A DNA stretch of 64,000 nucleotides from assembly GCF_027595985.1 (NCBI RefSeq), contig NC_073308.1:11864566-11928565 (forward strand), in the 5' to 3' direction. A model generated the notes under the pieces. The model did not search any database. It had not been told where the DNA came from and worked only from the letters and a program-made list of their open reading frames with translations. Positions 1 through 64,000 of this stretch are shown one piece after another; the first letter of the stretch is position 1; each line of letters starts with the position of its first letter. The translations under genes and the position numbers were made by a program. The stretch comes from Sorex araneus. Lineage: Eukaryota; Chordata; Mammalia; Eulipotyphla; Soricidae.

Positions 1-64
1 GCTTCTGTGCCTTTGGGCAGACCCCAACACCTTGGGACCAAGTTTCTGAAGAAATTAAATCGCC

Positions 65-800
65 AAAAGTTAGGTATGTGAGAGCCATGCCCACAAACCA
101 CGTCTGGCTCCGCTAGACAAGCTCATTTATTGACCGTATTTCAGAGACCCATAGATAAATCTCCAAAGAGATCAATAGCCAGAGACACAGCAGGGATTCC
201 CGGAAGACACCACAGAACTGGAGATCACTCTGGGCCCTACACCGAGCCAATTTCACTGGTGCACCCAAAATAGAGCAGGTGCAATCTCCCCACCTACTCC
301 AAATGGAATCTTGGCAACCAAGAGCTTCCACAAGCAAGGCCCAGTATGGTGGTCCCAGGACTACCAGGTCTCCATGCCACATGATGGCAGAGGTGCTGGT
401 GTCCCTCCCTGGCTCCACTCCTGCTTGTTGCCCACAATGTGCCTCAGGGTGCCACTTTAGCGCAACAACAACCCTGGTTCAGAGACACAGGAATGAGTTC
501 CAAACAACTCTAAAAAACTGGAGATCTCTCCAGGCCCCAAACTGAGCCAATTTCACTGGAGCATCCCAGATGGAGCAGGTACTGTGTGCCCACCTACTCC
601 AAATGGAATTCTGGCAACCAAGAGCTTCCACAAGCAAGACCCAGGTATGCGGGTTCCAGGACTAAATATCCATGCTGCATGGCGGCAGAGGTTGTTCCTC
701 CCCGACTCCCCGACTTCTTATTGGCCTGGGTGTTACACCCAAAATGTGGCTCCTGGTGCCACCTTAGCGCAGAAACAGTCCTGGTACAGAGACGCCCAAC
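65..800 (+). repeat. Tandem array, period 300 bp, about 2.5 units
   Basis: Landmarks repeat at exactly 300 bp: 'agagacacag' at 181 and 481, and 'actggagatc' at 218 and 518. 'tggctcc' occurs at about 104 and 410. The final unit is diverged ('agagacgcccaactgaatcc' near 787). Units differ by roughly 15-25 percent by eye, so the array is old. Confidence 0.7.
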
Positions 801-1150
801 TGAATCCCCAAATGAATTAATGCCCTCCGGAAACGTCTTTGAACCCAACCATTTCAATCTAGGATTCTAGAAGCGAGTGGCCGCAGCACCCAAGATTTTC
901 AAAATGAGCAATAGACAATAAATGATGTAGCATCTGCCCCTGGCAGGCAGGCTTGAATGGTGGTGGGAAAATTTGAGCAAAACATAATGCCCAAAAGTAG
1001 AGAGAGAGTATTGGGGAAACTGTCTGCCATGGAGGCAGGGTGAGGACTGGTGGTGGAAAGTAGCACTGGTGGAGGGATGGGTGTTCTGTCATTGCCTGAG
1101 TCTCGAACATGAAAGTTTTGTAACTGTGTCTCAGGGTGATTAAAAACAAG
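65..1150 (+). mobile_element. Old composite non-autonomous retroelement (300-bp tandem units plus L1-like 3' end)
   Basis: The left part consists of tandem units and the right part (about 900-1150) is an L1-type 3' end: 'ggaggcagggtgaggactgg', 'actggtggagggatgggtg', then 'ttttgtaactgtgtctcagg' and an A-rich end. The same 3' end ornaments the L1 at 3455-5092 (actggtggagggatgggta). No ORF2 sequence lies between the units and the 3' end. This is the architecture of a composite, trans-mobilised element (tandem module plus L1 3' end) or of an internally deleted L1. A closely similar stretch of the 5' unit recurs inverted at 22190-22400, so it is a repeat family and not a one-off. Confidence 0.6.
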
Positions 1151-1396
1151 TAATGTGGAGTTCATGCCCAATTCAATCAGCTTAGTCAATGGCTGAATAA
1201 AAAGCAGTACTCCTACATTAAAAAAAAATCTTGGCGAGAAAGATACTTTGATACTTTTTACATGGGCGTGAAAAAGGCAACTCATGACACCCCAGATTAT
1301 GCACATATGCAAGAGAAGATGAAATTCTTGTCATCAAAAGATGACAAAATTTTGTCAACTTATGTATAACTTATAAATTAACTCTTTCCCAAATCC

Positions 1397-1572
1397 ACCC
1401 TCTTGGAGAGCCCGGCAAGCTACCAACAGTATACAGCCTGCATGGCAGAGCCTGGCAAGCTACCCGTGGCGTATTCGATATGCCAAAAACAGTAACAACA
1501 ACTCTCAGAATGGAAACTTTACTGGTGCCAGCTCGAGCAAATCGATGAACAACAAGATGACAGTGACTTGTG
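1397..1572 (+). mobile_element. SINE, RTE-tailed class, 5'-truncated
   Basis: The tRNA-like head is missing. The element starts at the 'ttggagagcccggcaagct' block, continues through 'gcagagcctggcaagctacc' and 'atatgccaaaaacagtaac', and ends with the RTE-like tail 'tttactggtgccagctcgag...gatgacagtgac'. There is no A-tail. Confidence 0.8.
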
Positions 1573-3454
1573 ACTTGTGTGTTTCCCAAAACTGTTTAGA
1601 GTACTCAGGGCCACTGTATACGGATACAGACTCTAGTGAGTGGATCATTAAATACTGAAGTTCCCTATGTAAAATGATCACCGATTTTTCCACTGTTAAA
1701 TCCATGACGCATTGTGTGCCCACACCAGCACAGTCAGGCGTGGCCCTAGTGTCCCCAAACATCACTAGGCTTGAGCAGCATTCAATTCACGTTCCCAACA
1801 AGCTCTAAACTTTCCAACCAGATGGACAAACGTCACTGGGAGTAGCCACCAGTTTCCCAAGCATTGCCCAGAACACGAATGGGAGAAGGGTAGGGGGAAA
1901 CTTTGGCCAATGATTGCTGGTGGTGGAATCAAACGGGCCCATTCAGGCTGAAGGTACACAGGAATATTGCCAGCAGCTGCACTCACAAGAGGCTAAAGGC
2001 AAAAGCAAGTCAGAGGTCATCTAGGGAGATGTGAATGAAATGGGGCAGGTCGGGAAACTACCAAAGGACACACCAGGACCAAAATGAAATGGCCCAACTG
2101 CTGGGGTGGAAAACTCCATATTCAAGAATGAGGGGCCGCTGGTTCATGTGTGAACAGAGATATGGAAGGAAATTCTGCCTGAGTGTTTGACACAGCAATA
2201 AGGTACCTGATGTGGGGGCAACTAGCTTCAGAGCTCGCTAGTGAAATCTCAGATACTAAGCAGTGGATAAACAGACTTCAGAAAAAACCTGCTTTGCCAT
2301 TAAGAAATCCCACTAGAAAATGGCTAATAGTAGTACATAGTAGAAGGCTGAGGTATATTTTAATAGTCACATAAAATAACCGGACATTGCAATGACTGCT
2401 ACAAAGTAATTGCAATTCAGACACATAATTTGATAACAGCAATTCTACCATCACATTCATTTCAACGGAACTCATTGAAGGGCCATCACTGAAAACAGTA
2501 CTTTTAAGTACAATTAATTGAAAAGAATACTCTGATGTAATCAATTCAGCACAAAACTGCTAGACATGGTGAAGAATGAAAGGGTGCAGGGTTTAGTGTT
2601 CTCTGAAGCAACTGCTGTGTCAAAAACAAATGGGAAATTTGTCAGGTTAGGATCAAACATAATGTGAGACTCAGGGAAAGGAAACAGTGTGCCCAAAGCA
2701 CTTGGCATGGGCCCGAGTCCCCTGTGAGGATGATCCTGAGCTGGGCCTCCACCCCCAGCGCCCAGGGCACCTGCTGTGCCACAGGTTCTACCTGAAGGGT
2801 CGACTTGCAGCGCTGTCTCCAGGGGGCGCTGCTCCCCCTTGAAACACCAGCAGGGCTCCAATAAGCCAATGCTATAGGAAATCATTCCATAGAAAAGCTC
2901 CACCACAGGGAGGGAATGGGGAAGGGCGGGGCGTGGTTTGAGCCCACTAGAAGGTTCTACACAAGAGACTAACTTCTGAGCAGAGAATTAAGTCTTAATA
3001 TTCTGGCACGTCCTAGACCCCAGGATTCCGACACAGAGGCCTACGCTGCAGATGCCTGTCCCTACCCCACCTCCCCACTCTTGGTGGATACTTAGTGTTC
3101 CCCTAATAGGGCTGGGACTTTGTTGCCACAGAGAAAGTGAAGCAGTTTCAACTCAGATGAAACCAACCAGTTCCCAGGTCCCAGCAATTTTCCAACATTA
3201 GGAAAAAAATAACAGAAACCTGGTCTTAGTGCTGATTGCACAGTCATTTCCCAAGAAGCTGCAAGGCTCAGATCCCTCTCTACATCCCTTGTGTTGGAGA
3301 AAATAGAGCTTCCAGGACCAGTACTCAGTGGCCAGAGGTCTATGTGTAGTTCTTGAGACTATTGATCCCTGTCCCTTCCCCATTACAGACACATTGCCAC
3401 CTCTGGAAACCACTGATCTCTGGAGAAAACAATATAGGAGATAAACAAACCAGC
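1573..3454. other. Interval with no recognisable gene
   Basis: Only short, unconvincing open frames occur on either strand. A weak CTCF-like core (cagggggcgctgc) sits near 2819. No repeat family could be assigned with confidence. Confidence 0.5.
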
Positions 3455-5092
3455 TACTATTCCACACCCAGCATGGTGTTGGAACAAAAGCAGATCCATA
3501 GACCAGTACAATAGGGTTCAATATTCTTACACATCCCCTCAAATATGAGATCATCTAATCTTTGATAAGGGAGCAAGAAATGTAAAGTGGAGCAAGGAAA
3601 GCTTTTTTTTTTTTTAACAAATGGTGCTGGCAAACCTGGACAGCTACATTAAAAAAAATGGCCTCAGACCTCTACCTAACACCATGCACAAAAGTTAGAT
3701 CAAAGAGGACTAAAGATCTTAACATTAGTCCAGAATCCATCAGGAACATTGAAGAAAAGATCAGAAAACTCTCTAGGATACTGAAGCTTAAAGGTATCTT
3801 TCGAGACAAAATGCCATTGACCAAGTAAGTGGAAAAAGAGATAAACAAATGGGACTACCTTAAACTAAGAAGTTTCTGCACCTCCAAAAAAAACCAAAAA
3901 ACAGTGACAGTCTGTTTACAAAGAATGCAATGACAGTCTACAGGATGGGAAAGGATATTCACCCAATAGCTCTCCAATAAGGGGCTAATAACTAGAATAT
4001 AAAAGGCACAGGTTGAACTCTACAAGAAGAAAACATCCAACCCCAGTAGAAAATGGGGCAATGAAATGAACAGAAACTTTCTCAAAGAAGAAATCCAAAT
4101 ATTCAAAAGACACATGAAAAAATGCTCTTCATCACTAATTATCAGAGAGATGCAGATCAAAACAACAGTCAGATATCTCACACCATAGACTGGGACATAT
4201 CCATAAGAACAAAAGTGTTGGCATGGACGTGGGAAGAAAGGGACTCTCCTTAACTGCTGGTGGGAATGCAGACTGGTCCAGCCTTTTGGGAAAACAATAT
4301 GGATATTTCTCAAAAAACTAGAAATTGACCTCCTATTTGACCCAGCAATAACTTCTGGGAATATATTCTGGAGATGCAAAAAGTACAGTAGAAATGACAT
4401 CTGCATTTGTATGTTTATTGCAGCACTATTTACAATAGCCAGAATCTTGGAAAAACCCGAATGCCCAAGAACAGATGACTTGTTAAAGAAACTTTGCTAT
4501 ATCTACACAATGGAATAACTATGCATCTGTTAGAAAAAATGAAACCATGAAATTTGCATGTAAGTGGATCAACATGGAGGGTATCATGCTAAGTGAAATG
4601 AGACAGAAAGAGAGTGACAGACATAGAAGGACTGCACTCATTTGTGGAATATAAAGTCACAGAATGGGAGACTAACACCCAAGGATAGCAGAGATAAGGG
4701 CCAGGAGGTTCACTCCAGAGCTTGGAAGCCTATCTCATGTACTGGGGGGTAAAGGCAGGTGGGATGGAGATGAGACCACTCAGTAAGTGATGGTTGGAGG
4801 GATAGCTCAGGTTGGTAGATGAGTGCTGAAAGTAGACTATGGATCAAGCATAATAGCTGCTTAATACCTATACTGAAAACCATAACACCCGATAGGAGAG
4901 AGAAAGAGGGAATGTGTCTGCCACAGAGGCAGGGGGTGGGAAGGGGTTAGGGTGGTGGAGGGACACTGGGAACATTAGTGGTAGAGAATGGGCACTGGTG
5001 GAGGGATGGGTACTCCAACATTGATTGAAGCGTAATCACGAATGCTTGTAAATTTGTAACTTTATCTCATTGTGATCCTTTAAAATTTAAAA
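3455..5092 (+). mobile_element. 5'-truncated, degraded L1 (ORF2 C-terminal part and 3' UTR)
   Basis: Translation gives L1 ORF2 C-terminal landmarks in shifting frames: the 'ggtgttggaacaaaagcaga' (WNKSR) block, the DHLIFDKGA-type block at about 3540, the zinc-knuckle region near 4230-4290, and the 'IYTMEY'-type block near 4500. The frame is broken by stops and indels. The 3' UTR runs from about 4650 and contains 'gagaatgggcactggtggag'. It ends with 'aaaatttaaaaataaatag'. It aligns by eye along its length with the intact L1 at 36946-38717 but is clearly older. Confidence 0.9.
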
Positions 5093-5109
5093 ATAAATAG
5101 GTAAAAACA

Positions 5110-5300
5110 AAAGAGAAAAGAAAAGGAACCGAAGACATAGTACAGTGGGTGGGCACTTTATTTTATTCAGCCAAGCTGAATTGAATCCCCAGTACACCAC
5201 AGAGTCTCCTGAACCCACCAGAGGCCACCCCTGAATGAAGTGCAGTAAGCCCTGGGCTCCTGAGGATGTGCCCCACCCCAAATTAATGAAAATAAATCTG
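5110..5300 (+). mobile_element. Old tRNA-headed SINE, A-tail class
   Basis: The eroded head 'atagtacagtgggtgggcac' is followed by 'gaattgaatccccagtac', 'gtctcctgaacccaccag' and 'gtaagccctgggctcctg', the usual order of blocks in the A-tail class. It is diverged and lacks a clean tail. Confidence 0.6.
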
Positions 5301-5387
5301 CCCGACCTATTCACGCCTGAACAGTGAGGCTTCCTCACAGCACTTCGGGGATCTGGGTTTTTGTGGGACAGAAGACAGCACCATCAT

Positions 5388-5606
5388 AGCTACATGACCA
5401 CAGACAGGGAGATAGCTCCTCGAGCCTGACACTGCATGTTCCCAGAGCAAAGCCTGGGGTGACCACTCACCCCTACCCCCAGATCCCCAACCAACCCCAC
5501 ACTACCCATATACCCACACCCACAAGAGCCACACCCCACACAGAGCCAGCTATGAGTACTCTTTGAGCACTGCTGTGTGTGGCCCCCAAACCAAAATAAA
5601 TAAATC
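5388..5606 (+). mobile_element. Old SINE remnant, A-tail class
   Basis: It begins 'gggagatagctcctcgag' and ends 'gagcactgctgtgtgtgg' plus 'ccaaaataaataaatc'. The middle is expanded by a C-rich stretch. The target-site duplication is not discernible. Confidence 0.5.
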
Positions 5607-5659
5607 AAACAAAGCTAAACAAAGCTGAAAGGCTGCAGTGACTGACATTAGGGACTTCG

Positions 5660-6100
5660 TGTTAGTAATGGCTCTAATTTGAACAGGCATAGTGAACAGA
5701 ATATCCGGGTTTATCTTTAATCTAGTTGAGACCATCACTGGCATAAGTCATGGGAAGGCATGCAAAAGCAGAAGAATAAGCAAGAGTCCAAGACCATAAA
5801 AGGTAAAACACCCAACAGCAGACAGGGCAGGGGAAAGGAAGTCAGGTAGAGTTACCTGAGATTTAGGGCCAGGGTTGCAAAGAAGGAATAAGCCAAACAC
5901 CACCCGAGGGTCCTGGGGGGAGTCAGTCCAAGGAAAGCAGGTGCAAGCCAGGAGGGCATAAAAGGGGCTGCTTACAGCAAGGCAGGGTTCCACTCTACGC
6001 AGGGGAACTTGGTCGACCAGTCACATATGCTTGGCGTGAATAAAGGAAATCTGCTCACAATTTTTACTATGTCTCGTTCCTCGAATCACGGACCCTAACA
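5660..6100 (+). mobile_element. Probable solo LTR (441 bp)
   Basis: The segment is bounded by the inverted termini TGTTAG (5660) and CTAACA (ends 6100). A TATA-like 'gcataaaagggg' lies near 5957, and an AATAAA lies near 6039 followed by a pyrimidine-rich R/U5-like end (ctgctcacaatttttactat). No primer-binding site or internal ERV sequence follows, which fits a solo LTR. I did not find a clean target-site duplication, and the family is not identified. Confidence 0.6.
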
Positions 6101-6404
6101 AAAACCAACAACAAAGAAAACTCCATGAGACAGGTGGAGGGTAGTGGATGGTTCACAATGTTTTGCAAGCAGGGAGGGTAGCTCAGGGTTCTGGAACATC
6201 TAACGAAGCAGTTTCCTGGCTGACAGGGCAGACTTGGAATACTGAGTCAGAGACTAGAGATATGAGTATAGAAACAATCCTTTAGATGTTCTGTTAGATC
6301 TGTGTCAGAAGGGATTAGTTAAAGAATGGAGGTACTATGCTGTGATGTGGTGGCAAAGATGTGTATGAGGCTGGGGAGATTCAAACGAAGAAGATTCCAA
6401 ATAC

Positions 6405-6580
6405 AGAGAAAGGAGGAAAGGAGGGGAGGGAGAAGGAGAGGAAGGGGGGGAGGGAGGGAAGGGAGGGGCAGAGAGAAGGGGAGAGACAGGAGGCAGGTGG
6501 GATATGTAGGAGGATGAAGGGGAATGAAAGGAATGGAGGGAATGGAAGGAGAGGGAGAGGGAGGGGATGGAGGAGACTGT
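6405..6580 (+). repeat. Purine-rich (GGGA/GGAA) low-complexity tract
   Basis: Almost pure A/G sequence on the plus strand. Open frames on both strands here are composition artefacts. Confidence 0.85.
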
Positions 6581-8287
6581 GGCAGGAGGGGGCGGGTGGT
6601 ACGAAGCCCTAATCACTGGTCTTATAGTGACTGTGGCTGAGTCTGGGTGTTCCCAGGAGCGGGAAGGGGAGGCTGTGCTTGCTGGCCTTGGTGTGTTGTT
6701 AATGGTTCATATAAACAGTGTCCAGAGCACTTTGTTGTCCCAGTTCTGTGGGAGGAAGGAGGGCGAATGGTCTGAGTAGAACCTGGCAGGTGTGGGGAGC
6801 TGGGTCAGGGAATGGACAGTACTCAGTGCCCTGCAGAAGGCCCTGACCGACCCTCCCACCTCTCTACACTGCAGGTGCAATCCAGGACAGGACTGGGGCA
6901 GGAAGGGGGGGAATCCCCCACCGGGCTCAGCCTGACTCTCTGGCCTGCAGAGGGAGCTGGTCTGTGGGTTGGGGGCTGAGACTGGAGGGGTCCAGCAGCC
7001 TGCAGTCCCTCACAGTGTGGCAGCCAGGCGGGTGCTCAGCAAGGCTCCAAAGACAGTTCACTACATCCCCACCAGAGAGCTGGAATAGCTGGAAACTGGG
7101 CTGCAGGGCCAGAGGAGGAGGCGGTGTCTCAAAGTAGACCGGCCTCAGTGTCTGCGGGCAAGGAGGGCAGCATCCAAGAGCAACAGAACACCAGCTCCTC
7201 AGCCTGGAACTCTGGAACTTGAGGTGCCCAGAGCTCAGTCACCTCTGAAAGCCATAGGAGGACATCCAGTGGCCCCTCCGGGCCCTCCTACAGTCCTGCT
7301 TTCTTTTGCTTCAGCAGAAATACTGAAACATCTTAGCTGAGACGTTGGTTCATGATCAAGGAGACGATGTCAGAGGGGCTGTGGGCTGCTGAAGTGAGCA
7401 GACCATGGAACAGAGGACCAGACCGCACACGCACACTTCCACCCGCCAGCTGGCACTTGTCAAAGCAGGCCAGAACACCCGCCCCCCGACAACCACCACT
7501 CATGGATGGCTCTACGGGGCCAGGGGGTGGCACTGTGCTTTCAGGGTGAGGCTCTGGGTTCACACTGGCCTCAGGGTGCTGCGTGTGAAGTGCGTGTCAC
7601 AGGACACATCTCTAGGTCTCCTGCTGACAGCCTGACCCTGGAGCAGGGAGGAGGCCCTGGGACTCTCAGTTCAGGTGGGAATGTTGGCTTCCTGGGGGAG
7701 TCCGAGTTCTCCAGGGTCAGAGGATTGTGAAGCAGGAGAATCCAGAGGGTCTAGAAGGAATAGCATCTGACATGGGCGGGGGCACGGGGGGGGGGGGAGT
7801 GGAACAGCTGCCAAGAATCAGTATAGACCAGCCCCTCCTGGGCTCGGTGCTGCAGGAGCCGTGACAGAAGTGCCTGTTGGACCCAGGTAGACAACCGAGC
7901 TTCTTCCTCTGACTCCCACACAGAGAGGAGCACCGTGAACTCCCCTGTTCGCCCAGGTGAGCCCCACTGTGCCTGGCACCAACACTGGCTCACTACCGTA
8001 GGAGGCATCAGAGAGGGAAACCCCTGTGTCCCCACAGGCATATCACTAGCCATTCCAGGGAGTGGGGGCTCAACCTCCTTGAGGCCTCTAGTTGGGACGA
8101 GACATGGGCAGGTCACCTTGCTTCAGGAAGGGGGACTCCCAGACCTGACCCTGGCACCTCCTCTGAGGTGTCTGAGGTTCAGAGCATCCTAAATGCCCCC
8201 AGGCAGATAGGCCAGGAGACAGGTCAAAGGGTGAAACACATACCTCACACAGTCAAGGCCTTAAGTTTGATCCCCAGCACCAAATGC

Positions 8288-8289
<2 letters not shown>
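6581..8289. other. Interval with no assigned gene
   Basis: GC-moderate unique-looking DNA. A 121-codon minus-strand frame (7751-8116) is the longest. It has no motif I recognise and an unremarkable start, so I do not call it. Confidence 0.45.

Positions 8290-8337
<48 letters not shown>
8290..8337 (+). repeat. (CA)n microsatellite
   Basis: About 24 uninterrupted CA dinucleotides. Confidence 0.97.
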
Positions 8338-8340
<3 letters not shown>

Positions 8341-9627
8341 CACACCAGCACCTCTAAGGGGGACATTAGTGAACCAACATCACCTTATTTAAAACCAAAC
8401 AAATCCCCTCACTGGGCATAGAAGAAAGAAGAGAAAGGAAGCTGTCCTGACCAGGAAAGTCAGTCAGTTGCTACTGACCAGGAAGTGAGAGTGATGAGGA
8501 GCGAGGGGCTGTCTTAGGCTGAGAGTGTATGCACCTGTGCGCTGCTTATGTGGGGAGTGGACAGTAATCAGGGACTGGTAGACCTTGCTCAGGAGGCATT
8601 TGTGGGGAGAGAACAGAAACAAGAGCCTGGGGCCAGAGAGAGAGGTCCCTGCTGACACAGTCCTGTCCCCAGCCCGCGCCCCCTACGCATACGAGCTAAC
8701 TAGAGTGATTTGAATGCAGAGCCATCGGTAAACCCTGAGCTAAGTCTGGGGTGGCCCAAACCCAGCCCCCTCAAAACAGGCAGGGGAGAGATTGCTTTTC
8801 ATCCTCCAAGATTCAGCTTCCCATGCAGAAGAGGGAACCGAGCCTCAGGACACAAGGTGAAGACCCCATGGCTCCTCCATCAGCCTCCGCACCAGCCCAA
8901 CCCGGGTCCAGAGTCCAGCCACTGGGGTCTGAGGTGGGAACAATGCACCCAGTATCTCCACCTATTGCCACTGCTGGAAGCCCAGCCAGGCGTGCAGCAG
9001 GACCAGTGCTCCCTGGGCAGCACGAGTCCTATGGGCTGAGTGACAAGAAATTAATCGTTTCTGTTTGCAGCTCCCACAGCCCCTCTCTGAGTCTCTAAGT
9101 CCCTTCTTCAGCTCCTCAGCTCCATTCAGCCAAGTGTCTCAGCACCACACCCATGTGCATGGCAGCTCTGCCGGCCCCTGTGAGGCCAAGACACAGCCCG
9201 GATACAGGGCACAGACAGACTTTCAAGGGAGGAAGGGATCTGGAGGCCTTCTTGGAGGAGGGTAATGCTGTGAGTCCTGAAGACAAGTAGGTGGTCACAA
9301 GGTCTGTGTCCTCCAGGAAGACTGGGCATCTGGGGCCACAATTTTCTTTAAAATTAGAAGGAGTAGTCAGAGTGGTCATTCGAAGGCCAAGGCCATTGCC
9401 TTGCTCACAGCCAACCCATTCAATCCCTGTTACCCCAGAGGATCCCCGGAACCAGGAGTGATCCTGTAGTGCAAAGCCTGGAGGAAGCCCTGATCACAGC
9501 CAGGTGTGTCCTAAAAAACAGAATGAATGAGATCAGAAGGCAAAAGGGATGGTAACTATTATTGAATCATAGATCAGATTGGCCTACATTTGTCATTATA
9601 CCAGTATGGTGAAAACCTAATGTGAGG
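8338..9627. other. Interval with no recognisable gene
   Basis: Unique-looking sequence with small overlapping frames only, and no splice-bounded or motif-bearing ORF visible. Confidence 0.45.
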
Positions 9628-9770
9628 GCTGGAGAGATAGGACAGCAAGTCGGATGCTTGCCTTGCACGCGATTGAGCCCTGGCTCCACCTAGGATCCCT
9701 TATGTCCTGCCATGAATGGTCCCTGAGCACAGAGCACCGAATAGCCATAGGCTCGGTGTGTGCCATCAGG
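9628..9770 (+). mobile_element. Old tRNA-headed SINE
   Basis: The head 'gggctggagagataggacag' and 'gcttgccttgcacgcgattg' is followed by 'tggtccctgagcacagagca'. The 3' part is degraded. Confidence 0.65.
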
Positions 9771-10146
9771 AGCAGGGCCTCTCTGTGGGGCAGCCCCGCA
9801 TCCACAGGACGTACAAGATGACTCAGGGATGCCAGCAGCACAAGGCAGCGGGGCAGAAAGTATCTGCACAGTCGCCAGGCACTTTGGCCCAAACTGCACA
9901 CCGCGCAGTATAACCTCTCACCCTCACACAGCCTGCAAAGGGACAGTGGTGCGTGGTCCCCGCCTCCCCAGGGAGCCGACCCAGCCCCGGACCTGTGCCT
10001 GCCCCAGGTGGGGTCCAGGACTCCCAAGTAGAGACTCCCCTAATAGCAGTCCCCGCAGGCATATCCCACCTGGCTGGCTCACAGCAGCTCCTTCCCGCCA
10101 CTCGTCCTCTCGCCCCTTTGGACCGGGGCAGTGGGCGCTGCCCTCC

Positions 10147-10152
10147 CACGTG
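10147..10152. promoter_or_regulatory. E-box CACGTG in the CpG island
   Basis: Perfect palindromic E-box, the type bound by USF/MYC-family bHLH factors, at the left edge of the CpG-dense part. Short motifs occur by chance, but position and context support it. Confidence 0.4.
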
Positions 10153-10653
10153 AGTCCTGCTGTCCCCCTTTGGAGCCCGCGCCTCGGCCCTTTAAAGGGC
10201 CAAGTGGCAGTGGCGGCAGTGGCTGGCGCGCGGGGTTCGGGCGGGGGCCAACTGCGGGCGCTGGGCGCGAGACAGCCGGCCAGGCTACCCGATGGGGGGC
10301 CGCGCTTGACCGGTGGGGCTCAGGACCCCTGGCTGCGGCTCTAGGCTACGGGTCGGGGGTCGGTAGCGTCGCGGGCACCGCGCCCCAGTCTCCAGACCCA
10401 AGGGCAGCCCCCGCGGGACAGGATGCGCGAGGCGAAAGCTGGGCTGCAGGGCCGCTGGCCGCCCCGCCAGCGCTTTTCAGGAGCCGTCCAGCGGCCAAGC
10501 GCTGTCCCTGGCTCTGGCCACCTTGCATGGAACCTGGCCGCTATGCCCTGCCCCGCGGCTCCTGAGCATGCCTGAGGCTGTGCGCACCGCCCCTGCCCAG
10601 GACCCGCCCACCGTCAGGCGCTTCTGGACTTAGGCGAGCCTCGCGAGGGGCGG

Positions 10654-11232
10654 GTGCGGGCAGTCTGGATGACCACCTGCCCCATGCCGTGGACCATACC
10701 CCCAGCCGCTGCCCCCGGGAGAGCCCGATGGACACCCCCTCGGCGCGAGTCTGGAGAGACGCCCAGGACTGGTACTGGGGGAAGTTTCTGGGACTGGAAA
10801 GGGCAGGCGGGAGACAGGTGGCCGGCCAGGGCATTGGGAAAGGTGGGGTTCGGGAAGGGACTTAGAGCCCATTTGAACTCAGCTTGGGGGTCGCTGCTCC
10901 GCGGGGGCTGCCCCAGAGCGAGGGGGCCGGTGCGCGGGATTCGCGGCGGGAGGGATCTGGGAAGGCGGGTGCTGGCAGCGTGGGGCCGCAGATGGGGAAG
11001 TTGGAGGCTGTGGGTGCTCGTGCACCTGCCAGGACGGGTACCAGCCTTGCAGTGGCGGCTCCCCGAAGCGCGCCCTTCTGCACTGGTCGTGTGCGTGGGC
11101 CTGGGTCTGTCCCTGGTCCTGCTCGGTCTCCTCGCAGGGAAAAGTCTGAAGTCGTTTATGCCCAAGGAGATTCTGCAGTGCACCCTCCCATCTGCGACTG
11201 AGCGGGCTGTCCAATATCTGTCCCGGTGGTGA
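10654..11232 (+). CDS. Unidentified ORF in CpG island with one hydrophobic segment
   Basis: A 192-codon open frame. The N-terminal two thirds is Arg/Gly/Pro/Trp-rich, as expected of GC-rich DNA read in any frame. Residues about 143-162 form a hydrophobic stretch (ALVVCVGLGLSLVLLGLLAG) followed by a non-repetitive tail (KSLKSFMPKEILQCTL...). A splice-acceptor-like 'tcctcgcag' precedes the tail at about 11,138, and a donor-like 'gtgaga' lies at about 11,229, so the tail might be a separate exon of about 92 bp. I do not recognise the protein. It may be non-coding and open by composition alone. Confidence 0.2.
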   Translation: MRAVWMTTCPMPWTIPPAAAPGRARWTPPRRESGETPRTGTGGSFWDWKGQAGDRWPARALGKVGFGKGLRAHLNSAWGSLLRGGCPRARGPVRGIRGGRDLGRRVLAAWGRRWGSWRLWVLVHLPGRVPALQWRLPEARPSALVVCVGLGLSLVLLGLLAGKSLKSFMPKEILQCTLPSATERAVQYLSRW

Positions 11233-11299
11233 GATGGGGGAGAAAAGTGGGAACTTTGGGCTTCTTTCTCCTCTGCAGAGCCTCTGCCTGTGTTTGCTC

Positions 11300-12680
11300 A
11301 ACCCTGTTTGTGTGCAACCAGTTTCCCAAAGATGAGTGAAGGGAGATGCTTTGGGTGGGAACGTCCAGTGCCTGGAGGGCCCTCTGCTGTGGAAGCAGGG
11401 TCACTCTTGCCCATGCGGTCTTGGCAGCTGCCATGCCTGAACCGGAACACAGCCAGGTGTGTGGGGGGGGGCGGGGTGGAGGGGGTGGAAGGTGGGGGAC
11501 GCTGTCCATGGACAATGCCTCTCCCAGGGCACTGACCAAGCCTGGGGGTGCCAGGACTGGGTGATACTTGCCCTGGGCTGTGACTGTGCAGGCTGACCTG
11601 GCTGAGAATGTGGGGTGCTGAAGCCTGGAAGGCTGCCTGTGGGCGAACACAGACCAGGTGGGGCAGGGCCTGTGTCCTGTGACCTTTTGGTAGTGAAAGA
11701 ACTAAGTTGGTAGCTGGTATAGGGTGGCCACCCACTCTTGCTTCACTAACCAAGTGGGACAGAAAAAATTGTGGCGTGTAGTGGACTGTGCCTTCCTCAG
11801 AAGCGCTATCTCGCCTCCTGATATCCTCAGGCAGCGAGGCTGAGGGATTGAGTTTTTTAAAAATGGATTTGTTTGAGAAGAACAGAGCCCAGGAAGACCC
11901 GACAGCTAGAGTCAAAAGTGTGGCATGAGAGGAAATAGGGCAGCCACTGTCCGAGGTTGGGACAGTACCCTGTGCTCCTGGTGGCAGGTATCCAGCTGGG
12001 ACTCCATGGACACAACTTTGGGGACAAATGTGTGGTCAGAGGAATGTCCTGGAGACTTATCTCACCTTTGTGCACGCCACACAGCTGACAGGTACACACA
12101 CAGACACAACACACACACTCGCACACACACCACCTGCCACTCAACCAACCTTCACCAAAATGCCCAGCTCCTGCTCCAGCAGCTGGAGCCTCAAAGGGAG
12201 CTTCTGGGACCCAGCTAGGCCTGGGGCTTCTGTCAGGAGGCAGGAGCCTTGCCTCTCCCACGCTGCTGTTGAGGGGACACTTCCATCGAGAGGCTGCCCC
12301 AGGCCAGCACCGAGCCCTAGGTAAGACCAGGCTCAGAGGGAGAGGAGTGGGCCAAGCCCAGAGCTGCCTCGTGTGTGGCTCCCAGGTCCATGCTGTGCAT
12401 GAGGGGAAGCTCAGACCTGGGCTTGGTTCCACAGGCAGCTCCTGAACTGTCCTGAACAGTCCCCTCTCTGGGGTCCCTGCAATGAACCCCCATAGCCTGC
12501 AGACTCACTTCCTCACAAAGACTGTCTCTACCCCTCTCAACCTGGTGCACAGATATGTGCACACCTCACAGCCACACACACAAACACAGACCAGCTGTGT
12601 GCTCATCTCAACTGCCAAACACATACACTTGCCAGGTATGTGTACTCACACAGTCACACACACAATTCCCAAGACATTCT
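11300..12680. other. Interval with no assigned gene
   Basis: Contains a (G)n/(GGGGT) stretch near 11,461-11,495 and CA-rich patches near 12,090-12,135 and 12,565-12,665. No coding evidence was seen. Confidence 0.5.
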
Positions 12681-12681
12681 T

Positions 12682-12887
12682 GCTTTTTTTTTCTTTTTCT
12701 TTTTGGTTTTTGGGTCACACCCAATGATGCTGACTCCTAGGGCTGACTCCTGGCTCTCCACTCAAAAATCACTTGTGGCACTGCTCAGGGAACCGTATGG
12801 GATGCTGGGAATCGAACCCAGGTCAGCCGCGTGCAAGGCAAACGCCCTACCTGCTGTACTATTGCTCCAGCCACCTCCCCCCCCCCA
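12682..12887 (-). mobile_element. SINE, A-tail class, with target-site duplication
   Basis: Full-length inverted copy. The tail is at the left (poly-pyrimidine then 'gggtcacacccaatgatgct') and the tRNA head is at the right, ending 'attgctccagcc'. It is flanked by the perfect 11-bp repeat aagacattctt (12671-12681 and 12888-12898). Confidence 0.93.
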
Positions 12888-12898
12888 AGACATTCTTT

Positions 12899-12990
12899 TG
12901 GGCCACACCTTGGGAGACCCACGGTGGTGGCGGGAACTGAGGCGGGGCTTGCAAGGCAGCTGGCCCACCTGCTGTGCTGCTGCTCCAGCC
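12899..12990 (-). mobile_element. SINE fragment, A-tail class
   Basis: Eroded and internally deleted copy. 'gggccacaccttgggagacc' is followed directly by head sequence 'ctgtgctgctgctccagccc'. Confidence 0.6.
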
Positions 12991-13019
12991 CCTCCCCATA
13001 CCCTCTTCCTGGCCTGCTA

Positions 13020-13560
13020 GGTCCAAATGCACCTGGGTTCTTGAAACGCTTCTCCCGGCCTGTTGGCGTAATGCCAGCGGTGGCCACTAGAGGGCAGTGG
13101 AGAAGCCGTGCGGGAGAAGGAGGCGCCTTCCCAGGGGTCCTGGCCGCGGGGGGCTGCTGCGGGCCTGAGCTCTCTCCGCAGGGTCGCCGGGGACTGCTCC
13201 GCTGAGCCGTCTCGGGTCTGGGGCTTTCCCAGGAGCCCAGGGGGAGTCGGGTGGTGCTCAGGAGACTCGGCGGTGTCTCCTGGCGGTACCTGGTGAGCGC
13301 AGAGAGGCGCGTCCTGCGGGGTCTGCAGGACTCGGCAGCAGCGGCCCGGCCTGGCGGGCCCAGGGGTCCAGGGCCACATGCGGCGCTTCGGCCCGAGCCT
13401 TTCTGGGCATGGACACCGGGCCCGCTGTGCGCCACCTCCCGCCCCGAGCCTCGGCCCGTGACCCGCGGGTCACCAACAGTCGAAGTTCCGAAGGCGCGAC
13501 CAGGGCTCGGTCACATCAGATCAGGGACGCGAAGGTGCCCGGGTTCCTGGCGACCCCCAG
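13020..13560. promoter_or_regulatory. Second CpG island
   Basis: CpG-dense segment. It contains an acceptor-like 'gagctctctccgcag' (ends about 13,181) and a donor-like 'tacctg/gtgagcgc' (about 13,290), with an open frame across the 109-bp interval. This might be an exon, but nothing in the translation is recognisable. A CTCF-type site lies at its left edge. Confidence 0.5.
13081..13100 (+). promoter_or_regulatory. Predicted CTCF binding site
   Basis: tggccactagagggcagtgg matches the well-known mammalian CTCF core (CCACTAGAGGGCA type) at essentially every informative position. It lies next to a CpG island and outside any SINE. Occupancy is inference. Confidence 0.7.
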
Positions 13561-13867
13561 GAGCTGCGTCCGTCTCTCCTGGAAAGGGCAGAGCCGGGAG
13601 GAGGGCTCAGTGCTCGGGCACATCCCGGCAAGCCCACCCCACCCGCCCCCAGCCCGGAGGCTTGACCCCCCAGGCCACAGCTGCATCCCCCCAGCAGGCG
13701 GCCACAGCTTGGCCTGGGGGTCTTCCTTGGGGCCCTCCAGCTGGGCCTTCTCTGTATCCGTTTCTACCTGCTATGTCTGTCCTATTCCGGGTCCTTTATG
13801 TGTGTGATTTGTTCATTCCTCTTTTCTGTTTCGCATCTATTTTTCTTAGACTATTTTTTAAATAGGG

Positions 13868-13978
13868 GTCATTCTTTTTCTTTTCTTCTCTTTTTGGGTC
13901 AGACCCGGCCTTTCACGGGGGTTACTCCTGGCTCATGCATTCAAGATTTACTCCTGGTGATGTTCAGAGGTGTTCACT
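13868..13978 (-). mobile_element. Partial SINE, A-tail class
   Basis: Tail half only: T-rich run, 'tttttgggtcagacccgg', 'gggggttactcctggctcat', then 'actcctggtgatgttcagag'. The tRNA head is absent. Confidence 0.75.
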
Positions 13979-14484
13979 AAAGTTAGCATAAGCATTTCAC
14001 GAAGGCCTTTGCCAGGTATAGCCTTTTCAAGAGCGTCCTGGAGTCTGGCAATAGAATCTGTTCATTTACTTCCTGAAAGATTTTTGTGAATGACAGTACA
14101 TTTTGCAGAGGTTTCAAGATAACACCATGCCTTTAGACGGGTCTTATTAACAGCTCCTAAAATGTTTGCCTCCAAACAGACTCGTTCTTCCGCTAAAGCC
14201 CACTTGCCAGTGCCTAAAATCTGGTTCACAGTGATATCAGGGTCCCTACATAGTGCCGGGAATTGACTGTGTCGAGCACAAAGCATCGCCTCCCCAGTAT
14301 GCTGTCTCGAAGAACCCCACCTCAAAGTTTTCCTGTCTTGGTCACCCCCATACCTCATCACCTCACAGTTCAATAAATGCCCTTTCCTGTTCTAGGTGTA
14401 GGTGGCAAAGGTCGAAACAAGATTCAGCTCTGTACCCCGGGCCTGAGGTGAAGGAACCAGCTGATGATGAAACTGAGGTCATGG

Positions 14485-14660
14485 GTTTTTGTTTGCTAGT
14501 TTCTGTTTGGGGGCCACACCTGGGAATGTTCCGGGGTGACTCCTGGCTATTCCTTCATGAATTACTCCTGTAGGTGCTCAGGGAACGCTGTGGGAGTGCC
14601 TAGGTGGGCACCCGGGTTAACTGCTGCGAGGGGAGCGCTTTTCTACCCACTTTTCTCCCG
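14485..14660 (-). mobile_element. Old SINE, A-tail class
   Basis: 'gggggccacacctgggaatg', 'ggggtgactcctggctattc', 'aattactcctgtaggtgctc', then the eroded head 'gcacccgggttaactg'. Confidence 0.75.
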
Positions 14661-14929
14661 CTCTCTTGCCTGAGTCTTGATCCTTAATCATTGAAGCCAA
14701 ACCCAGCGCTGGAAATCTTCCCTGTAACCCCAGACGAGGCACTTCCTCTCCTCGCCACAAGACAGCGCTGTGGGGCGTTTCCGTCCCTGTCCCAGAACAT
14801 TTCTCTCAGGACTGTCCACCCCTGCTCCTGACCTTCCTCCAGAACCTGCTGAAGCTCCCCGGACCCTAGAGCTCTTCGATGAGGGACTCCCGATCATCGC
14901 CGACCTCTGCAGCCCCCCACACTGTCACA

Positions 14930-15050
14930 CCAGTGCTCTGGCTTTATTTGGGGGTGGCCACAGCAGAGCTAAAGGTGTGGGGGGTTCGAGGCTTCCTATG
15001 GTGTGGGGGATCGAACCCAGGTGGGCCGAGGTAAGGCAAGAGCCTGCCCA
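14930..15050 (-). mobile_element. Degenerate SINE remnant
   Basis: 'gggggtggccacagcag' and 'gggggatcgaacccaggtgg' retain the outer tail and the B-box region. The middle is lost. Confidence 0.5.
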
Positions 15051-15130
15051 CATTCCTGTCCCCTTTTCTTGACCCTTTTGAAGGTTTCCCATCACGGTCA
15101 TCCTCACACCTCTTCCCCCTCCGTACATTT

Positions 15131-15306
15131 CTTTTTTTGCTTTTTGGGGTCACACCCAGCGTTGCTCAGGGTTAGTCCTGGCCTGCACTCAGAAATTACT
15201 CCCGGCAGTGCTCAGGGGACCCTATGGGATGCTGGGGATCGAACCCGGCTGGGCCGCGTACATGGCAAACACCCTCCCTGCTGTATTCTAGCTCCGGCAC
15301 CCCAAT
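15131..15306 (-). mobile_element. SINE, A-tail class, with target-site duplication
   Basis: Full-length inverted copy with 'ggggtcacacccagcgttgc' at the tail side and 'ggggatcgaacccggctggg' at the B box. It is flanked by a perfect 10-bp direct repeat ccgtacattt (15121-15130 and 15307-15316). Confidence 0.93.
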
Positions 15307-15644
15307 CCGTACATTTTGAAGGACCCCCAAACACTCTCACACTCCCTGCCAGAGTTTTGGGGATTCCCACAGATTTCAGATGTTCTAAACATTGTGCTTG
15401 CCCTGTTCGCCGCGGTGAAGGGGTGTGTGGGGAAATTTCAGTCCGGTAACCCCTGGGTTTGGGGTGAAGCCGGTGGCATTGTTTATGAATGACTGTCCAG
15501 CATTAGCACATGGAGATGGAGAACAGATACATCCAAAGTCCTGAAGGATTTTCCAAAAGTTTGTTCGGGGGTTCAGTGGTTCTTCCAGTGGGGTGGGTGG
15601 GAGGATGACTTGGAGCTCCCTCTTCCGCCTGAATCTTCCACCCC

Positions 15645-15910
15645 AGAGTTTCTTCCTTCCTTCCTTCCTTCCTTCCTTCCTTCCTTCCTTCCTTCCTTCC
15701 TTCTTCCTTCCTTCCTTCCTTCCTTCCTTCCTTCCTTCCTTCCTTCCTCCCTCCCTCCTCCCTCCCTCCCTCCCTCCCTCCCTCCTTCCTTCCTTCCTTC
15801 CTTCTTCCTTCCTTCCTTCCTTCCTTCCTTCCTTCCTTCCTTCCTTCCTTCCTTCCTTCCTACCATCTTCTGTCTCTGTCTTCTTCTTTCTTTCTTTCTT
15901 TCCTTTCTTC

Positions 15911-15967
<57 letters not shown>

Positions 15968-15975
15968 TTTTCTTC

Positions 15976-16007
<32 letters not shown>

Positions 16008-16209
16008 TCCTTTTCTCTTCTTTCTTTCTCTTCTTCCTTCTTGCTCTTTTGCTTTTCTTTTTCCTTTCCTTTCCTTCCTTCCTTCCTTCCTTCCTTCCTT
16101 CCTTCCTTCCTTCCTTTCTTCATTCTCTCTTCTGTCTCTTTCTTTCTGTCTCTTTCTTCTTTTCTTCCTTCCTTCTTTCTCTTTTTGTCTCTCTTACTTT
16201 AACTCTTTC

Positions 16210-16288
<79 letters not shown>

Positions 16289-16478
16289 TTTCTCTTTCTT
16301 CTTTCTCTTTCTTCCTTCTTGCTCTTTTGCTTTTCTTTTTCCTCCTTCCTTCCTTTCTTCCTTCCTTCCCTTCCTTCCTTCCTTCCTTTCTTCATTCTCT
16401 CTTTCTGTCTCTTTCTGTCTCTTTCTCTTTTCCTTCCTTCCTTCTTTCTCTTTTTGTCTCTCTTACTTTAATTCTTTC

Positions 16479-16522
<44 letters not shown>

Positions 16523-16523
16523 T

Positions 16524-16572
<49 letters not shown>

Positions 16573-17155
16573 TCTCTCTTTCTTTCTGTGTCTCCTTTCT
16601 TACTTTCTTTCTACTTGTTTCTTTCTTCTTTCCTTTCCCTCCTCTTTTCTCTTTCTTTCTGTCTCTTTCTTTCTTTATTTTTTCCTTTTTTTGGGTCACA
16701 CCCAGCGATGCTCAGGGGTTACTCCTGGCTTTGTACTCAGGAATTACTCCTGGCAGTGCTCAGGGGACCATGTCTCTTTCTTTCTTACATTCTTTCTGTT
16801 TCTTCATTCCTTCCTTCTTCCTTCCTTCCTTCCTTCCTTCCTTCCTTCCTTCCTTCCTTCCTTCCTTCCTTCCTTTCCTTCCTTCCTTCTTCCTTCCTTC
16901 CTTCCATCTTTCTTTCTTTTTTCTGTCTCTTTCTTTTTCTCTTTCCTTACTTTCCTTTTTTTCCCCTCATTTCTTCCTTCCTTATTTCTTCCTTTCTATC
17001 TCTTCCTTCCTTCCTCCTCCCTTACTTCCTTCCTCCTTTCTTCTTTCTTCCTTACTTTCTCTCTCTTTTTCCTGTCTGTCTTTCTTTCTTACTTTCTTTC
17101 TCTCTTTCTTTCTTACATTTTTACTCTTCCTTTCTTTCTCTCTTTCTTTTTTTTT
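15645..17155. repeat. 1.5-kb polypyrimidine tract, (TTCC)n and (CTTT)n
   Basis: Alternating long runs of TTCC and TTTC with minor variants. It is nearly devoid of purines on the plus strand except in the embedded SINE fragment at 16684-16772. The 521-codon and 292-codon frames (Ser/Phe/Leu/Pro only) and their Lys/Arg/Glu mirror frames are consequences of the repeat and not genes. Such homopurine/homopyrimidine mirror repeats can form triplex (H-DNA). Confidence 0.97.
16684..16772 (-). mobile_element. SINE tail-half fragment inside the polypyrimidine tract
   Basis: 'tttgggtcacacccagcgat', 'ggggttactcctggctttgt', 'actcctggcagtgctcaggg', then back to TTTC repeat. Its A-tail side faces the left-hand CTTT run. 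Confidence 0.9.
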
Positions 17156-17612
17156 TTAAATTTATTTATTTTTAATTAGAGAATCACCGTGAGGGTACAG
17201 TTACAGATTTATACACTTTTTTTTTAATTTATTTATTTTTAATTAGAGAATCACCGTGAGGGTACAGTTACAGATTTATACACTTTTGTGCTTATGCTTC
17301 CCTCATACAAAGTTTGGGAACCCATCCCTTCACCAGTGCCCATTCTCCACCACCAGTAAACCCAGCATCCCTTCCACCCTCCCAATCCCATCTCCCCCCC
17401 ACCCCACCCTGCCACTGTGGCAAGGCATTCCCTTCTGTTTTCTCTCTCTAATTAGCTGTTGTGGTTTGCAATAAAGGTGTTGAGTGGCCGCTGTGCTCAG
17501 TCTCTAGCCCTCATTCAGCCCGCAACTCCCTTCCCCCACATGGCCTTCGACTACAATGTAGTTGGTGATCGCTTCTCTGAGTTGACCTTTCCCCAGAACG
17601 TGAGGCCAGCCT
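17156..17612 (-). mobile_element. L1 3' UTR, inverted, with duplicated 3' terminus
   Basis: The reverse complement matches the 3' UTR of the L1 at 36946-38717 block by block: 'cccatcccttcaccagtgcc', 'cattctccaccaccagtaaa', 'gccactgtggcaaggcattc', 'ttgcaataaaggtgttgagt'. The poly-A end is at the left. The terminal 67 bp are present twice in tandem. It is truncated on the 5' side and bounded by polypyrimidine tracts on both sides. Confidence 0.92.
17158..17291 (-). repeat. 67-bp tandem duplication at the L1 3' end (2 units)
   Basis: The block 'attagagaatcaccgtgagg' begins at 17175 and again at 17242, with the same flanking A/T-rich run each time. Confidence 0.9.
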
Positions 17613-18022
<410 letters not shown>

Positions 18023-18182
18023 GCTTTGCTTTTGGTTCACACCCTGTGATGCTCAGGGGTTACTCCCAATTCTGCACTCAGGAGTCACTTCTGGTTTTGC
18101 TCGGGAGACCATATGGAATGCCAAGGAACCCAGGTCACCTGTGTGCAAGGCAACTGCCCTCCCTGCTATCTATCGCTCAGAG
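18023..18182 (-). mobile_element. SINE, A-tail class, with (AAAG)n tail
   Basis: 'tttggttcacaccctgtgat', 'caggggttactcccaattct', 'gtgcaaggcaactgccctcc', with the head ending 'tatcgctcagagc'. Slight internal deletion in the B-box region. Confidence 0.88.
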
Positions 18183-18514
18183 CTGACCTGCTCCCTTTCA
18201 TTGCAGATCCTTGCACCCCAAGCTTTCAGAGTACTTGATCTTGATCTCCCCTTTATCCTTCATCAGTGGAGGACAGAAACAAATAACTGGGCTGGGACTT
18301 TTTGTCCTCCAGGGAGAGGGGGGAGGGCACCCTCAGACATGCAGGAAGATGGGGTGCGGGTAAGTCCATCACAGCAAACCTTGAATAATGGGGCTCAGGA
18401 CAGGGAGATCGGAGAGCCGGGCAGGTGTTTTGCTGTTTGTGACCGACCTGGGCTCTCACACCCTTTCTAGTTCCTTGAAGCCCCTGGAGCAAGGAAAGTC
18501 TATTTCGAGACCTT

Positions 18515-18805
18515 TGAATCACTGTATCACTGAATCGCTGTCATCCCATTGATCATGGATTTTCTCCAGCTGGCACCGGTAACGTCTCCATTCATCCTAG
18601 CCCTGAGATTTTAGCATCCTCTCTTTTCTCATTCTTGCTAGCGGTGCCGCATTGGAGGCTCTTTCAGGGAAAGGGTAATGAGACCCATCATTGCTACTGT
18701 ATTTGGCATATTGAATACACCACAGAGAGCTTGCCAGGCTCTGCCATGTGGGCCGGATGCTCTCGGTACCCTGCCAGGTTCTCTGAGAGGGAGAACTAGG
18801 CTATA
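18515..18805 (-). mobile_element. SINE, RTE-tailed class, long variant
   Basis: The inverted order is: tail ('aatcgctgtcatcccattga', 'ggcaccggtaacgtctccat'), then an extra ~100-bp block ('ctagccctgagattttagca', 'gcggtgccgcattggaggct'), then 'tttggcatattgaatacacc' and 'cttgccaggctctgccatgt'. The extra block is shared with the copy at 49917-50195 and absent from the short variants. Confidence 0.8.
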
Positions 18806-19339
18806 AGATGTTACTTCTGGGAGCTTTCTTTTGTAGTCTCTGGATTTTGGCCGTTGATGGAATGACATGGCGCCGGGGCAGTTCATGGTTGTGGCTGCCA
18901 AGCTACTGGAAAATGGAGGGTTTGGGTGGAGGAGGTCCAGTCCCAATCTGAGCAGGCTTGGAGACCTCAGTCGCGGGTCGCGCACACCTGGGTTCCTCTG
19001 CCGGTTCCTTCATGCGTGAGTCTCATCCCAACGTGTGGAGAGGAGCCTTGACCATGGCTGTGACTGGGTTCCCTAGGTCTTTGGCTGCCGGGGCTCTGCT
19101 CAGGGTGGGGAGGGAAACTCAACCCACTCCCCTCCAAGGGGCCCTGGTGAAGACAGCCAGATATGGGGCAAGAGACTCTGGCAAGACCCCAGAATGCCCA
19201 AAAAATAAGGAAGCCAAAGCCACTTTGGCAAGTTCCTGGTGTAGTCCGGGGAGATGGTGCAGTTCAGACTCTTGATCTCTAATTCCCAGCACCGTTTGCT
19301 GTGGCCAAAGGCAAGCAACCTTAATTGAAAAAATAATAA

Positions 19340-19510
19340 AGGGCTGGAGTGATAGCACAGTGAGGTATAGTGACTTGCACGCTGCAGACGTGTCATCCCA
19401 TAAGGTCCTTCCGACATCATAAATGTTCCCCCTGGACTGCCAGGAATAATTTCTGAGGAAGAGCCAGGAGTAAGCCCTGAGCACTACTGGGTGTGGCCCA
19501 GAAATAAAAA
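19340..19510 (+). mobile_element. SINE, A-tail class, old
   Basis: 'agggctggagtgatagcaca' head, 'gagccaggagtaagccctga', 'tgggtgtggcccagaaata' end, then a short A-rich tail. Confidence 0.8.
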
Positions 19511-19599
19511 ATTAAATTAAAAATATTTTAGAAAGCATGCACATACACACACGTAACACGCACACACACAGATGCAGGGTTAAATGCACACGGCCAAGG

Positions 19600-19765
19600 G
19601 TGGGCAGAATAGTACAGTAAGTAGAGTGCTGACCTTGCATGCTGCTGACCAGAGTTTGATCCCCAGCATTCTAAGGGTCCCCTGAGCACTACCAGGATTG
19701 ATTCTTGAGTGCAGAACCAGGGGTGACCCTTGAGCAATGCCAAGTGTGCCACCCTCAACCATATC
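19600..19765 (+). mobile_element. SINE, A-tail class, old
   Basis: 'gaatagtacagtaagtagag', 'gagtttgatccccagcattc', 'aaccaggggtgacccttgag'. Diverged. Confidence 0.75.
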
Positions 19766-19809
19766 AAAAGCCTATTAATTTCATGACTTATTACCTAAGT
19801 TTTTAGCTG

Positions 19810-19990
19810 TTAGCACCAGAGCCATAGTTTAGCATGGGGCACATTTGCCTTACATGTGGTCCACCTGGGTTTGATCCTCTGCACCCACGTGGTCCCCCAG
19901 TCTGCCAGAAGCGATCTGTGCCCAGAACCAAGAGTAATCCCTGAGCATGGCCAGGTGAGGCCCCCAAACAGTACTGAGCCTCAAGGTTCC
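19810..19990 (+). mobile_element. SINE, A-tail class, old
   Basis: 'tttgccttacatgtggtcca', 'ggtttgatcctctgcaccc', 'agagtaatccctgagcatgg'. One of four same-strand old copies between 19.3 and 20.5 kb. Confidence 0.72.
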
Positions 19991-20349
19991 AAGCTGCCAA
20001 ACAGTCCTGCAAGGACCTTTCATTCCCAGCACCTCCAAGCCAGTGGGGTTACCTAGGGAGCGGCTGGATCCTCAGGGGTCCCGGAACTGTGCCAGAGCAT
20101 AAAGCGAAGTCCACAGTTTCCAGTTACCCACTGCCCGGGCCTGTCCCTACCCAGAGACACCCCTACTGAGCCCCTCCAGAAGAAAGACCGCACTGTGGCT
20201 GGGTCCAGACAAGGCTGCCTGACCCCCTCATATATATTTTTTAATCAGATGATGTTGGAGCTGGAGCTGGAGCTGTGGATGAGAGCCTGCTTCACATGTG
20301 GCAAGTCATGAGTTTACACAGAGACAGTTTGATAAAACAATGCATGTCT

Positions 20350-20500
20350 AAGGGCTGGAGAAGTAGCCTTGCACGCTAGCGACCAGGATTCGATCCCAGG
20401 CATCCGTAAGGTCCCAGAGCCTGCCAGGAATGGTTCCCGAGTGCAGAGCCAGGAGTTATCCCAGAGCCCTGCTGGCTGTGACCCTCAAACCAAAAACAAC
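20350..20500 (+). mobile_element. SINE, A-tail class, internally deleted head
   Basis: 'aagggctggagaagtagcct' joins directly to 'tgcacgctagcgaccaggat', so about 20 bp of the A-box side is missing. It ends 'gctggctgtgaccctcaaac'. Confidence 0.75.
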
Positions 20501-21039
20501 TTCTGTATCAGATGGAGCTGAAGAGACCAGAGCCGAGAGAGCAGGAAACTGTTTTGAAGGAAGAGGAAGTCCTGAAATTTAGTGGTGATTCTGGCAGCCA
20601 GAGAGTGAGTCTGAGCCTGCTCAGGGCACAGCACAAGTCCAAGCACACTCATTGGACAACAGAGCACTGCGATCTCCGAATCACCCCTGGTCTTGCTGCA
20701 CAGTAGGAAAGGAATCCCTCAGCGTTCTCCAGGGAAGCCCAGAGTTCATGAGTCCTTCCCCCTCCCCTGAGTAGGTTGCCTAGGAGAAGGGCAGCATCCC
20801 TGAGAGTGGCAGCTGCGCCGTGGCCCCGCCCCCACCCCATGTGAGGCCAGCCACTAGTTCTCCAGCTTGGAAAGTGCCTGACCTGGGCTGGCCTAGTCCT
20901 TGCCAAGCTGCCCGAGTGCCATGACCAGGTCTCTGCCCTGTACCTTTCTGCCCCTGCAACTCTATCACTCCTATTCCCGCCGGACTCCACGCTGAGGCCA
21001 GCCTCACATAAGCTTGTCCTGGACCACTGGGAACTGCTG

Positions 21040-21650
21040 CCATGGAGCCCGTGTGAGTGTGAGGCAGTGGTGCGAGTGCGGGGTGTGGGGTGGGGTGCGT
21101 GGTGCGTAGTGCGGGGAGCGGGGAGTGCATGGCCGGGTTGGGATGCGCGGTGTGGGATGGGGGTGCACAGTGCGCGCTGTGAGGTGCACGGTGCGGAATG
21201 AGGGATGCGGGCTGCCGGGTCGGGTGTGCCTTGCGGGGAGGGGGTGTTGAGAGGGGGTGTGCTGTGTGTGGTGTGCATTGCAGGATTTGGGGTGCGCAGT
21301 GCGTGGAGTGCAGTGTGGGGTGAGTCATGCGCGTGGCTGGGTGAGGATGTGCGGTTGGGAGATTCAAGTGCGGAGGCAGGGTGGGGGTGCAGGGTGTGGG
21401 TTGGGGGGGTGCACAGTGCATGGTGCTCAGTGTGGGAAGCTTGGTACAGAGTGCGAGGTGAGGACTGCACAGGGCTGGGTGGCGGTGTGAGGTGCAGGAT
21501 GGGGGTGCGGTGCGGAATGAGGGTGCATTGTGCGAGTTGGGGGTGTGCGGTGTGGTGCGCGGTGCAGGTGGCCGGGTGGTGGTGCATGGTGTGGGGTGGG
21601 GTGGAGTGGGGGTGCACCGTGCGCCCTGGGGCCGTGTTCCCATAAGACTT
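21040..21650 (+). repeat. G-rich imperfect tandem region (GTGCGG/GGGGTG words)
   Basis: About 600 bp of degenerate repeats of GTGCGG, GGGGTGTG and GTGCAT words with almost no C-runs on the plus strand. Strong strand asymmetry and many G-triplets suggest minisatellite origin and G-quadruplex potential. The 345- and 287-codon minus frames (Pro/His/Thr-rich) are open because the complementary C-rich strand lacks stop codons. Confidence 0.8.
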
Positions 21651-21829
21651 GCTCTGCTGCCTGTCCTGGGGGTGCCCCCATTGCACTTTCTAGGCTGCCA
21701 CAGTGTGGGGCTAGCAAGGGGCTGAGTCCCAATTCCTGGCCCGTGCCAGGGCGGTGGACACCCCCAGTTATTGGTGCTAGACTCGGTTCCCCTTCAGGAG
21801 AGCCCCACTCTGGGTTGAGGGGGGCGGCA

Positions 21830-22450
21830 GTTACTTTTGCTCTAATTTCTGCTGGGGCTCCTGAATTAAGGCTCGTGTAGCTTTTTACAGGCAGCTTTGG
21901 GGTCTAGATGTGAGTGTCAAGGCTTCCAGAAGTACTGGGAGGTGGGGGGCGGTAGCCCATCCCAACTCCAAGAAAGTCTGAAGATTTCAGTCACAAAACC
22001 CACATATCAGAATTTTCAGCAAATTATATCTTGGTAAGGTCCATCCTGAGACCATGGAGTCAGGCCAGGGTATGGCGGTGATTTTGGATTGTGAAAGCAA
22101 GTGGCTATTGGGGACGCTGCTTGGGTGGTCACCAGGCCAATATCCTCCCCTGCGATTTACCCTGGTATGTTCAGTCATGTGCAGGTATGAGACTAACTGT
22201 GTTTTTTGATCTCTTTCGAGATTTATTTATGGGTCTCTGAAATAAGGCTGATAATTGAGCTTGTATAGCTGAGCCAGAGGTGGTTTGTGGGTGTGGCTCC
22301 CCTACACAGAGCTTTTGGCCATTTAATTTCTTGGGAAACTTGATCCCAAGTTTTGGGGTCCGGCCAAAGGTATGGTGGCAATTTTGGGATATCAGGAAGC
22401 CTGAAGGCACCATCAGGCTGCTGATGCACTTACCTTGCAGGTATAGGGTG
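21830..22450 (-). mobile_element. Inverted copy of the composite element family seen at 65-1150
   Basis: 22205-22380 is the reverse complement, at perhaps 80 percent identity, of about 5-185: shared words include 'atctctttngagatttat', 'gggtctctgaaata', 'gtggtttgtgggnntggctc', 'atttaatttctt' and 'tttggggtc'. A related, more diverged unit lies upstream near 21,840-22,000 ('gctcctgaattaaggctcgt'). No L1 3' end is visible at its left. Confidence 0.6.
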
Positions 22451-22635
22451 ACCCGTTGGTGGCACCATACCCCCATTATTTTCTTCTTGACCAATCTAAA
22501 TACTTGTCAATTTTGTTGATTTTTTAAAGAACCAACTTTTGACTTTATTGATTTTTTCCCCCATTGTCAACTTTATCTCACTTGTTTCTTTTTAATGTTT
22601 ATGTATTGGTTCTGCTTCATTTGGGTTCAACTTTC

Positions 22636-22795
22636 ACTTCGGGAAGGACATTTGCCTTGCACGTGGCCGACCTGGGTTCAATTCGCAGCATCCCATATGG
22701 TCCCATGAGCACCACCAGGAGTAATTCTGAGTGCATGAGCCAGTAGTAATCCCTGTGCATCACCGGGTGTGACCCAAAAGAGAAAAAAAAATGTG
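22636..22795 (+). mobile_element. SINE, A-tail class, head partly lost
   Basis: 'catttgccttgcacgtggcc', 'cagcatcccatatggtccca', 'catcaccgggtgtgacccaa', then an A-run. Confidence 0.85.
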
Positions 22796-22799
22796 TTCT

Positions 22800-22904
22800 A
22801 AGTATACTGGTGGAGGGATGGATGTTAGAATACTGTATGACTGAAATCCAATCATGAACAGCTTTGTAAAGGTCTATCTGACATTCAGTAAAAACAAAAG
22901 GTTT
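22800..22904 (+). mobile_element. L1 3'-end fragment
   Basis: 'actggtggagggatggatgt' followed by 'ccaatcatgaacagctttgt' and an A-rich end, as in the old L1 3' ends elsewhere in the window. Confidence 0.55.
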
Positions 22905-23357
22905 TTTTTAAAAATAAAACAAGTTTTAAAAAGGGTTTTTAAAAAGTTTTAAAAAAACTTATTTAATTTTCTCATCTTTTTGCTGCTTGCCTTACACTTT
23001 TCATCTTTAAACAGTATAACCCATCAACATGGTTTCATAGTTAGCGAAAATGTAACTATTTTATAATGAGATTAGAGAAAAATTAAAAAAAACACATTAA
23101 TAGAATTTTTATACATGCCCATGTAAGTAGTAATTGTCTACTCATCTATGTTTCTTCATGAAAATGTGAGTTAGTGTCCAGCCAGTGCTTTGTGTCTTGA
23201 CCTTTTTTTGACCATGTCGGCTTTTGACCTTGTTTCCTTCCTGTGTCTCCCTCCCAATTAGCTTCCTGGTCTCATGCTCTGGCTCCCCACTTATGTGACT
23301 TTTTACCTATGACCCCCTAAAATATCTTATGGTCTCTGGTTGAGAAATTCTTGTCTA

Positions 23358-23602
23358 ATACCTAGCACAGGGGTAGGGTATTTGCCTTGCACGCGGCTGA
23401 CCCGGGTTCGATTTCTCCGCCCACCTGGAGAGCATGGGAAGCTAATGAGAGTATCTTGCCCGCATGGCAGAGCCTGAACAGCTACCCGTGGCATATTCTA
23501 TATGCGAAAAACAGTAACAACAAGTCTCAAAATGGAGATGTTACTGGTGCCAGCTAGAGCAAATCGATGAGCAACTGGATGACAGTGACAGTGACAGCAA
23601 AT
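23358..23602 (+). mobile_element. SINE, RTE-tailed class (shared by copies A and B1)
   Basis: tRNA head 'tttgccttgcacgcggctga' and 'cccgggttcgatttctccgc', body 'gcagagcctgaacagctacc', tail 'gatgttactggtgccagcta...gatgacagtgacagtgacag'. The orthologous copy is at 39,262-39,512, so it predates the duplication. Confidence 0.9.
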
Positions 23603-24229
23603 TCCCATTGGTTTTAGTCGTAGGGCAGATCTGCTGGATTAAATTTCTTTCAGTGCTCTTTGAATTTCTCTTTCATTTTTGAAGGATGCTTTTGTTATAC
23701 AAAGAACTCTCTATGGTCTTTTCCTCCTAGAATTTCAAATCTGTAAGCATATTTGGGAGAATTTATAAATAAATCCCTCTATAGGGAATGAAAATAATAT
23801 GTAGGTCTAAAGATCTGTGAGGCGTATGGTGAGGCACTACTGCCTACCCACCCCGTCTCCTTTCAGCCTTCATTGAGACAGCCCTTCCTCCCACACCTGG
23901 ACTGTGGGACCCACTACCACCACCCTGTGCCTTGATACCATCCCTTTGGACTTGCCTAAGCTGACCCTGTCTCTAAGCCCAAGCAGTCCCAAGTGGACCC
24001 AGTGGCTGCACTAATACCCCCCCAACACGTGGGCATGTCAGCATCCTTGAAACAACTCTACTCCTTCAACTCCACTAACAGCATGTTCATAATTCTCTCC
24101 CACAATCCTTCCACAATAACCCTGATATCTAAATGGGAGTAAGTAGACCTACACTTGCCTGTCAACTGAAATGCCATCTCAAGATCATGGAAATAGTTAG
24201 AAAAACAACAGATCACAAGTGGTAGCCCC

Positions 24230-25039
24230 AGAAAATAATGAATTAGATCAGTTTAATAACAAATAAGGTCAATATTCAGATAAACGGAACTCTAAAGCTC
24301 ACCTGCAGCACCCACAAAGCTCTAAGGAAGTGGGGATACAAAAAAAATCATCTGCAATGACAGAAAGAGAGAGAAGTCCCGGCAAATTCTCATGCTCAAT
24401 TCAAATTTTGAGCCTCATTAAAAAGACCCTCAAATCAACACTTCATGAAATGGCAATAGAAATAAAACAATCACTGGAAGACAAACTCAATCAGATCAAG
24501 GAAGAATTGAAACGTGTTATTCAAGAGTCTATACAAATGGAATTAAAGGAAATAAAGAATGCAAGGATAGCAAGCCACAAAAAACAGAATTCTGCATGCA
24601 GAAAACCATATCAGTCACAGTGAAGACAAAATGCTAGCCAACCATGATAATGATGTTGCAAAAGAAAAGAGGTCAAGAAATAGAATATAAAATAAGATTA
24701 TTGATGAATAACAGCAAATGGAATATTATAGGAGTAGCAAATGGAGAGGAAAAAGAGAAAGGGGAAGAATGACGAGAGGAAGAAAAAATAACTGACAACT
24801 TCTCCAGTTTCTGGAGGGAGGCTTTTGCAGAGATTCGAGAGGCTCAGAGACTAAACAAAATAGAATCAAGCAAACTAACACCAAGGCACCTAGTAATAGA
24901 AATGATCAAAGCAAAAGAGAGACTACTTAAAGCATCAAGAAAGAATAAAATTCTCAGGTACAAGAAAAAAAAACAGAAGAGTCACAAAAGATCTCCCATA
25001 TTACACCTTTCAGGCAAAAAGAAAAGAATGGAATAACAT
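24230..25039 (+). mobile_element. Old L1, ORF1 region
   Basis: The ORF1 remnant plus broken RNA-binding-domain sequence. The L1 is continuous in A with ORF2 on the far side of the inserted LINE fragment (25,386 onward). Confidence 0.7.
24330..24623 (+). pseudogene. L1 ORF1 N-terminal remnant
   Basis: A 97-codon frame rich in Lys/Glu/Ile/Gln with heptad-like spacing (LIKKTLKSTLHEMAIEIKQS...LNQIKEELKRVIQES). This is the coiled-coil character of the L1 ORF1 RNA chaperone. It is cut short by a frameshift after a run near 24,580. Downstream frames (24,780-24,960) continue with WREAFAEIREAQRLNKIES and KERLLKASRKNK, matching the order of the RNA-binding part of ORF1. The paralogous copy is at 40,265-40,579. 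Confidence 0.75.
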
Positions 25040-25385
25040 ATTCATCGCACTTGTCATCCCCTTGTTCATTGATTTACTCGAGTGGGCAACAGTAACGTCT
25101 CTATTTGTCCCTGTCATGTGCTAGTGTAGCCCAGTGACGTCTGCTCGCTCCAGGAACACGAGGAGCCTCAAACCGTTGTTTCAGGGTATTGATGAAAATG
25201 TCTGACCATGTCATAGGTGAGCGGCCACACGTTCTTTTGACATCCCGTGGAATCTAGTCAGTAACAGCTCTAGTCCAGCGGCCGTCTCTAAATGCCATTA
25301 CGTGTCTGGCCCATCTGATTTTCGATGCCTTGGCAAATGAGACAGCGACCCTGATTCTTGATTGTTGATGTTGGTATTCAACGTA
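25040..25385 (-). mobile_element. RTE-like LINE 3' end, inverted, inserted in L1
   Basis: Read on the minus strand it encodes degraded versions of the C-terminal block seen intact at 51,152-51,517 (AKASKIRWARHV..., then TD..P.D.KR..GR, then LK.RFEAP.VPGASR.HWATL) and ends in the LINE/SINE shared tail ('gagacgttactgttgcccac', 'gatgacaagtgcgatgaa'). It splits the L1 ORF1/ORF2 region. Confidence 0.75.
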
Positions 25386-25846
25386 CCAAATGAAAAAAAT
25401 ATTTTTTCATCTTGGACTACAGCAGCTGCCTCATCCAGCTGTCATTTACATTGCAGGGATGGATAAGAATCTTTTCAGACAAACAAGACATAGTAAACAA
25501 ATCCTGCAGGAATTACTGAAAGGTTTCCGATAAAAAGCATTTAAAAATTAACCCCCACCCATACACATAAAATATAAACATAGCCCTTTTTATCAATAAG
25601 CTTTCTGTATTTCAGTGGACTAAACTATCCTACCAAAAGGCAAAGAGTAGCTGGATGGATTAGGAAAGAAACTTCTATTGCCTCTTACAGAAAACACTCC
25701 TAAACTCACTAGGTAAATATAGACTCTGAGTGTAAGGATGGAAAACAGTCATACAAGCCAGTGGGAGACAGAATAAAGCTGGAGTAGCCATACTTATAAT
25801 AGACCAAATAGCATTCAGCAGACGCAAAAAGGAGGGCACAGGTTCA
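25386..25846 (+). pseudogene. L1 ORF2 remnant, endonuclease region
   Basis: Frames contain 'GWKTVIQASGRQNKAGVAILIIDQIAF', the conserved L1 endonuclease stretch (GW.....A.G..KKAGVAIL). Multiple stops and frameshifts. Absent from copy B. Confidence 0.75.
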
Positions 25847-26785
25847 TTGGTGACCAATTGCTGTTTATTCCATTCTCCTTATGCGCCCCATTCCAGTCTC
25901 ACACTGCCTCTCATTCCCATCTCCTCCTGTCCCCCATGCCAGTCTCTCCACACACACTCCTGCAGCCTCTTCTAGAGCCCAACTTTCCAGCATTCAGGGT
26001 AGCAAGGACACCTAGGTTAGGTAGCACAATCAACATCTGCAAGCCCTTCCTTCTGGGGAAGTTCTTCTAAGACAAAGATGTCCTCCTGCTAGGAGATCAG
26101 CTCAAGGGCTTTGTTTTTATCTAAGGACACACTTCTCCTTTGCTTAGTCCACAAACAATCATCTTAGATCTACTTACTTCTTAATAATCGTTCTAGTCAT
26201 TTTGTATGGACACAGTAAGAGATATATTAATCTTACAGGGTGACTCTGCTGGAGACATCTCGCTATAGATCCAAGACTGCATATCTCAAGCCAGATGAGT
26301 CCTTCCTAACCCTAGCAGCGTCCTTTTCCAGTCATTTCTCTTTCGGCCATGACAGAATTCATCCACGACCGTTCTCTTGAGTTATAGTTAAGTATTATGG
26401 AGCTTGGCCTGTCCTGTTTCCGTGCCAGGGTAGCTCACAGCTTGCCCTAGGTCCAGCCAGTCCTTTCATCCGGACCCTGTTTCTGAGATGCTAGGAACGA
26501 AGGGAAACTGAGTCTTAAGTCGAGTTATATATATGACAGACATCCAGGAGTAAATATTATTTGGAATCAATTAACTCCCAAGTTACAAAAGCATAGCATT
26601 AACTGTCTTCCTATGTTTATACAAAAAGGACATTTCTAGGAAATAAACTATGCAAAGGACATAAGGGAAGAAGAAAAGCAATATTTCACTTAAAATACAA
26701 AATCCAGAGTCGTTAGAAGGATCTGACCTTACAAGTCACAGGTCTGATTTTCGTATATAGATGATTGGGGAAGAGAGCACAGAGA
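25847..26785 (-). mobile_element. ~0.94-kb non-L1 insert, LTR-like, inverted (shared with 51576-52525)
   Basis: It interrupts L1 ORF2 and is present in both copies. The minus strand ends 'aataaacagcaattggtcac' plus CA, i.e. a polyadenylation signal about 15 nt from a CA terminus, as in an LTR 3' end. The plus-strand start TGGTGACC is the mirrored terminus. The other terminus is not clear. No coding capacity. Family unknown. Confidence 0.45.
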
Positions 26786-27285
26786 AGTTAAAGATAAACA
26801 TAGAGGAATGGGAGTGCCTCAGGAGCACTGTGATGGATGTAACCCAATAAACCTAAGCTCCCTACAGCCAGGGAGAAAGGACTAACCAATGTTATCCTAC
26901 ATTCAGGCACCACCACCATGCTCCCCAAAACTGAGGATATATTTTTCTCTAGTGCACCTGGAATGTTCTCCAGGATAGATAACATATTAGGGAATAACTA
27001 ATATATATAAATTTACAAATATAGAAATCATGCAAAGTATTGTCTCAGACCACAATAACATAAAGTAGAAATTGATTATAAAAAAATGGGAAAACGTCAA
27101 ACTTTTGGAAGCTGAACAAGTCACTGCTAAATAGCAGCTGGATCGAAGAGGAAATCAAGAAAGAAATAAAAATATTTCTTGAAATGAATGAGAATGAATG
27201 TACAAGATACCAAAATATATGGAATACAGTGAAAACTTTACAAAAGGGGAAATTCAGAGTAATGCAGGCCTACATTAAGAAAGAA

Positions 27286-27472
27286 TGGGGCTGGAGCAAT
27301 AGCACAGGTATTGTAGGTAGGGCGCTTGTCGTGCACATGGCCAACCCGGGTTTGACTCCCAGCATCCCATATGGTCTCCTGAGCATGCCTTGGGTAATTC
27401 CTGGTGTCAGAGCCAGGAGTAACCCCTGTGCATCGCCAGGTGTGACCCAAAAAGCAAAAAGGAAGAAAGAAA

Positions 27473-27522
<50 letters not shown>

Positions 27523-27525
27523 AGA
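27286..27525 (+). mobile_element. SINE, A-tail class, with expanded (GAAA)n tail, copy A only
   Basis: Head 'ggggctggagcaatagcaca', end 'cgccaggtgtgacccaaaaa', then about 70 bp of GAAA repeats. At the equivalent site in B2 (about 53,020) the L1 sequence runs uninterrupted ('attaagaaagaagaaagca'), so insertion followed duplication. The target repeat resembles aagaaagaa. Confidence 0.93.
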
Positions 27526-28030
27526 AAGCACCCAAATAGATAATTTGAGCATATATCTCAAAAATCTATAGAGTGAACAACAAACACAAGATATAATAGA
27601 CTGAGGGAAATAATAAAAACTAGAACAGAAATTAATAATATAGAAACAAAAAAAGAGAATAAACGAAACAAGAATTGGTTCTTTAAGAGAGCAAACAAGA
27701 TAGACAAACCCTTATACTCATAAGGGAGAGAAAGGAAATGTCCAGATGAATTGAATCAGAGATGAAAGAGGAAAACTCCTCAAATATTCAAGATATTATG
27801 AAAGGTTACTACAAACAACTTTGTGATATTTAGCTGGAGAACATAAAGAAATGAACAGATCCTTAGAATCATCTAATCTCCCATGAGGCAAAAGTAGAAA
27901 ACTGAACAAGCTAATCACAAATAAGGAAATTGAAACAGCGATTAAGACTTTCCAAGAATGAAAGTCCCAGTCAGGATGGGCTGGCTGGTGAGTTTTATCA
28001 AACCTTCAGAGAAAACTTTCTGCATTTACT

Positions 28031-28214
28031 TTTTTTTTTTTTTTTTTTTTTGCTTTTTGGGTCACACCCAGCGATGCTCAGGGGTTACTCCTGGCTTTGC
28101 ACTCAGGAATTACTCCTGGCAGTGCTTGGGGGACCATATGGGATGCCGGGGATCGAACCCGGGTCGGCCGCGTGCAAGGCAGACGCCCTACCCGCTGTGC
28201 TATCGCTCCGGCCC
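28031..28214 (-). mobile_element. Young SINE, A-tail class, copy A only, perfect TSD
   Basis: Near-consensus inverted copy with a 23-nt T-run, intact 'ggggatcgaacccgggtcgg' B-box region and head end 'tatcgctccggcccc'. It is flanked by a perfect 11-bp direct repeat ctgcatttact (28020-28030 and 28215-28225). The site is empty in B2 (about 54,487). Confidence 0.96.
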
Positions 28215-28614
28215 CTGCATTTACTTTGTAAGCTCTTCCAATATATTGAAGAATCAGAAGTGCTTTCTAAAAGCTTCCACTAACCCAACATCGCATTAAT
28301 AACCAAAGTAGATAGAGACACATCCAGAAAAGATAATTAAGACCAATCACCCTGACGAACATCAATGCAAAAATCCTCAACAAAACCATAGCAAACTGAA
28401 TCCAACTGCACATCAAAAAATCATATAGAATTATCAAGTGGGATTCATCCAAGATGGTTCAATATATGCAAATCAATTAACATAATATACCACATCAGTA
28501 AAAGGTAAGGCAAAAATTATATGAACATAGCAAATGATGCTAAAATAGCCTTGACAAGATCCAATTTGAATGAATGATAACAATTCTCAATAAAATAGAA
28601 GTGGAAAGAAACTC

Positions 28615-29722
28615 TGTTGCGTAAAGCGATATATCAGTCGGGAGGAGGCACAGAGGCAAGACATGTGAGAGGAATGTAGAGAGCACGGAGGGACAAGGCA
28701 TCGATCTGGTTCGAGGTGACGAGTGACTACCAGAGGTCTCCCTTTCTTCTATTTTTTATCAGCTACATCCGAATGACCTCATCACAGTGAAAGAATCACT
28801 AGAGAGAGTACAAACAGTTATAGGATAAGCATACGTCAAAAGAAAGTCAGCATATACATTGTCCTGTCAAAGCTATGCTGTCAAAGCTATTTTACAATGA
28901 TTTAAAACATCAGAGGAAGATGTGGAACGGGACACATAGGCTCTACAGATTACGTCCTCCACATTCTTGTGGTCGGTTACACATAGGGCAAAGAGAAGGC
29001 CCAGACTGATACTTGAAGGTCACACCAGATTAAGGATGTGTAAGAGAGGGGGAAACTGCTGCTTTGTACTGCCAAGATAAGGTATGACCGGGCGGGTATA
29101 TGAGAGCATGCTGTACTCTTCCAGGTCATCGGACTCATAAGCTTAGCTTGCCCGCTTAACTCAAAGTGGGGCCTGGTTCTACTTCCTGCTTGCAGGGCAA
29201 TGTCCAGAGGCTCTTCCTAATGTCCTGGCATAGCACCAACAAACCTCCCTCAAGAGAGTAATGGCTATCTATAACTAACCTACAAACAGTATTGCTGCAG
29301 AAATTCCCACCAGAAACCTGTGGAGAAACAATCTGTACTGAGAAGTAGGAAAACGTGCCAGCAGATCCGGTGAGCTTGTGCTCCAGAACTGGCTCCAGTC
29401 CAAAGGCAAAAGCTTCGTTTGATAGCCTATCTGATGGAGGTTGGGGCATTTGCAGGCACCTGGCAGGAGAGGACAGAAGTAGAAATTCCAAAGTGTGTTA
29501 TTTTGCAAAGCTGGGTCTGGATAACGTCAAGGACCTGAGCACATTTGACAGGTGACCAAGGTGACAAAGCGAGACTCAAACCATCTTATGAACATCCCAA
29601 ATACACCCCATGGCTCTATGGCACAGCCCAGACTCAGTGGTTCCTTGGCAGGTCCTGCTCTTTGGGGTTAACCTCCTTGAAGTGAGACTGTTTGAAATAC
29701 AGGCAGGGGGTTCTTCTCATCA
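28615..29722 (-). mobile_element. ~1.1-kb LTR-like insert, inverted (shared with 54869-55970)
   Basis: Starts TGTTGCG and ends TTCTCATCA on the plus strand, i.e. TG...CA mirrored termini, replacing L1 sequence between the 'LDKIQFE' block and the '[11 protein letters not shown]' block. The minus strand near its end has an A-rich signal followed by a pyrimidine-rich U5-like stretch ending ACGCAACA. No ORF of note. Present in both copies, so older than the duplication. Confidence 0.5.
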
Positions 29723-29730
29723 GTATCACT

Positions 29731-29908
29731 CTTTTGTTTTGTTTTTGTGTGTGTGGGGGGGCATATCCAATGAGGCTCAGAGTTTTCTATTGACTCTGCA
29801 AACAGGAATTACTCTTTGCGAGACTTGTAAGACTATACAGGATACCGGGGATCAAGCCTGGGTTGGCATCATGCAAGGCAAGTCCTATCTCTCTGGTCCA
29901 CATCTCCA
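29731..29908 (-). mobile_element. Old SINE, A-tail class, inverted
   Basis: Eroded tail ('gcatatccaatgaggctcag'), 'caggaattactctttgcgag', 'ggggatcaagcctgggttgg', head end 'tctctctggtccacat'. Flanks share 'cagtatcactctt' and 'cagtatcattctt'. The same copy is in B2 at about 55,980-56,158. Confidence 0.7.
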
Positions 29909-30385
29909 GTATCATTCTTAATGGTGAAGAACTGAAAGAATTCCCACTGAGATCAGCTACAAGGCAAGGATGTTCACTGTCTCAGTTTTCATTCAGTATA
30001 GTATTAGAAGTTCTAGCAACAACAATCAGGCAAGGTAAGTAAATCAAAGATATTCAAATTTTAAAATAACAAAGATATTCAAATTGAAAATGAATTCAAA
30101 TGATCATTATTTTCTAATGGAATAATAATATACATAGAAGACCCTAAAGAACTCACCAAAAACCTTCTAGAAACAATAAAGCAACACAGCAAGTGGCTAA
30201 CGATAATGATAACGATAAAGCACAGAAACACATAAACATAGACACAAAAATTGGTTGTGTTTCTATATGCAAAAATTGAATCAGGGAAGAAAGAGATTTA
30301 AAATAGTGTCCAAAACATTACGTACCAGGAATGGACTTAACGAAGGAGGTGGGAGATCTATATAACAAAATATATAGGGACTCAG
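29909..30385 (+). pseudogene. L1 ORF2 remnant, reverse transcriptase palm region
   Basis: '[22 protein letters not shown]', then '[16 protein letters not shown]', corresponds to the L1 RT block N-G--L--F-L--GTRQGCPLSPLLF. The catalytic [FY]ADD region that should follow is destroyed by frameshifts and stops. Confidence 0.8.
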
Positions 30386-30825
30386 GGGCTCAGTTGCTGA
30401 GAGCCGCCTCTCCAGACTAGACGGTGGCAAGAGACGGACTAAGGACCTGGGGAACGGAGAAACAGGGCCCCAGCCTGTTGGGAGTCAGTTTATTTCTCTC
30501 CCTCCCCAGCGTAGTTCGATCTCTCCCCTCACTACACAATCGTAGTCGTGGTCGTAGTCCCAGGCATCTGTTTTTAATTAAAAGTTCCCTCTTCCTAGTC
30601 CTCGTCTTGTCTTTCTAGTCATCGTTGTTACCTCGTCCCCTCACCCCCCCTTACAGCACAGTTACAGAGACACCATGAAGGGTGGGGTACTCATGGGTGG
30701 GGTTGAGTGTTGTTAGAACAACAAACAGAGGTAAAGCCACCCCTTCAGGGGAAGTTCTAGGAGTTTCAAGGTACAAAAGTCTCATCTGATGGTTCTCCAG
30801 ATGACTAGGAGATCTGCTCAGGGTT
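30386..30825 (-). mobile_element. Non-L1 insert, possible LTR piece (shared with B2 at about 56,645-57,068)
   Basis: Separates plus-strand L1 from minus-strand L1 in both copies. The minus strand has AATAAA (in 'gagaaataaactgactccca') followed by a GC-rich stretch. The plus strand has a second polyadenylation-like 'taattaaaagttccctcttc' followed by T/C-rich DNA. Orientation and family are uncertain. Confidence 0.35.
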
Positions 30826-31688
30826 GTTTGCAGACCATATGGGAGTTCAATTCCTAGTTTTCTGAGGAATGTTCCATTGTCTTCCAAAAAGGCTGGAGCA
30901 GTGGTCATTCCCAGCAGTGAAAGAGAGTCCTTCTTTCCCTCTGCCATGCTGGCACAGGAGGTTGTGTTCTTAGTGATGAGTGTGACTTTGTGGTGTGAGG
31001 CGATATCTCATTGCTTTGATTTGCATTTTTCTAATGCTTTGTGAAGTTTATTTTTCAGATGATTTTTTTGCCATTTATATATTTTCTTTGAGGAATTTTC
31101 TGTTCATCTCTTCTCGCCATTTTTTGATTGGGTTGGATTTTTTTCCCTTGTATACTTCTACCTGGTGACTGGAGCGATAGCACAGTGGGTAGGGCGTTTG
31201 CTTTGCACGCGGCCGACCCAGGTTTGATTCCTCTGTCCCTCTCCGGAGCCCTGCAAGCTACCTAGAGTATCCTGCCTGCACAGCAGAGCCTGGCAAGCTT
31301 CCCATGCGCATTCTATATGCCAAAAACAGTAACAAGTCTCACAACAGAGACGCTACTGGACGACAGCGCTATAGTGCTACAGTTCTACCAGTGCTTTGGC
31401 TCTCTTGGATATTAGCTCTTTATTAGATGCATATAAGCAAATAATTTCTCTCAGTTTGTGGGCTGTCTTTATATTCTGATTATTATTTTCTTTGAGGGGC
31501 AGAAGCTTCTTTATTTAATGTTGTCCCATTTGTTTGTCTTTGCTTCCACTTACTTGGTTAGTGGTGTTTCACCCTTAGAGATGCCTTTAGCTTCAATGTC
31601 TTGGAGAGTTATGTCTACATTTTTCTCTTCATTGTTTTTAATTAAAAATTTTGAGGGCCTGCGTTCTCTGGTCTGTGTTGTCCCCTGA
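30826..31688 (-). mobile_element. Old L1 fragment, inverted (ORF2 C-terminal to mid region)
   Basis: The minus strand carries L1 ORF2 C-terminal blocks (about 30,840-31,030 and onward), better preserved in the paralogue at 57,069-57,368 (RYRLTPQ..., FRKLGIELPYD, FIAALFNRTEI). Copy A has a ~112-bp deletion at 30,827 compared with B. Lies tail-to-tail with the plus-strand L1. Confidence 0.8.
31166..31382 (+). mobile_element. SINE, RTE-tailed class (shared with 57522-57728)
   Basis: 'gactggagcgatagcacagt' head, 'gcagagcctggcaagcttcc', 'atatgccaaaaacagtaaca', shortened tail. Flanked by 'ttctacc' repeats. Confidence 0.88.
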
Positions 31689-31913
31689 ATTGCACTGCAC
31701 TGCACTGTCGTCCCATTGTTCATCAATTTGCTCCAGTGGGATCCAGTAACATCTCTATGTAAGATTTGTTGTTACTGTTTTTTTGCATATCCAATAAACC
31801 ATGGGTAGCTTGCCAGGCAAAAGCACAGTGGGTATGACGTTTGCCTTGCACGAAGCTGACCTGGGTTGCGTGCAAGGCAAACGTCCTACTCGCTGTGCTT
31901 TTGCTCCAGTCCT
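31689..31913 (-). mobile_element. SINE, RTE-tailed class, with inverted-head rearrangement in copy A
   Basis: Tail at the left ('tcgtcccattgttcatcaat', 'gttactgtttttttgcatat'), head end at the right ('gctgtgcttttgctccagtc'). In A the middle is replaced by a second, inverted head, which generates the hairpin at 31817-31904. The paralogue at 58,041-58,292 has the ordinary arrangement. Confidence 0.85.
31817..31904. repeat. 36-bp near-perfect inverted repeat (hairpin), 16-bp loop
   Basis: Arms 31817-31852 and 31869-31904 are reverse complements at 33 of 36 positions by eye. Both arms are the SINE head segment 'gacgtttgccttgcacg' in opposite orientations. Confidence 0.9.
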
Positions 31914-32152
31914 CTCCCCTGGACACATATCTTTATTGCTTGCCTCTATGTCTCTTTCTTTGCTTGTTTAATTGCTCTCCAAGTCTGTGTTCTCCCTTAA
32001 ACATGGACCCCACTTGCTTATCTCTGAGTCTCTTTGCTTGGGCTTCTTTCCTCTCTGGAGAAGACTGTGTTCTCTCTTTAACACATGTTTCCTCTTTCTC
32101 CCTCCTTACATCTTTCTAAGTACGTTTTGTTCAATAAAAACTATCTTTCTTT

Positions 32153-32300
32153 GGGGGTCAGGTGATAGTACAGCAGGTAGGGTACACATGGCCAACACAG
32201 GTTTGATTCCCCAGCTTCCCGTATGAGCCCCAAAGCCAGCCAGGAGGGACCCCTGAGTGTTGTTGTCACTCAAAACCAAAACAAAACAAGACAAACAAAA
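32153..32300 (+). mobile_element. SINE, A-tail class, old (shared with 58534-58680)
   Basis: 'gggtcaggtgatagtacagc', 'ggtttgattccccagcttcc', then 'aaaccaaaacaaaacaag'. Confidence 0.75.
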
Positions 32301-32675
32301 AAACTTCCTGCTTCACTGGAAAAAGTATTTTTTGTACATGTAATTTTGTTTTATTCTACTTATTTTAAGTTTTATTTAGTTTAAATAATATGGTTATAAT
32401 GGTGTTTAAGCTTATAGTATTTATAAACAAAGTTACTATGTGCTACCACTTCCAAAATGCCCTTGAACTTCCACCTCTGTCCTTTGTTATGTCAGGGAAG
32501 AATAATATAACCATAATAGCAATGTTTCTAAAACAGCCAACATCTATCAATTAGCCTCTTCCTCCTCATCTTATATAAGTATATAAGCATATACCTGTAA
32601 GTATTCTGCTACCTGCTTCATCAAACTATAAGCTGTTCATTAGAGAAAAATCACTACTAAAAAAATTTCAACATT

Positions 32676-32826
32676 GGGGCTGGAGGGATAGCACAGTGGG
32701 GAGGGCACTGCCTTGCACACAGCCAACCTGGGTTCATTTCCCAGCATCCCATATGGTTCCCTGAGCAATGCCAGGAGGAATTCCTGAGTGCAGAGCCAGG
32801 AGTAACCCCTGAGCATCGCTGGGTGT
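32676..32826 (+). mobile_element. SINE, A-tail class, shared by A and B2, tail converted to purine repeat in A
   Basis: Head 'ggggctggagggatagcaca' to 'gagcatcgctgggtgta'. In B2 (59,254-59,420) the tail is (AATA)n and is followed by the target repeat 'aaatttcaacatt'. In A the tail is a giant (GAAA)/(GGAA) tract instead. Confidence 0.93.
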
Positions 32827-32830
32827 ACGA

Positions 32831-32906
<76 letters not shown>

Positions 32907-33079
32907 AGGAAGGAAGGAAGGAAGGAAGGAAGGAAGGAAGGAAGGAAGGAAGGAAGGAAGGAGGAAGGAGGAAGGGAGGAAGGGAGGGAGGGAGGGAGGA
33001 AGAAAGAAAGAAAGAAAGAAAGGAAAGAAAGGAAGGAAGGAAGGAAGGAAGGAAGGAAGGAAGTAGGGAAGGAAGGAAG
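32827..33079 (+). repeat. (GAAA)n/(GGAA)n purine tract
   Basis: Direct continuation of the SINE A-tail. GAAA first, then GGAA and GGGA variants, up to the LTR start. Frames on both strands are artefacts. Confidence 0.95.
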
Positions 33080-33417
33080 TGTGGAGAGCCTCCACAGGAC
33101 CGTGCTTCGTGGACACCTGTTTCTTGTTAATTGCACCGTGCTTCGTAGACAACACCTGATAAGGAAACAGGATGTCTCGTCATGCCCACGAGCTGTAACT
33201 AGTCTATCAGCTGCAGACACTTGGGCGTAAACAAGCAGTGAGAGGTATATAAGGGGGGAAGCTGCCTAGCTAGTTGGTTCCCCCTCGTTCTCCCCCCTTT
33301 CTCCTTCTCTTTCCCATTCCCCTTCTTCCCTAATGCATGAGAAGTTCCCTGAATAAATTGCTGCAAGAAGAATCTCCGGGTTCCGTGTTTCTTCGCTGGT
33401 TGAAGCGGCACGCGACA
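33080..33417 (+). mobile_element. Solo LTR (338 bp) inside purine repeats
   Basis: Starts TGTGGAGAGCC and ends CGCGACA. It contains a TATA box (gtatataagg, about 33,245), an AATAAA at 33352-33357, then the R/U5-like 'ttgctgcaagaagaatctcc' and 'gggttccgtg'. The segment 'gcatgagaagttccctgaat' to 'agaatctccgggtt' is nearly identical to the LTR end of the mini-provirus at 53658-54392. The target repeat cannot be judged because flanks are GGAA repeats. Confidence 0.85.
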
Positions 33418-34632
<1,215 letters not shown>

Positions 34633-35902
34633 AAAATTCAACCCTTTGTCAATGGCAAAGTGGAGGAACTGATGTAGGCAGGCAGGTAGCTAGGAAAGGG
34701 CCCCATGGCAATGGAATTCCTAGGAAGTCGTAAAACCACCTAGCCCTAAAGCTGTCTGGACCCACCTTGTGGATCCAGGCAGCAAAACCTGAGAAGACCT
34801 TGACCTGGAGCTAGCCCAGAAGGCTGGACCCATTCTCCCAGAGAAGATCCAGCAGGAACAAGATCAAGGAAAGAAGTTCAGAGAAGACCATCTCAACTCT
34901 ACCCCTCAGCAACAACCCTAGCAACGGGCACTTACCTAGCTAGAAAGTCCACGTGGGGCAGACTGAAGAAACCCTATGAAAGCCATCTGAACAAAGGGAG
35001 CGCACACGTATGCTGCCCAAGCCTGTGTGTTGCTTGTGCCCACAAGGACAAACACATGTGGTGCCCGAGCACATGTGTCACCCACATCTCCCCCCTTGAG
35101 ATGTGTACTAGGGCCCTTTCCATCAATGGAGAATTCCACTTTCTCTCTTGAACATGTTACTCTCTCTCACACACATTTTCTCTCCCTCCTTCCCCTTCCT
35201 AAAACCCTCCAAGTAAAATCTGTTTCACTTGACTACTTGTCTCTTCCTGAAGATCTTTTCTGTGAGACAGGACAAAGTACCTGGAAACCCTTGGGTAAGA
35301 CCTAGGACTGACTTTCCTTCCCTGAAAAGAGTGATTCCTCCCTCCAGCCGAAGTCTTTTGGGTCTCCCCAAAAGATCGGGTGGTGGGGACCAACTCTCAT
35401 GCGGAGAAGACCGTGCAGATGTCAGGTGTGGCTTGATGGGACTGGTGGGGCCTCGTGGGGCTGGTGGGACTCGAGGTCAGCTCCACACAGGGCCTCACCA
35501 CATTCTTTTAAAGTCCTAAGCTTCCCAACTGGTCCCTGGGTGGCAGAGGAGGCAGTGGTGGATTGGGACAAAGTGACCGTCTCTCTCCTCCACTGCATTA
35601 CATAAACACCAAAGGGGTCCCACTGACTTCAGAGCCACAAAAACATGCTTAGGTGTAGAAAAGTCATCAACAAGAACACAGGCCATGTTTGACCTTCTAG
35701 AAATGACAGATATTCTCCAAGGTGACAGAAACACCACAGGGAACCTTTAGTGGGAGATACTAATTGGAAGGGAGCAGGAGAAAGGCTCCATGGGAGGAGG
35801 GGGATGGATATTCTCCTGGTCTTGGAAGTATGGGCGTGGAATGTGACACTGTAATCGCATGCCTGAATCCACATACTTTGTCTTGTGAAAATTCTATATC
35901 AA
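34633..35902. other. Interval with no assigned gene
   Basis: Anonymous sequence with short frames only. 'tttctctctcttgaacatg'-type pyrimidine patches near 35,140-35,200. No repeat family assigned. Confidence 0.45.
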
Positions 35903-36070
35903 TAGGAGCCGGAGCAGTAGTATAGCGAGTGGGGCATTTGCCTTGCACGTGGCCAACCTGGGTTCGACCCTCAGCATCCCATATGGTTTCCTGAGCACCA
36001 CCAAGAGTAAGGCCCAAGTGCAGACCCAGGAGTAACCTCTGAGCACTGCTGGTTGTGACACAAAAAGCCC
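35903..36070 (+). mobile_element. SINE, A-tail class
   Basis: 'ggagccggagcagtagtata' head, 'cagcatcccatatggtttcc', 'gcactgctggttgtgacaca'. Flanked by 'tatatcaat' on both sides. Confidence 0.88.
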
Positions 36071-36389
36071 TCCGCAGATTATATATCAATCAGAAAAGAA
36101 TTGAAGTGTTCCCACCTGACTATAATGTGCTCTTTCTGTGGCCCCTCCTTGAACATCACCCTCAATGAGAGTCTCACACTGTCAATAACAACTAGTTTCA
36201 GGGGTATGATTTCCAAGGGTTCATCCCGACTTACTTCCCTTAGGCATTTCCCTGCTAGAGTGTGCATCTTGTATTTGTAATAAGTACTTAGGGTTGCAAG
36301 GTTAATTTCTTATGGCAGATATTAGCCAAAAAAAAAAATTGAAAAACCAAAACCAACTGTGGTTTGTGTATTTTCTTTGGCTTTTAAAA

Positions 36390-36683
36390 AATATTTAAGC
36401 ACCGTAATTTATAATATTGTTAATGGTAGGGTTTCAAGCATAAAACATTTCAGCACCATACACTCCACCAGAGTATCTGCTTCTCCCATCATCATTCCCA
36501 TGTCTTTCTCTATCCTAGTGCCCCCATTCTCCCTGCTTCCTACTGAGGAACAGTTCACAGTTCCTGTTTCCTTGGGCTTTTGTTACTTTCTCCACTCTGC
36601 AGGATACTCTCCAAATACATCCAGAATGAAAACTATATGATTTTGTCTTTTCTGATAGCTGAGTAGTTTTCCACTGTGTATTT
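36390..36683 (-). mobile_element. Old L1 3'-end fragment, inverted
   Basis: 'agcaccatacactccaccag', 'cccccattctccctgcttcc' and 'gctgagtagttttccactgt' are the reverse complement of the L1 3' UTR and of the 'YTMEYYAA' coding block, with a large internal deletion. Confidence 0.55.
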
Positions 36684-36745
36684 GTTTTTGTTTTGTTTTG
36701 TTTTTTGGTTTTTGGGTCACACCGGCAATGCACAGGGGTTACTCC
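36684..36745 (-). mobile_element. SINE tail end running into the assembly gap
   Basis: 'ttttggtttttgggtcacac' and 'gcacaggggttactcc' are the tail half of an inverted A-tail-class SINE. The rest is masked by Ns. Confidence 0.85.
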
Positions 36746-36945
36746 NNNNNNNNNNNNNNNNNNNNNNNNNNNNNNNNNNNNNNNNNNNNNNNNNNNNNNN
36801 NNNNNNNNNNNNNNNNNNNNNNNNNNNNNNNNNNNNNNNNNNNNNNNNNNNNNNNNNNNNNNNNNNNNNNNNNNNNNNNNNNNNNNNNNNNNNNNNNNNN
36901 NNNNNNNNNNNNNNNNNNNNNNNNNNNNNNNNNNNNNNNNNNNNN
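36746..36945. other. Assembly gap, exactly 200 Ns
   Basis: Unresolved bases. The size is probably nominal. It hides the 5' portion of the young L1 and the head of the SINE. Frames drawn across it have no meaning. Confidence 1.
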
Positions 36946-38717
36946 ACGCAATCCCTATAGGGATACCCATGGCATTCTTCAAAGAAACGGAGCAAGCAAT
37001 CCTGAAATTTATATGGAACAATAAACGCCCACGGATAGCTAAAACAATTCTTGGGAAAAAGATGATGGGAGGCATCACCCTTCCCAACCTTAAACTCTAC
37101 TACAAAGCGGTAACAATTAAAACAGCATGGTACTGGAACAAAAGCAGAACTGCAGACCAATGGAACAGGGTGGAATATCCCCACACACAACCTCAAATGT
37201 ATGATCATCTAATCTTTGATAAAGGTGCAAGAGATGTGAAGTGGAGCAAGGAAAGTCTCTTTAGCAAATGGTGCTGGCACAACTGGACAACCACATGCAA
37301 AAAAATGGGCTTAGAACTCGATCTGTCACCATGCACAAAAGTCAGATCAAAATGGATTAAAGACCTCAACATCAGACCACAAACCATAAGGTACAATGAA
37401 GACAAGGTAGGCAAAACCCTCCAGGATATTGAAGATAAAGGCATCTTCAAAGATGACACGGAACTAAGCAATCTAGTAAAAACAGAGATCAACAAATGGG
37501 ACTACATTAAACTAAAAAGCTTCTGCACCGCAAAAGAAACAGCGACCAGAATACAAAGACTATCTACAGAATGGGAAAGGATATTTACACAATACCCATC
37601 AGATAAGGGGTTGATATCAAGGGTATATAAAGCACTGGTTGAACTTTACAAGAAGAAAACATCCAACCCCATCAAAAAATGGGGCGAAGAAATGAACAGA
37701 AACTTTACCAAGGAAGAGATACGAATGGCCAAAAGACACATGAAAATGTGCTCTACATCACTAATCATCAGAGAGATGCAGATCAAAACAACCTTGAGAT
37801 ACCACCTCACACCACAGAGGCTAGCACACATCCAAAAGAACAAAAGCAACCGCTGTTGGAGAGGATGTGGGGAGAAAGGGACCCTTCTACACTGCTGGTG
37901 GGAATGCCGGCTAGTTCAGCCCTTTTGGAAAACAGTATGGACGATTCTCAAAAAACTTGAGGTTGAGCTCCCATTTGACCCAGCAATACCACTGCTGGGA
38001 ATATATCCCAGAAAAGCCAAAAAGTATAGTCGAAGTGACATATGCACTTATATGTTCACCGCAGCACTGTTTACAATAGGCAGAATCCGGAAAAAACCCG
38101 AGTGCCCTAGAACAGATGACTGGTTGAAGAAACTCTGGTACATCTATACAATGGAATACTATGCAGCTGTTAGAAAAAATGAGGTCATGACGTTTGCATA
38201 TAAGTGGATCAACATGGAAAGTATCATGCTAAGTGAAATGAGTCAGAAAGAGAGAGACAGACATAGAAAGATTGCACTCATCTGTGGAATATAGAATAAT
38301 AGACTATAAGACGAACACCCAAGAATAGTAGAAATAAGTACCAGGAGGTTGTCACCATGGCTTGGAGGCTGTTCTCTCATTCTGGGCAACTCAGAGAAGG
38401 GAACAGCAAGTAAAATGTGGTTGTTGGTCATGTGGGGGAAAGATGATGCGGGCCAAATATAGACTAGAGACTGAACACAATGGCCACTCAAGACCTTTAT
38501 TGCAAACCACAACACCTAATCAGAGAGAGAGAACAAAAGGGAATACCCTGCCATAGTGGCAGTGTGGGGTGGGGGGAGACGGGACTGGGAAGGGGGGGTG
38601 GGATGTTGGGTTTACTGGTGGTGGAGAATGGGCACTGGTGAAGGGATGGGTTATCAAACTTTGTAAAGGAGAAACATGAGCACAAAAATGTATAAATCTG
38701 TAACTGTAAAAAAAAAA
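36946..38717 (+). mobile_element. Young L1, 3' part (ORF2 C-terminus, 3' UTR, poly-A)
   Basis: An uninterrupted ORF2 end is followed by a 3' UTR with 'cactggtgaagggatgggtt' and 'tgtataaatctgtaactgt', then A10 and TATATA. Intact coding and a clean A-run mark it as the youngest L1 in the window. The 5' end is hidden in the gap. Confidence 0.95.
36948..38294 (+). CDS. L1 ORF2 protein, C-terminal 448 residues (partial)
   Basis: ORF2p is the L1 endonuclease/reverse transcriptase that performs target-primed reverse transcription in the nucleus. What remains is the part after the RT palm. It begins [16 protein letters not shown], the start of the thumb/C-terminal region, and includes [14 protein letters not shown] and '[14 protein letters not shown]'. 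It also has a complete C-terminal zinc knuckle [18 protein letters not shown] (spacing C-x3-C-x7-H-x4-C) and [14 protein letters not shown] near the end. The stop is TAG at 38292-38294. No frameshift or internal stop, unlike every other L1 here. Length is consistent with the last third of a ~1,275-residue ORF2p. The N-terminal endonuclease and catalytic FADD motif would lie in or before the gap. If the element is 5'-truncated there, it is inactive despite the open frame. Confidence 0.93.
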
Positions 38718-39261
38718 TATATATATAATCCAATAGAATTCTGCTTGCCACTTGTAAGCACAAATGTAAAGAATGTGAAAATAATAAAGTAAGTTAAAGA
38801 AAAAAAAATAAAATAAAAAAGGTTTTAAAAAAGTTTTACAAAGTTTAAAAAATACTATTGTTTAATTTTCTCATTTTACTTTTTACCTTACATATTTCAT
38901 CTTTAAACAGTATAACCCATCAACATGGTTTTATAGTTAGTGAGCATGTAACTATTTTATTATGAGATTAGAGAAAAGTTATAAAAAACACATTGATAGA
39001 ATTTTTATATACGCCTATGTATATAGTAATTGTCTACTCATCTATGTTTCTTCATGAAAATGTGAGTTAGTGTCCAGCCAGTGCACTGTGTCTTGACCTT
39101 TTTCTGATCATGACGGCTTTTGACCTTGTTTCCTTCCTGTGTCTCCCTCCCACCCCATTCTACCAATTAGCTTCCTGGTCTCATGCTCTGGCTCCCCAGT
39201 TATGTGACTTTTTATCTGTGACCCCCTAAAATATCTTATGGTCCCTGATTGAGAAATACTT

Positions 39262-39512
39262 GTTTAATACCTAGCACAGTGGTAGGTAGGGCATTTGCCT
39301 TGCATGTGGCTGACCCGGGTTCGATTCCTCCGCCCCTCTGTAGAGCCCGGCAAGCTACCGAGAGTATCTCGCCCGCATGGCAGAGCCTGGCCAGCTACCC
39401 GTGGCATATTCGATATGCCAAAAACAGTAACAACAAGTCTCAAAATGGAGACGTTACTGGTGCCTGCTTGAGCAAATTGATGAGCAATGGGATGACAGTG
39501 AGAGTGACAGTG
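39262..39512 (+). mobile_element. SINE, RTE-tailed class (orthologue of 23358-23602)
   Basis: 'tttgccttgcatgtggctga', 'gacccgggttcgattcctcc', 'gcagagcctggccagctacc', tail 'gagacgttactggtgcctgc...gatgacagtgagagtgacag'. Confidence 0.92.
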
Positions 39513-40264
39513 AATTTGGTTTTAGTTGTAGGGCAGACCTGCTAGATAAAATTTTTTTCAGTGCTCTTTGAATTTCTCTTTCATTTTTGAAGGATGCTTT
39601 TGTTATACAAAGAACTCTCTAAGGTCTTTTCCTCCTAGAAATTCAAAACTGTAAGCATATTTGAGAGAATTTATAAATAAATTCCTCTATAGGTAGTGAA
39701 AATAATATGTAGGTCTAAAGATCTGTGGAGCCATATGGTGAAGCACTACTGCTTACCCACCCCATCTCCTTTCAGCCTGCCTTGAGACAGCCCTTCCTCC
39801 CACACCTGGACTGTGGGACCCACTACCACTAGCCTGTGCCTCGATACCATCCCTTTGGACTTCCCTAAGCTGACCCTGTCTCTAAACCCAAGCAGTCCCA
39901 AGTGGACCCAGTGGCTGCACTAATAACCCCCAACACGTGGGCATATCAGCATCCTTGCAACAACTCTACTCCTTCAACACCACTTACAGCATTTTCATAA
40001 TTCTCTCCCACAATCCTTCCACAATAACCCTGGTTTCTAAATGGGAGTAACTAGACCTACACTTGCCTGTCAACTGAAATGTCATCTCAAGATCATGGAA
40101 CTAGTTAGAAAACAACAGATCACAAGTGGTAGCCCTGGAAATAATTAATTAGATCAGTTTAATGACGAATAAGGTCAATATTCAGATAAACAGAATTCTA
40201 AAGCTCACCTGCAGCATCCACAAAGCTCTAAGGAGGTGGGGATACAAAAAAAAAATCATCTGCA

Positions 40265-40579
40265 ATGGCAGAAAGAGAGAGAAGTCCAGGCAAATTCTCA
40301 TGCTCAATTCAAATTTTGAGCCTCATCAAAAAGACCCTCAAATCAACACTTTATGAAATGGCAATAGAAATAAAGCAAGGGGAAGAGAAACTCAATCAGA
40401 TCAAGGAAGAATTGATACGTGTTATTAAAGAGTCCACACAAATGGAATTAAAGGAGGTAAAGAATGCAAGGATAGCACACCACAAAAACAGAATTCTGCA
40501 TGCAGAGAACCATATCAGTGACAGTGAAGACAAAATGCTAACCAACCGTGAAAATGATGTTGCAAAAGAAAAGAGGTAA
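40265..40579 (+). pseudogene. L1 ORF1 N-terminal remnant (copy B1)
   Basis: A 104-codon frame paralogous to 24,330-24,623 (LIKKTLKSTLYEMAIEIKQGEEKLNQIKEEL...), extended slightly because a frameshift in A is absent here. Coiled-coil composition, terminated by TAA. Confidence 0.75.
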
Positions 40580-40904
40580 GCAAATAGAAGATAAAATAAG
40601 ATTATTGATGAACAACAGCAAATGGATTATTATAGGAGTAGCAAATGGAGAGGAAAGAGAGAAAGGGGAATAATGACTAGAGGAAGAAAAAATAACTGAC
40701 AACTTCTCCAGTTTCTGGAGGGAGGCTTTTGCACAGATTCAAGAGGCTCAGAGGGACTGCTCCGGAGCCTGGGGAATGCCTCTAGACAGGGCTGAGCTTC
40801 CCACCTGATGCAAGACCAAGAATGCAGAGCATCAGTAAGAGGGAAAAGTGCTGTGTTAGAGCCAGAAAACAAAGGAAAGACAGGCATTTCTTTCTATGGT
40901 AAGA

Positions 40905-41062
40905 AAGAGTCTAGGGACCTGATCAGTAGTAGAGCAGGGCTGGCCCTTGCCCTGCATATGGTTCCCTGAGCCCTGCAGAGTGATCCCTGAGTACCAGCCA
41001 GGGATCCTGCACACACCCCTGAGCACACACCAGATGTGGCCCCCAAACAAAATACAGGAAAG
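40905..41062 (+). mobile_element. Old SINE remnant, A-tail class
   Basis: 'ctgatcagtagtagagcagg', 'catatggttccctgagccct', 'gatgtggcccccaaacaaaa'. The B-box region is deleted. Confidence 0.65.
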
Positions 41063-41384
41063 GATTCTAGGGCGTTGGAGATGCTCAAAGGGCTGAGCAC
41101 ATGATACCTGGCATATACAGGGCCTGGCAATCAATCCTCTACACCGCATGTAGGAACTCCGGCGCACCGCTGGTGGAGAGCAGCACAGCTGGAAGCCTCA
41201 CTCCCACCCAAGAGAGAGAAAGACATGAGACTGCAGAGGCCTGAATTTAGTCCGGCTCTGTGCCTGTCACCAGTTGGAACATCTAGACACTTCAGGTTCC
41301 TGAGTCCCAATTTCTATCAGATGGAAATAAATTTCCTCATCTATAGCACTGAGATTACTACACTGAGGACAAGGCTGGATTTTT

Positions 41385-41568
41385 TGTTTGTTTGTTTGTT
41401 TGCATTTTGGGGTCACACCTGGTGATACACCGGGGTTACTCCTAGTCCTGCACTCAGGAATTACTCCTGGTGGTGCTCAGGGGACCAGGTGGAATGCTGG
41501 GAATTGAACCCAGGTTGGCCATGTGCAAAGCAATTGCCCTACCCGCTGAGCTATTGATCCAGCCCCAT
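41385..41568 (-). mobile_element. SINE, A-tail class, with perfect TSD
   Basis: 'ttttggggtcacacctggtg', 'gggaattgaacccaggttgg', head end 'ctattgatccagcccc'. Flanked by the 12-bp direct repeat ggctggattttt (41373-41384 and 41569-41580). The tail shows a (GTTT)n run. Confidence 0.94.
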
Positions 41569-41666
41569 GGCTGGATTTTTAAATGTACTTTTCTGTCCCC
41601 CTCATCTGGTACAGTTCCTGGTACATGGAAGTGCTCAGTAAGTATTTGCTGAAAGAAGAAATTAAG

Positions 41667-41812
41667 TGGGGCAGAGGTGATGGCTCAAGGCCTTTGCATG
41701 TGGGGGACTTAGGTTTGATCCCCAGTACTGCATGAACTCTGAGCACCGCAAGTCTTATGAGTAGCTTCTGAAATTTGAGCACTGCTGAATGTGGCCTGAA
41801 AATCAAGAATAA
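41667..41812 (+). mobile_element. Old SINE, A-tail class
   Basis: 'ggggcagaggtgatggctca', 'aggtttgatccccagtactg', 'gaatgtggcctgaaaatcaa'. Confidence 0.65.
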
Positions 41813-42362
41813 GCAAACTTGAAGTAGGGCAGGGGAGACAGTTTAAGTAGTGACGGCACCATATGGCCCCCTCGGCATGCTGTTCTGATGGTCTGAAATC
41901 ACCAAAATGTTGCCATGATGCCCTGCTAGCACCTCTGGGCTAAGCATGAAGAGCATCACAAATGGTTCCATGATGTATCAATTAATTTACAAGAGATGTC
42001 CAGAACTGGAATATCTATAGAAATAGAAAACATCTGCATGGCTGCCAGAGACTCAGAGAAAGGGGAACAGGAAGAACTGCTACTGGGTGCTACAGTACTT
42101 CTTTCACGGGGGTGCGAATATTCTAAAATTAGATTGTGGCAACAGTGGGTGGCACAGTTCTGTGAATAAATTAAAAACCACTCACCTATGTATTTCAGAT
42201 GAGTACATGTCATGCCATATATGTAGTTATTGACTATTTTAATATATTACCTTGAGAAACATGTCTTTAAATCCTTTATTTTTAACTGGATCTGCTTTTT
42301 ATTGCGGAAGTATAAAAGGCCTTTATATATTCTGGCTATTAGGCCCTTTAAAGTTTTTAATG

Positions 42363-42550
42363 TTGGGCCAGAGACACAGTATGTGGGTTATGCCACTTGT
42401 CTCCCACGTGGCTGACTCCAATTCTATTTGCTAGTACCACATATGGGCTCCCAAAGACTGCAAGGAATATTTATTGGGCACAGAGCCAGGAGTGAACCCT
42501 GAGCAGTGCTGGTGCCCAATGCCCCACCTCCTTCCCCCCCATAAATAAAG
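42363..42550 (+). mobile_element. Old SINE, A-tail class
   Basis: 'gggccagagacacagtatgt', 'gcacagagccaggagtgaac', 'cctgagcagtgctggtgccc', then 'ccataaataaag'. Confidence 0.7.
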
Positions 42551-42633
42551 GATTTTAAATCTTTATGGAAATTCAACTTAAAATTTTCTTTCTACATTAG
42601 ATAGTATTACTATATTATATAGAAGGTCCAATC

Positions 42634-42815
42634 AGGGGTCAGAGTGATAATGTAGAGTGTAGTGCTTGTCTTATAAGCAACCGGCCTGGGTTTGACAACT
42701 GGTACCTTCGATGAGCTTCAGGCTGCCAGGTGATCCCTGAATGAAAAGCCAGGAGTAAGCTCAGTAAGCCCTGAGCACCACTAAGTATGGCCCCAAAACA
42801 AAAACAAAACAAAGA
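42634..42815 (+). mobile_element. Old SINE, A-tail class
   Basis: 'ggggtcagagtgataatgta', 'gcctgggtttgacaactggt', 'aaagccaggagtaagctcag', 'ggccccaaaacaaaaacaa'. Confidence 0.75.
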
Positions 42816-44500
42816 TGCAATGCTTTCTTCAGCTGAACTTCTACGAGGTAGGGTAGGAAGAGACAACGAAGGCACATATGCACCAGAAGCCTACTGCCTA
42901 AAGACTCAGTCCTTGTCAGGATACAAAGCCAGCCAGTGGCTCTGCCCAACCTCTGAGGAGCACTGGGAAGGTGGCATAGGGAACAGCCTTCCGAGGAGAA
43001 CCAGCCTATGGGACAGACGTCCCAGTGGCCAGGAGGAGAGAAGACACAACTAAAGCTCGAAGTTCTTTGCTGGAAGGAAGTTCTCAGAATAATGGAACAT
43101 CAGCAAGGAGAGAAAGCAAGCTCAGCTTCTCCCAGAAAGACACCTCAGAATTTGGTTTCCAGACAATCCAAACATTGTTCTCACACCCTGCCTCTCCCAG
43201 GGAATGCAGGGCCCATGGAGAGGCCGGGAGAGCCCAGGCCCACAGCCACCAACAGGTCCCCTTGCAAGGGCCAGAAGGAGGTAGTCTTTCGACTACATGG
43301 GAAGGAATGGACATCATGTGAGAGGGGAGGCCAGGCCGAGGGATAGTTGAGCAGCAGCGGTTCCTGAGGTCTCCTTACTCCTTTAGAGCATATGACTGGG
43401 GATCAAAGGGAAATATCAGTGCTGTGGGGGCTCAGGGAGGTCCCCTGAAAGATTTCCAGTGAGCCTGCTGCCCTAGGGCTTCTTGATGGCTCTGGGCACC
43501 ACAGGGTCAAAACCTATATCCTAGTCACCCATGTGGGTGGCCACTGAGGCAGTTACTGTCTTTGTACATTTACTGTTTCCTGATTTTCCCAAGTATGAGT
43601 GTTTTGGGCTCTGAGGCAGAACAATTGTTGTCCACTTTCACAGAGAAAACTGAGGTTCAGTAGGAATGGGCCCAGAGAAGGCACAGAATTCTCTGGTCTC
43701 CTCACCCCAACCCTACACTTCTCACCAAACCACTGTCACGGGTATTAAAATAAAAGCATTAAAGGCAACTTATTAATGAGACTTTTAGGAGATAGGCAGA
43801 TGCTCCAGTTGGTTGGAGAAGACCTAAACTCATGGAGAAACCACAGTGCTGAAGGGGCAGCGGCTCCAGTCAGCTCCCACGTCCCAGCACACAGCTAGGA
43901 AGGAACTGCCCTGGTTGTTTGGGTTTTCAGTTTTCATTTTCCTCTTTATATTCTTTTACCTTCTCTATACACTTCCAATTTTACTTCTCCAATTTCCATT
44001 TTCACTCTCCCCCACCCACCCTGCTGAGATCAAAGAACAAAAAGAGAAGAATGCTTTAGAAGAGGCTTACATTGAAAGAAGAAATGCAGGGGCTGACTTT
44101 CCTGCCTTCAAAACACTTCATCCAGGAGTAAAAAGCAATCTGTGCTCCTGAGAGACTTCTCAGCCATCCCTGCTGGCCAGCTCTCTGGGGCCTGACCCCA
44201 GTCCTGTACTGGGCCGCGTGGAGCAATAGACTGACTCTCAGTCATGCAGTGGCGGTGCCACCTGATGAATCGTGTTCTGCAGCTGGGGAAGCATGGCAAA
44301 TTTTGCTGTTGGAAGAAGCGTGACAAGGTTATCTTCTGACTCAGAAGGGCAGCTGACTTTTCAGCCACAAGTGCTCAATGAGTAAATGGCACTGTCTTGC
44401 ACTGAGCCAAGCTGGATTTCTGGACTAGTGTCTTGTGAGGGGCAGAATGGGGGTGGGTGGGAGAGGTGGGGAGAGAGAGAGGGGAAGGTCTGTGTGTGTG
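42816..44500. other. Interval with no assigned gene
   Basis: Three overlapping plus-strand frames of 88-112 codons (42,787-43,346) cover the same ~500 bp with none preferred. No recognisable motif, and the first starts inside a SINE. Not called as coding. Confidence 0.45.
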
Positions 44501-44510
44501 TGTGCAAGGG

Positions 44511-44511
44511 A

Positions 44512-44547
<36 letters not shown>
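44511..44547 (+). repeat. (AG)n microsatellite with adjacent (TG)n
   Basis: About 17 AG repeats, preceded by GTGTGTGTGTG at 44,490-44,503. Confidence 0.92.
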
Positions 44548-44550
<3 letters not shown>

Positions 44551-45665
44551 GGAACTGAGCCTTTGAAGGAACCAAGTGTAGAGAGAGAAACTTCCACTGT
44601 ATGATTCCCAGACTAAGCTTGGGATACAGGAGGCAAGGATAGGTTGCTGGGGGACACCAGGTGAAAACGTTCTTTCCTTCCATCCAGCCAAGAACACCCT
44701 TTTCCCCTCACACTCTTCTCTCATGTTCCCTAGGACTCTGAATAAAAACAGGAACTTCCCCGCCCCACAAGTTTATCCACCAGTGCACCTCCAGGGCCCC
44801 GAATAGTGCTTTTGGGAAAACACTTGCTGAATGAAGTGATGAATAACATAAAAACAAGGGCAAGTCAAAGATAGCTCATGGTGGAGAACAGGCCTTGCCC
44901 ACAGAACACGGGTTTGATCCCCAGCACCACACAAACCAACAGAGGCCTGGGGCAGGTGTCTCCAGTCACTGAGAAAGGGAAGTGAAGAGGAGAGCTCCTC
45001 CCATTAAACCCAGCTGCAGAAGGTGAAAACCAGTCCGATTTCTGGCACCTTAAGCAGGGGGATCCTGGAGGCACTTGAAGGAGTCTCAAAGGAATGAGAC
45101 TCGGAGAAGCTGCACAGAGACTATGGGTTCTCCTTAGGGTCCTTATCAACAACCGTGAAATAACCAAGTCTGCTGCCCGGTCAAGAGAATGTGGAGGGAA
45201 TGTGCACCCACCGTGCATGGGGCAAGTGTGTGTGCTGCTCTGAGGTCATAGTTCCTTGGGTTCAGGAGTGTCCCAAATGGTCAAAGCTCAATGACCTGGC
45301 ACCTGCAGAAAGAAGAAACAAACTTGACAGGCCCGGGTGGTTGTTGGGGCTGACCAGCAAACAGCTCTGGCTGGGGGAGCACAAGGTGAGGAGCCTTAAC
45401 ATGTGCAGGACAACTCACACACCATTCTGCCACCACACAGTGGCATCTCCACTTCCCCAGGCCAGCACTGTGAATGGAAGGGCTGGGTCCTGCAGCTGCA
45501 GTGGAGTGAGCGACTGAGGCACCAGCACTCACCTTCAGGGATTTGGCTGCTGCCTACCAGGCGGGTGGCCAGCACAGGGAGTCCAGCATCAGTGCCAGAC
45601 ACACAAACCCCAGGAAGCCCAGGGGAACAGAAGGTGAGGAGAAACTGGCTACGCAACAGGGGCGG

Positions 45666-45805
45666 CCCCCCATGCTAGCTGACCAGTGGAGCCTCTCGGG
45701 GGTCAGTCCAGCCAGTCCCCTTAACTGCCAGGCTGTCCCCCAAGCTAGCTGACCCCAGGAGACCCCTCGGGGGCAAGTCTAGCCTCCCCCTAACTGCCAG
45801 GTTGT
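45666..45805 (+). repeat. 70-bp tandem duplication (2 units)
   Basis: 'gctagctgacc' at 45,674 and 45,744. Each is followed by 'ctcgggggncagtc' and 'ccctaactgccagg'. Units are about 80 percent alike. Confidence 0.85.
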
Positions 45806-46149
45806 GCGCAAGCGTCTGTATTTGGCTGCTGTGGGGCAGTGAGGGGGGTTAGCAGAGGGCTTGAACTTTCTCAGACCGCATGGGGACTGGGCCAAGGGGC
45901 CATGGGTGCAAGCTGAGGCCGCGGGCAGAGGTGCAAGGACCTTGCTGGGTTTGTCATGAGACAGATGAGGAAGCGGAGACGGGGGCCAGGGAGGACGGGA
46001 AGGACATGGAGTGAGGCGCTGAGCTCGGGCACATTTAAGGGCTGGTCCAGGTTGTCACGAAAGCGCTGGGCTCCACCGGCCACTCGCCTTGGCTGTGCTG
46101 GTGAACGTGGGGCCAGCGGAGGTGGAGGGGGGGCTTGGAGGAGGGGCCC

Positions 46150-46262
46150 CTGGTTTTTGGCTTTTTTGGGGTAGACACCCGACAGTGCTCAGGGCTCAGT
46201 CCTGCGCTCCACACTCAGGAATCCCATACGCGATGCCGCGGGGGATCGAACCCGGGTCCCCG
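46150..46262 (-). mobile_element. SINE fragment at the edge of a CpG island
   Basis: 'ggcttttttggggtagacac', 'cactcaggaatcccatacgc', 'gggggatcgaacccgggtcc'. The head is lost. The retained B-box region adds CpGs. Confidence 0.75.
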
Positions 46263-46264
46263 GG

Positions 46265-46740
46265 CGGGCCTCGGGGTGCACTGCAGGGAGCTGAGGGAAA
46301 CTGGGCTAAGGGAGCCGAGCCCGCGAGGGGCAGAGCGGCGAGGGCGGCCCCCGGGGTCGCGGGGCGGCGGCGGGCCGGGGTCGGGCTCGCGGGCTCGCGG
46401 GCTCGGGTGGGGAAGGGGCTGGCAGACGCCGGGCTCGGGGCGGGCGCCCGGGGGGCTCCGCGGGGGTTCCCCGCAGCCGCGACGCTTCCCCTCTGCTCGC
46501 CCCCTCAGCCGTCACTCTCCACAGGGAGCCGGGAGGCGGTGACGGGCGCTCAGGGCCGGGGCAGCCCCTCAGCTTCGCTCCAGACGCGGTGGCCGCCTCG
46601 CAGCCTCAGACAACTGGAAGCAGCGCCCGCGGCGATGACGCAAGCACGTCGTCTGGACGTCGGGCCACGCCCCCACGCGACGGCCCAATCGCGGGGCCCC
46701 GAGGAGGTTGAGGGCGGGGCCAGTCATTAGGGGCTTCGCC
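46265..46740. promoter_or_regulatory. Third CpG island, promoter-like
   Basis: Extremely CpG-dense, with tandem 'gctcgcgg' words near 46,385-46,405. The right part clusters classic promoter elements: a CRE-like 'gatgacgcaag' (about 46,634), a GC box 'ccacgccccc' (about 46,665), a CCAAT box 'ggcccaatcgc' (about 46,682) and a Sp1 box 'gggcggggcc' (about 46,712). This spacing is typical of a TATA-less housekeeping or bidirectional promoter. No adjacent coding exon is recognisable. Confidence 0.65.
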
Positions 46741-46949
46741 CCAGATCCCGGAGGAGCCTGAAGACCTTCCCCCTAGTGGGGCTTGCCACTGTCGCAGGTG
46801 TCTTAGGCACTAGATCCTACTGGCTACCTTCCCTTGCCGGCCACCTTCTGTGTAAGGATCGTCCGTCTGGGCTTCTGTGAGTGAAGCTTGCCCACTTGTG
46901 AAGCCGCCCGTCTTTGCTTTCCCAGGCCGTTGGCGCTGGGGACCAACAG

Positions 46950-47350
46950 AGCTCAAGCACCTTCCTGCCCAGGGGGCTCTCAGGAAAACGTGTTTTCCCT
47001 ACTCCTTATAACAGGAGCCGCCCTGAAAGCCCACCGCGATGTTTTATAGTCAACTGTTTGGCATCTGTCCCAAAGACCCAAGACATTTGCACCCTTCTGG
47101 TCTTTGCAGCACTATTCACAATGGCCAAAATCTAGAGCCGACCCAAATGTCCAAGAATAGAGGACTGGTTAAAGAAGCTGTCTCTATCTTTAAAGGTACA
47201 TCTAGAATGGAATACTACTCAGCTCTAAGAAAAGATGATAGCATGTAATCTGCTGCTATGTGGATAGATCTGGAGATTATCAGAACAGATGAAATTAGTC
47301 AGGAGAAGAGACCCACAATAACCTCCCTGACATATAAACGAATTACGAAT
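46950..47350 (+). mobile_element. Ancient L1 fragment (ORF2 C-terminal tail and start of 3' UTR)
   Basis: 'tttgcagcactattcacaat', 'gaccaaatgtccaagaatag'-type sequence near 47,140, 'ggactggttaaagaagctgt', 'tagaatggaatactactcag' match the L1 '[18 protein letters not shown]' block. Several indels. More diverged than the other L1s. Confidence 0.8.
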
Positions 47351-47930
47351 AAAACATCAGTACTTTGGCTCCTTCTTTTTCCGGGTGGGATGTAGAGATC
47401 ACTCTCAGGTCTGTGGTTGGGAAATGGTCACTCCTGGCAGTGCTTCTGGGACCATGAAGTGTTGTGGCTCGAACCCTGGCCTCCAGCATGCAAACTCTGT
47501 GCTCAGCCAGTGAAGGCAATCTCTGCAGCCTGTGTGACCTTTGATGGCAGCCCCAACTTATCCTTCCCTGCAGGGCATGGTGAGAGTTGGGAGGCTTTGA
47601 AGTTCAACCCCAGCTCATGGACTTGGATGTGTGAGCTTGAGCACTTGAGCACTGGCTGTCTAGAGAACAGCTATCTCTTATTCCGCATCCACAAACTGAG
47701 AGCCCTGACAAGGAAGTGACGGGCAGTTCACTCAGCACACTGACCCGCAGAATGTGCTGGCCCCAGGCTCCTTGCAACACACTCATTTCATATGTCCAAA
47801 GTGTCAGCATTGATGTTGTGCTCCTTTAGGTACGTGATCAAATCTGGCTCACTGCTCATTTTCCTCACTCATGTATTTAACTTTTCCTGGCTTACAAGTG
47901 CACGGGTGATATATCAAGATGATTACTTTT

Positions 47931-48092
47931 CTTTTTGGGTCACACCCGGTGATGCACAGGGGATACTTCTGGCTCACACCCAGGAATTACTTCTGGTAGT
48001 GCTTGGGGGACCATATGGGATGTAGGAATCGAACCTGGGTCAGTTGTTTTCAAGGCAAATTCCCTACCCACTGTACTATTGTTTCAGACCCC
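47931..48092 (-). mobile_element. SINE, A-tail class, with TSD
   Basis: 'ctttttgggtcacacccggt', 'gtaggaatcgaacctgggtc', head end 'ctattgtttcagacccc'. Flanked by aagatgattacttt / aagatgattatttt (47916 and 48093). Confidence 0.92.
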
Positions 48093-48285
48093 AAAGATGA
48101 TTATTTTGGAGTATCTAAAGGTTATGAGTATCTTCATTGTAGAGGGAGATCTGTGCTTCTTCCACTGCTACTGGGGTTCTTGCTGCCACAGATCTATCTC
48201 AGGTGGGATGGAAGGTGGGGTGCATGAGACTGGGATAAGCCCACTGGACCCAGGAGAGCCTCGGGCAGTACCTGGCTGCACCAAT

Positions 48286-48446
48286 GTTTGGTTTGGGGGC
48301 CACACCTGGAAATGCTCAGGGGGTTCTCCTGACTGCACTCAGGAGTCACACCTGACCATGCTCGGGGACCATATGAGATGCCGGAGATCAAACCCTGTCA
48401 GCAGCATGGAAGACAACCACCTTTTCCACTGTCTCTCTGGCCCCTC
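48286..48446 (-). mobile_element. Old SINE, A-tail class
   Basis: 'tttgggggccacacctggaa', 'ctcaggagtcacacctgacc', 'ccggagatcaaaccctgtca'. Confidence 0.75.
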
Positions 48447-48459
48447 TTAATTTTTTAAA

Positions 48460-48622
48460 AAATAGTTTGGGGCCATATCTATCCAGGTCTTACTCTTGGC
48501 TCTGTGCTCGTGGATCACTACTGGCAAGGTTCAGGGGATTATATTGTAGGGTCACGGATCAAACTCAGGTCACTTGTGTGCAAAACAAGTGCCCTACCCA
48601 CTGGTCTATTACTCCCGTCCCT
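48460..48622 (-). mobile_element. Old SINE, A-tail class
   Basis: 'gtttggggccatatctatcc', 'tcacggatcaaactcaggtc', 'gccctacccactggtctatt'. Confidence 0.72.
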
Positions 48623-48749
48623 CCACCAATGTTTTCTGAAATCGAGGTGGAGAAATATCATCTTAGTCAACTACTGCTCACACATTCTTCTTTACTCTGT
48701 GCCTCCCAGCATCCTGCTCACTGCAGACTGAGGGGGTTGGTTTGTTTAG

Positions 48750-48885
48750 CTTTTTGAGAAATGGGGCTTCGTCCCAACCTAGTGGTGGTCAGGGGATACT
48801 TAATGCTCTGTATTCAGGGGTGACTCCTAATTGGGCTTGGGGAACCAGAGGTGGTGCTGGGAGTGAATTACACATTGGTCAGTAA
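48750..48885 (-). mobile_element. Very old SINE remnant
   Basis: 'ggggatacttaatgctctgt' and 'caggggtgactcctaattgg' preserve the tail half only. Confidence 0.45.
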
Positions 48886-49553
48886 CCTGTAAGGAAAGGG
48901 CTCTCTTTCCAGCCTGGAAAACTGTGTTTTTCATTGTGTTTGTGTTTTAAAAGAATACCAAGCCCCCCCAAAAAATAAAATTTTCTGCAAGGTTTTAAGG
49001 GAGGAGAACCTTCAATACTAAGATAGGGCATGCACTTGTGAATAAGTCTGAGAGCTTGGGAAAACAGACAGGCCTTTAGCATCAACAGCAGTATAGACAC
49101 TGCTGCAAAAGTTCTAACCATTTCAAGAGCCCGAGAGTGTGACCATAAGTAGGGGTAGGAATTGAATCTGCTGTCATTAACTACTTTGGCACTTGGGGAG
49201 CCCTTGGACAGAACGACAGGACTGCTTGTGATTTGCTTTAATACTCATCCCTGCTGGAGGATGATGGCTTTAATAGCTTTTCAGGAACGATTATTCTGGG
49301 GCCACAGGAGAGCCTCCCATCCTTCCATCCTCCCATTCCTCGTGGACCTCATCCCCGCCTCGGGGAGGGATTCCAGCTCACGTCCAGCATTTCCTGCCAA
49401 CAGCCTTTATTGGTTACATGAACGTTGACCTTTTCGGCTTTACTTCCCAAGCCCATCGCTGGACTTATTCATGTATGCATTTTAAAGTGAGAAAATAGGT
49501 ATTTTATAGGAAATGCTGAGAGGCTCTTCAGAAAATAAAATTTCCAGGTGGCG

Positions 49554-50500
49554 TGTTGCAGGGAGCTGCCTGCTCACATAGCCCTAGGAGCTGCCTCACA
49601 CAGAGGGCCAAGAACACTTGGCGTAGCTCCCTGTACTGCCACCCCCAGTACGCAGAGAAGCTATTATATTGCCAACCCAAGCCTATAGAGATTAATACAT
49701 TCCCACCCTTAGCCTGCTGAGAAGTTAACAGGATATAGATGTGTTAATAGATTAGTAATCCCATCAAGGGCCAAGATCCAGAGACAATATAAAACAAATC
49801 TCCCAGAAGCACGAGGCCGCTTTGTGGCTGCACAACCACTTATAGTCTAGCCCACTGATGTGCTTAAAGCAACACACGTGTTAGGTTTTAACAAACTTGC
49901 TTGTATTCACTGATATACAGTCTCCGTTCCTCTCGGAGAGCCTGGCAAACACCAAGAGTATGCCGCCCACATGGAAGAGCCTGGCAAGCTCCCCGTGGCA
50001 TAATCGATATGCCAAATACAGTAATAGTTAAAGGTCTCATTCCCTTGACCCCGAAAAAGCCTCCAATCATTGGGAAAGACAAGCAAGGAGAGGCTACTAA
50101 AATCTCAGGGCTTGGATGAATGGAGACTTTACTGGTGCCCGCTCAAGCAAATCGATGAACAACGGGATGACAGTGATATAGTGACAGTGAATAGATTAGT
50201 AGGATACACACGTAGCTGTACGGTCTGCTAATCATTAAAAGGTTTAGGAGTGATCAGGTTGTTCCCCATTGCATTTTTTTATGATCAAAGAAATGTATGA
50301 TCTTAGGAATATGCTTTTTGCCATTACAATCGATGACAATGCTTGCCAAGTTCCTGACAGAGATGTAGAAAAGGCTTCCTGAAATAAAGATCGAGGCTGC
50401 TGGTCCACGAGCACTCAGACCTCTCAACCACTAATTTGTCTCTTTAAGATCCTCACCTTCCCTTTTAGCCCATTCCTTTGACAGCCCGCACGCACTCTAA
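49554..50500 (+). mobile_element. ERV 5' LTR (class II/betaretrovirus-like), split by a SINE
   Basis: Begins TGTTGCAGGGAGCTGCC. Near the right end it carries 'gaaataaagatcgaggctgc' (polyadenylation signal, then R/U5-like 'ctggtccacgagcactcaga'). It is followed at about 50,501 by TGGTGCCAGAACTAAGGG, a plausible but diverged tRNA-Lys-type primer-binding site. The exact LTR end is uncertain by ~20 bp. A SINE (49917-50195) sits inside it. Without the SINE the LTR is ~0.67 kb. Family identification is inference from the gag that follows. Confidence 0.6.
49917..50195 (+). mobile_element. SINE, RTE-tailed class, long variant, inside ERV LTR
   Basis: 'ctctcggagagcctggcaaa', 'ataatcgatatgccaaatac', then the extra block ('aaaaagcctccaatcattgg', 'gctactaaaatctcagggct'), then tail 'gagactttactggtgcccgc...gatgacagtgatatagtgac'. 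The head is truncated. Confidence 0.88.
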
Positions 50501-51130
50501 GTGGTGCCAGAACTAAGGGCAAGAGGAACCGAGGCGTGTGGCCTGGAAAAGACAAGGCAGCTGTGGAATAGGTAAGGAAGTCTGGGGCGGGACAGTTTTG
50601 GCTGAGTAAGGGGGGACAATGGAGCAACAATTAAGTAATCAAAAACTGTTTGCACAGATGCTTGCTTTAATGATTCAAAGTGGAGGTTTAAAGTAAAATA
50701 AAGTCAGATTGTAAAATTTTTGCAGCATGTACATACTGTTTCTCCTTGGTTTCCTAGCCAAGGAATTGTAAATGAGCCAACTCGGAAACAAGAGCTTGGA
50801 TCAACAGCTTGGATCAAGATCTCCAGAAGCATTTTAATAATTGTGGTCCTGATAAAACTCCAGTAGATAATTTTGCTCTCTGGAAATTTATTATGGAAGG
50901 GATCTGCTCCCAGGAAGAAAAATGTGTTCCAGAACAAAAAAGGGAGAAAATAGAAACTAAGGAGGAGCCAGAACAAGGGACAGTCCCTCGGGTCCTCCCA
51001 CTTCCACAGCTCCTATAGTAGCTGTTTTAGAAGAAGAAAGTACTAACAATCTTATAGCAGATCCGTTACAAAAATTAACTGTTGTTCCTATTAAACAGGA
51101 TGAAAATGCTATTCGGGTATCCCAAAGAGG
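50501..51130 (+). pseudogene. Degraded ERV leader and gag (matrix region) remnant
   Basis: A probable primer-binding site and leader precede an ATG near 50,620, then a short frame (MEQQLSNQKLFAQ...) stopped after about 25 codons. After a frameshift, 50,809-51,018 reads DQDLQKHFNNCGPDKTPVD and NFALWKFIMEGI. The sequence pattern GP-K-PV--F-LW is typical of betaretrovirus/class II ERV matrix proteins, which target Gag to assembly sites. Several stops and frameshifts make it non-functional. No capsid, protease, pol or env follows: the ERV ends at about 51,575 against copy B2. Retroviral assignment is inference from this pattern and from position after an LTR. Confidence 0.6.
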
Positions 51131-51520
51131 AATCAAAAGAGCTATGCTAGGAGTATCACGTCTCACTCAAGTGAGAAAAGGAATCCGGAGTTCAGACCTC
51201 CTCAACGGTCAAGAATCAGGGATGATGTCTCGTTTGCCAAGGCATCAAAAATCAGATGGGCCGGACATGTAATGCGATTCAGAGACTGGTCCAGAATTGT
51301 TACCGACTGGATTCCACGGGACATCAAAAGACCCCATGGCCGTCCACCAATGAGATGTTCGGACTTCATCAAAACCCTGAATGAACGGTTTGAGGCTCTC
51401 CCTGTTCCTGGAGCTAGCAGATATCATTGGGCTACACTAGAACGCAACAGGGACAAATGGAAATGTTACTGGTGCCCACTAGAGCAAATAGAAGATCAAT
51501 GGGATGACAAATGATACAAG
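51131..51520 (+). mobile_element. RTE-like LINE, 3'-terminal fragment, inserted in ERV gag
   Basis: 5'-truncated. The C-terminal coding region (from about 51,150) runs to a stop at 51,512-51,514, and the DNA ends '...caatgggatgacaaatgata'. The last ~60 bp (from 'gggacaaatggaaatgttac') are the same as the 3' end of the RTE-tailed SINE class. A second, inverted copy is at 25040-25385. Confidence 0.8.
51272..51514 (+). pseudogene. RTE-like LINE polyprotein, C-terminal 80 codons
   Basis: Open frame MRFRDWSRIVTDWIPRD, then IKRPHGRPPMRCSDFIKTLN, then RYHWATLERNRDKWKCYW. The same frame continues upstream to about 51,216 (SRIRDDVSFAKASKIRWAGH), beyond which a 1-base frameshift near 51,205 separates it from MLGVSRLTQVRKGIRSSDL. 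The signature WAGHV-R...TDW-PRD-KR--GRPP-RW-DF is characteristic of the C-terminus of RTE-type (and some related) non-LTR retrotransposon polyproteins. This segment follows the reverse transcriptase and has no catalytic residues. Clade assignment is from motif recall, and CR1/other LINE clades are the alternative. Confidence 0.65.
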
Positions 51521-51575
51521 TGATATTTCTATTAAGACTCAAGAAGGAAATACTCAGCCTCTTGAATCTTGAATC

Positions 51576-52525
51576 TTGGTGACCAGTTGCTGTTTATTCC
51601 AGTCTCCCCATGCACCCCGTTCCAGTCTCAAACTGACCCTCATTCCCTCATTCCTATCTCCTCCTGTCCCCTGTACCAGTCTCTCCACACACACTCCTGC
51701 AGCCTCTTCTAGAGCCCAACTTTCCAGCATTCAGGGTAGCAAGGACACCTAAGTGAGGTAGCACAATCAACATCTGAAAGCCCTTCCTTCTGGGGAAGCT
51801 CTTCTAAGACAAAGATGTCCTCCTGCTAGGAGATCAGCCCAAGGGCTTTTTTTTTAATCTAAGGACATATTTGTCCTTTTCTTAGTCCACAAACAATCAT
51901 CTTAGATCTACTTACTTCTTAATAATCTTTCTAGTCATTTTGTATGGACACAGTAAGAGATATATTAATCTTATAGGGTGACTCTGCTGGGGACATCTTG
52001 CTATAGATCCCAGACTGCATTTCTCAAGCTAGATGAGCCCTTCCTAACCCTAGCAGGGTCCTTGTCCAGTCATTTCTCTTTGGGCCATGACAGAATTCAC
52101 CCACAACCGTGCTCTTGAGTTATAGTTAAGTATTATGGAGCTTGGCCTGTCCTGTTTCGTGCCAGGGTAGCTCACAGCTTGCCGTAGGTCCAGCCAGTCC
52201 TTTCGTAAGGACCCTGTTTCTGGGATGCTAGGAACTAAAGGGAAACTGAGTCTTAAGTCGAGTTATATATATGACAGACATCCAGGAGTAAATATTATTT
52301 GGAATCAATTAACTCCCAAGTTACAAAAGCATAGCATTAACTGTCTTCCTATGTTTATACAAAAAGGACATTGCTAGGAAGTAAACTGTGCAAAAGACAT
52401 AAGGGAAGAAGAAAAGCAATATTTCACATAAAATACAAAATCCAGAGTCGTTAGAAGGATCTGACCTTACAAGTCACAGGGTCTGATTTAGGGATATAGG
52501 TGATTGGGGAGGAGAGCACAGAGAA
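51576..52525 (-). mobile_element. LTR-like insert, paralogue of 25847-26785
   Basis: Matches A base-for-base over most of its length ('tcgagttatatatatgacag', 'catccaggagtaaatattat'). The minus-strand end 'aataaacagcaactggtcac' carries the polyadenylation-like signal. Confidence 0.5.
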
Positions 52526-53651
52526 GTTAAAGATAAACATAGAGGAATGGGAGTGCCTCAGGAGCACTGTGATGGGTGTAACCCAATAAACTTAAGCTCC
52601 CTGCAGCCAGGGAAAAAGGACTAACCAATGTTATCCTACATTCAGACACCTCCACCAACCTCCCCAAAACTGAGGATATAATTTTCTCTAGTGCATGTGG
52701 AATTTCTCCAGGATAGATAACATATTAGGGCATAACTCAATATATATAAATTTACAAATATAGAAATCATGCAAAGTATTCTCTCAGACCACAATGACAT
52801 GAAAGTAGAAAATGATTATAAAAAAGGGGAAAACTTCAAACTTTTGGAAGCTGGACAAGTCACTGTTAAATAGCACTTGGATCAAGGAGCAAATCAAGGA
52901 AGAAATAAAAATATTTCTTGAAACTAATGAGAATGAAGGTACAAGATACCAAAATATATGAAATACAATGAAAACTGTACTAAGGGGGAAATTCAGCGTA
53001 ATGCAGGCCTACATTAAGAAAGAAGAAAGCACCCAAATAGATGATTTAAGCACATATCTCAAAAATCTGTAGAGGAAACAACAAATAAACATAAGATATA
53101 ATAGACTGAAGGAAGTAATAAAAATTAGAACAGAAATTAATGTTATAGAAAAAAAAGAGAATAAATCAAACCAGAAGTTGGTTCTTTCTTCAAAAGAATA
53201 AACAAGGGGGCTGGAGTGATAACACAGCAGGTAGGGCATTTGCCTTGCGTGCGGCCGACCCGGGTTCGATTTCCAGTATCCCATATGGTCACCTGAGCAC
53301 CGCCAGGAGTAATTCCTGAGTGCAGAGCCAGGAGTAACCCCTGTGCATTGCCAGGTGTGACCCAAAAAGCAAAAAAACAAAAACAAACAAACAAAAAACA
53401 AATAGTAAACAGGATAGACAAACCCTTAGACTCATAAGGATAAGAAAGAAAATGTCCAGATGAATTGAATCAGAGATGAAAGATGAAACATTACAACATA
53501 CTCCTCAAATATTCAAGATATTATGAAAGGTTACTACAAACAACTTTGTGATGTTAAGCTTGAGAACGTAGAAGAAATGAACAGATCCTTAGAAACATCT
53601 AATCTCCCATGAGGAGAAAGTAGAAAACTGAACAAGCTAATCACAAATAAG
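52526..53651 (+). pseudogene. L1 ORF2 remnant, endonuclease region (copy B2)
   Basis: Paralogue of 26,786-27,910, with 'gaaaactaatgagaatgaag' (ETNENE) and the YQNI block near 52,940. Frameshifted throughout. Interrupted by the private SINE at 53207-53400. Confidence 0.78.
53207..53400 (+). mobile_element. Young SINE, A-tail class, copy B2 only
   Basis: Near-consensus 'gggctggagtgataacacag', 'gacccgggttcgatttccag', 'ccaggtgtgacccaaaaagc', A-rich tail with CAAA units. The equivalent site in A (about 27,690) is uninterrupted. Confidence 0.95.
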
Positions 53652-53657
53652 GAAACT

Positions 53658-53948
53658 TGTAAGAAATCACACAACCCGGAGATTCTTCTGGCAGCGATTT
53701 ATTCAGAGAACTTCTCATGCAAAACGGGAATAAAGAGGGACGAGGGACGAATGAGGAGGAACCCCCTTGCAGGTTTCCCGAATTGGGGTTACCCACTGCA
53801 TCAAAATTAAAGCGACAATCTCTGGCCCAGTGATTTCCCCTCTTACACCAGGGACAGGGCCCGGGAGGTCCAAGTCTGGCTCTGCAGTCTCTGATTTCCC
53901 CTCTTCAATCCGGCTCGAGAAAATATAAAAGATTTTGAAAAGCCCAGA
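53658..53948 (-). repeat. 3' LTR of the mini-provirus
   Basis: 291 bp. The minus strand ends 'ctgaataaatcgctgccaga' to 'gtgatttcttaca', i.e. polyadenylation signal, R/U5, CA. The minus-strand start has 'tcttttatattttctcgag', a TATA-like element. Confidence 0.88.
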
Positions 53949-54080
53949 ATCTGCCCCATTTTATTGGGGGATTGCTGTTTGGATTCTAATCCGCAGCACA
54001 CAAAAAAATCCTGATCTCCCGCTCACTTTCTAGAGTGGGGTGCACCAAACACTTATTCTTACCTTTATTTGATAGTTCGG

Positions 54081-54098
54081 GCCCACCCCGGGACGCCA
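54081..54098 (-). promoter_or_regulatory. tRNA-Asn-type primer-binding site
   Basis: Plus-strand gcccaccccgggacgcca equals the acceptor end of vertebrate tRNA-Asn (gcccacccagggacg plus CCA) with one mismatch. Adjacent gttcgg extends the match into the T-arm. Confidence 0.82.
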
Positions 54099-54100
54099 GC

Positions 54101-54392
54101 TGTAAGAAATCACACAACCCGGAGATTCTTCTGGCAGCGATTTATTCAGAGAACTTCTCATGCAAAACGGGAATAAAGAGGGACGAGGGACGAATGAGGA
54201 GGAACCCCCTTGCAGGTTTCCCGAATTGGGGTTACCCACTGCATCAAAATTAAAGCGACAATCTCTGGCCCAGTGATTTCCCCTCTTACACCAGGGACAG
54301 GGCCCGGGAGGTCCAAGTCTGGCTCTGCAGTCTCTGATTTCCCCTCTTCAATCCGGCTCGAGAAAATATAAAAGATTTTGAAAAGGCCCAGA
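54101..54392 (-). repeat. 5' LTR of the mini-provirus
   Basis: 292 bp, one G longer than its partner. Two bases (TC in the element's sense) lie between the target repeat and the TG, and the same TC precedes TG next to the purine run at the 3' LTR. Confidence 0.88.
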
Positions 54393-54398
54393 GAAACT

Positions 54399-54868
54399 GA
54401 AATAGTGATTAAGACCATCCAAGAATGAAATTCCCCATCAGAATTGGCTGGCTGGTGAGTTTTATCAAACCTTCAGAGAAAACTTACTGCATTTACTTTT
54501 TCAACTCTTCCAATATGTTGAAGAAGCTTCTAACTCAGCTAACATTGCATTAATACCCAAAGTAGAAAGAGACACATCCAGAAATGAAAATTTAGACCAA
54601 TCTCCCTGATGAACATCAATGCAAAAATCCTCAACAAAACCTTAGCAAACTGAATCCAACTGCACATCAAAAAATCATATATAATTATCAAGTGGAATTC
54701 ATCCAAGATGGTTCAATATATGCAAATCAATTAACATACTATTCCACATCAGTAAAAGGCAAGGCAAACATCATATAAATATAGCAAAAGATGCTAAAAT
54801 AGACTTGACAAGTTTCAATTTGAATTAATGATAACAATTCTCAATAAAATAGAAGTGGAAAGAACCTC
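54399..54868 (+). pseudogene. L1 ORF2 remnant, RT N-terminal region (copy B2)
   Basis: Paralogue of 27,930-28,614 without A's SINE. The 'ttcatccaagatggttcaat' (FIQDGSI) block is near 54,706. Confidence 0.78.
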
Positions 54869-55970
54869 TGTTGCGTGAAGCTATATATCAGTCGGTCAGA
54901 AGCGCAGAGGCAAGACACGCGAAAGAAATGTAGAGAGCAAGGAGGGACAAGGCATCAATCTGGCTCGAGGCGAAGAGCGACTTCTAGAGGCCTCCCTTTC
55001 TTCTATTTTTTATCAGTTACGTCTGAATGACCTCATCACAGTGAGAGAACCACTAACGAGAGTACAGTTATAGGATAAGCATTCGTCAAAAGAACATCAG
55101 GGTATACATCGTCCTGTCAAAGCTAAAGCTATGCTGTCAAAGCTATGTTGCAATGATTTAAAATGTCAGAGGAAGATATGGAACTGGACACATAGGCTCT
55201 ACAGATTACGTCCCCCACATTCTTGTGGTCGGTTACACATAGGGCAAAGAGAAGGCCCAGACTGATACTTGAAGGTCACAACAGATTAAGGATGTGTAAG
55301 CAGGGGGAAACTGCTGCTTTGTACTGCCAAGATGAGGTATGTCCAGGCGGGCCTATGAGAGCATGCTGTACTCCTCCAGGTCATCGGACTCACAAGCTTA
55401 GCTTGCCCACTTAATTTAAAGTGGGGCCTCGGTTCTGCTTCCTGCTTGCAGGGCAGCGTCCTAATGTCCTGGCTTAGCACCAACAAACCTCCCTCAAGAG
55501 AGTAATGGCTATCTATAACTAACCTACAAACAGTATTGCTGCAGAAATTCCCACCAGAAACCTGTGGAGAAACAAACAATCTGTACTGAGAAGTAGGAAA
55601 ACGTGCCAGCAGATCCGGTGAGCTTGTGCTCCAGAACTGGCTCCAGTCCAAAGGCAAAAGCTTCGTTTGATAGCCTATCTGATGGAGGTTGGGGCATTTG
55701 CAGGCACCTGGCAGGAGAGGACAGAAGTAGAAATTCCAAAGTGTGTTATTTTGCAAAGCTGGGTCTGGATAACGTCAAGGACCTGAGCACATTTGACAGG
55801 TGACCAAGGTGACAAAGCGAGACTCAAACCATCTTATGAACATCCCAAATACACCCCATGGCTCTATGGAACAGCCCAGACTCAGTGGTTCCTTGGCAGG
55901 TCCTGCTCTTTGGGGTTAACCTCCTTGAACTGAGACTGTTTGAAATACAGGCAGGGGGTTCTTCTCATCA
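54869..55970 (-). mobile_element. LTR-like insert, paralogue of 28615-29722
   Basis: TGTTGCGTGAAGC to TTCTTCTCATCA. Same order of blocks as in A, with a ~19-bp deletion near 55,455 compared with A. Confidence 0.5.
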
Positions 55971-56158
55971 GTATCACTCTTTTGTTTTGTTTTGGTGTGT
56001 GTGTGTGTGGGGAATCATACCCATGAGGCTCACAATTTTCTATTGACTCTGCAAACAGAAATTACTCCTGGCAAGACTTTTTAAGACTATACAGCATACC
56101 GAGGATCAAGCCTGGGTTGGCATCATGCAAGGCAAGTCCTATCTCTCTGGTCCACATC

Positions 56159-57068
56159 ACCAGTATCATTCTTAATGGTGAAGAACTGAAAGAATTCCCA
56201 CTGAAATCAGGTACAAGGCAAGGATGTTCACTGTCTCGTTTTTCATTCAGTATAGTATTAGAAGTTCTAGCAACAGCAATCAGGCAAGGTAAGTAAATCA
56301 AAGATATTCAAATTAAAATAAAACAAAGATATTCAAATTGAAAAGGAAGTCAAATGATCACTATTTTCAGGTGGCATAATAATATACATAGAAGACCCTA
56401 AATAATTCACCAAAAACCTCCTAGAAACAATAAAGCAACACAGCAATTTGACTAGCGATAAAGTTAGCCACATAAACACAAAGCACAGAAACACATAAAC
56501 ATAGACAAAAAATTGGTTGTGTTTCTATATGCAAAAAAGAATCATAGAAGAAAGAGATTTAAAATAGTGTCCCAAAACATTAAATACCAGGAATGGACTT
56601 AATGAAGGACGTGGGAGATCTATATAACAAAATACATAGGGACTGGGGGCTCAGTGGCTGAGAGCCGCCTCTCCAGACCAGATGGTGGCAACAGACGGAC
56701 AAAGGACCTGGGGAACGGAGAAACAGGGCCCCAGACTGTTGGGAGTCAGTTTATTTCTCTCTCCTCCCCAGCGTAGTTTGATCTCTCCCCTCACCGCACA
56801 ATTGTAGTCGTGGTCGTAGTCCCAGGCATCATAGTTCCCTCATCCTAGTCCTCGTCTTGTCTTTCTAGTCATCGTTGTTACCTCGTCCCCTCTCCCCCCC
56901 TTACAGCACAGTTACAGAGACACCATGAGGGGTGGGTACTCATGGGTGGGGTTGAGTGTTGTCAGAACAACAAACAGAGGTAAAGCCACCCCTTCAGGGG
57001 AAGGTCTAGGAGATGAACTCAAGGTACAACTCTCACATGAGGGTTCTCCAGATGACTAGGAGATCTGC
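56159..57068 (+). pseudogene. L1 ORF2 RT remnant and adjoining non-L1 insert (copy B2)
   Basis: 'tggtgaagaactgaaagaat' (NGEELKE) starts the L1 part. From about 56,645 the non-L1 insert ('gctgagagccgcctctccag') follows, as in A. Confidence 0.72.
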
Positions 57069-58030
57069 TCAGGGTTGTTTGCAGATTTCGGTTCTATTGA
57101 ATAGTGCTGCAATGAACATAGGAATGCTGATGCCCTTTCTGTTTGTGCTTTGGGGCCCTTGGGTATGTTTCCAAGAGTGGACTTGTTGATCGTATGGGAG
57201 TTCAATTCCTAGTTTTCTGAGGAATGTTCGATTGTCTTCCCAAAAGGCTGGAGCAGTGGACATTCCCCAGCAGTGAAAGAGAGTCCTTCTTTCCCTCTGC
57301 CCATGCCAGCACAGGAGGTTGTGTTCTCCGTGATGAGTGTGACTTTGTGGTGTGAGGCGATATCTCATTGCTTTGATTTGCAGTTTTCTAATGCCTTGTG
57401 AAGTTTATTTTTCATATGAGTTTTTTGCCATTTATTTTTACTTTGAGGAATTTTCTGTTCATCTTTTCTTGCCATTTTTTGATGGGGTTGTATTTTTTTT
57501 TCCTTGTACAGTTCTACCTGGGGACTGGAGTGATAGCACAGCAGGTAGGGCATTTGCCTTGCATGTGGCCAACCCGGGTTCAATTCCTCCGTCCCTCTTG
57601 GAGAGTCCGGCAAGCTACCGAGAGTATCCCATTGTGAGATGAGTATCTCCATCTCACAATGGAGATGTTACTGGTGCATGATCGAGCAAATTGATGAACA
57701 ACTGGATGACAGTGCTACAGTGGTACAGTTTTGCCAGTGCTTTGGCTCTCTTGGATATAAGCTCTTTATTAGTTTCAGGTAAGCAAATAATTTCTCTCAG
57801 TTTTTGGACTGTCTTTATATTCTGATCATTATTTTCTTTGAGGTGCAGAAGCTTCTTAATTTAATGTAGTCCCATTTGTTTGCCTTTGCTTCCACTTACT
57901 TGGTTAGTGGTATTTCACCCTTAGAGATGCCTTTAGCTTCAATGTCTTGGAGACAATGAATTATGTCTACATTTTTCTCTTTATTTTTTTTAATTAAAAT
58001 GTTGAGGGCCTGTGTTCTCTGGTCTGTGTT
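57069..58030 (-). mobile_element. Old L1 fragment, inverted (copy B2, better preserved)
   Basis: A 99-codon minus frame (57,069-57,368) reads RYRLTPQ, then TAPAFWEDNRTFLRKLGIELP and FIAALFNRTEICKQP, the L1 ORF2 C-terminus in order. A second minus frame (57,365-57,652) continues toward the KKWQK/NKLHKALENCK region. Confidence 0.85.
57522..57728 (+). mobile_element. SINE, RTE-tailed class (orthologue of 31166-31382)
   Basis: 'gggactggagtgatagcaca', 'aacccgggttcaattcctcc', tail 'gagatgttactggtgcatga'. The middle is partly deleted. Confidence 0.88.
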
Positions 58031-58040
58031 CTCCCCTGAG

Positions 58041-58292
58041 CTACACTGCACTGCATTGTCGTCCCGTTGTTCATCGATTTGCTTGAGTAGGCACCAGTAA
58101 TGTCTCCATTGTGAGACTTCTTGTTACTGTTTTTGGCATATCGAATATGCCACGGGTAGATTGCCAGGCTCTGCCATTAAGGCGGGAAACTCTCCATAGC
58201 TTGCTGAATTCTCTGAGAGGGATGGATGAATTGAAAGCAGGTCGGCTGCGTGCAAGGCAAACGTCCTACCCGCTGTGCTTTTGCTCCAGTCC
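58041..58292 (-). mobile_element. SINE, RTE-tailed class (orthologue of 31689-31913, normal arrangement)
   Basis: 'gcattgtcgtcccgttgttc', 'ggcaccagtaatgtctccat', 'tttttggcatatcgaatatg', head 'gcgtgcaaggcaaacgtcct'. Confidence 0.9.
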
Positions 58293-58533
58293 TCTCCCCT
58301 GGACACATATCTTTATTGCTTGCCTCTATGTCTCTTTCTTTGCTTGCTTAATTGCTCTCCAAGCCTGTGTTCTCCCTTAACCATGGATCCCACTTGCTTA
58401 TCTCTGAGTCTCTTTGCTTGGGCTTCTTTCCTCTCTGGAGAAGACTGTGTTCTCTCTTTAACACATGTTTCTTCTTTCTCCCTCCTTACATCTTTCTAAG
58501 TAAGTTTTGTTCAATAAAAACTATCTTTCTTTG

Positions 58534-58680
58534 GGGGTCAGGTGATAGTACAGCAAGTGGGGTGCACATGGCCAACACAGGTTTGATTCCCCAGCTTCCC
58601 GTATGGGCCCCCAAGCCAGACAGGAGGGAACCCTGAGTGCTGTTGTCACTCAAAACCAAAACAAAACAAGACAAACAAAA
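58534..58680 (+). mobile_element. SINE, A-tail class, old (orthologue of 32153-32300)
   Basis: Same blocks as in copy A ('gggtcaggtgatagtacagc'). Confidence 0.75.
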
Positions 58681-58711
58681 AACTTTCTGCTTCACTGAAA
58701 AAGTATTTTGT

Positions 58712-58905
58712 GCATATCCGTGTTCGATTCTTCCGCTCCTCTGGCAAGCTACCGAGAATATTGAGCCTGCACGGCAGAGCCTGGCAAGCTACCTATGGTG
58801 TATTCAATATGCCAAAAACAGTAACAATGAGTCTCACGATGAGAGATGTTACTTTTGCCCACTCGAACATATCGGTGAGCTACGGGATGACTGTGACAGT
58901 GACAG
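58712..58905 (+). mobile_element. SINE, RTE-tailed class, 5'-truncated, copy B2 only
   Basis: Starts in the B-box region ('ccgtgttcgattcttccgct') and ends 'gatgactgtgacagtgacag'. At the same place in A ('aagtattttttgtacatg', about 32,320) the flank is uninterrupted. Confidence 0.9.
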
Positions 58906-59253
58906 TAATTTTATTTTATTCTACTTATTTTAGGTTTTATTTAGTTTAAATAGTATGGTTGTAATGGTGTTTAAGCTCATAGTATTTATAAACAAAGTTA
59001 CTATGTGCTACCACCTCCAAAACGCCCTTGACCTTCCACCTCTGTCCTTTTGTTATGTCAGGAAAGAATAATATAACCGTAATATCAATGTTTCTAAAAC
59101 AGCCAACTTCTCTCTACTAGCCTCCTCCTCATCATCATCATCTTATATAAGTATATAAGCATATAACTACCTGTAAGTATTCTGCTACCTTCTTCATCAA
59201 ACTGTAAGCTGTTCATTAGAGAAAAATCACTATTAAAAAAAATTCAACATTGG

Positions 59254-59450
59254 GGCTGGATCGATAGCACAGTGGGTAGGGCATTTGCCTTGCACGGGGT
59301 TGACCCGGATTCAATTCCCAGCATCCCATATGGTCCCCTGAGCACCACAAGGAGTGATTCCTGAATGCATGAGCCAGGAGTAACCCTTGTGCATCGCCAG
59401 GTGTGACCCAAAAAGCAATGAATAAATAAATAAATAAATAAATAAAATAA
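59254..59450 (+). mobile_element. SINE, A-tail class, with (AATA)n tail (orthologue of 32676-32826)
   Basis: 'ggggctggatcgatagcaca' to 'ggtgtgacccaaaaagcaat', (AATA)n, then the target repeat 'aaatttcaacatt' also seen upstream. Confidence 0.94.
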
Positions 59451-59462
59451 AAATTTCAACAT

Positions 59463-59503
59463 TTGGGCTGGAGTGATAGCACAGCAGGGAGGGCGTTTGC
59501 CTT
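59463..59503 (+). mobile_element. SINE head fragment, cut off at the L1 boundary
   Basis: Only 'tgggctggagtgatagcaca' to 'gggcgtttgccttg' remains, then L1 sequence starts without a tail. Confidence 0.8.
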
Positions 59504-59787
59504 GTTCTTTCCTGATTTGGGCTTATGAATAGTGCTGCAATGATCATAGGAGTGCCATATGTCTTTTCTGAGTAGATTTTGGGCATCTGGGGTACATACC
59601 AAGAAGCGGGATTACTGGGTCATATCCCCAGCAACAGAAGCTCAATTTCTGTTTTCTTTTGGGAAGTGTCTATATTGTTTTCCCAAAAGGTTGCACATTT
59701 TGACATCCCCTCCAGCAATGAATGATGGTCTTTTTCCCAATATCCATATCAACACCAGTCATTTTTGTTCTTTGTGATTATGATGTG

Positions 59788-60192
59788 TGAATTATAATAA
59801 ATGTAGTTTTCTATCATTTGTTTTTAAAATTTTATGACAGGTATTCCTTGGACTTATGATTTTGCTGGTATGGGTGACCAATTTTACCTTTGAGAAACGT
59901 CTTAACTTGCAGTTTGAATACAAACCACAAAACCCCTGGCTTCAGGAAACTCCCTTCCTTTGCTGTGAGCTGTGCTGCCTGTCTCCTGATAAGAGCCATG
60001 TTGTAACCTGCCCTGCCTTGCTGATGCGTGATAGACTGTGAAAGAATGGTGAGCTCGTACGATTACCCTATAAATGCTCTTGAGAGCCTTGATTGGCACC
60101 GAGAGCTTCAGGTGCTTTGCCTGGGTCTGGTCAGCCACAAGACTCTGTCTTAGTGAGTGTGATTAAACAAACTTTCATTTGACTATTGCAAC
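59788..60192 (+). mobile_element. Probable solo LTR inside the inverted L1
   Basis: Non-L1 segment with a TATA-like 'taccctataaatgctcttga' (about 60,065) and a late polyadenylation-like 'tgattaaacaaactttcatt' ending 'attgcaaca'. The flanks share 'atgatgtgtg' and 'atgatatgtg', a possible target repeat. The left limit is approximate. Confidence 0.5.
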
Positions 60193-60344
60193 ATGATATG
60201 TGCTGGTCTTCTATGAGATGTTGTATTGCTGGTTTAATTTGCATTTACCTAATGATAAGGGGTACAGTATATTTTTTATATACCTGTTGGACATCTGCAT
60301 GCCTTCTTTGAAGAAGTATTTGTAAATGACTCCACCCCATATTT

Positions 60345-60511
60345 TTTTTCTTTTTGGGTCACACCCAGCGATGCTCAGGGGTTACTCCTGGCTTTGCACT
60401 CAGGAATTGCTCCTGGCAGTGCTTGGGGGACCATATGGGATGCCGGGGATAGAACCCAGGTCGGCCGCGTGCAAGGCAAACGCCCTACCTGCTGTGCTAT
60501 CGCTCCAGCCC
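60345..60511 (-). mobile_element. Young SINE, A-tail class, with TSD
   Basis: 'ctttttgggtcacacccagc', 'ggggatagaacccaggtcgg', head end 'tatcgctccagccc'. Flanked by ccaccccatatttt / ccaccccatttttt (60332 and 60512). Confidence 0.94.
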
Positions 60512-60571
60512 CCACCCCATTTTTTGAAGTGGTTGATTATTTTCCTTCTTGTAAAGTTCTACCAGTGAGGA

Positions 60572-60665
60572 GGATACATATGTATGTGTGTGAATACATA
60601 TATATGTGTGTATATATATGTAATGAGATGTATATATTTATATATACATATGTATGTGTACATCT
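60572..60665. repeat. AT-rich (ATGT/TATA)n low-complexity patch
   Basis: Alternating TATATG, GTGTGT and ATATAT words within the inverted L1. Confidence 0.85.
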
Positions 60666-61461
60666 TAACCATTTGTACCATGAGTGGTGGGCAACTATTT
60701 TCTCCCAGTCTGTGTAGTATCTTTATATTCTCGTCACTTCTTTCACTGTGTAGAAACTTCTTGCTCTGATGCAGTGCCATTTACTTATTTTTTGGTTCCA
60801 TTTACTTGGCCAAAGGCATTGAATCATTGAAGATATCTCTAAATCAAATGTTCAAAAGTGTTCAGACTATGTTTTCATCAATATAATTTATGGAATCCTG
60901 TATGATACCAAGATCTTCAATTTTAATTTAATTTTTATGTGTAGTGTTAGAAAGGGGTCTGAGTTTGTTCTTTAGCATGTGACCAACCAGCTTACCCAAC
61001 AACAGTTGTTGAAGAGGCTTTCTGTGACCGCTTCATACTTTTTGGTCTTTTATCAAAAATAAATTGTTCATATACCTAGGATCTGTCTCTGGCCTTGGGT
61101 TCTATTCCAAGGTCTGAGTCTGTCCTTAATCCAATGTTACATGGTTTTGATTCCTGTAACTTATACTAAGTTTGGACGTTTAGGGAGAGTGAACTCTCTC
61201 ATTTTATTTTATCCCTAAGATTGTTCTGGCTATTGTGAAGAGAGGGTGTTATTGCACAATATAAATTTCTAAACTGTTTGATTATATCTTTAATGAACGT
61301 CAAGGGTTTTTTTAAAAAAAAAAAAATAAGGACTACATTGAATATGCATAATGCTTTGGACTAGGTTGTCATTTGACATTATTAATCTTTCCCATCCATG
61401 TACAGGGGATATATTTTCACTTTCTCCTGTGTTTCAAAATTTATTTTAGTCGTGATTTGTA

Positions 61462-61641
61462 TTGTCAGTAGCTTGCGGGCTCTCCAAGAGGGGCGGAGAA
61501 ATCGAACCTGGGTCAGCCGCAAGCCTGGCAAGCTACCCGTGGTGTATTCTATATGCTAAAAACAGTAACAACAAGTCTCACGATGGAGACGTTACTGGTG
61601 CCCGCTCAAGCAAATCGATGAGCAACGGAGTGACAGTGACA
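61462..61641 (+). mobile_element. SINE, RTE-tailed class, with inverted 5' part and TSD
   Basis: 61,468-61,520 is the head/body in reverse orientation ('gggctctccaagaggggcgg', 'aaatcgaacctgggtcagcc'). From 61,521 the body and tail run forward ('gcctggcaagctacccgtgg', 'gagacgttactggtgcccgc', 'gagtgacagtgacagtg'). The flanking 10-bp repeat gtgatttgta (61452-61461 and 61642-61651) shows it integrated as one event. Confidence 0.88.
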
Positions 61642-61697
61642 GTGATTTGTACATTTCTTTTTTTTTTAATTACTTATTTTATTTAAAATGCAATACT

Positions 61698-62318
61698 CAC
61701 CGCCGAGATGTGATCCTAGGGGCTGCACGCATGTGCAGCCTCTCCGCAGCTGCACAAGAGTGAATCCAGACCCAGCAAAACCTCTTTCGGCATGGGCAAC
61801 TCCTCGCAGAATGTCTCCAGCCTGAGAACTAAGCCTCGGCCCCGTGCCCGCCCAGGAGGGGAAAGGTATTTCTCTCTCTCACCTCTTTCTCTCCGGGGAT
61901 GAAGGGCGCGGTGTCCGCCATTTTAAGACAACCACAGATTGGGTTTTCAAGCCTGCAATGATCCAATATCTGGAAGAAATCTCCCTGGACTTAGTGTTAA
62001 AGTACATAAATTCAAACCTTATTTGTCTTCACAGTAGGTCTGAATCTAGTGGGGTACTCCTAACAACAATAGTGAGGTTTGTATTGAAATATTGAATGTA
62101 ACCAAAGTAAACAGAATGTAAAATGAAACTTATCAGTTACAAGGTGGGGGGGCGGGATGGGAGGTGTACTGTGTGGGGTTTTTTTTTTTTGGTGGTGGTG
62201 GAATATGGGCACTGGTGAAGGGATGGTTGTTTCAGCATTGTATAACTAAGACCTAAGCCTGAAAGCATTGTAATCTTCCACACGGTGATTTAATAAAAAA
62301 ATTTTTTATTTAAAAAAA
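61698..62318 (+). mobile_element. Composite retroelement of the same family, plus strand, nested
   Basis: Bounded by atgcaatact (61688-61697 and 62319-62328). The match may extend left through 'ttttatttaaaa'. 5' part GC-rich ('gaactaagcctcggcccc', 'ggcgcggtgtccgccatttt'), middle 'aacaatagtgaggtttgtat', then the L1-type 3' end 'aatatgggcactggtgaagg', 'tcttccacacggtgatttaa' and A-tail. It has one module, while the minus element has two. Confidence 0.8.
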
Positions 62319-62609
62319 ATGCAATACTAAGCCTTCAGGAATGCCTGATGAACTCTAGTTGACTAATCTGCCAACCCCTAAAAGACACTGACTTTTCTTT
62401 CTTTTTTCTGTGTGTTTTATTTTATTGAATCACCATGTGGAAAGTTACAAAGTTCTCAGGCTTATGTCTCAGTTATACAATACTCAAACACCCATCCCTT
62501 CACCAGTGCACATATTCCACCACCAAAATCCCCAGTATATCTCCCATCCCTGCCCCCCCACCCCCACCTGCGTAACTGATGAATTTCACTTCATTTTCTC
62601 TTTACCTTG

Positions 62610-63270
62610 ATTACATTCCATATTTCAACACAAAACTCACTATTGTTGTTGGAGTTTCCCCCCAAAAAAGACAGCCCTACTACCAAGGAAGCATTTGATA
62701 ATTAGTTTTCCATTGCTGAGAATGAAGAGATATGAAGTCCCACTGCTCCAAGTACATGACTCTTTTTTTTTCCTTTTTTTTTCTCGTCCCCCTTCCCTCG
62801 CCACCCAGTTCATACCTGTTTGATAGACCTCATAATATGGTGGACGCCACGCCGCGTTTCTCCCCGAAAATGGGAAACAACTGGGAAAGAGGGAGATTTC
62901 CTATCCTCGGCCCGCGTGGGGCTATGGCTTAGTTCACAGTCTAGAGAAATGGCTGCTACTTTGATTATCTTCAATATTTCAACAAAAAACTCACTATTAC
63001 TATTTTGAGTTTCCCCCCAAAGTCAGGCCTGCTAAAAAGGAACCGTTTCACATTGCTGACAATTAAGAGATGTTAAGTTGCGTGGCTGCTACCGCGGCAT
63101 CGTGGATTTGGATTTCTGTATAAAGTCCAGGGAAAATTCTGTCAGAAATTGCATCCCTGCAAGCTTTTACTTCCCTTTTGTGGTGCTCATAAGATGGAAA
63201 AGCCTGGAGAGAGAACCCTTCCCCGCGGGTGCCGCATGGGGCAGCGGCTCAGCTCACAGTCCAGAGGCCT
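62610..63270 (-). repeat. Two tandem modules (~320-354 bp) of the composite element
   Basis: 'tatttcaaca' at 62,621 and 62,975. 'tgagtttcccccca'-like blocks at 62,650 and 63,004. 'gctcacagtc'-like blocks at 62,931 and 63,251. Offsets of 320-354 bp reflect indels. Confidence 0.7.
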
Positions 63271-63456
63271 CTCTGGGAGCTGCTAGCGTCCAAAGTAGTT
63301 CAGTTGGCCTCTGGGATCATGCTCGTGCAGCAGCTGAAAGGGATTTGTACATTTCTTTCTGTGAGAATTTTATTCTTTTCTTAGGTTAATTCAGAAATAC
63401 TTGTTTTATTTGAGGCAAAGTTGTGAATGGGGATGTTTAAAATTTTTTCTCTCTCT

Positions 63457-63625
63457 GGGTTGGAGAGAGAGTACAGCAGGTAGGGCATTTGCCTTGCATG
63501 CGGCTGACCTGGGTTCGAGCCCCAGCATCCCATATGGTTCCCAGCACCGTGAGGAGAAATTCCTGAGTGCAGAGGCAGGAGTAACCCCTGAGCATTGCTG
63601 GGGTATGATCCAAAAAGAAAAAAAA
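63457..63625 (+). mobile_element. SINE, A-tail class, with TSD
   Basis: 'gggttggagagagagtacag', 'cagcatcccatatggttccc', 'gagcattgctggggtatgat', A-tail. Flanked by 'attttttctctctct' and 'aattctctctctt'. A short deletion removes part of the 'ctgagcaccgccaggag' block. Confidence 0.9.
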
Positions 63626-64000
63626 ATTCTCTCTCTTCTATTTTATTACTTAGAAATAGGACCATGGTTTTGGCAAATTGATTTTTTTAGCTTGCCACTT
63701 TACTGAACAAGTTCATAGTTTCTAGCAGCTTTTTGGTATAGATTTTAGGGATTCCTAGGTATAATATCATGTCCTCTGAAACTACTGAGAGTTTTGTTAC
63801 TTTTCTAGTCTGAAAGGCTTTACTATCTTTCTTGCCTAACTTTATTGAAAAGATTCATTTCAACTTCTCAGGCTATTGAGAACCTTCACTTGGATCCAAA
63901 TGTCACAAGTGGAACGGCAACCACAGCAGCCAGATACCTGGCGGAGAGGACTGACATTACTAGGGAACTCTCTCTAAAAGGAATGCATGGACTACAACAC

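Follow-up and report, generated by a model that had tools for sequence, protein, structure and literature searches.

A short betaretrovirus-like provirus in Sorex araneus with gag fragments in the place of U3, probably formed by misdirected reverse transcription

The element and its insertion site

The window analysed here, a 64-kb stretch of Sorex araneus DNA, contains an insertion of 735 bp at positions 53658-54392 with GAAACT on either side. The element is oriented along the minus strand, on which AATAAA, TTACA and a primer binding site follow one another in this order; the copy of the target site duplication at its viral 3' end lies at 53652-53657, and that at its viral 5' end at 54393-54398. 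It is bounded by two direct repeats, a 3' copy of 291 bp (53658-53948, minus strand) and a 5' copy of 292 bp (54101-54392, minus strand), which are spaced by 152 bp and differ by no substitution and one indel. This sole difference is a single base at window positions 54385-54386, close to the outer end of the 5' repeat, and sets GGGCC against GGGC in the viral sense. With no substitution among 291 columns, the repeats have diverged by at most about 1% (95% upper bound), which would place the insertion roughly 1-2.5 million years ago or less, at usual mammalian rates and with gene conversion excluded by assumption.

A direct duplication (25847-32868 versus 51576-59446) provides the corresponding empty site. 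In the paralogous block of about 7 kb, which lies about 25 kb away and lacks the element, the site is uninterrupted and GAAATT occurs once, at 27926-27931, with flanks that can be aligned on both sides. Across about 4.4 kb the aligned pieces of the two blocks agree at 89-93%, and across the last 2 kb at 86-87%; given this likeness and the empty site, the insertion occurred later than the duplication of the blocks. An earlier reading made from the sequence alone (the sequence-only reading) had described a 6-bp target duplication with an empty paralogous site and, on these grounds, a recent and genuine integration; both descriptions hold. A duplication artefact of the assembly or at the DNA level is extremely unlikely: direct repeats 443 bp apart may be mis-assembled, and the window has an assembly gap of 200 N elsewhere (36745-36944), but there is a target duplication on both sides and a precise empty site, and one integration explains both junctions.

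The target is L1-like sequence, and the duplicate blocks are rich in such sequence. A retrocopy made by L1 was considered and rejected, the 6-bp duplication and the end of U5 in CA leading us to infer otherwise. Target duplications of 6 bp are typical of the betaretroviral integrase and of the betaretrovirus group as a whole, and the one found here, also 6 bp long, fits such an integrase. At the viral 5' end, TGGG is separated from the target duplication by an extra TC in the viral sense (window 54391-54392). These are possibly unprocessed terminal bases, and they fit a non-canonical att end without processing at the usual CA.

Several other features of the window were recorded. About 1.3 kb of unidentified sequence lies inside L1-like sequence from 54861 to about 56165 (limits set by eye); it has a counterpart in the other block and is therefore older than the duplication. 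One open frame in each block is without a Pfam match; at E 0.001 Pfam returned nothing for five open frames of the window apart from those of the element. Copies of a tRNA-Ala-like SINE are abundant (e.g. 53207-53391 and 60342-60513); they look like a SINE of shrews, for which the literature search gave no support, and the single tRNA-like match to Rfam at gathering scores, at 28139-28209, is one such copy.

A leader with a tRNA-Asn primer binding site

The 152-bp interior (53949-54100, minus strand) can be read from its sequence features as a complete 5' leader extending from the primer binding site to the start of gag. The primer binding site (54081-54098, minus strand) agrees with tRNA-Asn at 17 of 18 core positions and, over a 24-nt extended site that starts two bases after TTACA, at 22 of 24. 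Of the 23 tRNAs compared by their 3' ends, the next best, Lys-1,2 and Arg-TCT, agree at 12/18 positions, and no other site in the window, on either strand, matches the tRNA-Asn 18-mer at more than 14/18. The assignment to tRNA-Asn in the sequence-only reading is thereby corroborated. The splice-donor-like site that it listed is likewise present on the minus strand, as AAAG/GTAAGA at 54057-54066, judged against the donor consensus. An origin of the element from RNA spliced at this leader donor was rejected, as the GT is still present. Folding of the leader RNA is unremarkable (z -1.70; 12 of 200 shuffled sequences did equally well).

The sole ATG in the leader (53957-53959, minus strand; viral 434), flanked by A at -3 and G at +4, opens the frame MGQILGFSKSFIF..LKRG, a putative gag start beginning with MGQ. 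Among Markov sequences of the same make-up, 1130 of 100,000 have a start with MGQ and a purine at -3, and 24,621 of 100,000 one with M-G alone. The putative MA piece, of which about 20 residues are available, has no match in Pfam or the PDB, and the prokaryote library NCBIfam gave nothing with two pieces. We infer that the MGQ piece is the start of MA because of where it lies and because gag sequence comes after it.

The purine-rich run AATAAAATGGGGCAGAT (53949-53965, minus strand) covers this putative gag start and reaches up to the repeated unit at its 5' edge, which begins directly after it and keeps the MGQ frame. Of the purine tract described earlier, the purine-rich run itself is indeed there, but it overlaps the only ATG of the interior, in the MGQ frame, and would thus be part of the putative beginning of gag. 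It makes a poor PPT, and its position suggests that it might have served as a cryptic plus-strand primer.

Gag sequence in the position of U3

In each of the 291/292-bp repeats some 186 bp of betaretroviral gag precede R-U5 and are fused to it, and we therefore refer to the repeats as pseudo-LTRs. The gag-derived block of the 5' copy (54207-54392, minus strand) occupies the position of U3 and appears to join the putative start of MA to NC. Within it, viral nt 94-135 (54258-54299, minus strand) code for a CCHC zinc knuckle of the second NC knuckle type, C-x2-C-x4-H-x4-C, with ligands and frame intact; in the 3' copy the same knuckle lies at 53815-53856 on the minus strand, and the complete knuckle piece is unchanged between the two repeats. 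A 48-residue piece containing the knuckle matched zf-CCHC_5 (PF14787), described in Pfam as "GAG-polyprotein viral zinc-finger", with an E-value of 3.9e-12 and a score of 46.1 bits against a cut-off of 27. In the PDB the same NC piece recovered 8c9m, annotated as a Gag protein (1.4e-8), 1dsv (1e-7) and 1cl4 (3.2e-7), which are chains from HERV-K, MMTV and MPMV respectively. By this homology the repeats carry gag NC, and the earlier statement that the element has no coding capacity has to be withdrawn, each repeat having a betaretroviral nucleocapsid zinc knuckle.

The knuckle agrees with each of the three chains at 16 of 28 core residues, as against 18-21 of 28 for the chains among themselves, and differs at positions that all three have in common. 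It is possible that this drift preceded the insertion, as it would in an older non-autonomous, non-coding lineage.

No U3 was recognised in the repeats. The yardstick was a separate solo-LTR-like sequence in the window (33080-33417, plus strand), which has TG...CA ends, a TATA at 33246 and an AATAAA, and shares R-U5 homology with the element. Against the U3 of this one related LTR, the gag block scored 11.0, with a mean of 12.2 for letter shuffles, 360 of 500 of which reached the score; against the whole LTR it scored 12.0, with a shuffle mean of 12.7 and 303 of 500 reaching it. The sole TATA string of the repeat, at viral nt 23, lies about 160 nt upstream of R. Hence the repeats were rejected as ordinary LTRs, given their gag content (zf-CCHC_5 and the Gag/NC chains) and a U3 comparison no better than shuffles. 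What stands of the two LTRs of about 291 bp in the sequence-only reading is the pair of repeats with one indel and a spacing of 152 bp; their identity as U3-R-U5 does not, as gag lies upstream of R.

The same observations bear on a recombinational deletion, after integration, of an ordinary full-length provirus, which had been offered earlier as the simple alternative. Such deletion is a common proviral fate in general, but it fits this locus badly because a provirus that loses internal sequence keeps true U3-R-U5 ends, which would be expected beside the target duplication. Here neither end is an intact U3-R-U5; both outer repeats have gag for U3, with the same junction twice, and we regard this origin as highly improbable.

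A second way to account for gag in both repeats is a full-length ERV family with a composite LTR, in which U3 was replaced by gag long ago, the present copy having been internally deleted during reverse transcription. One unusual step would then be enough for this copy, and the drift of the knuckle would suit an LTR that no longer codes. In the 3' repeat, however, which follows without a break on the leader and the gag-like ATG, the gag block sits in its native place, as such a family does not predict; the intact knuckle ligands and frame also speak against it. On balance we consider this very unlikely.

The beginning of R

For R-U5 of the 5' repeat (54101-54206, minus strand) we place the start at GGTTCC (viral nt 187); AATAAA lies within it at 54146-54141, and its last bases are TTACA. 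Its identification comes from BLAST homology to the solo-LTR-like sequence at 33080-33417, with 90% identity over 61 bp that cover viral nt 229-289 only. In that LTR, which lies between GAAA/GGAA microsatellites and has another U5 end than the element, TATATAAG is found at 33246 and GGTTCC starts 30 nt further on, at 33276, where the 5' end of the RNA would be expected (TATA+30).

The GGTTCC of the element lies near the point where similarity to NC fades. This similarity extends to the end of the 48-residue query (viral nt 189), and a 96-residue query added 12 further residues with hardly an identity. The stretch from GGTTCC to the strong match scored 19.5 against the related LTR, with a letter-shuffle mean of 13.2 and 1 of 500 shuffles reaching the score. 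A strict alignment has viral nt 190 as its first position and sets it opposite 33302 instead of 33276, whereas a permissive one matches the two GGTTCC to each other and extends, with many gaps, as far as viral nt 116, within the gag block. The alignment upstream of nt 229 is therefore soft, and the transcription start is deduced from one pyrimidine-rich relative with a different U5 end, so that the first base of R may be displaced from GGTTCC; within these limits, gag NC is joined near the expected start of R. A boundary close to the end of the RNA and fused to gag would point to a strand-transfer event during cDNA synthesis.

A proposed origin by misdirected reverse transcription

We consider it probable that the element is a germline betaretrovirus-like provirus whose pseudo-LTRs arose by misdirected reverse transcription, most likely in a one-off accident, and which was then integrated and inherited. 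The process would have started with the packaging of an RNA with the order R-U5-PBS(Asn)-leader-gag. The minus-strand strong-stop DNA (R-U5) would then have landed in the NC part of gag instead of on the 3' R, for which the G-run CAAGGGGGTTCC might have provided microhomology. The minus strand would have been copied through the NC knuckle until a second jump skipped most of gag. AAGAGGGGAAATCA, which may bear on this second jump, is present at both viral 45 and viral 106; its first copy may belong to MA or to the first knuckle. Copying of the MA start and the leader up to the primer binding site would have followed. Plus-strand synthesis may have been primed by the purine-rich beginning of gag (AAAATGGGGCAGAT), used as a cryptic PPT, and a normal second transfer at the primer binding site would then have placed a gag fragment followed by R-U5 at both ends. 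Finally, the integrase of a helper would have joined the product to the L1-like target with a 6-bp duplication. The view in the sequence-only reading that the proteins of another provirus were needed to copy the element is supported.

This account calls for at least three unusual steps. No parent provirus turned up in the 64-kb window. Among viral contigs an exact pattern had 0 matches, and two pattern scans returned 46 and 45 stretches of which tblastn confirmed 0; a protein search likewise gave no candidate.

Comparison with known systems

The element is classed, by its sequence, as a derivative of a betaretrovirus-like ERV on the strength of two characters, a Gag NC with a CCHC knuckle and a 6-bp target duplication. 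Betaretroviruses and class II ERVs generally have a splice donor before gag and use tRNA-Lys as the usual primer. With MMTV, MPMV and HERV-K the element shares the NC zinc knuckle, the 6-bp duplication and the splice donor before gag; unlike them it has a tRNA-Asn primer site and no pol, env or recognised U3. In literature titles and the starts of abstracts, with few subscription journals covered, there was no tRNA-Asn-primed mammalian betaretrovirus and no germline pseudo-LTR provirus of this kind. In a study of foamy-like ERVs of fish and amphibians, the words tRNAAsn and PBS both occur (PMC5512871).

In size and layout the element resembles a TRIM, as which it had been described before. It has short terminal direct repeats, a primer binding site and a purine tract, holds no complete genes and falls within about 0.5-1 kb, features that are given for the TRIMs of plants and the ta-TRIM of taeniids, the latter being only the second animal TRIM family as of 2015 (PMC4558846). 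TRIMs are considered to be mobilised in trans (PMC4558846), and the present element would likewise have needed helper proteins. True LTRs with U3, R and U5 are however absent, gag lying upstream of R as far as comparison of U3 with one related LTR can tell. Furthermore, the interior ends at a likely gag start and not at a 3' UTR with a PPT, and the fusion of gag to R is found in both repeats, so that the earlier description as TRIM anatomy does not stand. In E. multilocularis, ta-TRIM numbers at least 142 full-length copies, and its transcripts begin within the LTR (PMC4558846). The element described here differs from ta-TRIM in having no recognised U3 and a gag fragment in its repeat.

Nevertheless, the unit of gag fragment, R and U5 might be a real LTR, many copies of which were moved by a helper as a TRIM-like family. 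The size of about 0.7 kb, the two repeats, the primer binding site and the purine tract match the TRIM description (PMC4558846), and the drift of the knuckle away from known betaretroviruses would be in keeping with such a history. Against this, the repeat is made of gag and R-U5 with no recognised U3, the only TATA string about 160 nt upstream of R leaves a transcript from R unexplained, and no further copy was found within the 64-kb window; we judge such a family unlikely. The bolder version, in which one strand-transfer accident gave rise to a working LTR of this composition and the genome now holds a replicating family of mammalian mini-elements, we judge to be quite unlikely.

The class of mechanism behind the preferred origin, errors of strand transfer, is known from retroviral vectors. 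Pulsinelli and Temin (1991, J Virol 65:4786) reportedly described proviruses with large deletions that arose through strand-transfer errors of a retrovirus vector in a single replication round. Those proviruses are alike in that an error in reverse transcription yielded an integrated deleted provirus; judging by its title, that study concerned a vector, whereas the copy described here is apparently germline and betaretrovirus-like, with gag for U3 at both ends.

Work on HIV provides background only and is no test of this element. One study gives an estimate of about 30% of strong-stop DNA failing the first transfer, with the number of 5' G residues being of importance (PMC4668388). HIV-1 proviruses with asymmetric LTRs, ascribed to template switching in reverse transcription, are similar in that the defects lie at the level of the LTR (PMC9278108). 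In the HIV-1 case a deletion affects the 3' LTR and the 5' LTR is left intact (PMC9278108), whereas the present element has matching pseudo-LTRs that both contain gag.

Implications

The element is a real and well-preserved oddity. If the proposed origin is correct, the element would be a legible record of a first strand transfer that went wrong but whose product was nonetheless integrated and retained in the germline, and it would imply that an integrable product can be made without a true U3 or a true PPT. Programs that search for LTRs, as well as human readers, may mistake such pseudo-LTR proviruses for TRIM elements, and coding sequence joined at R in other genomes would provide a gauge of how frequent such accidents are.
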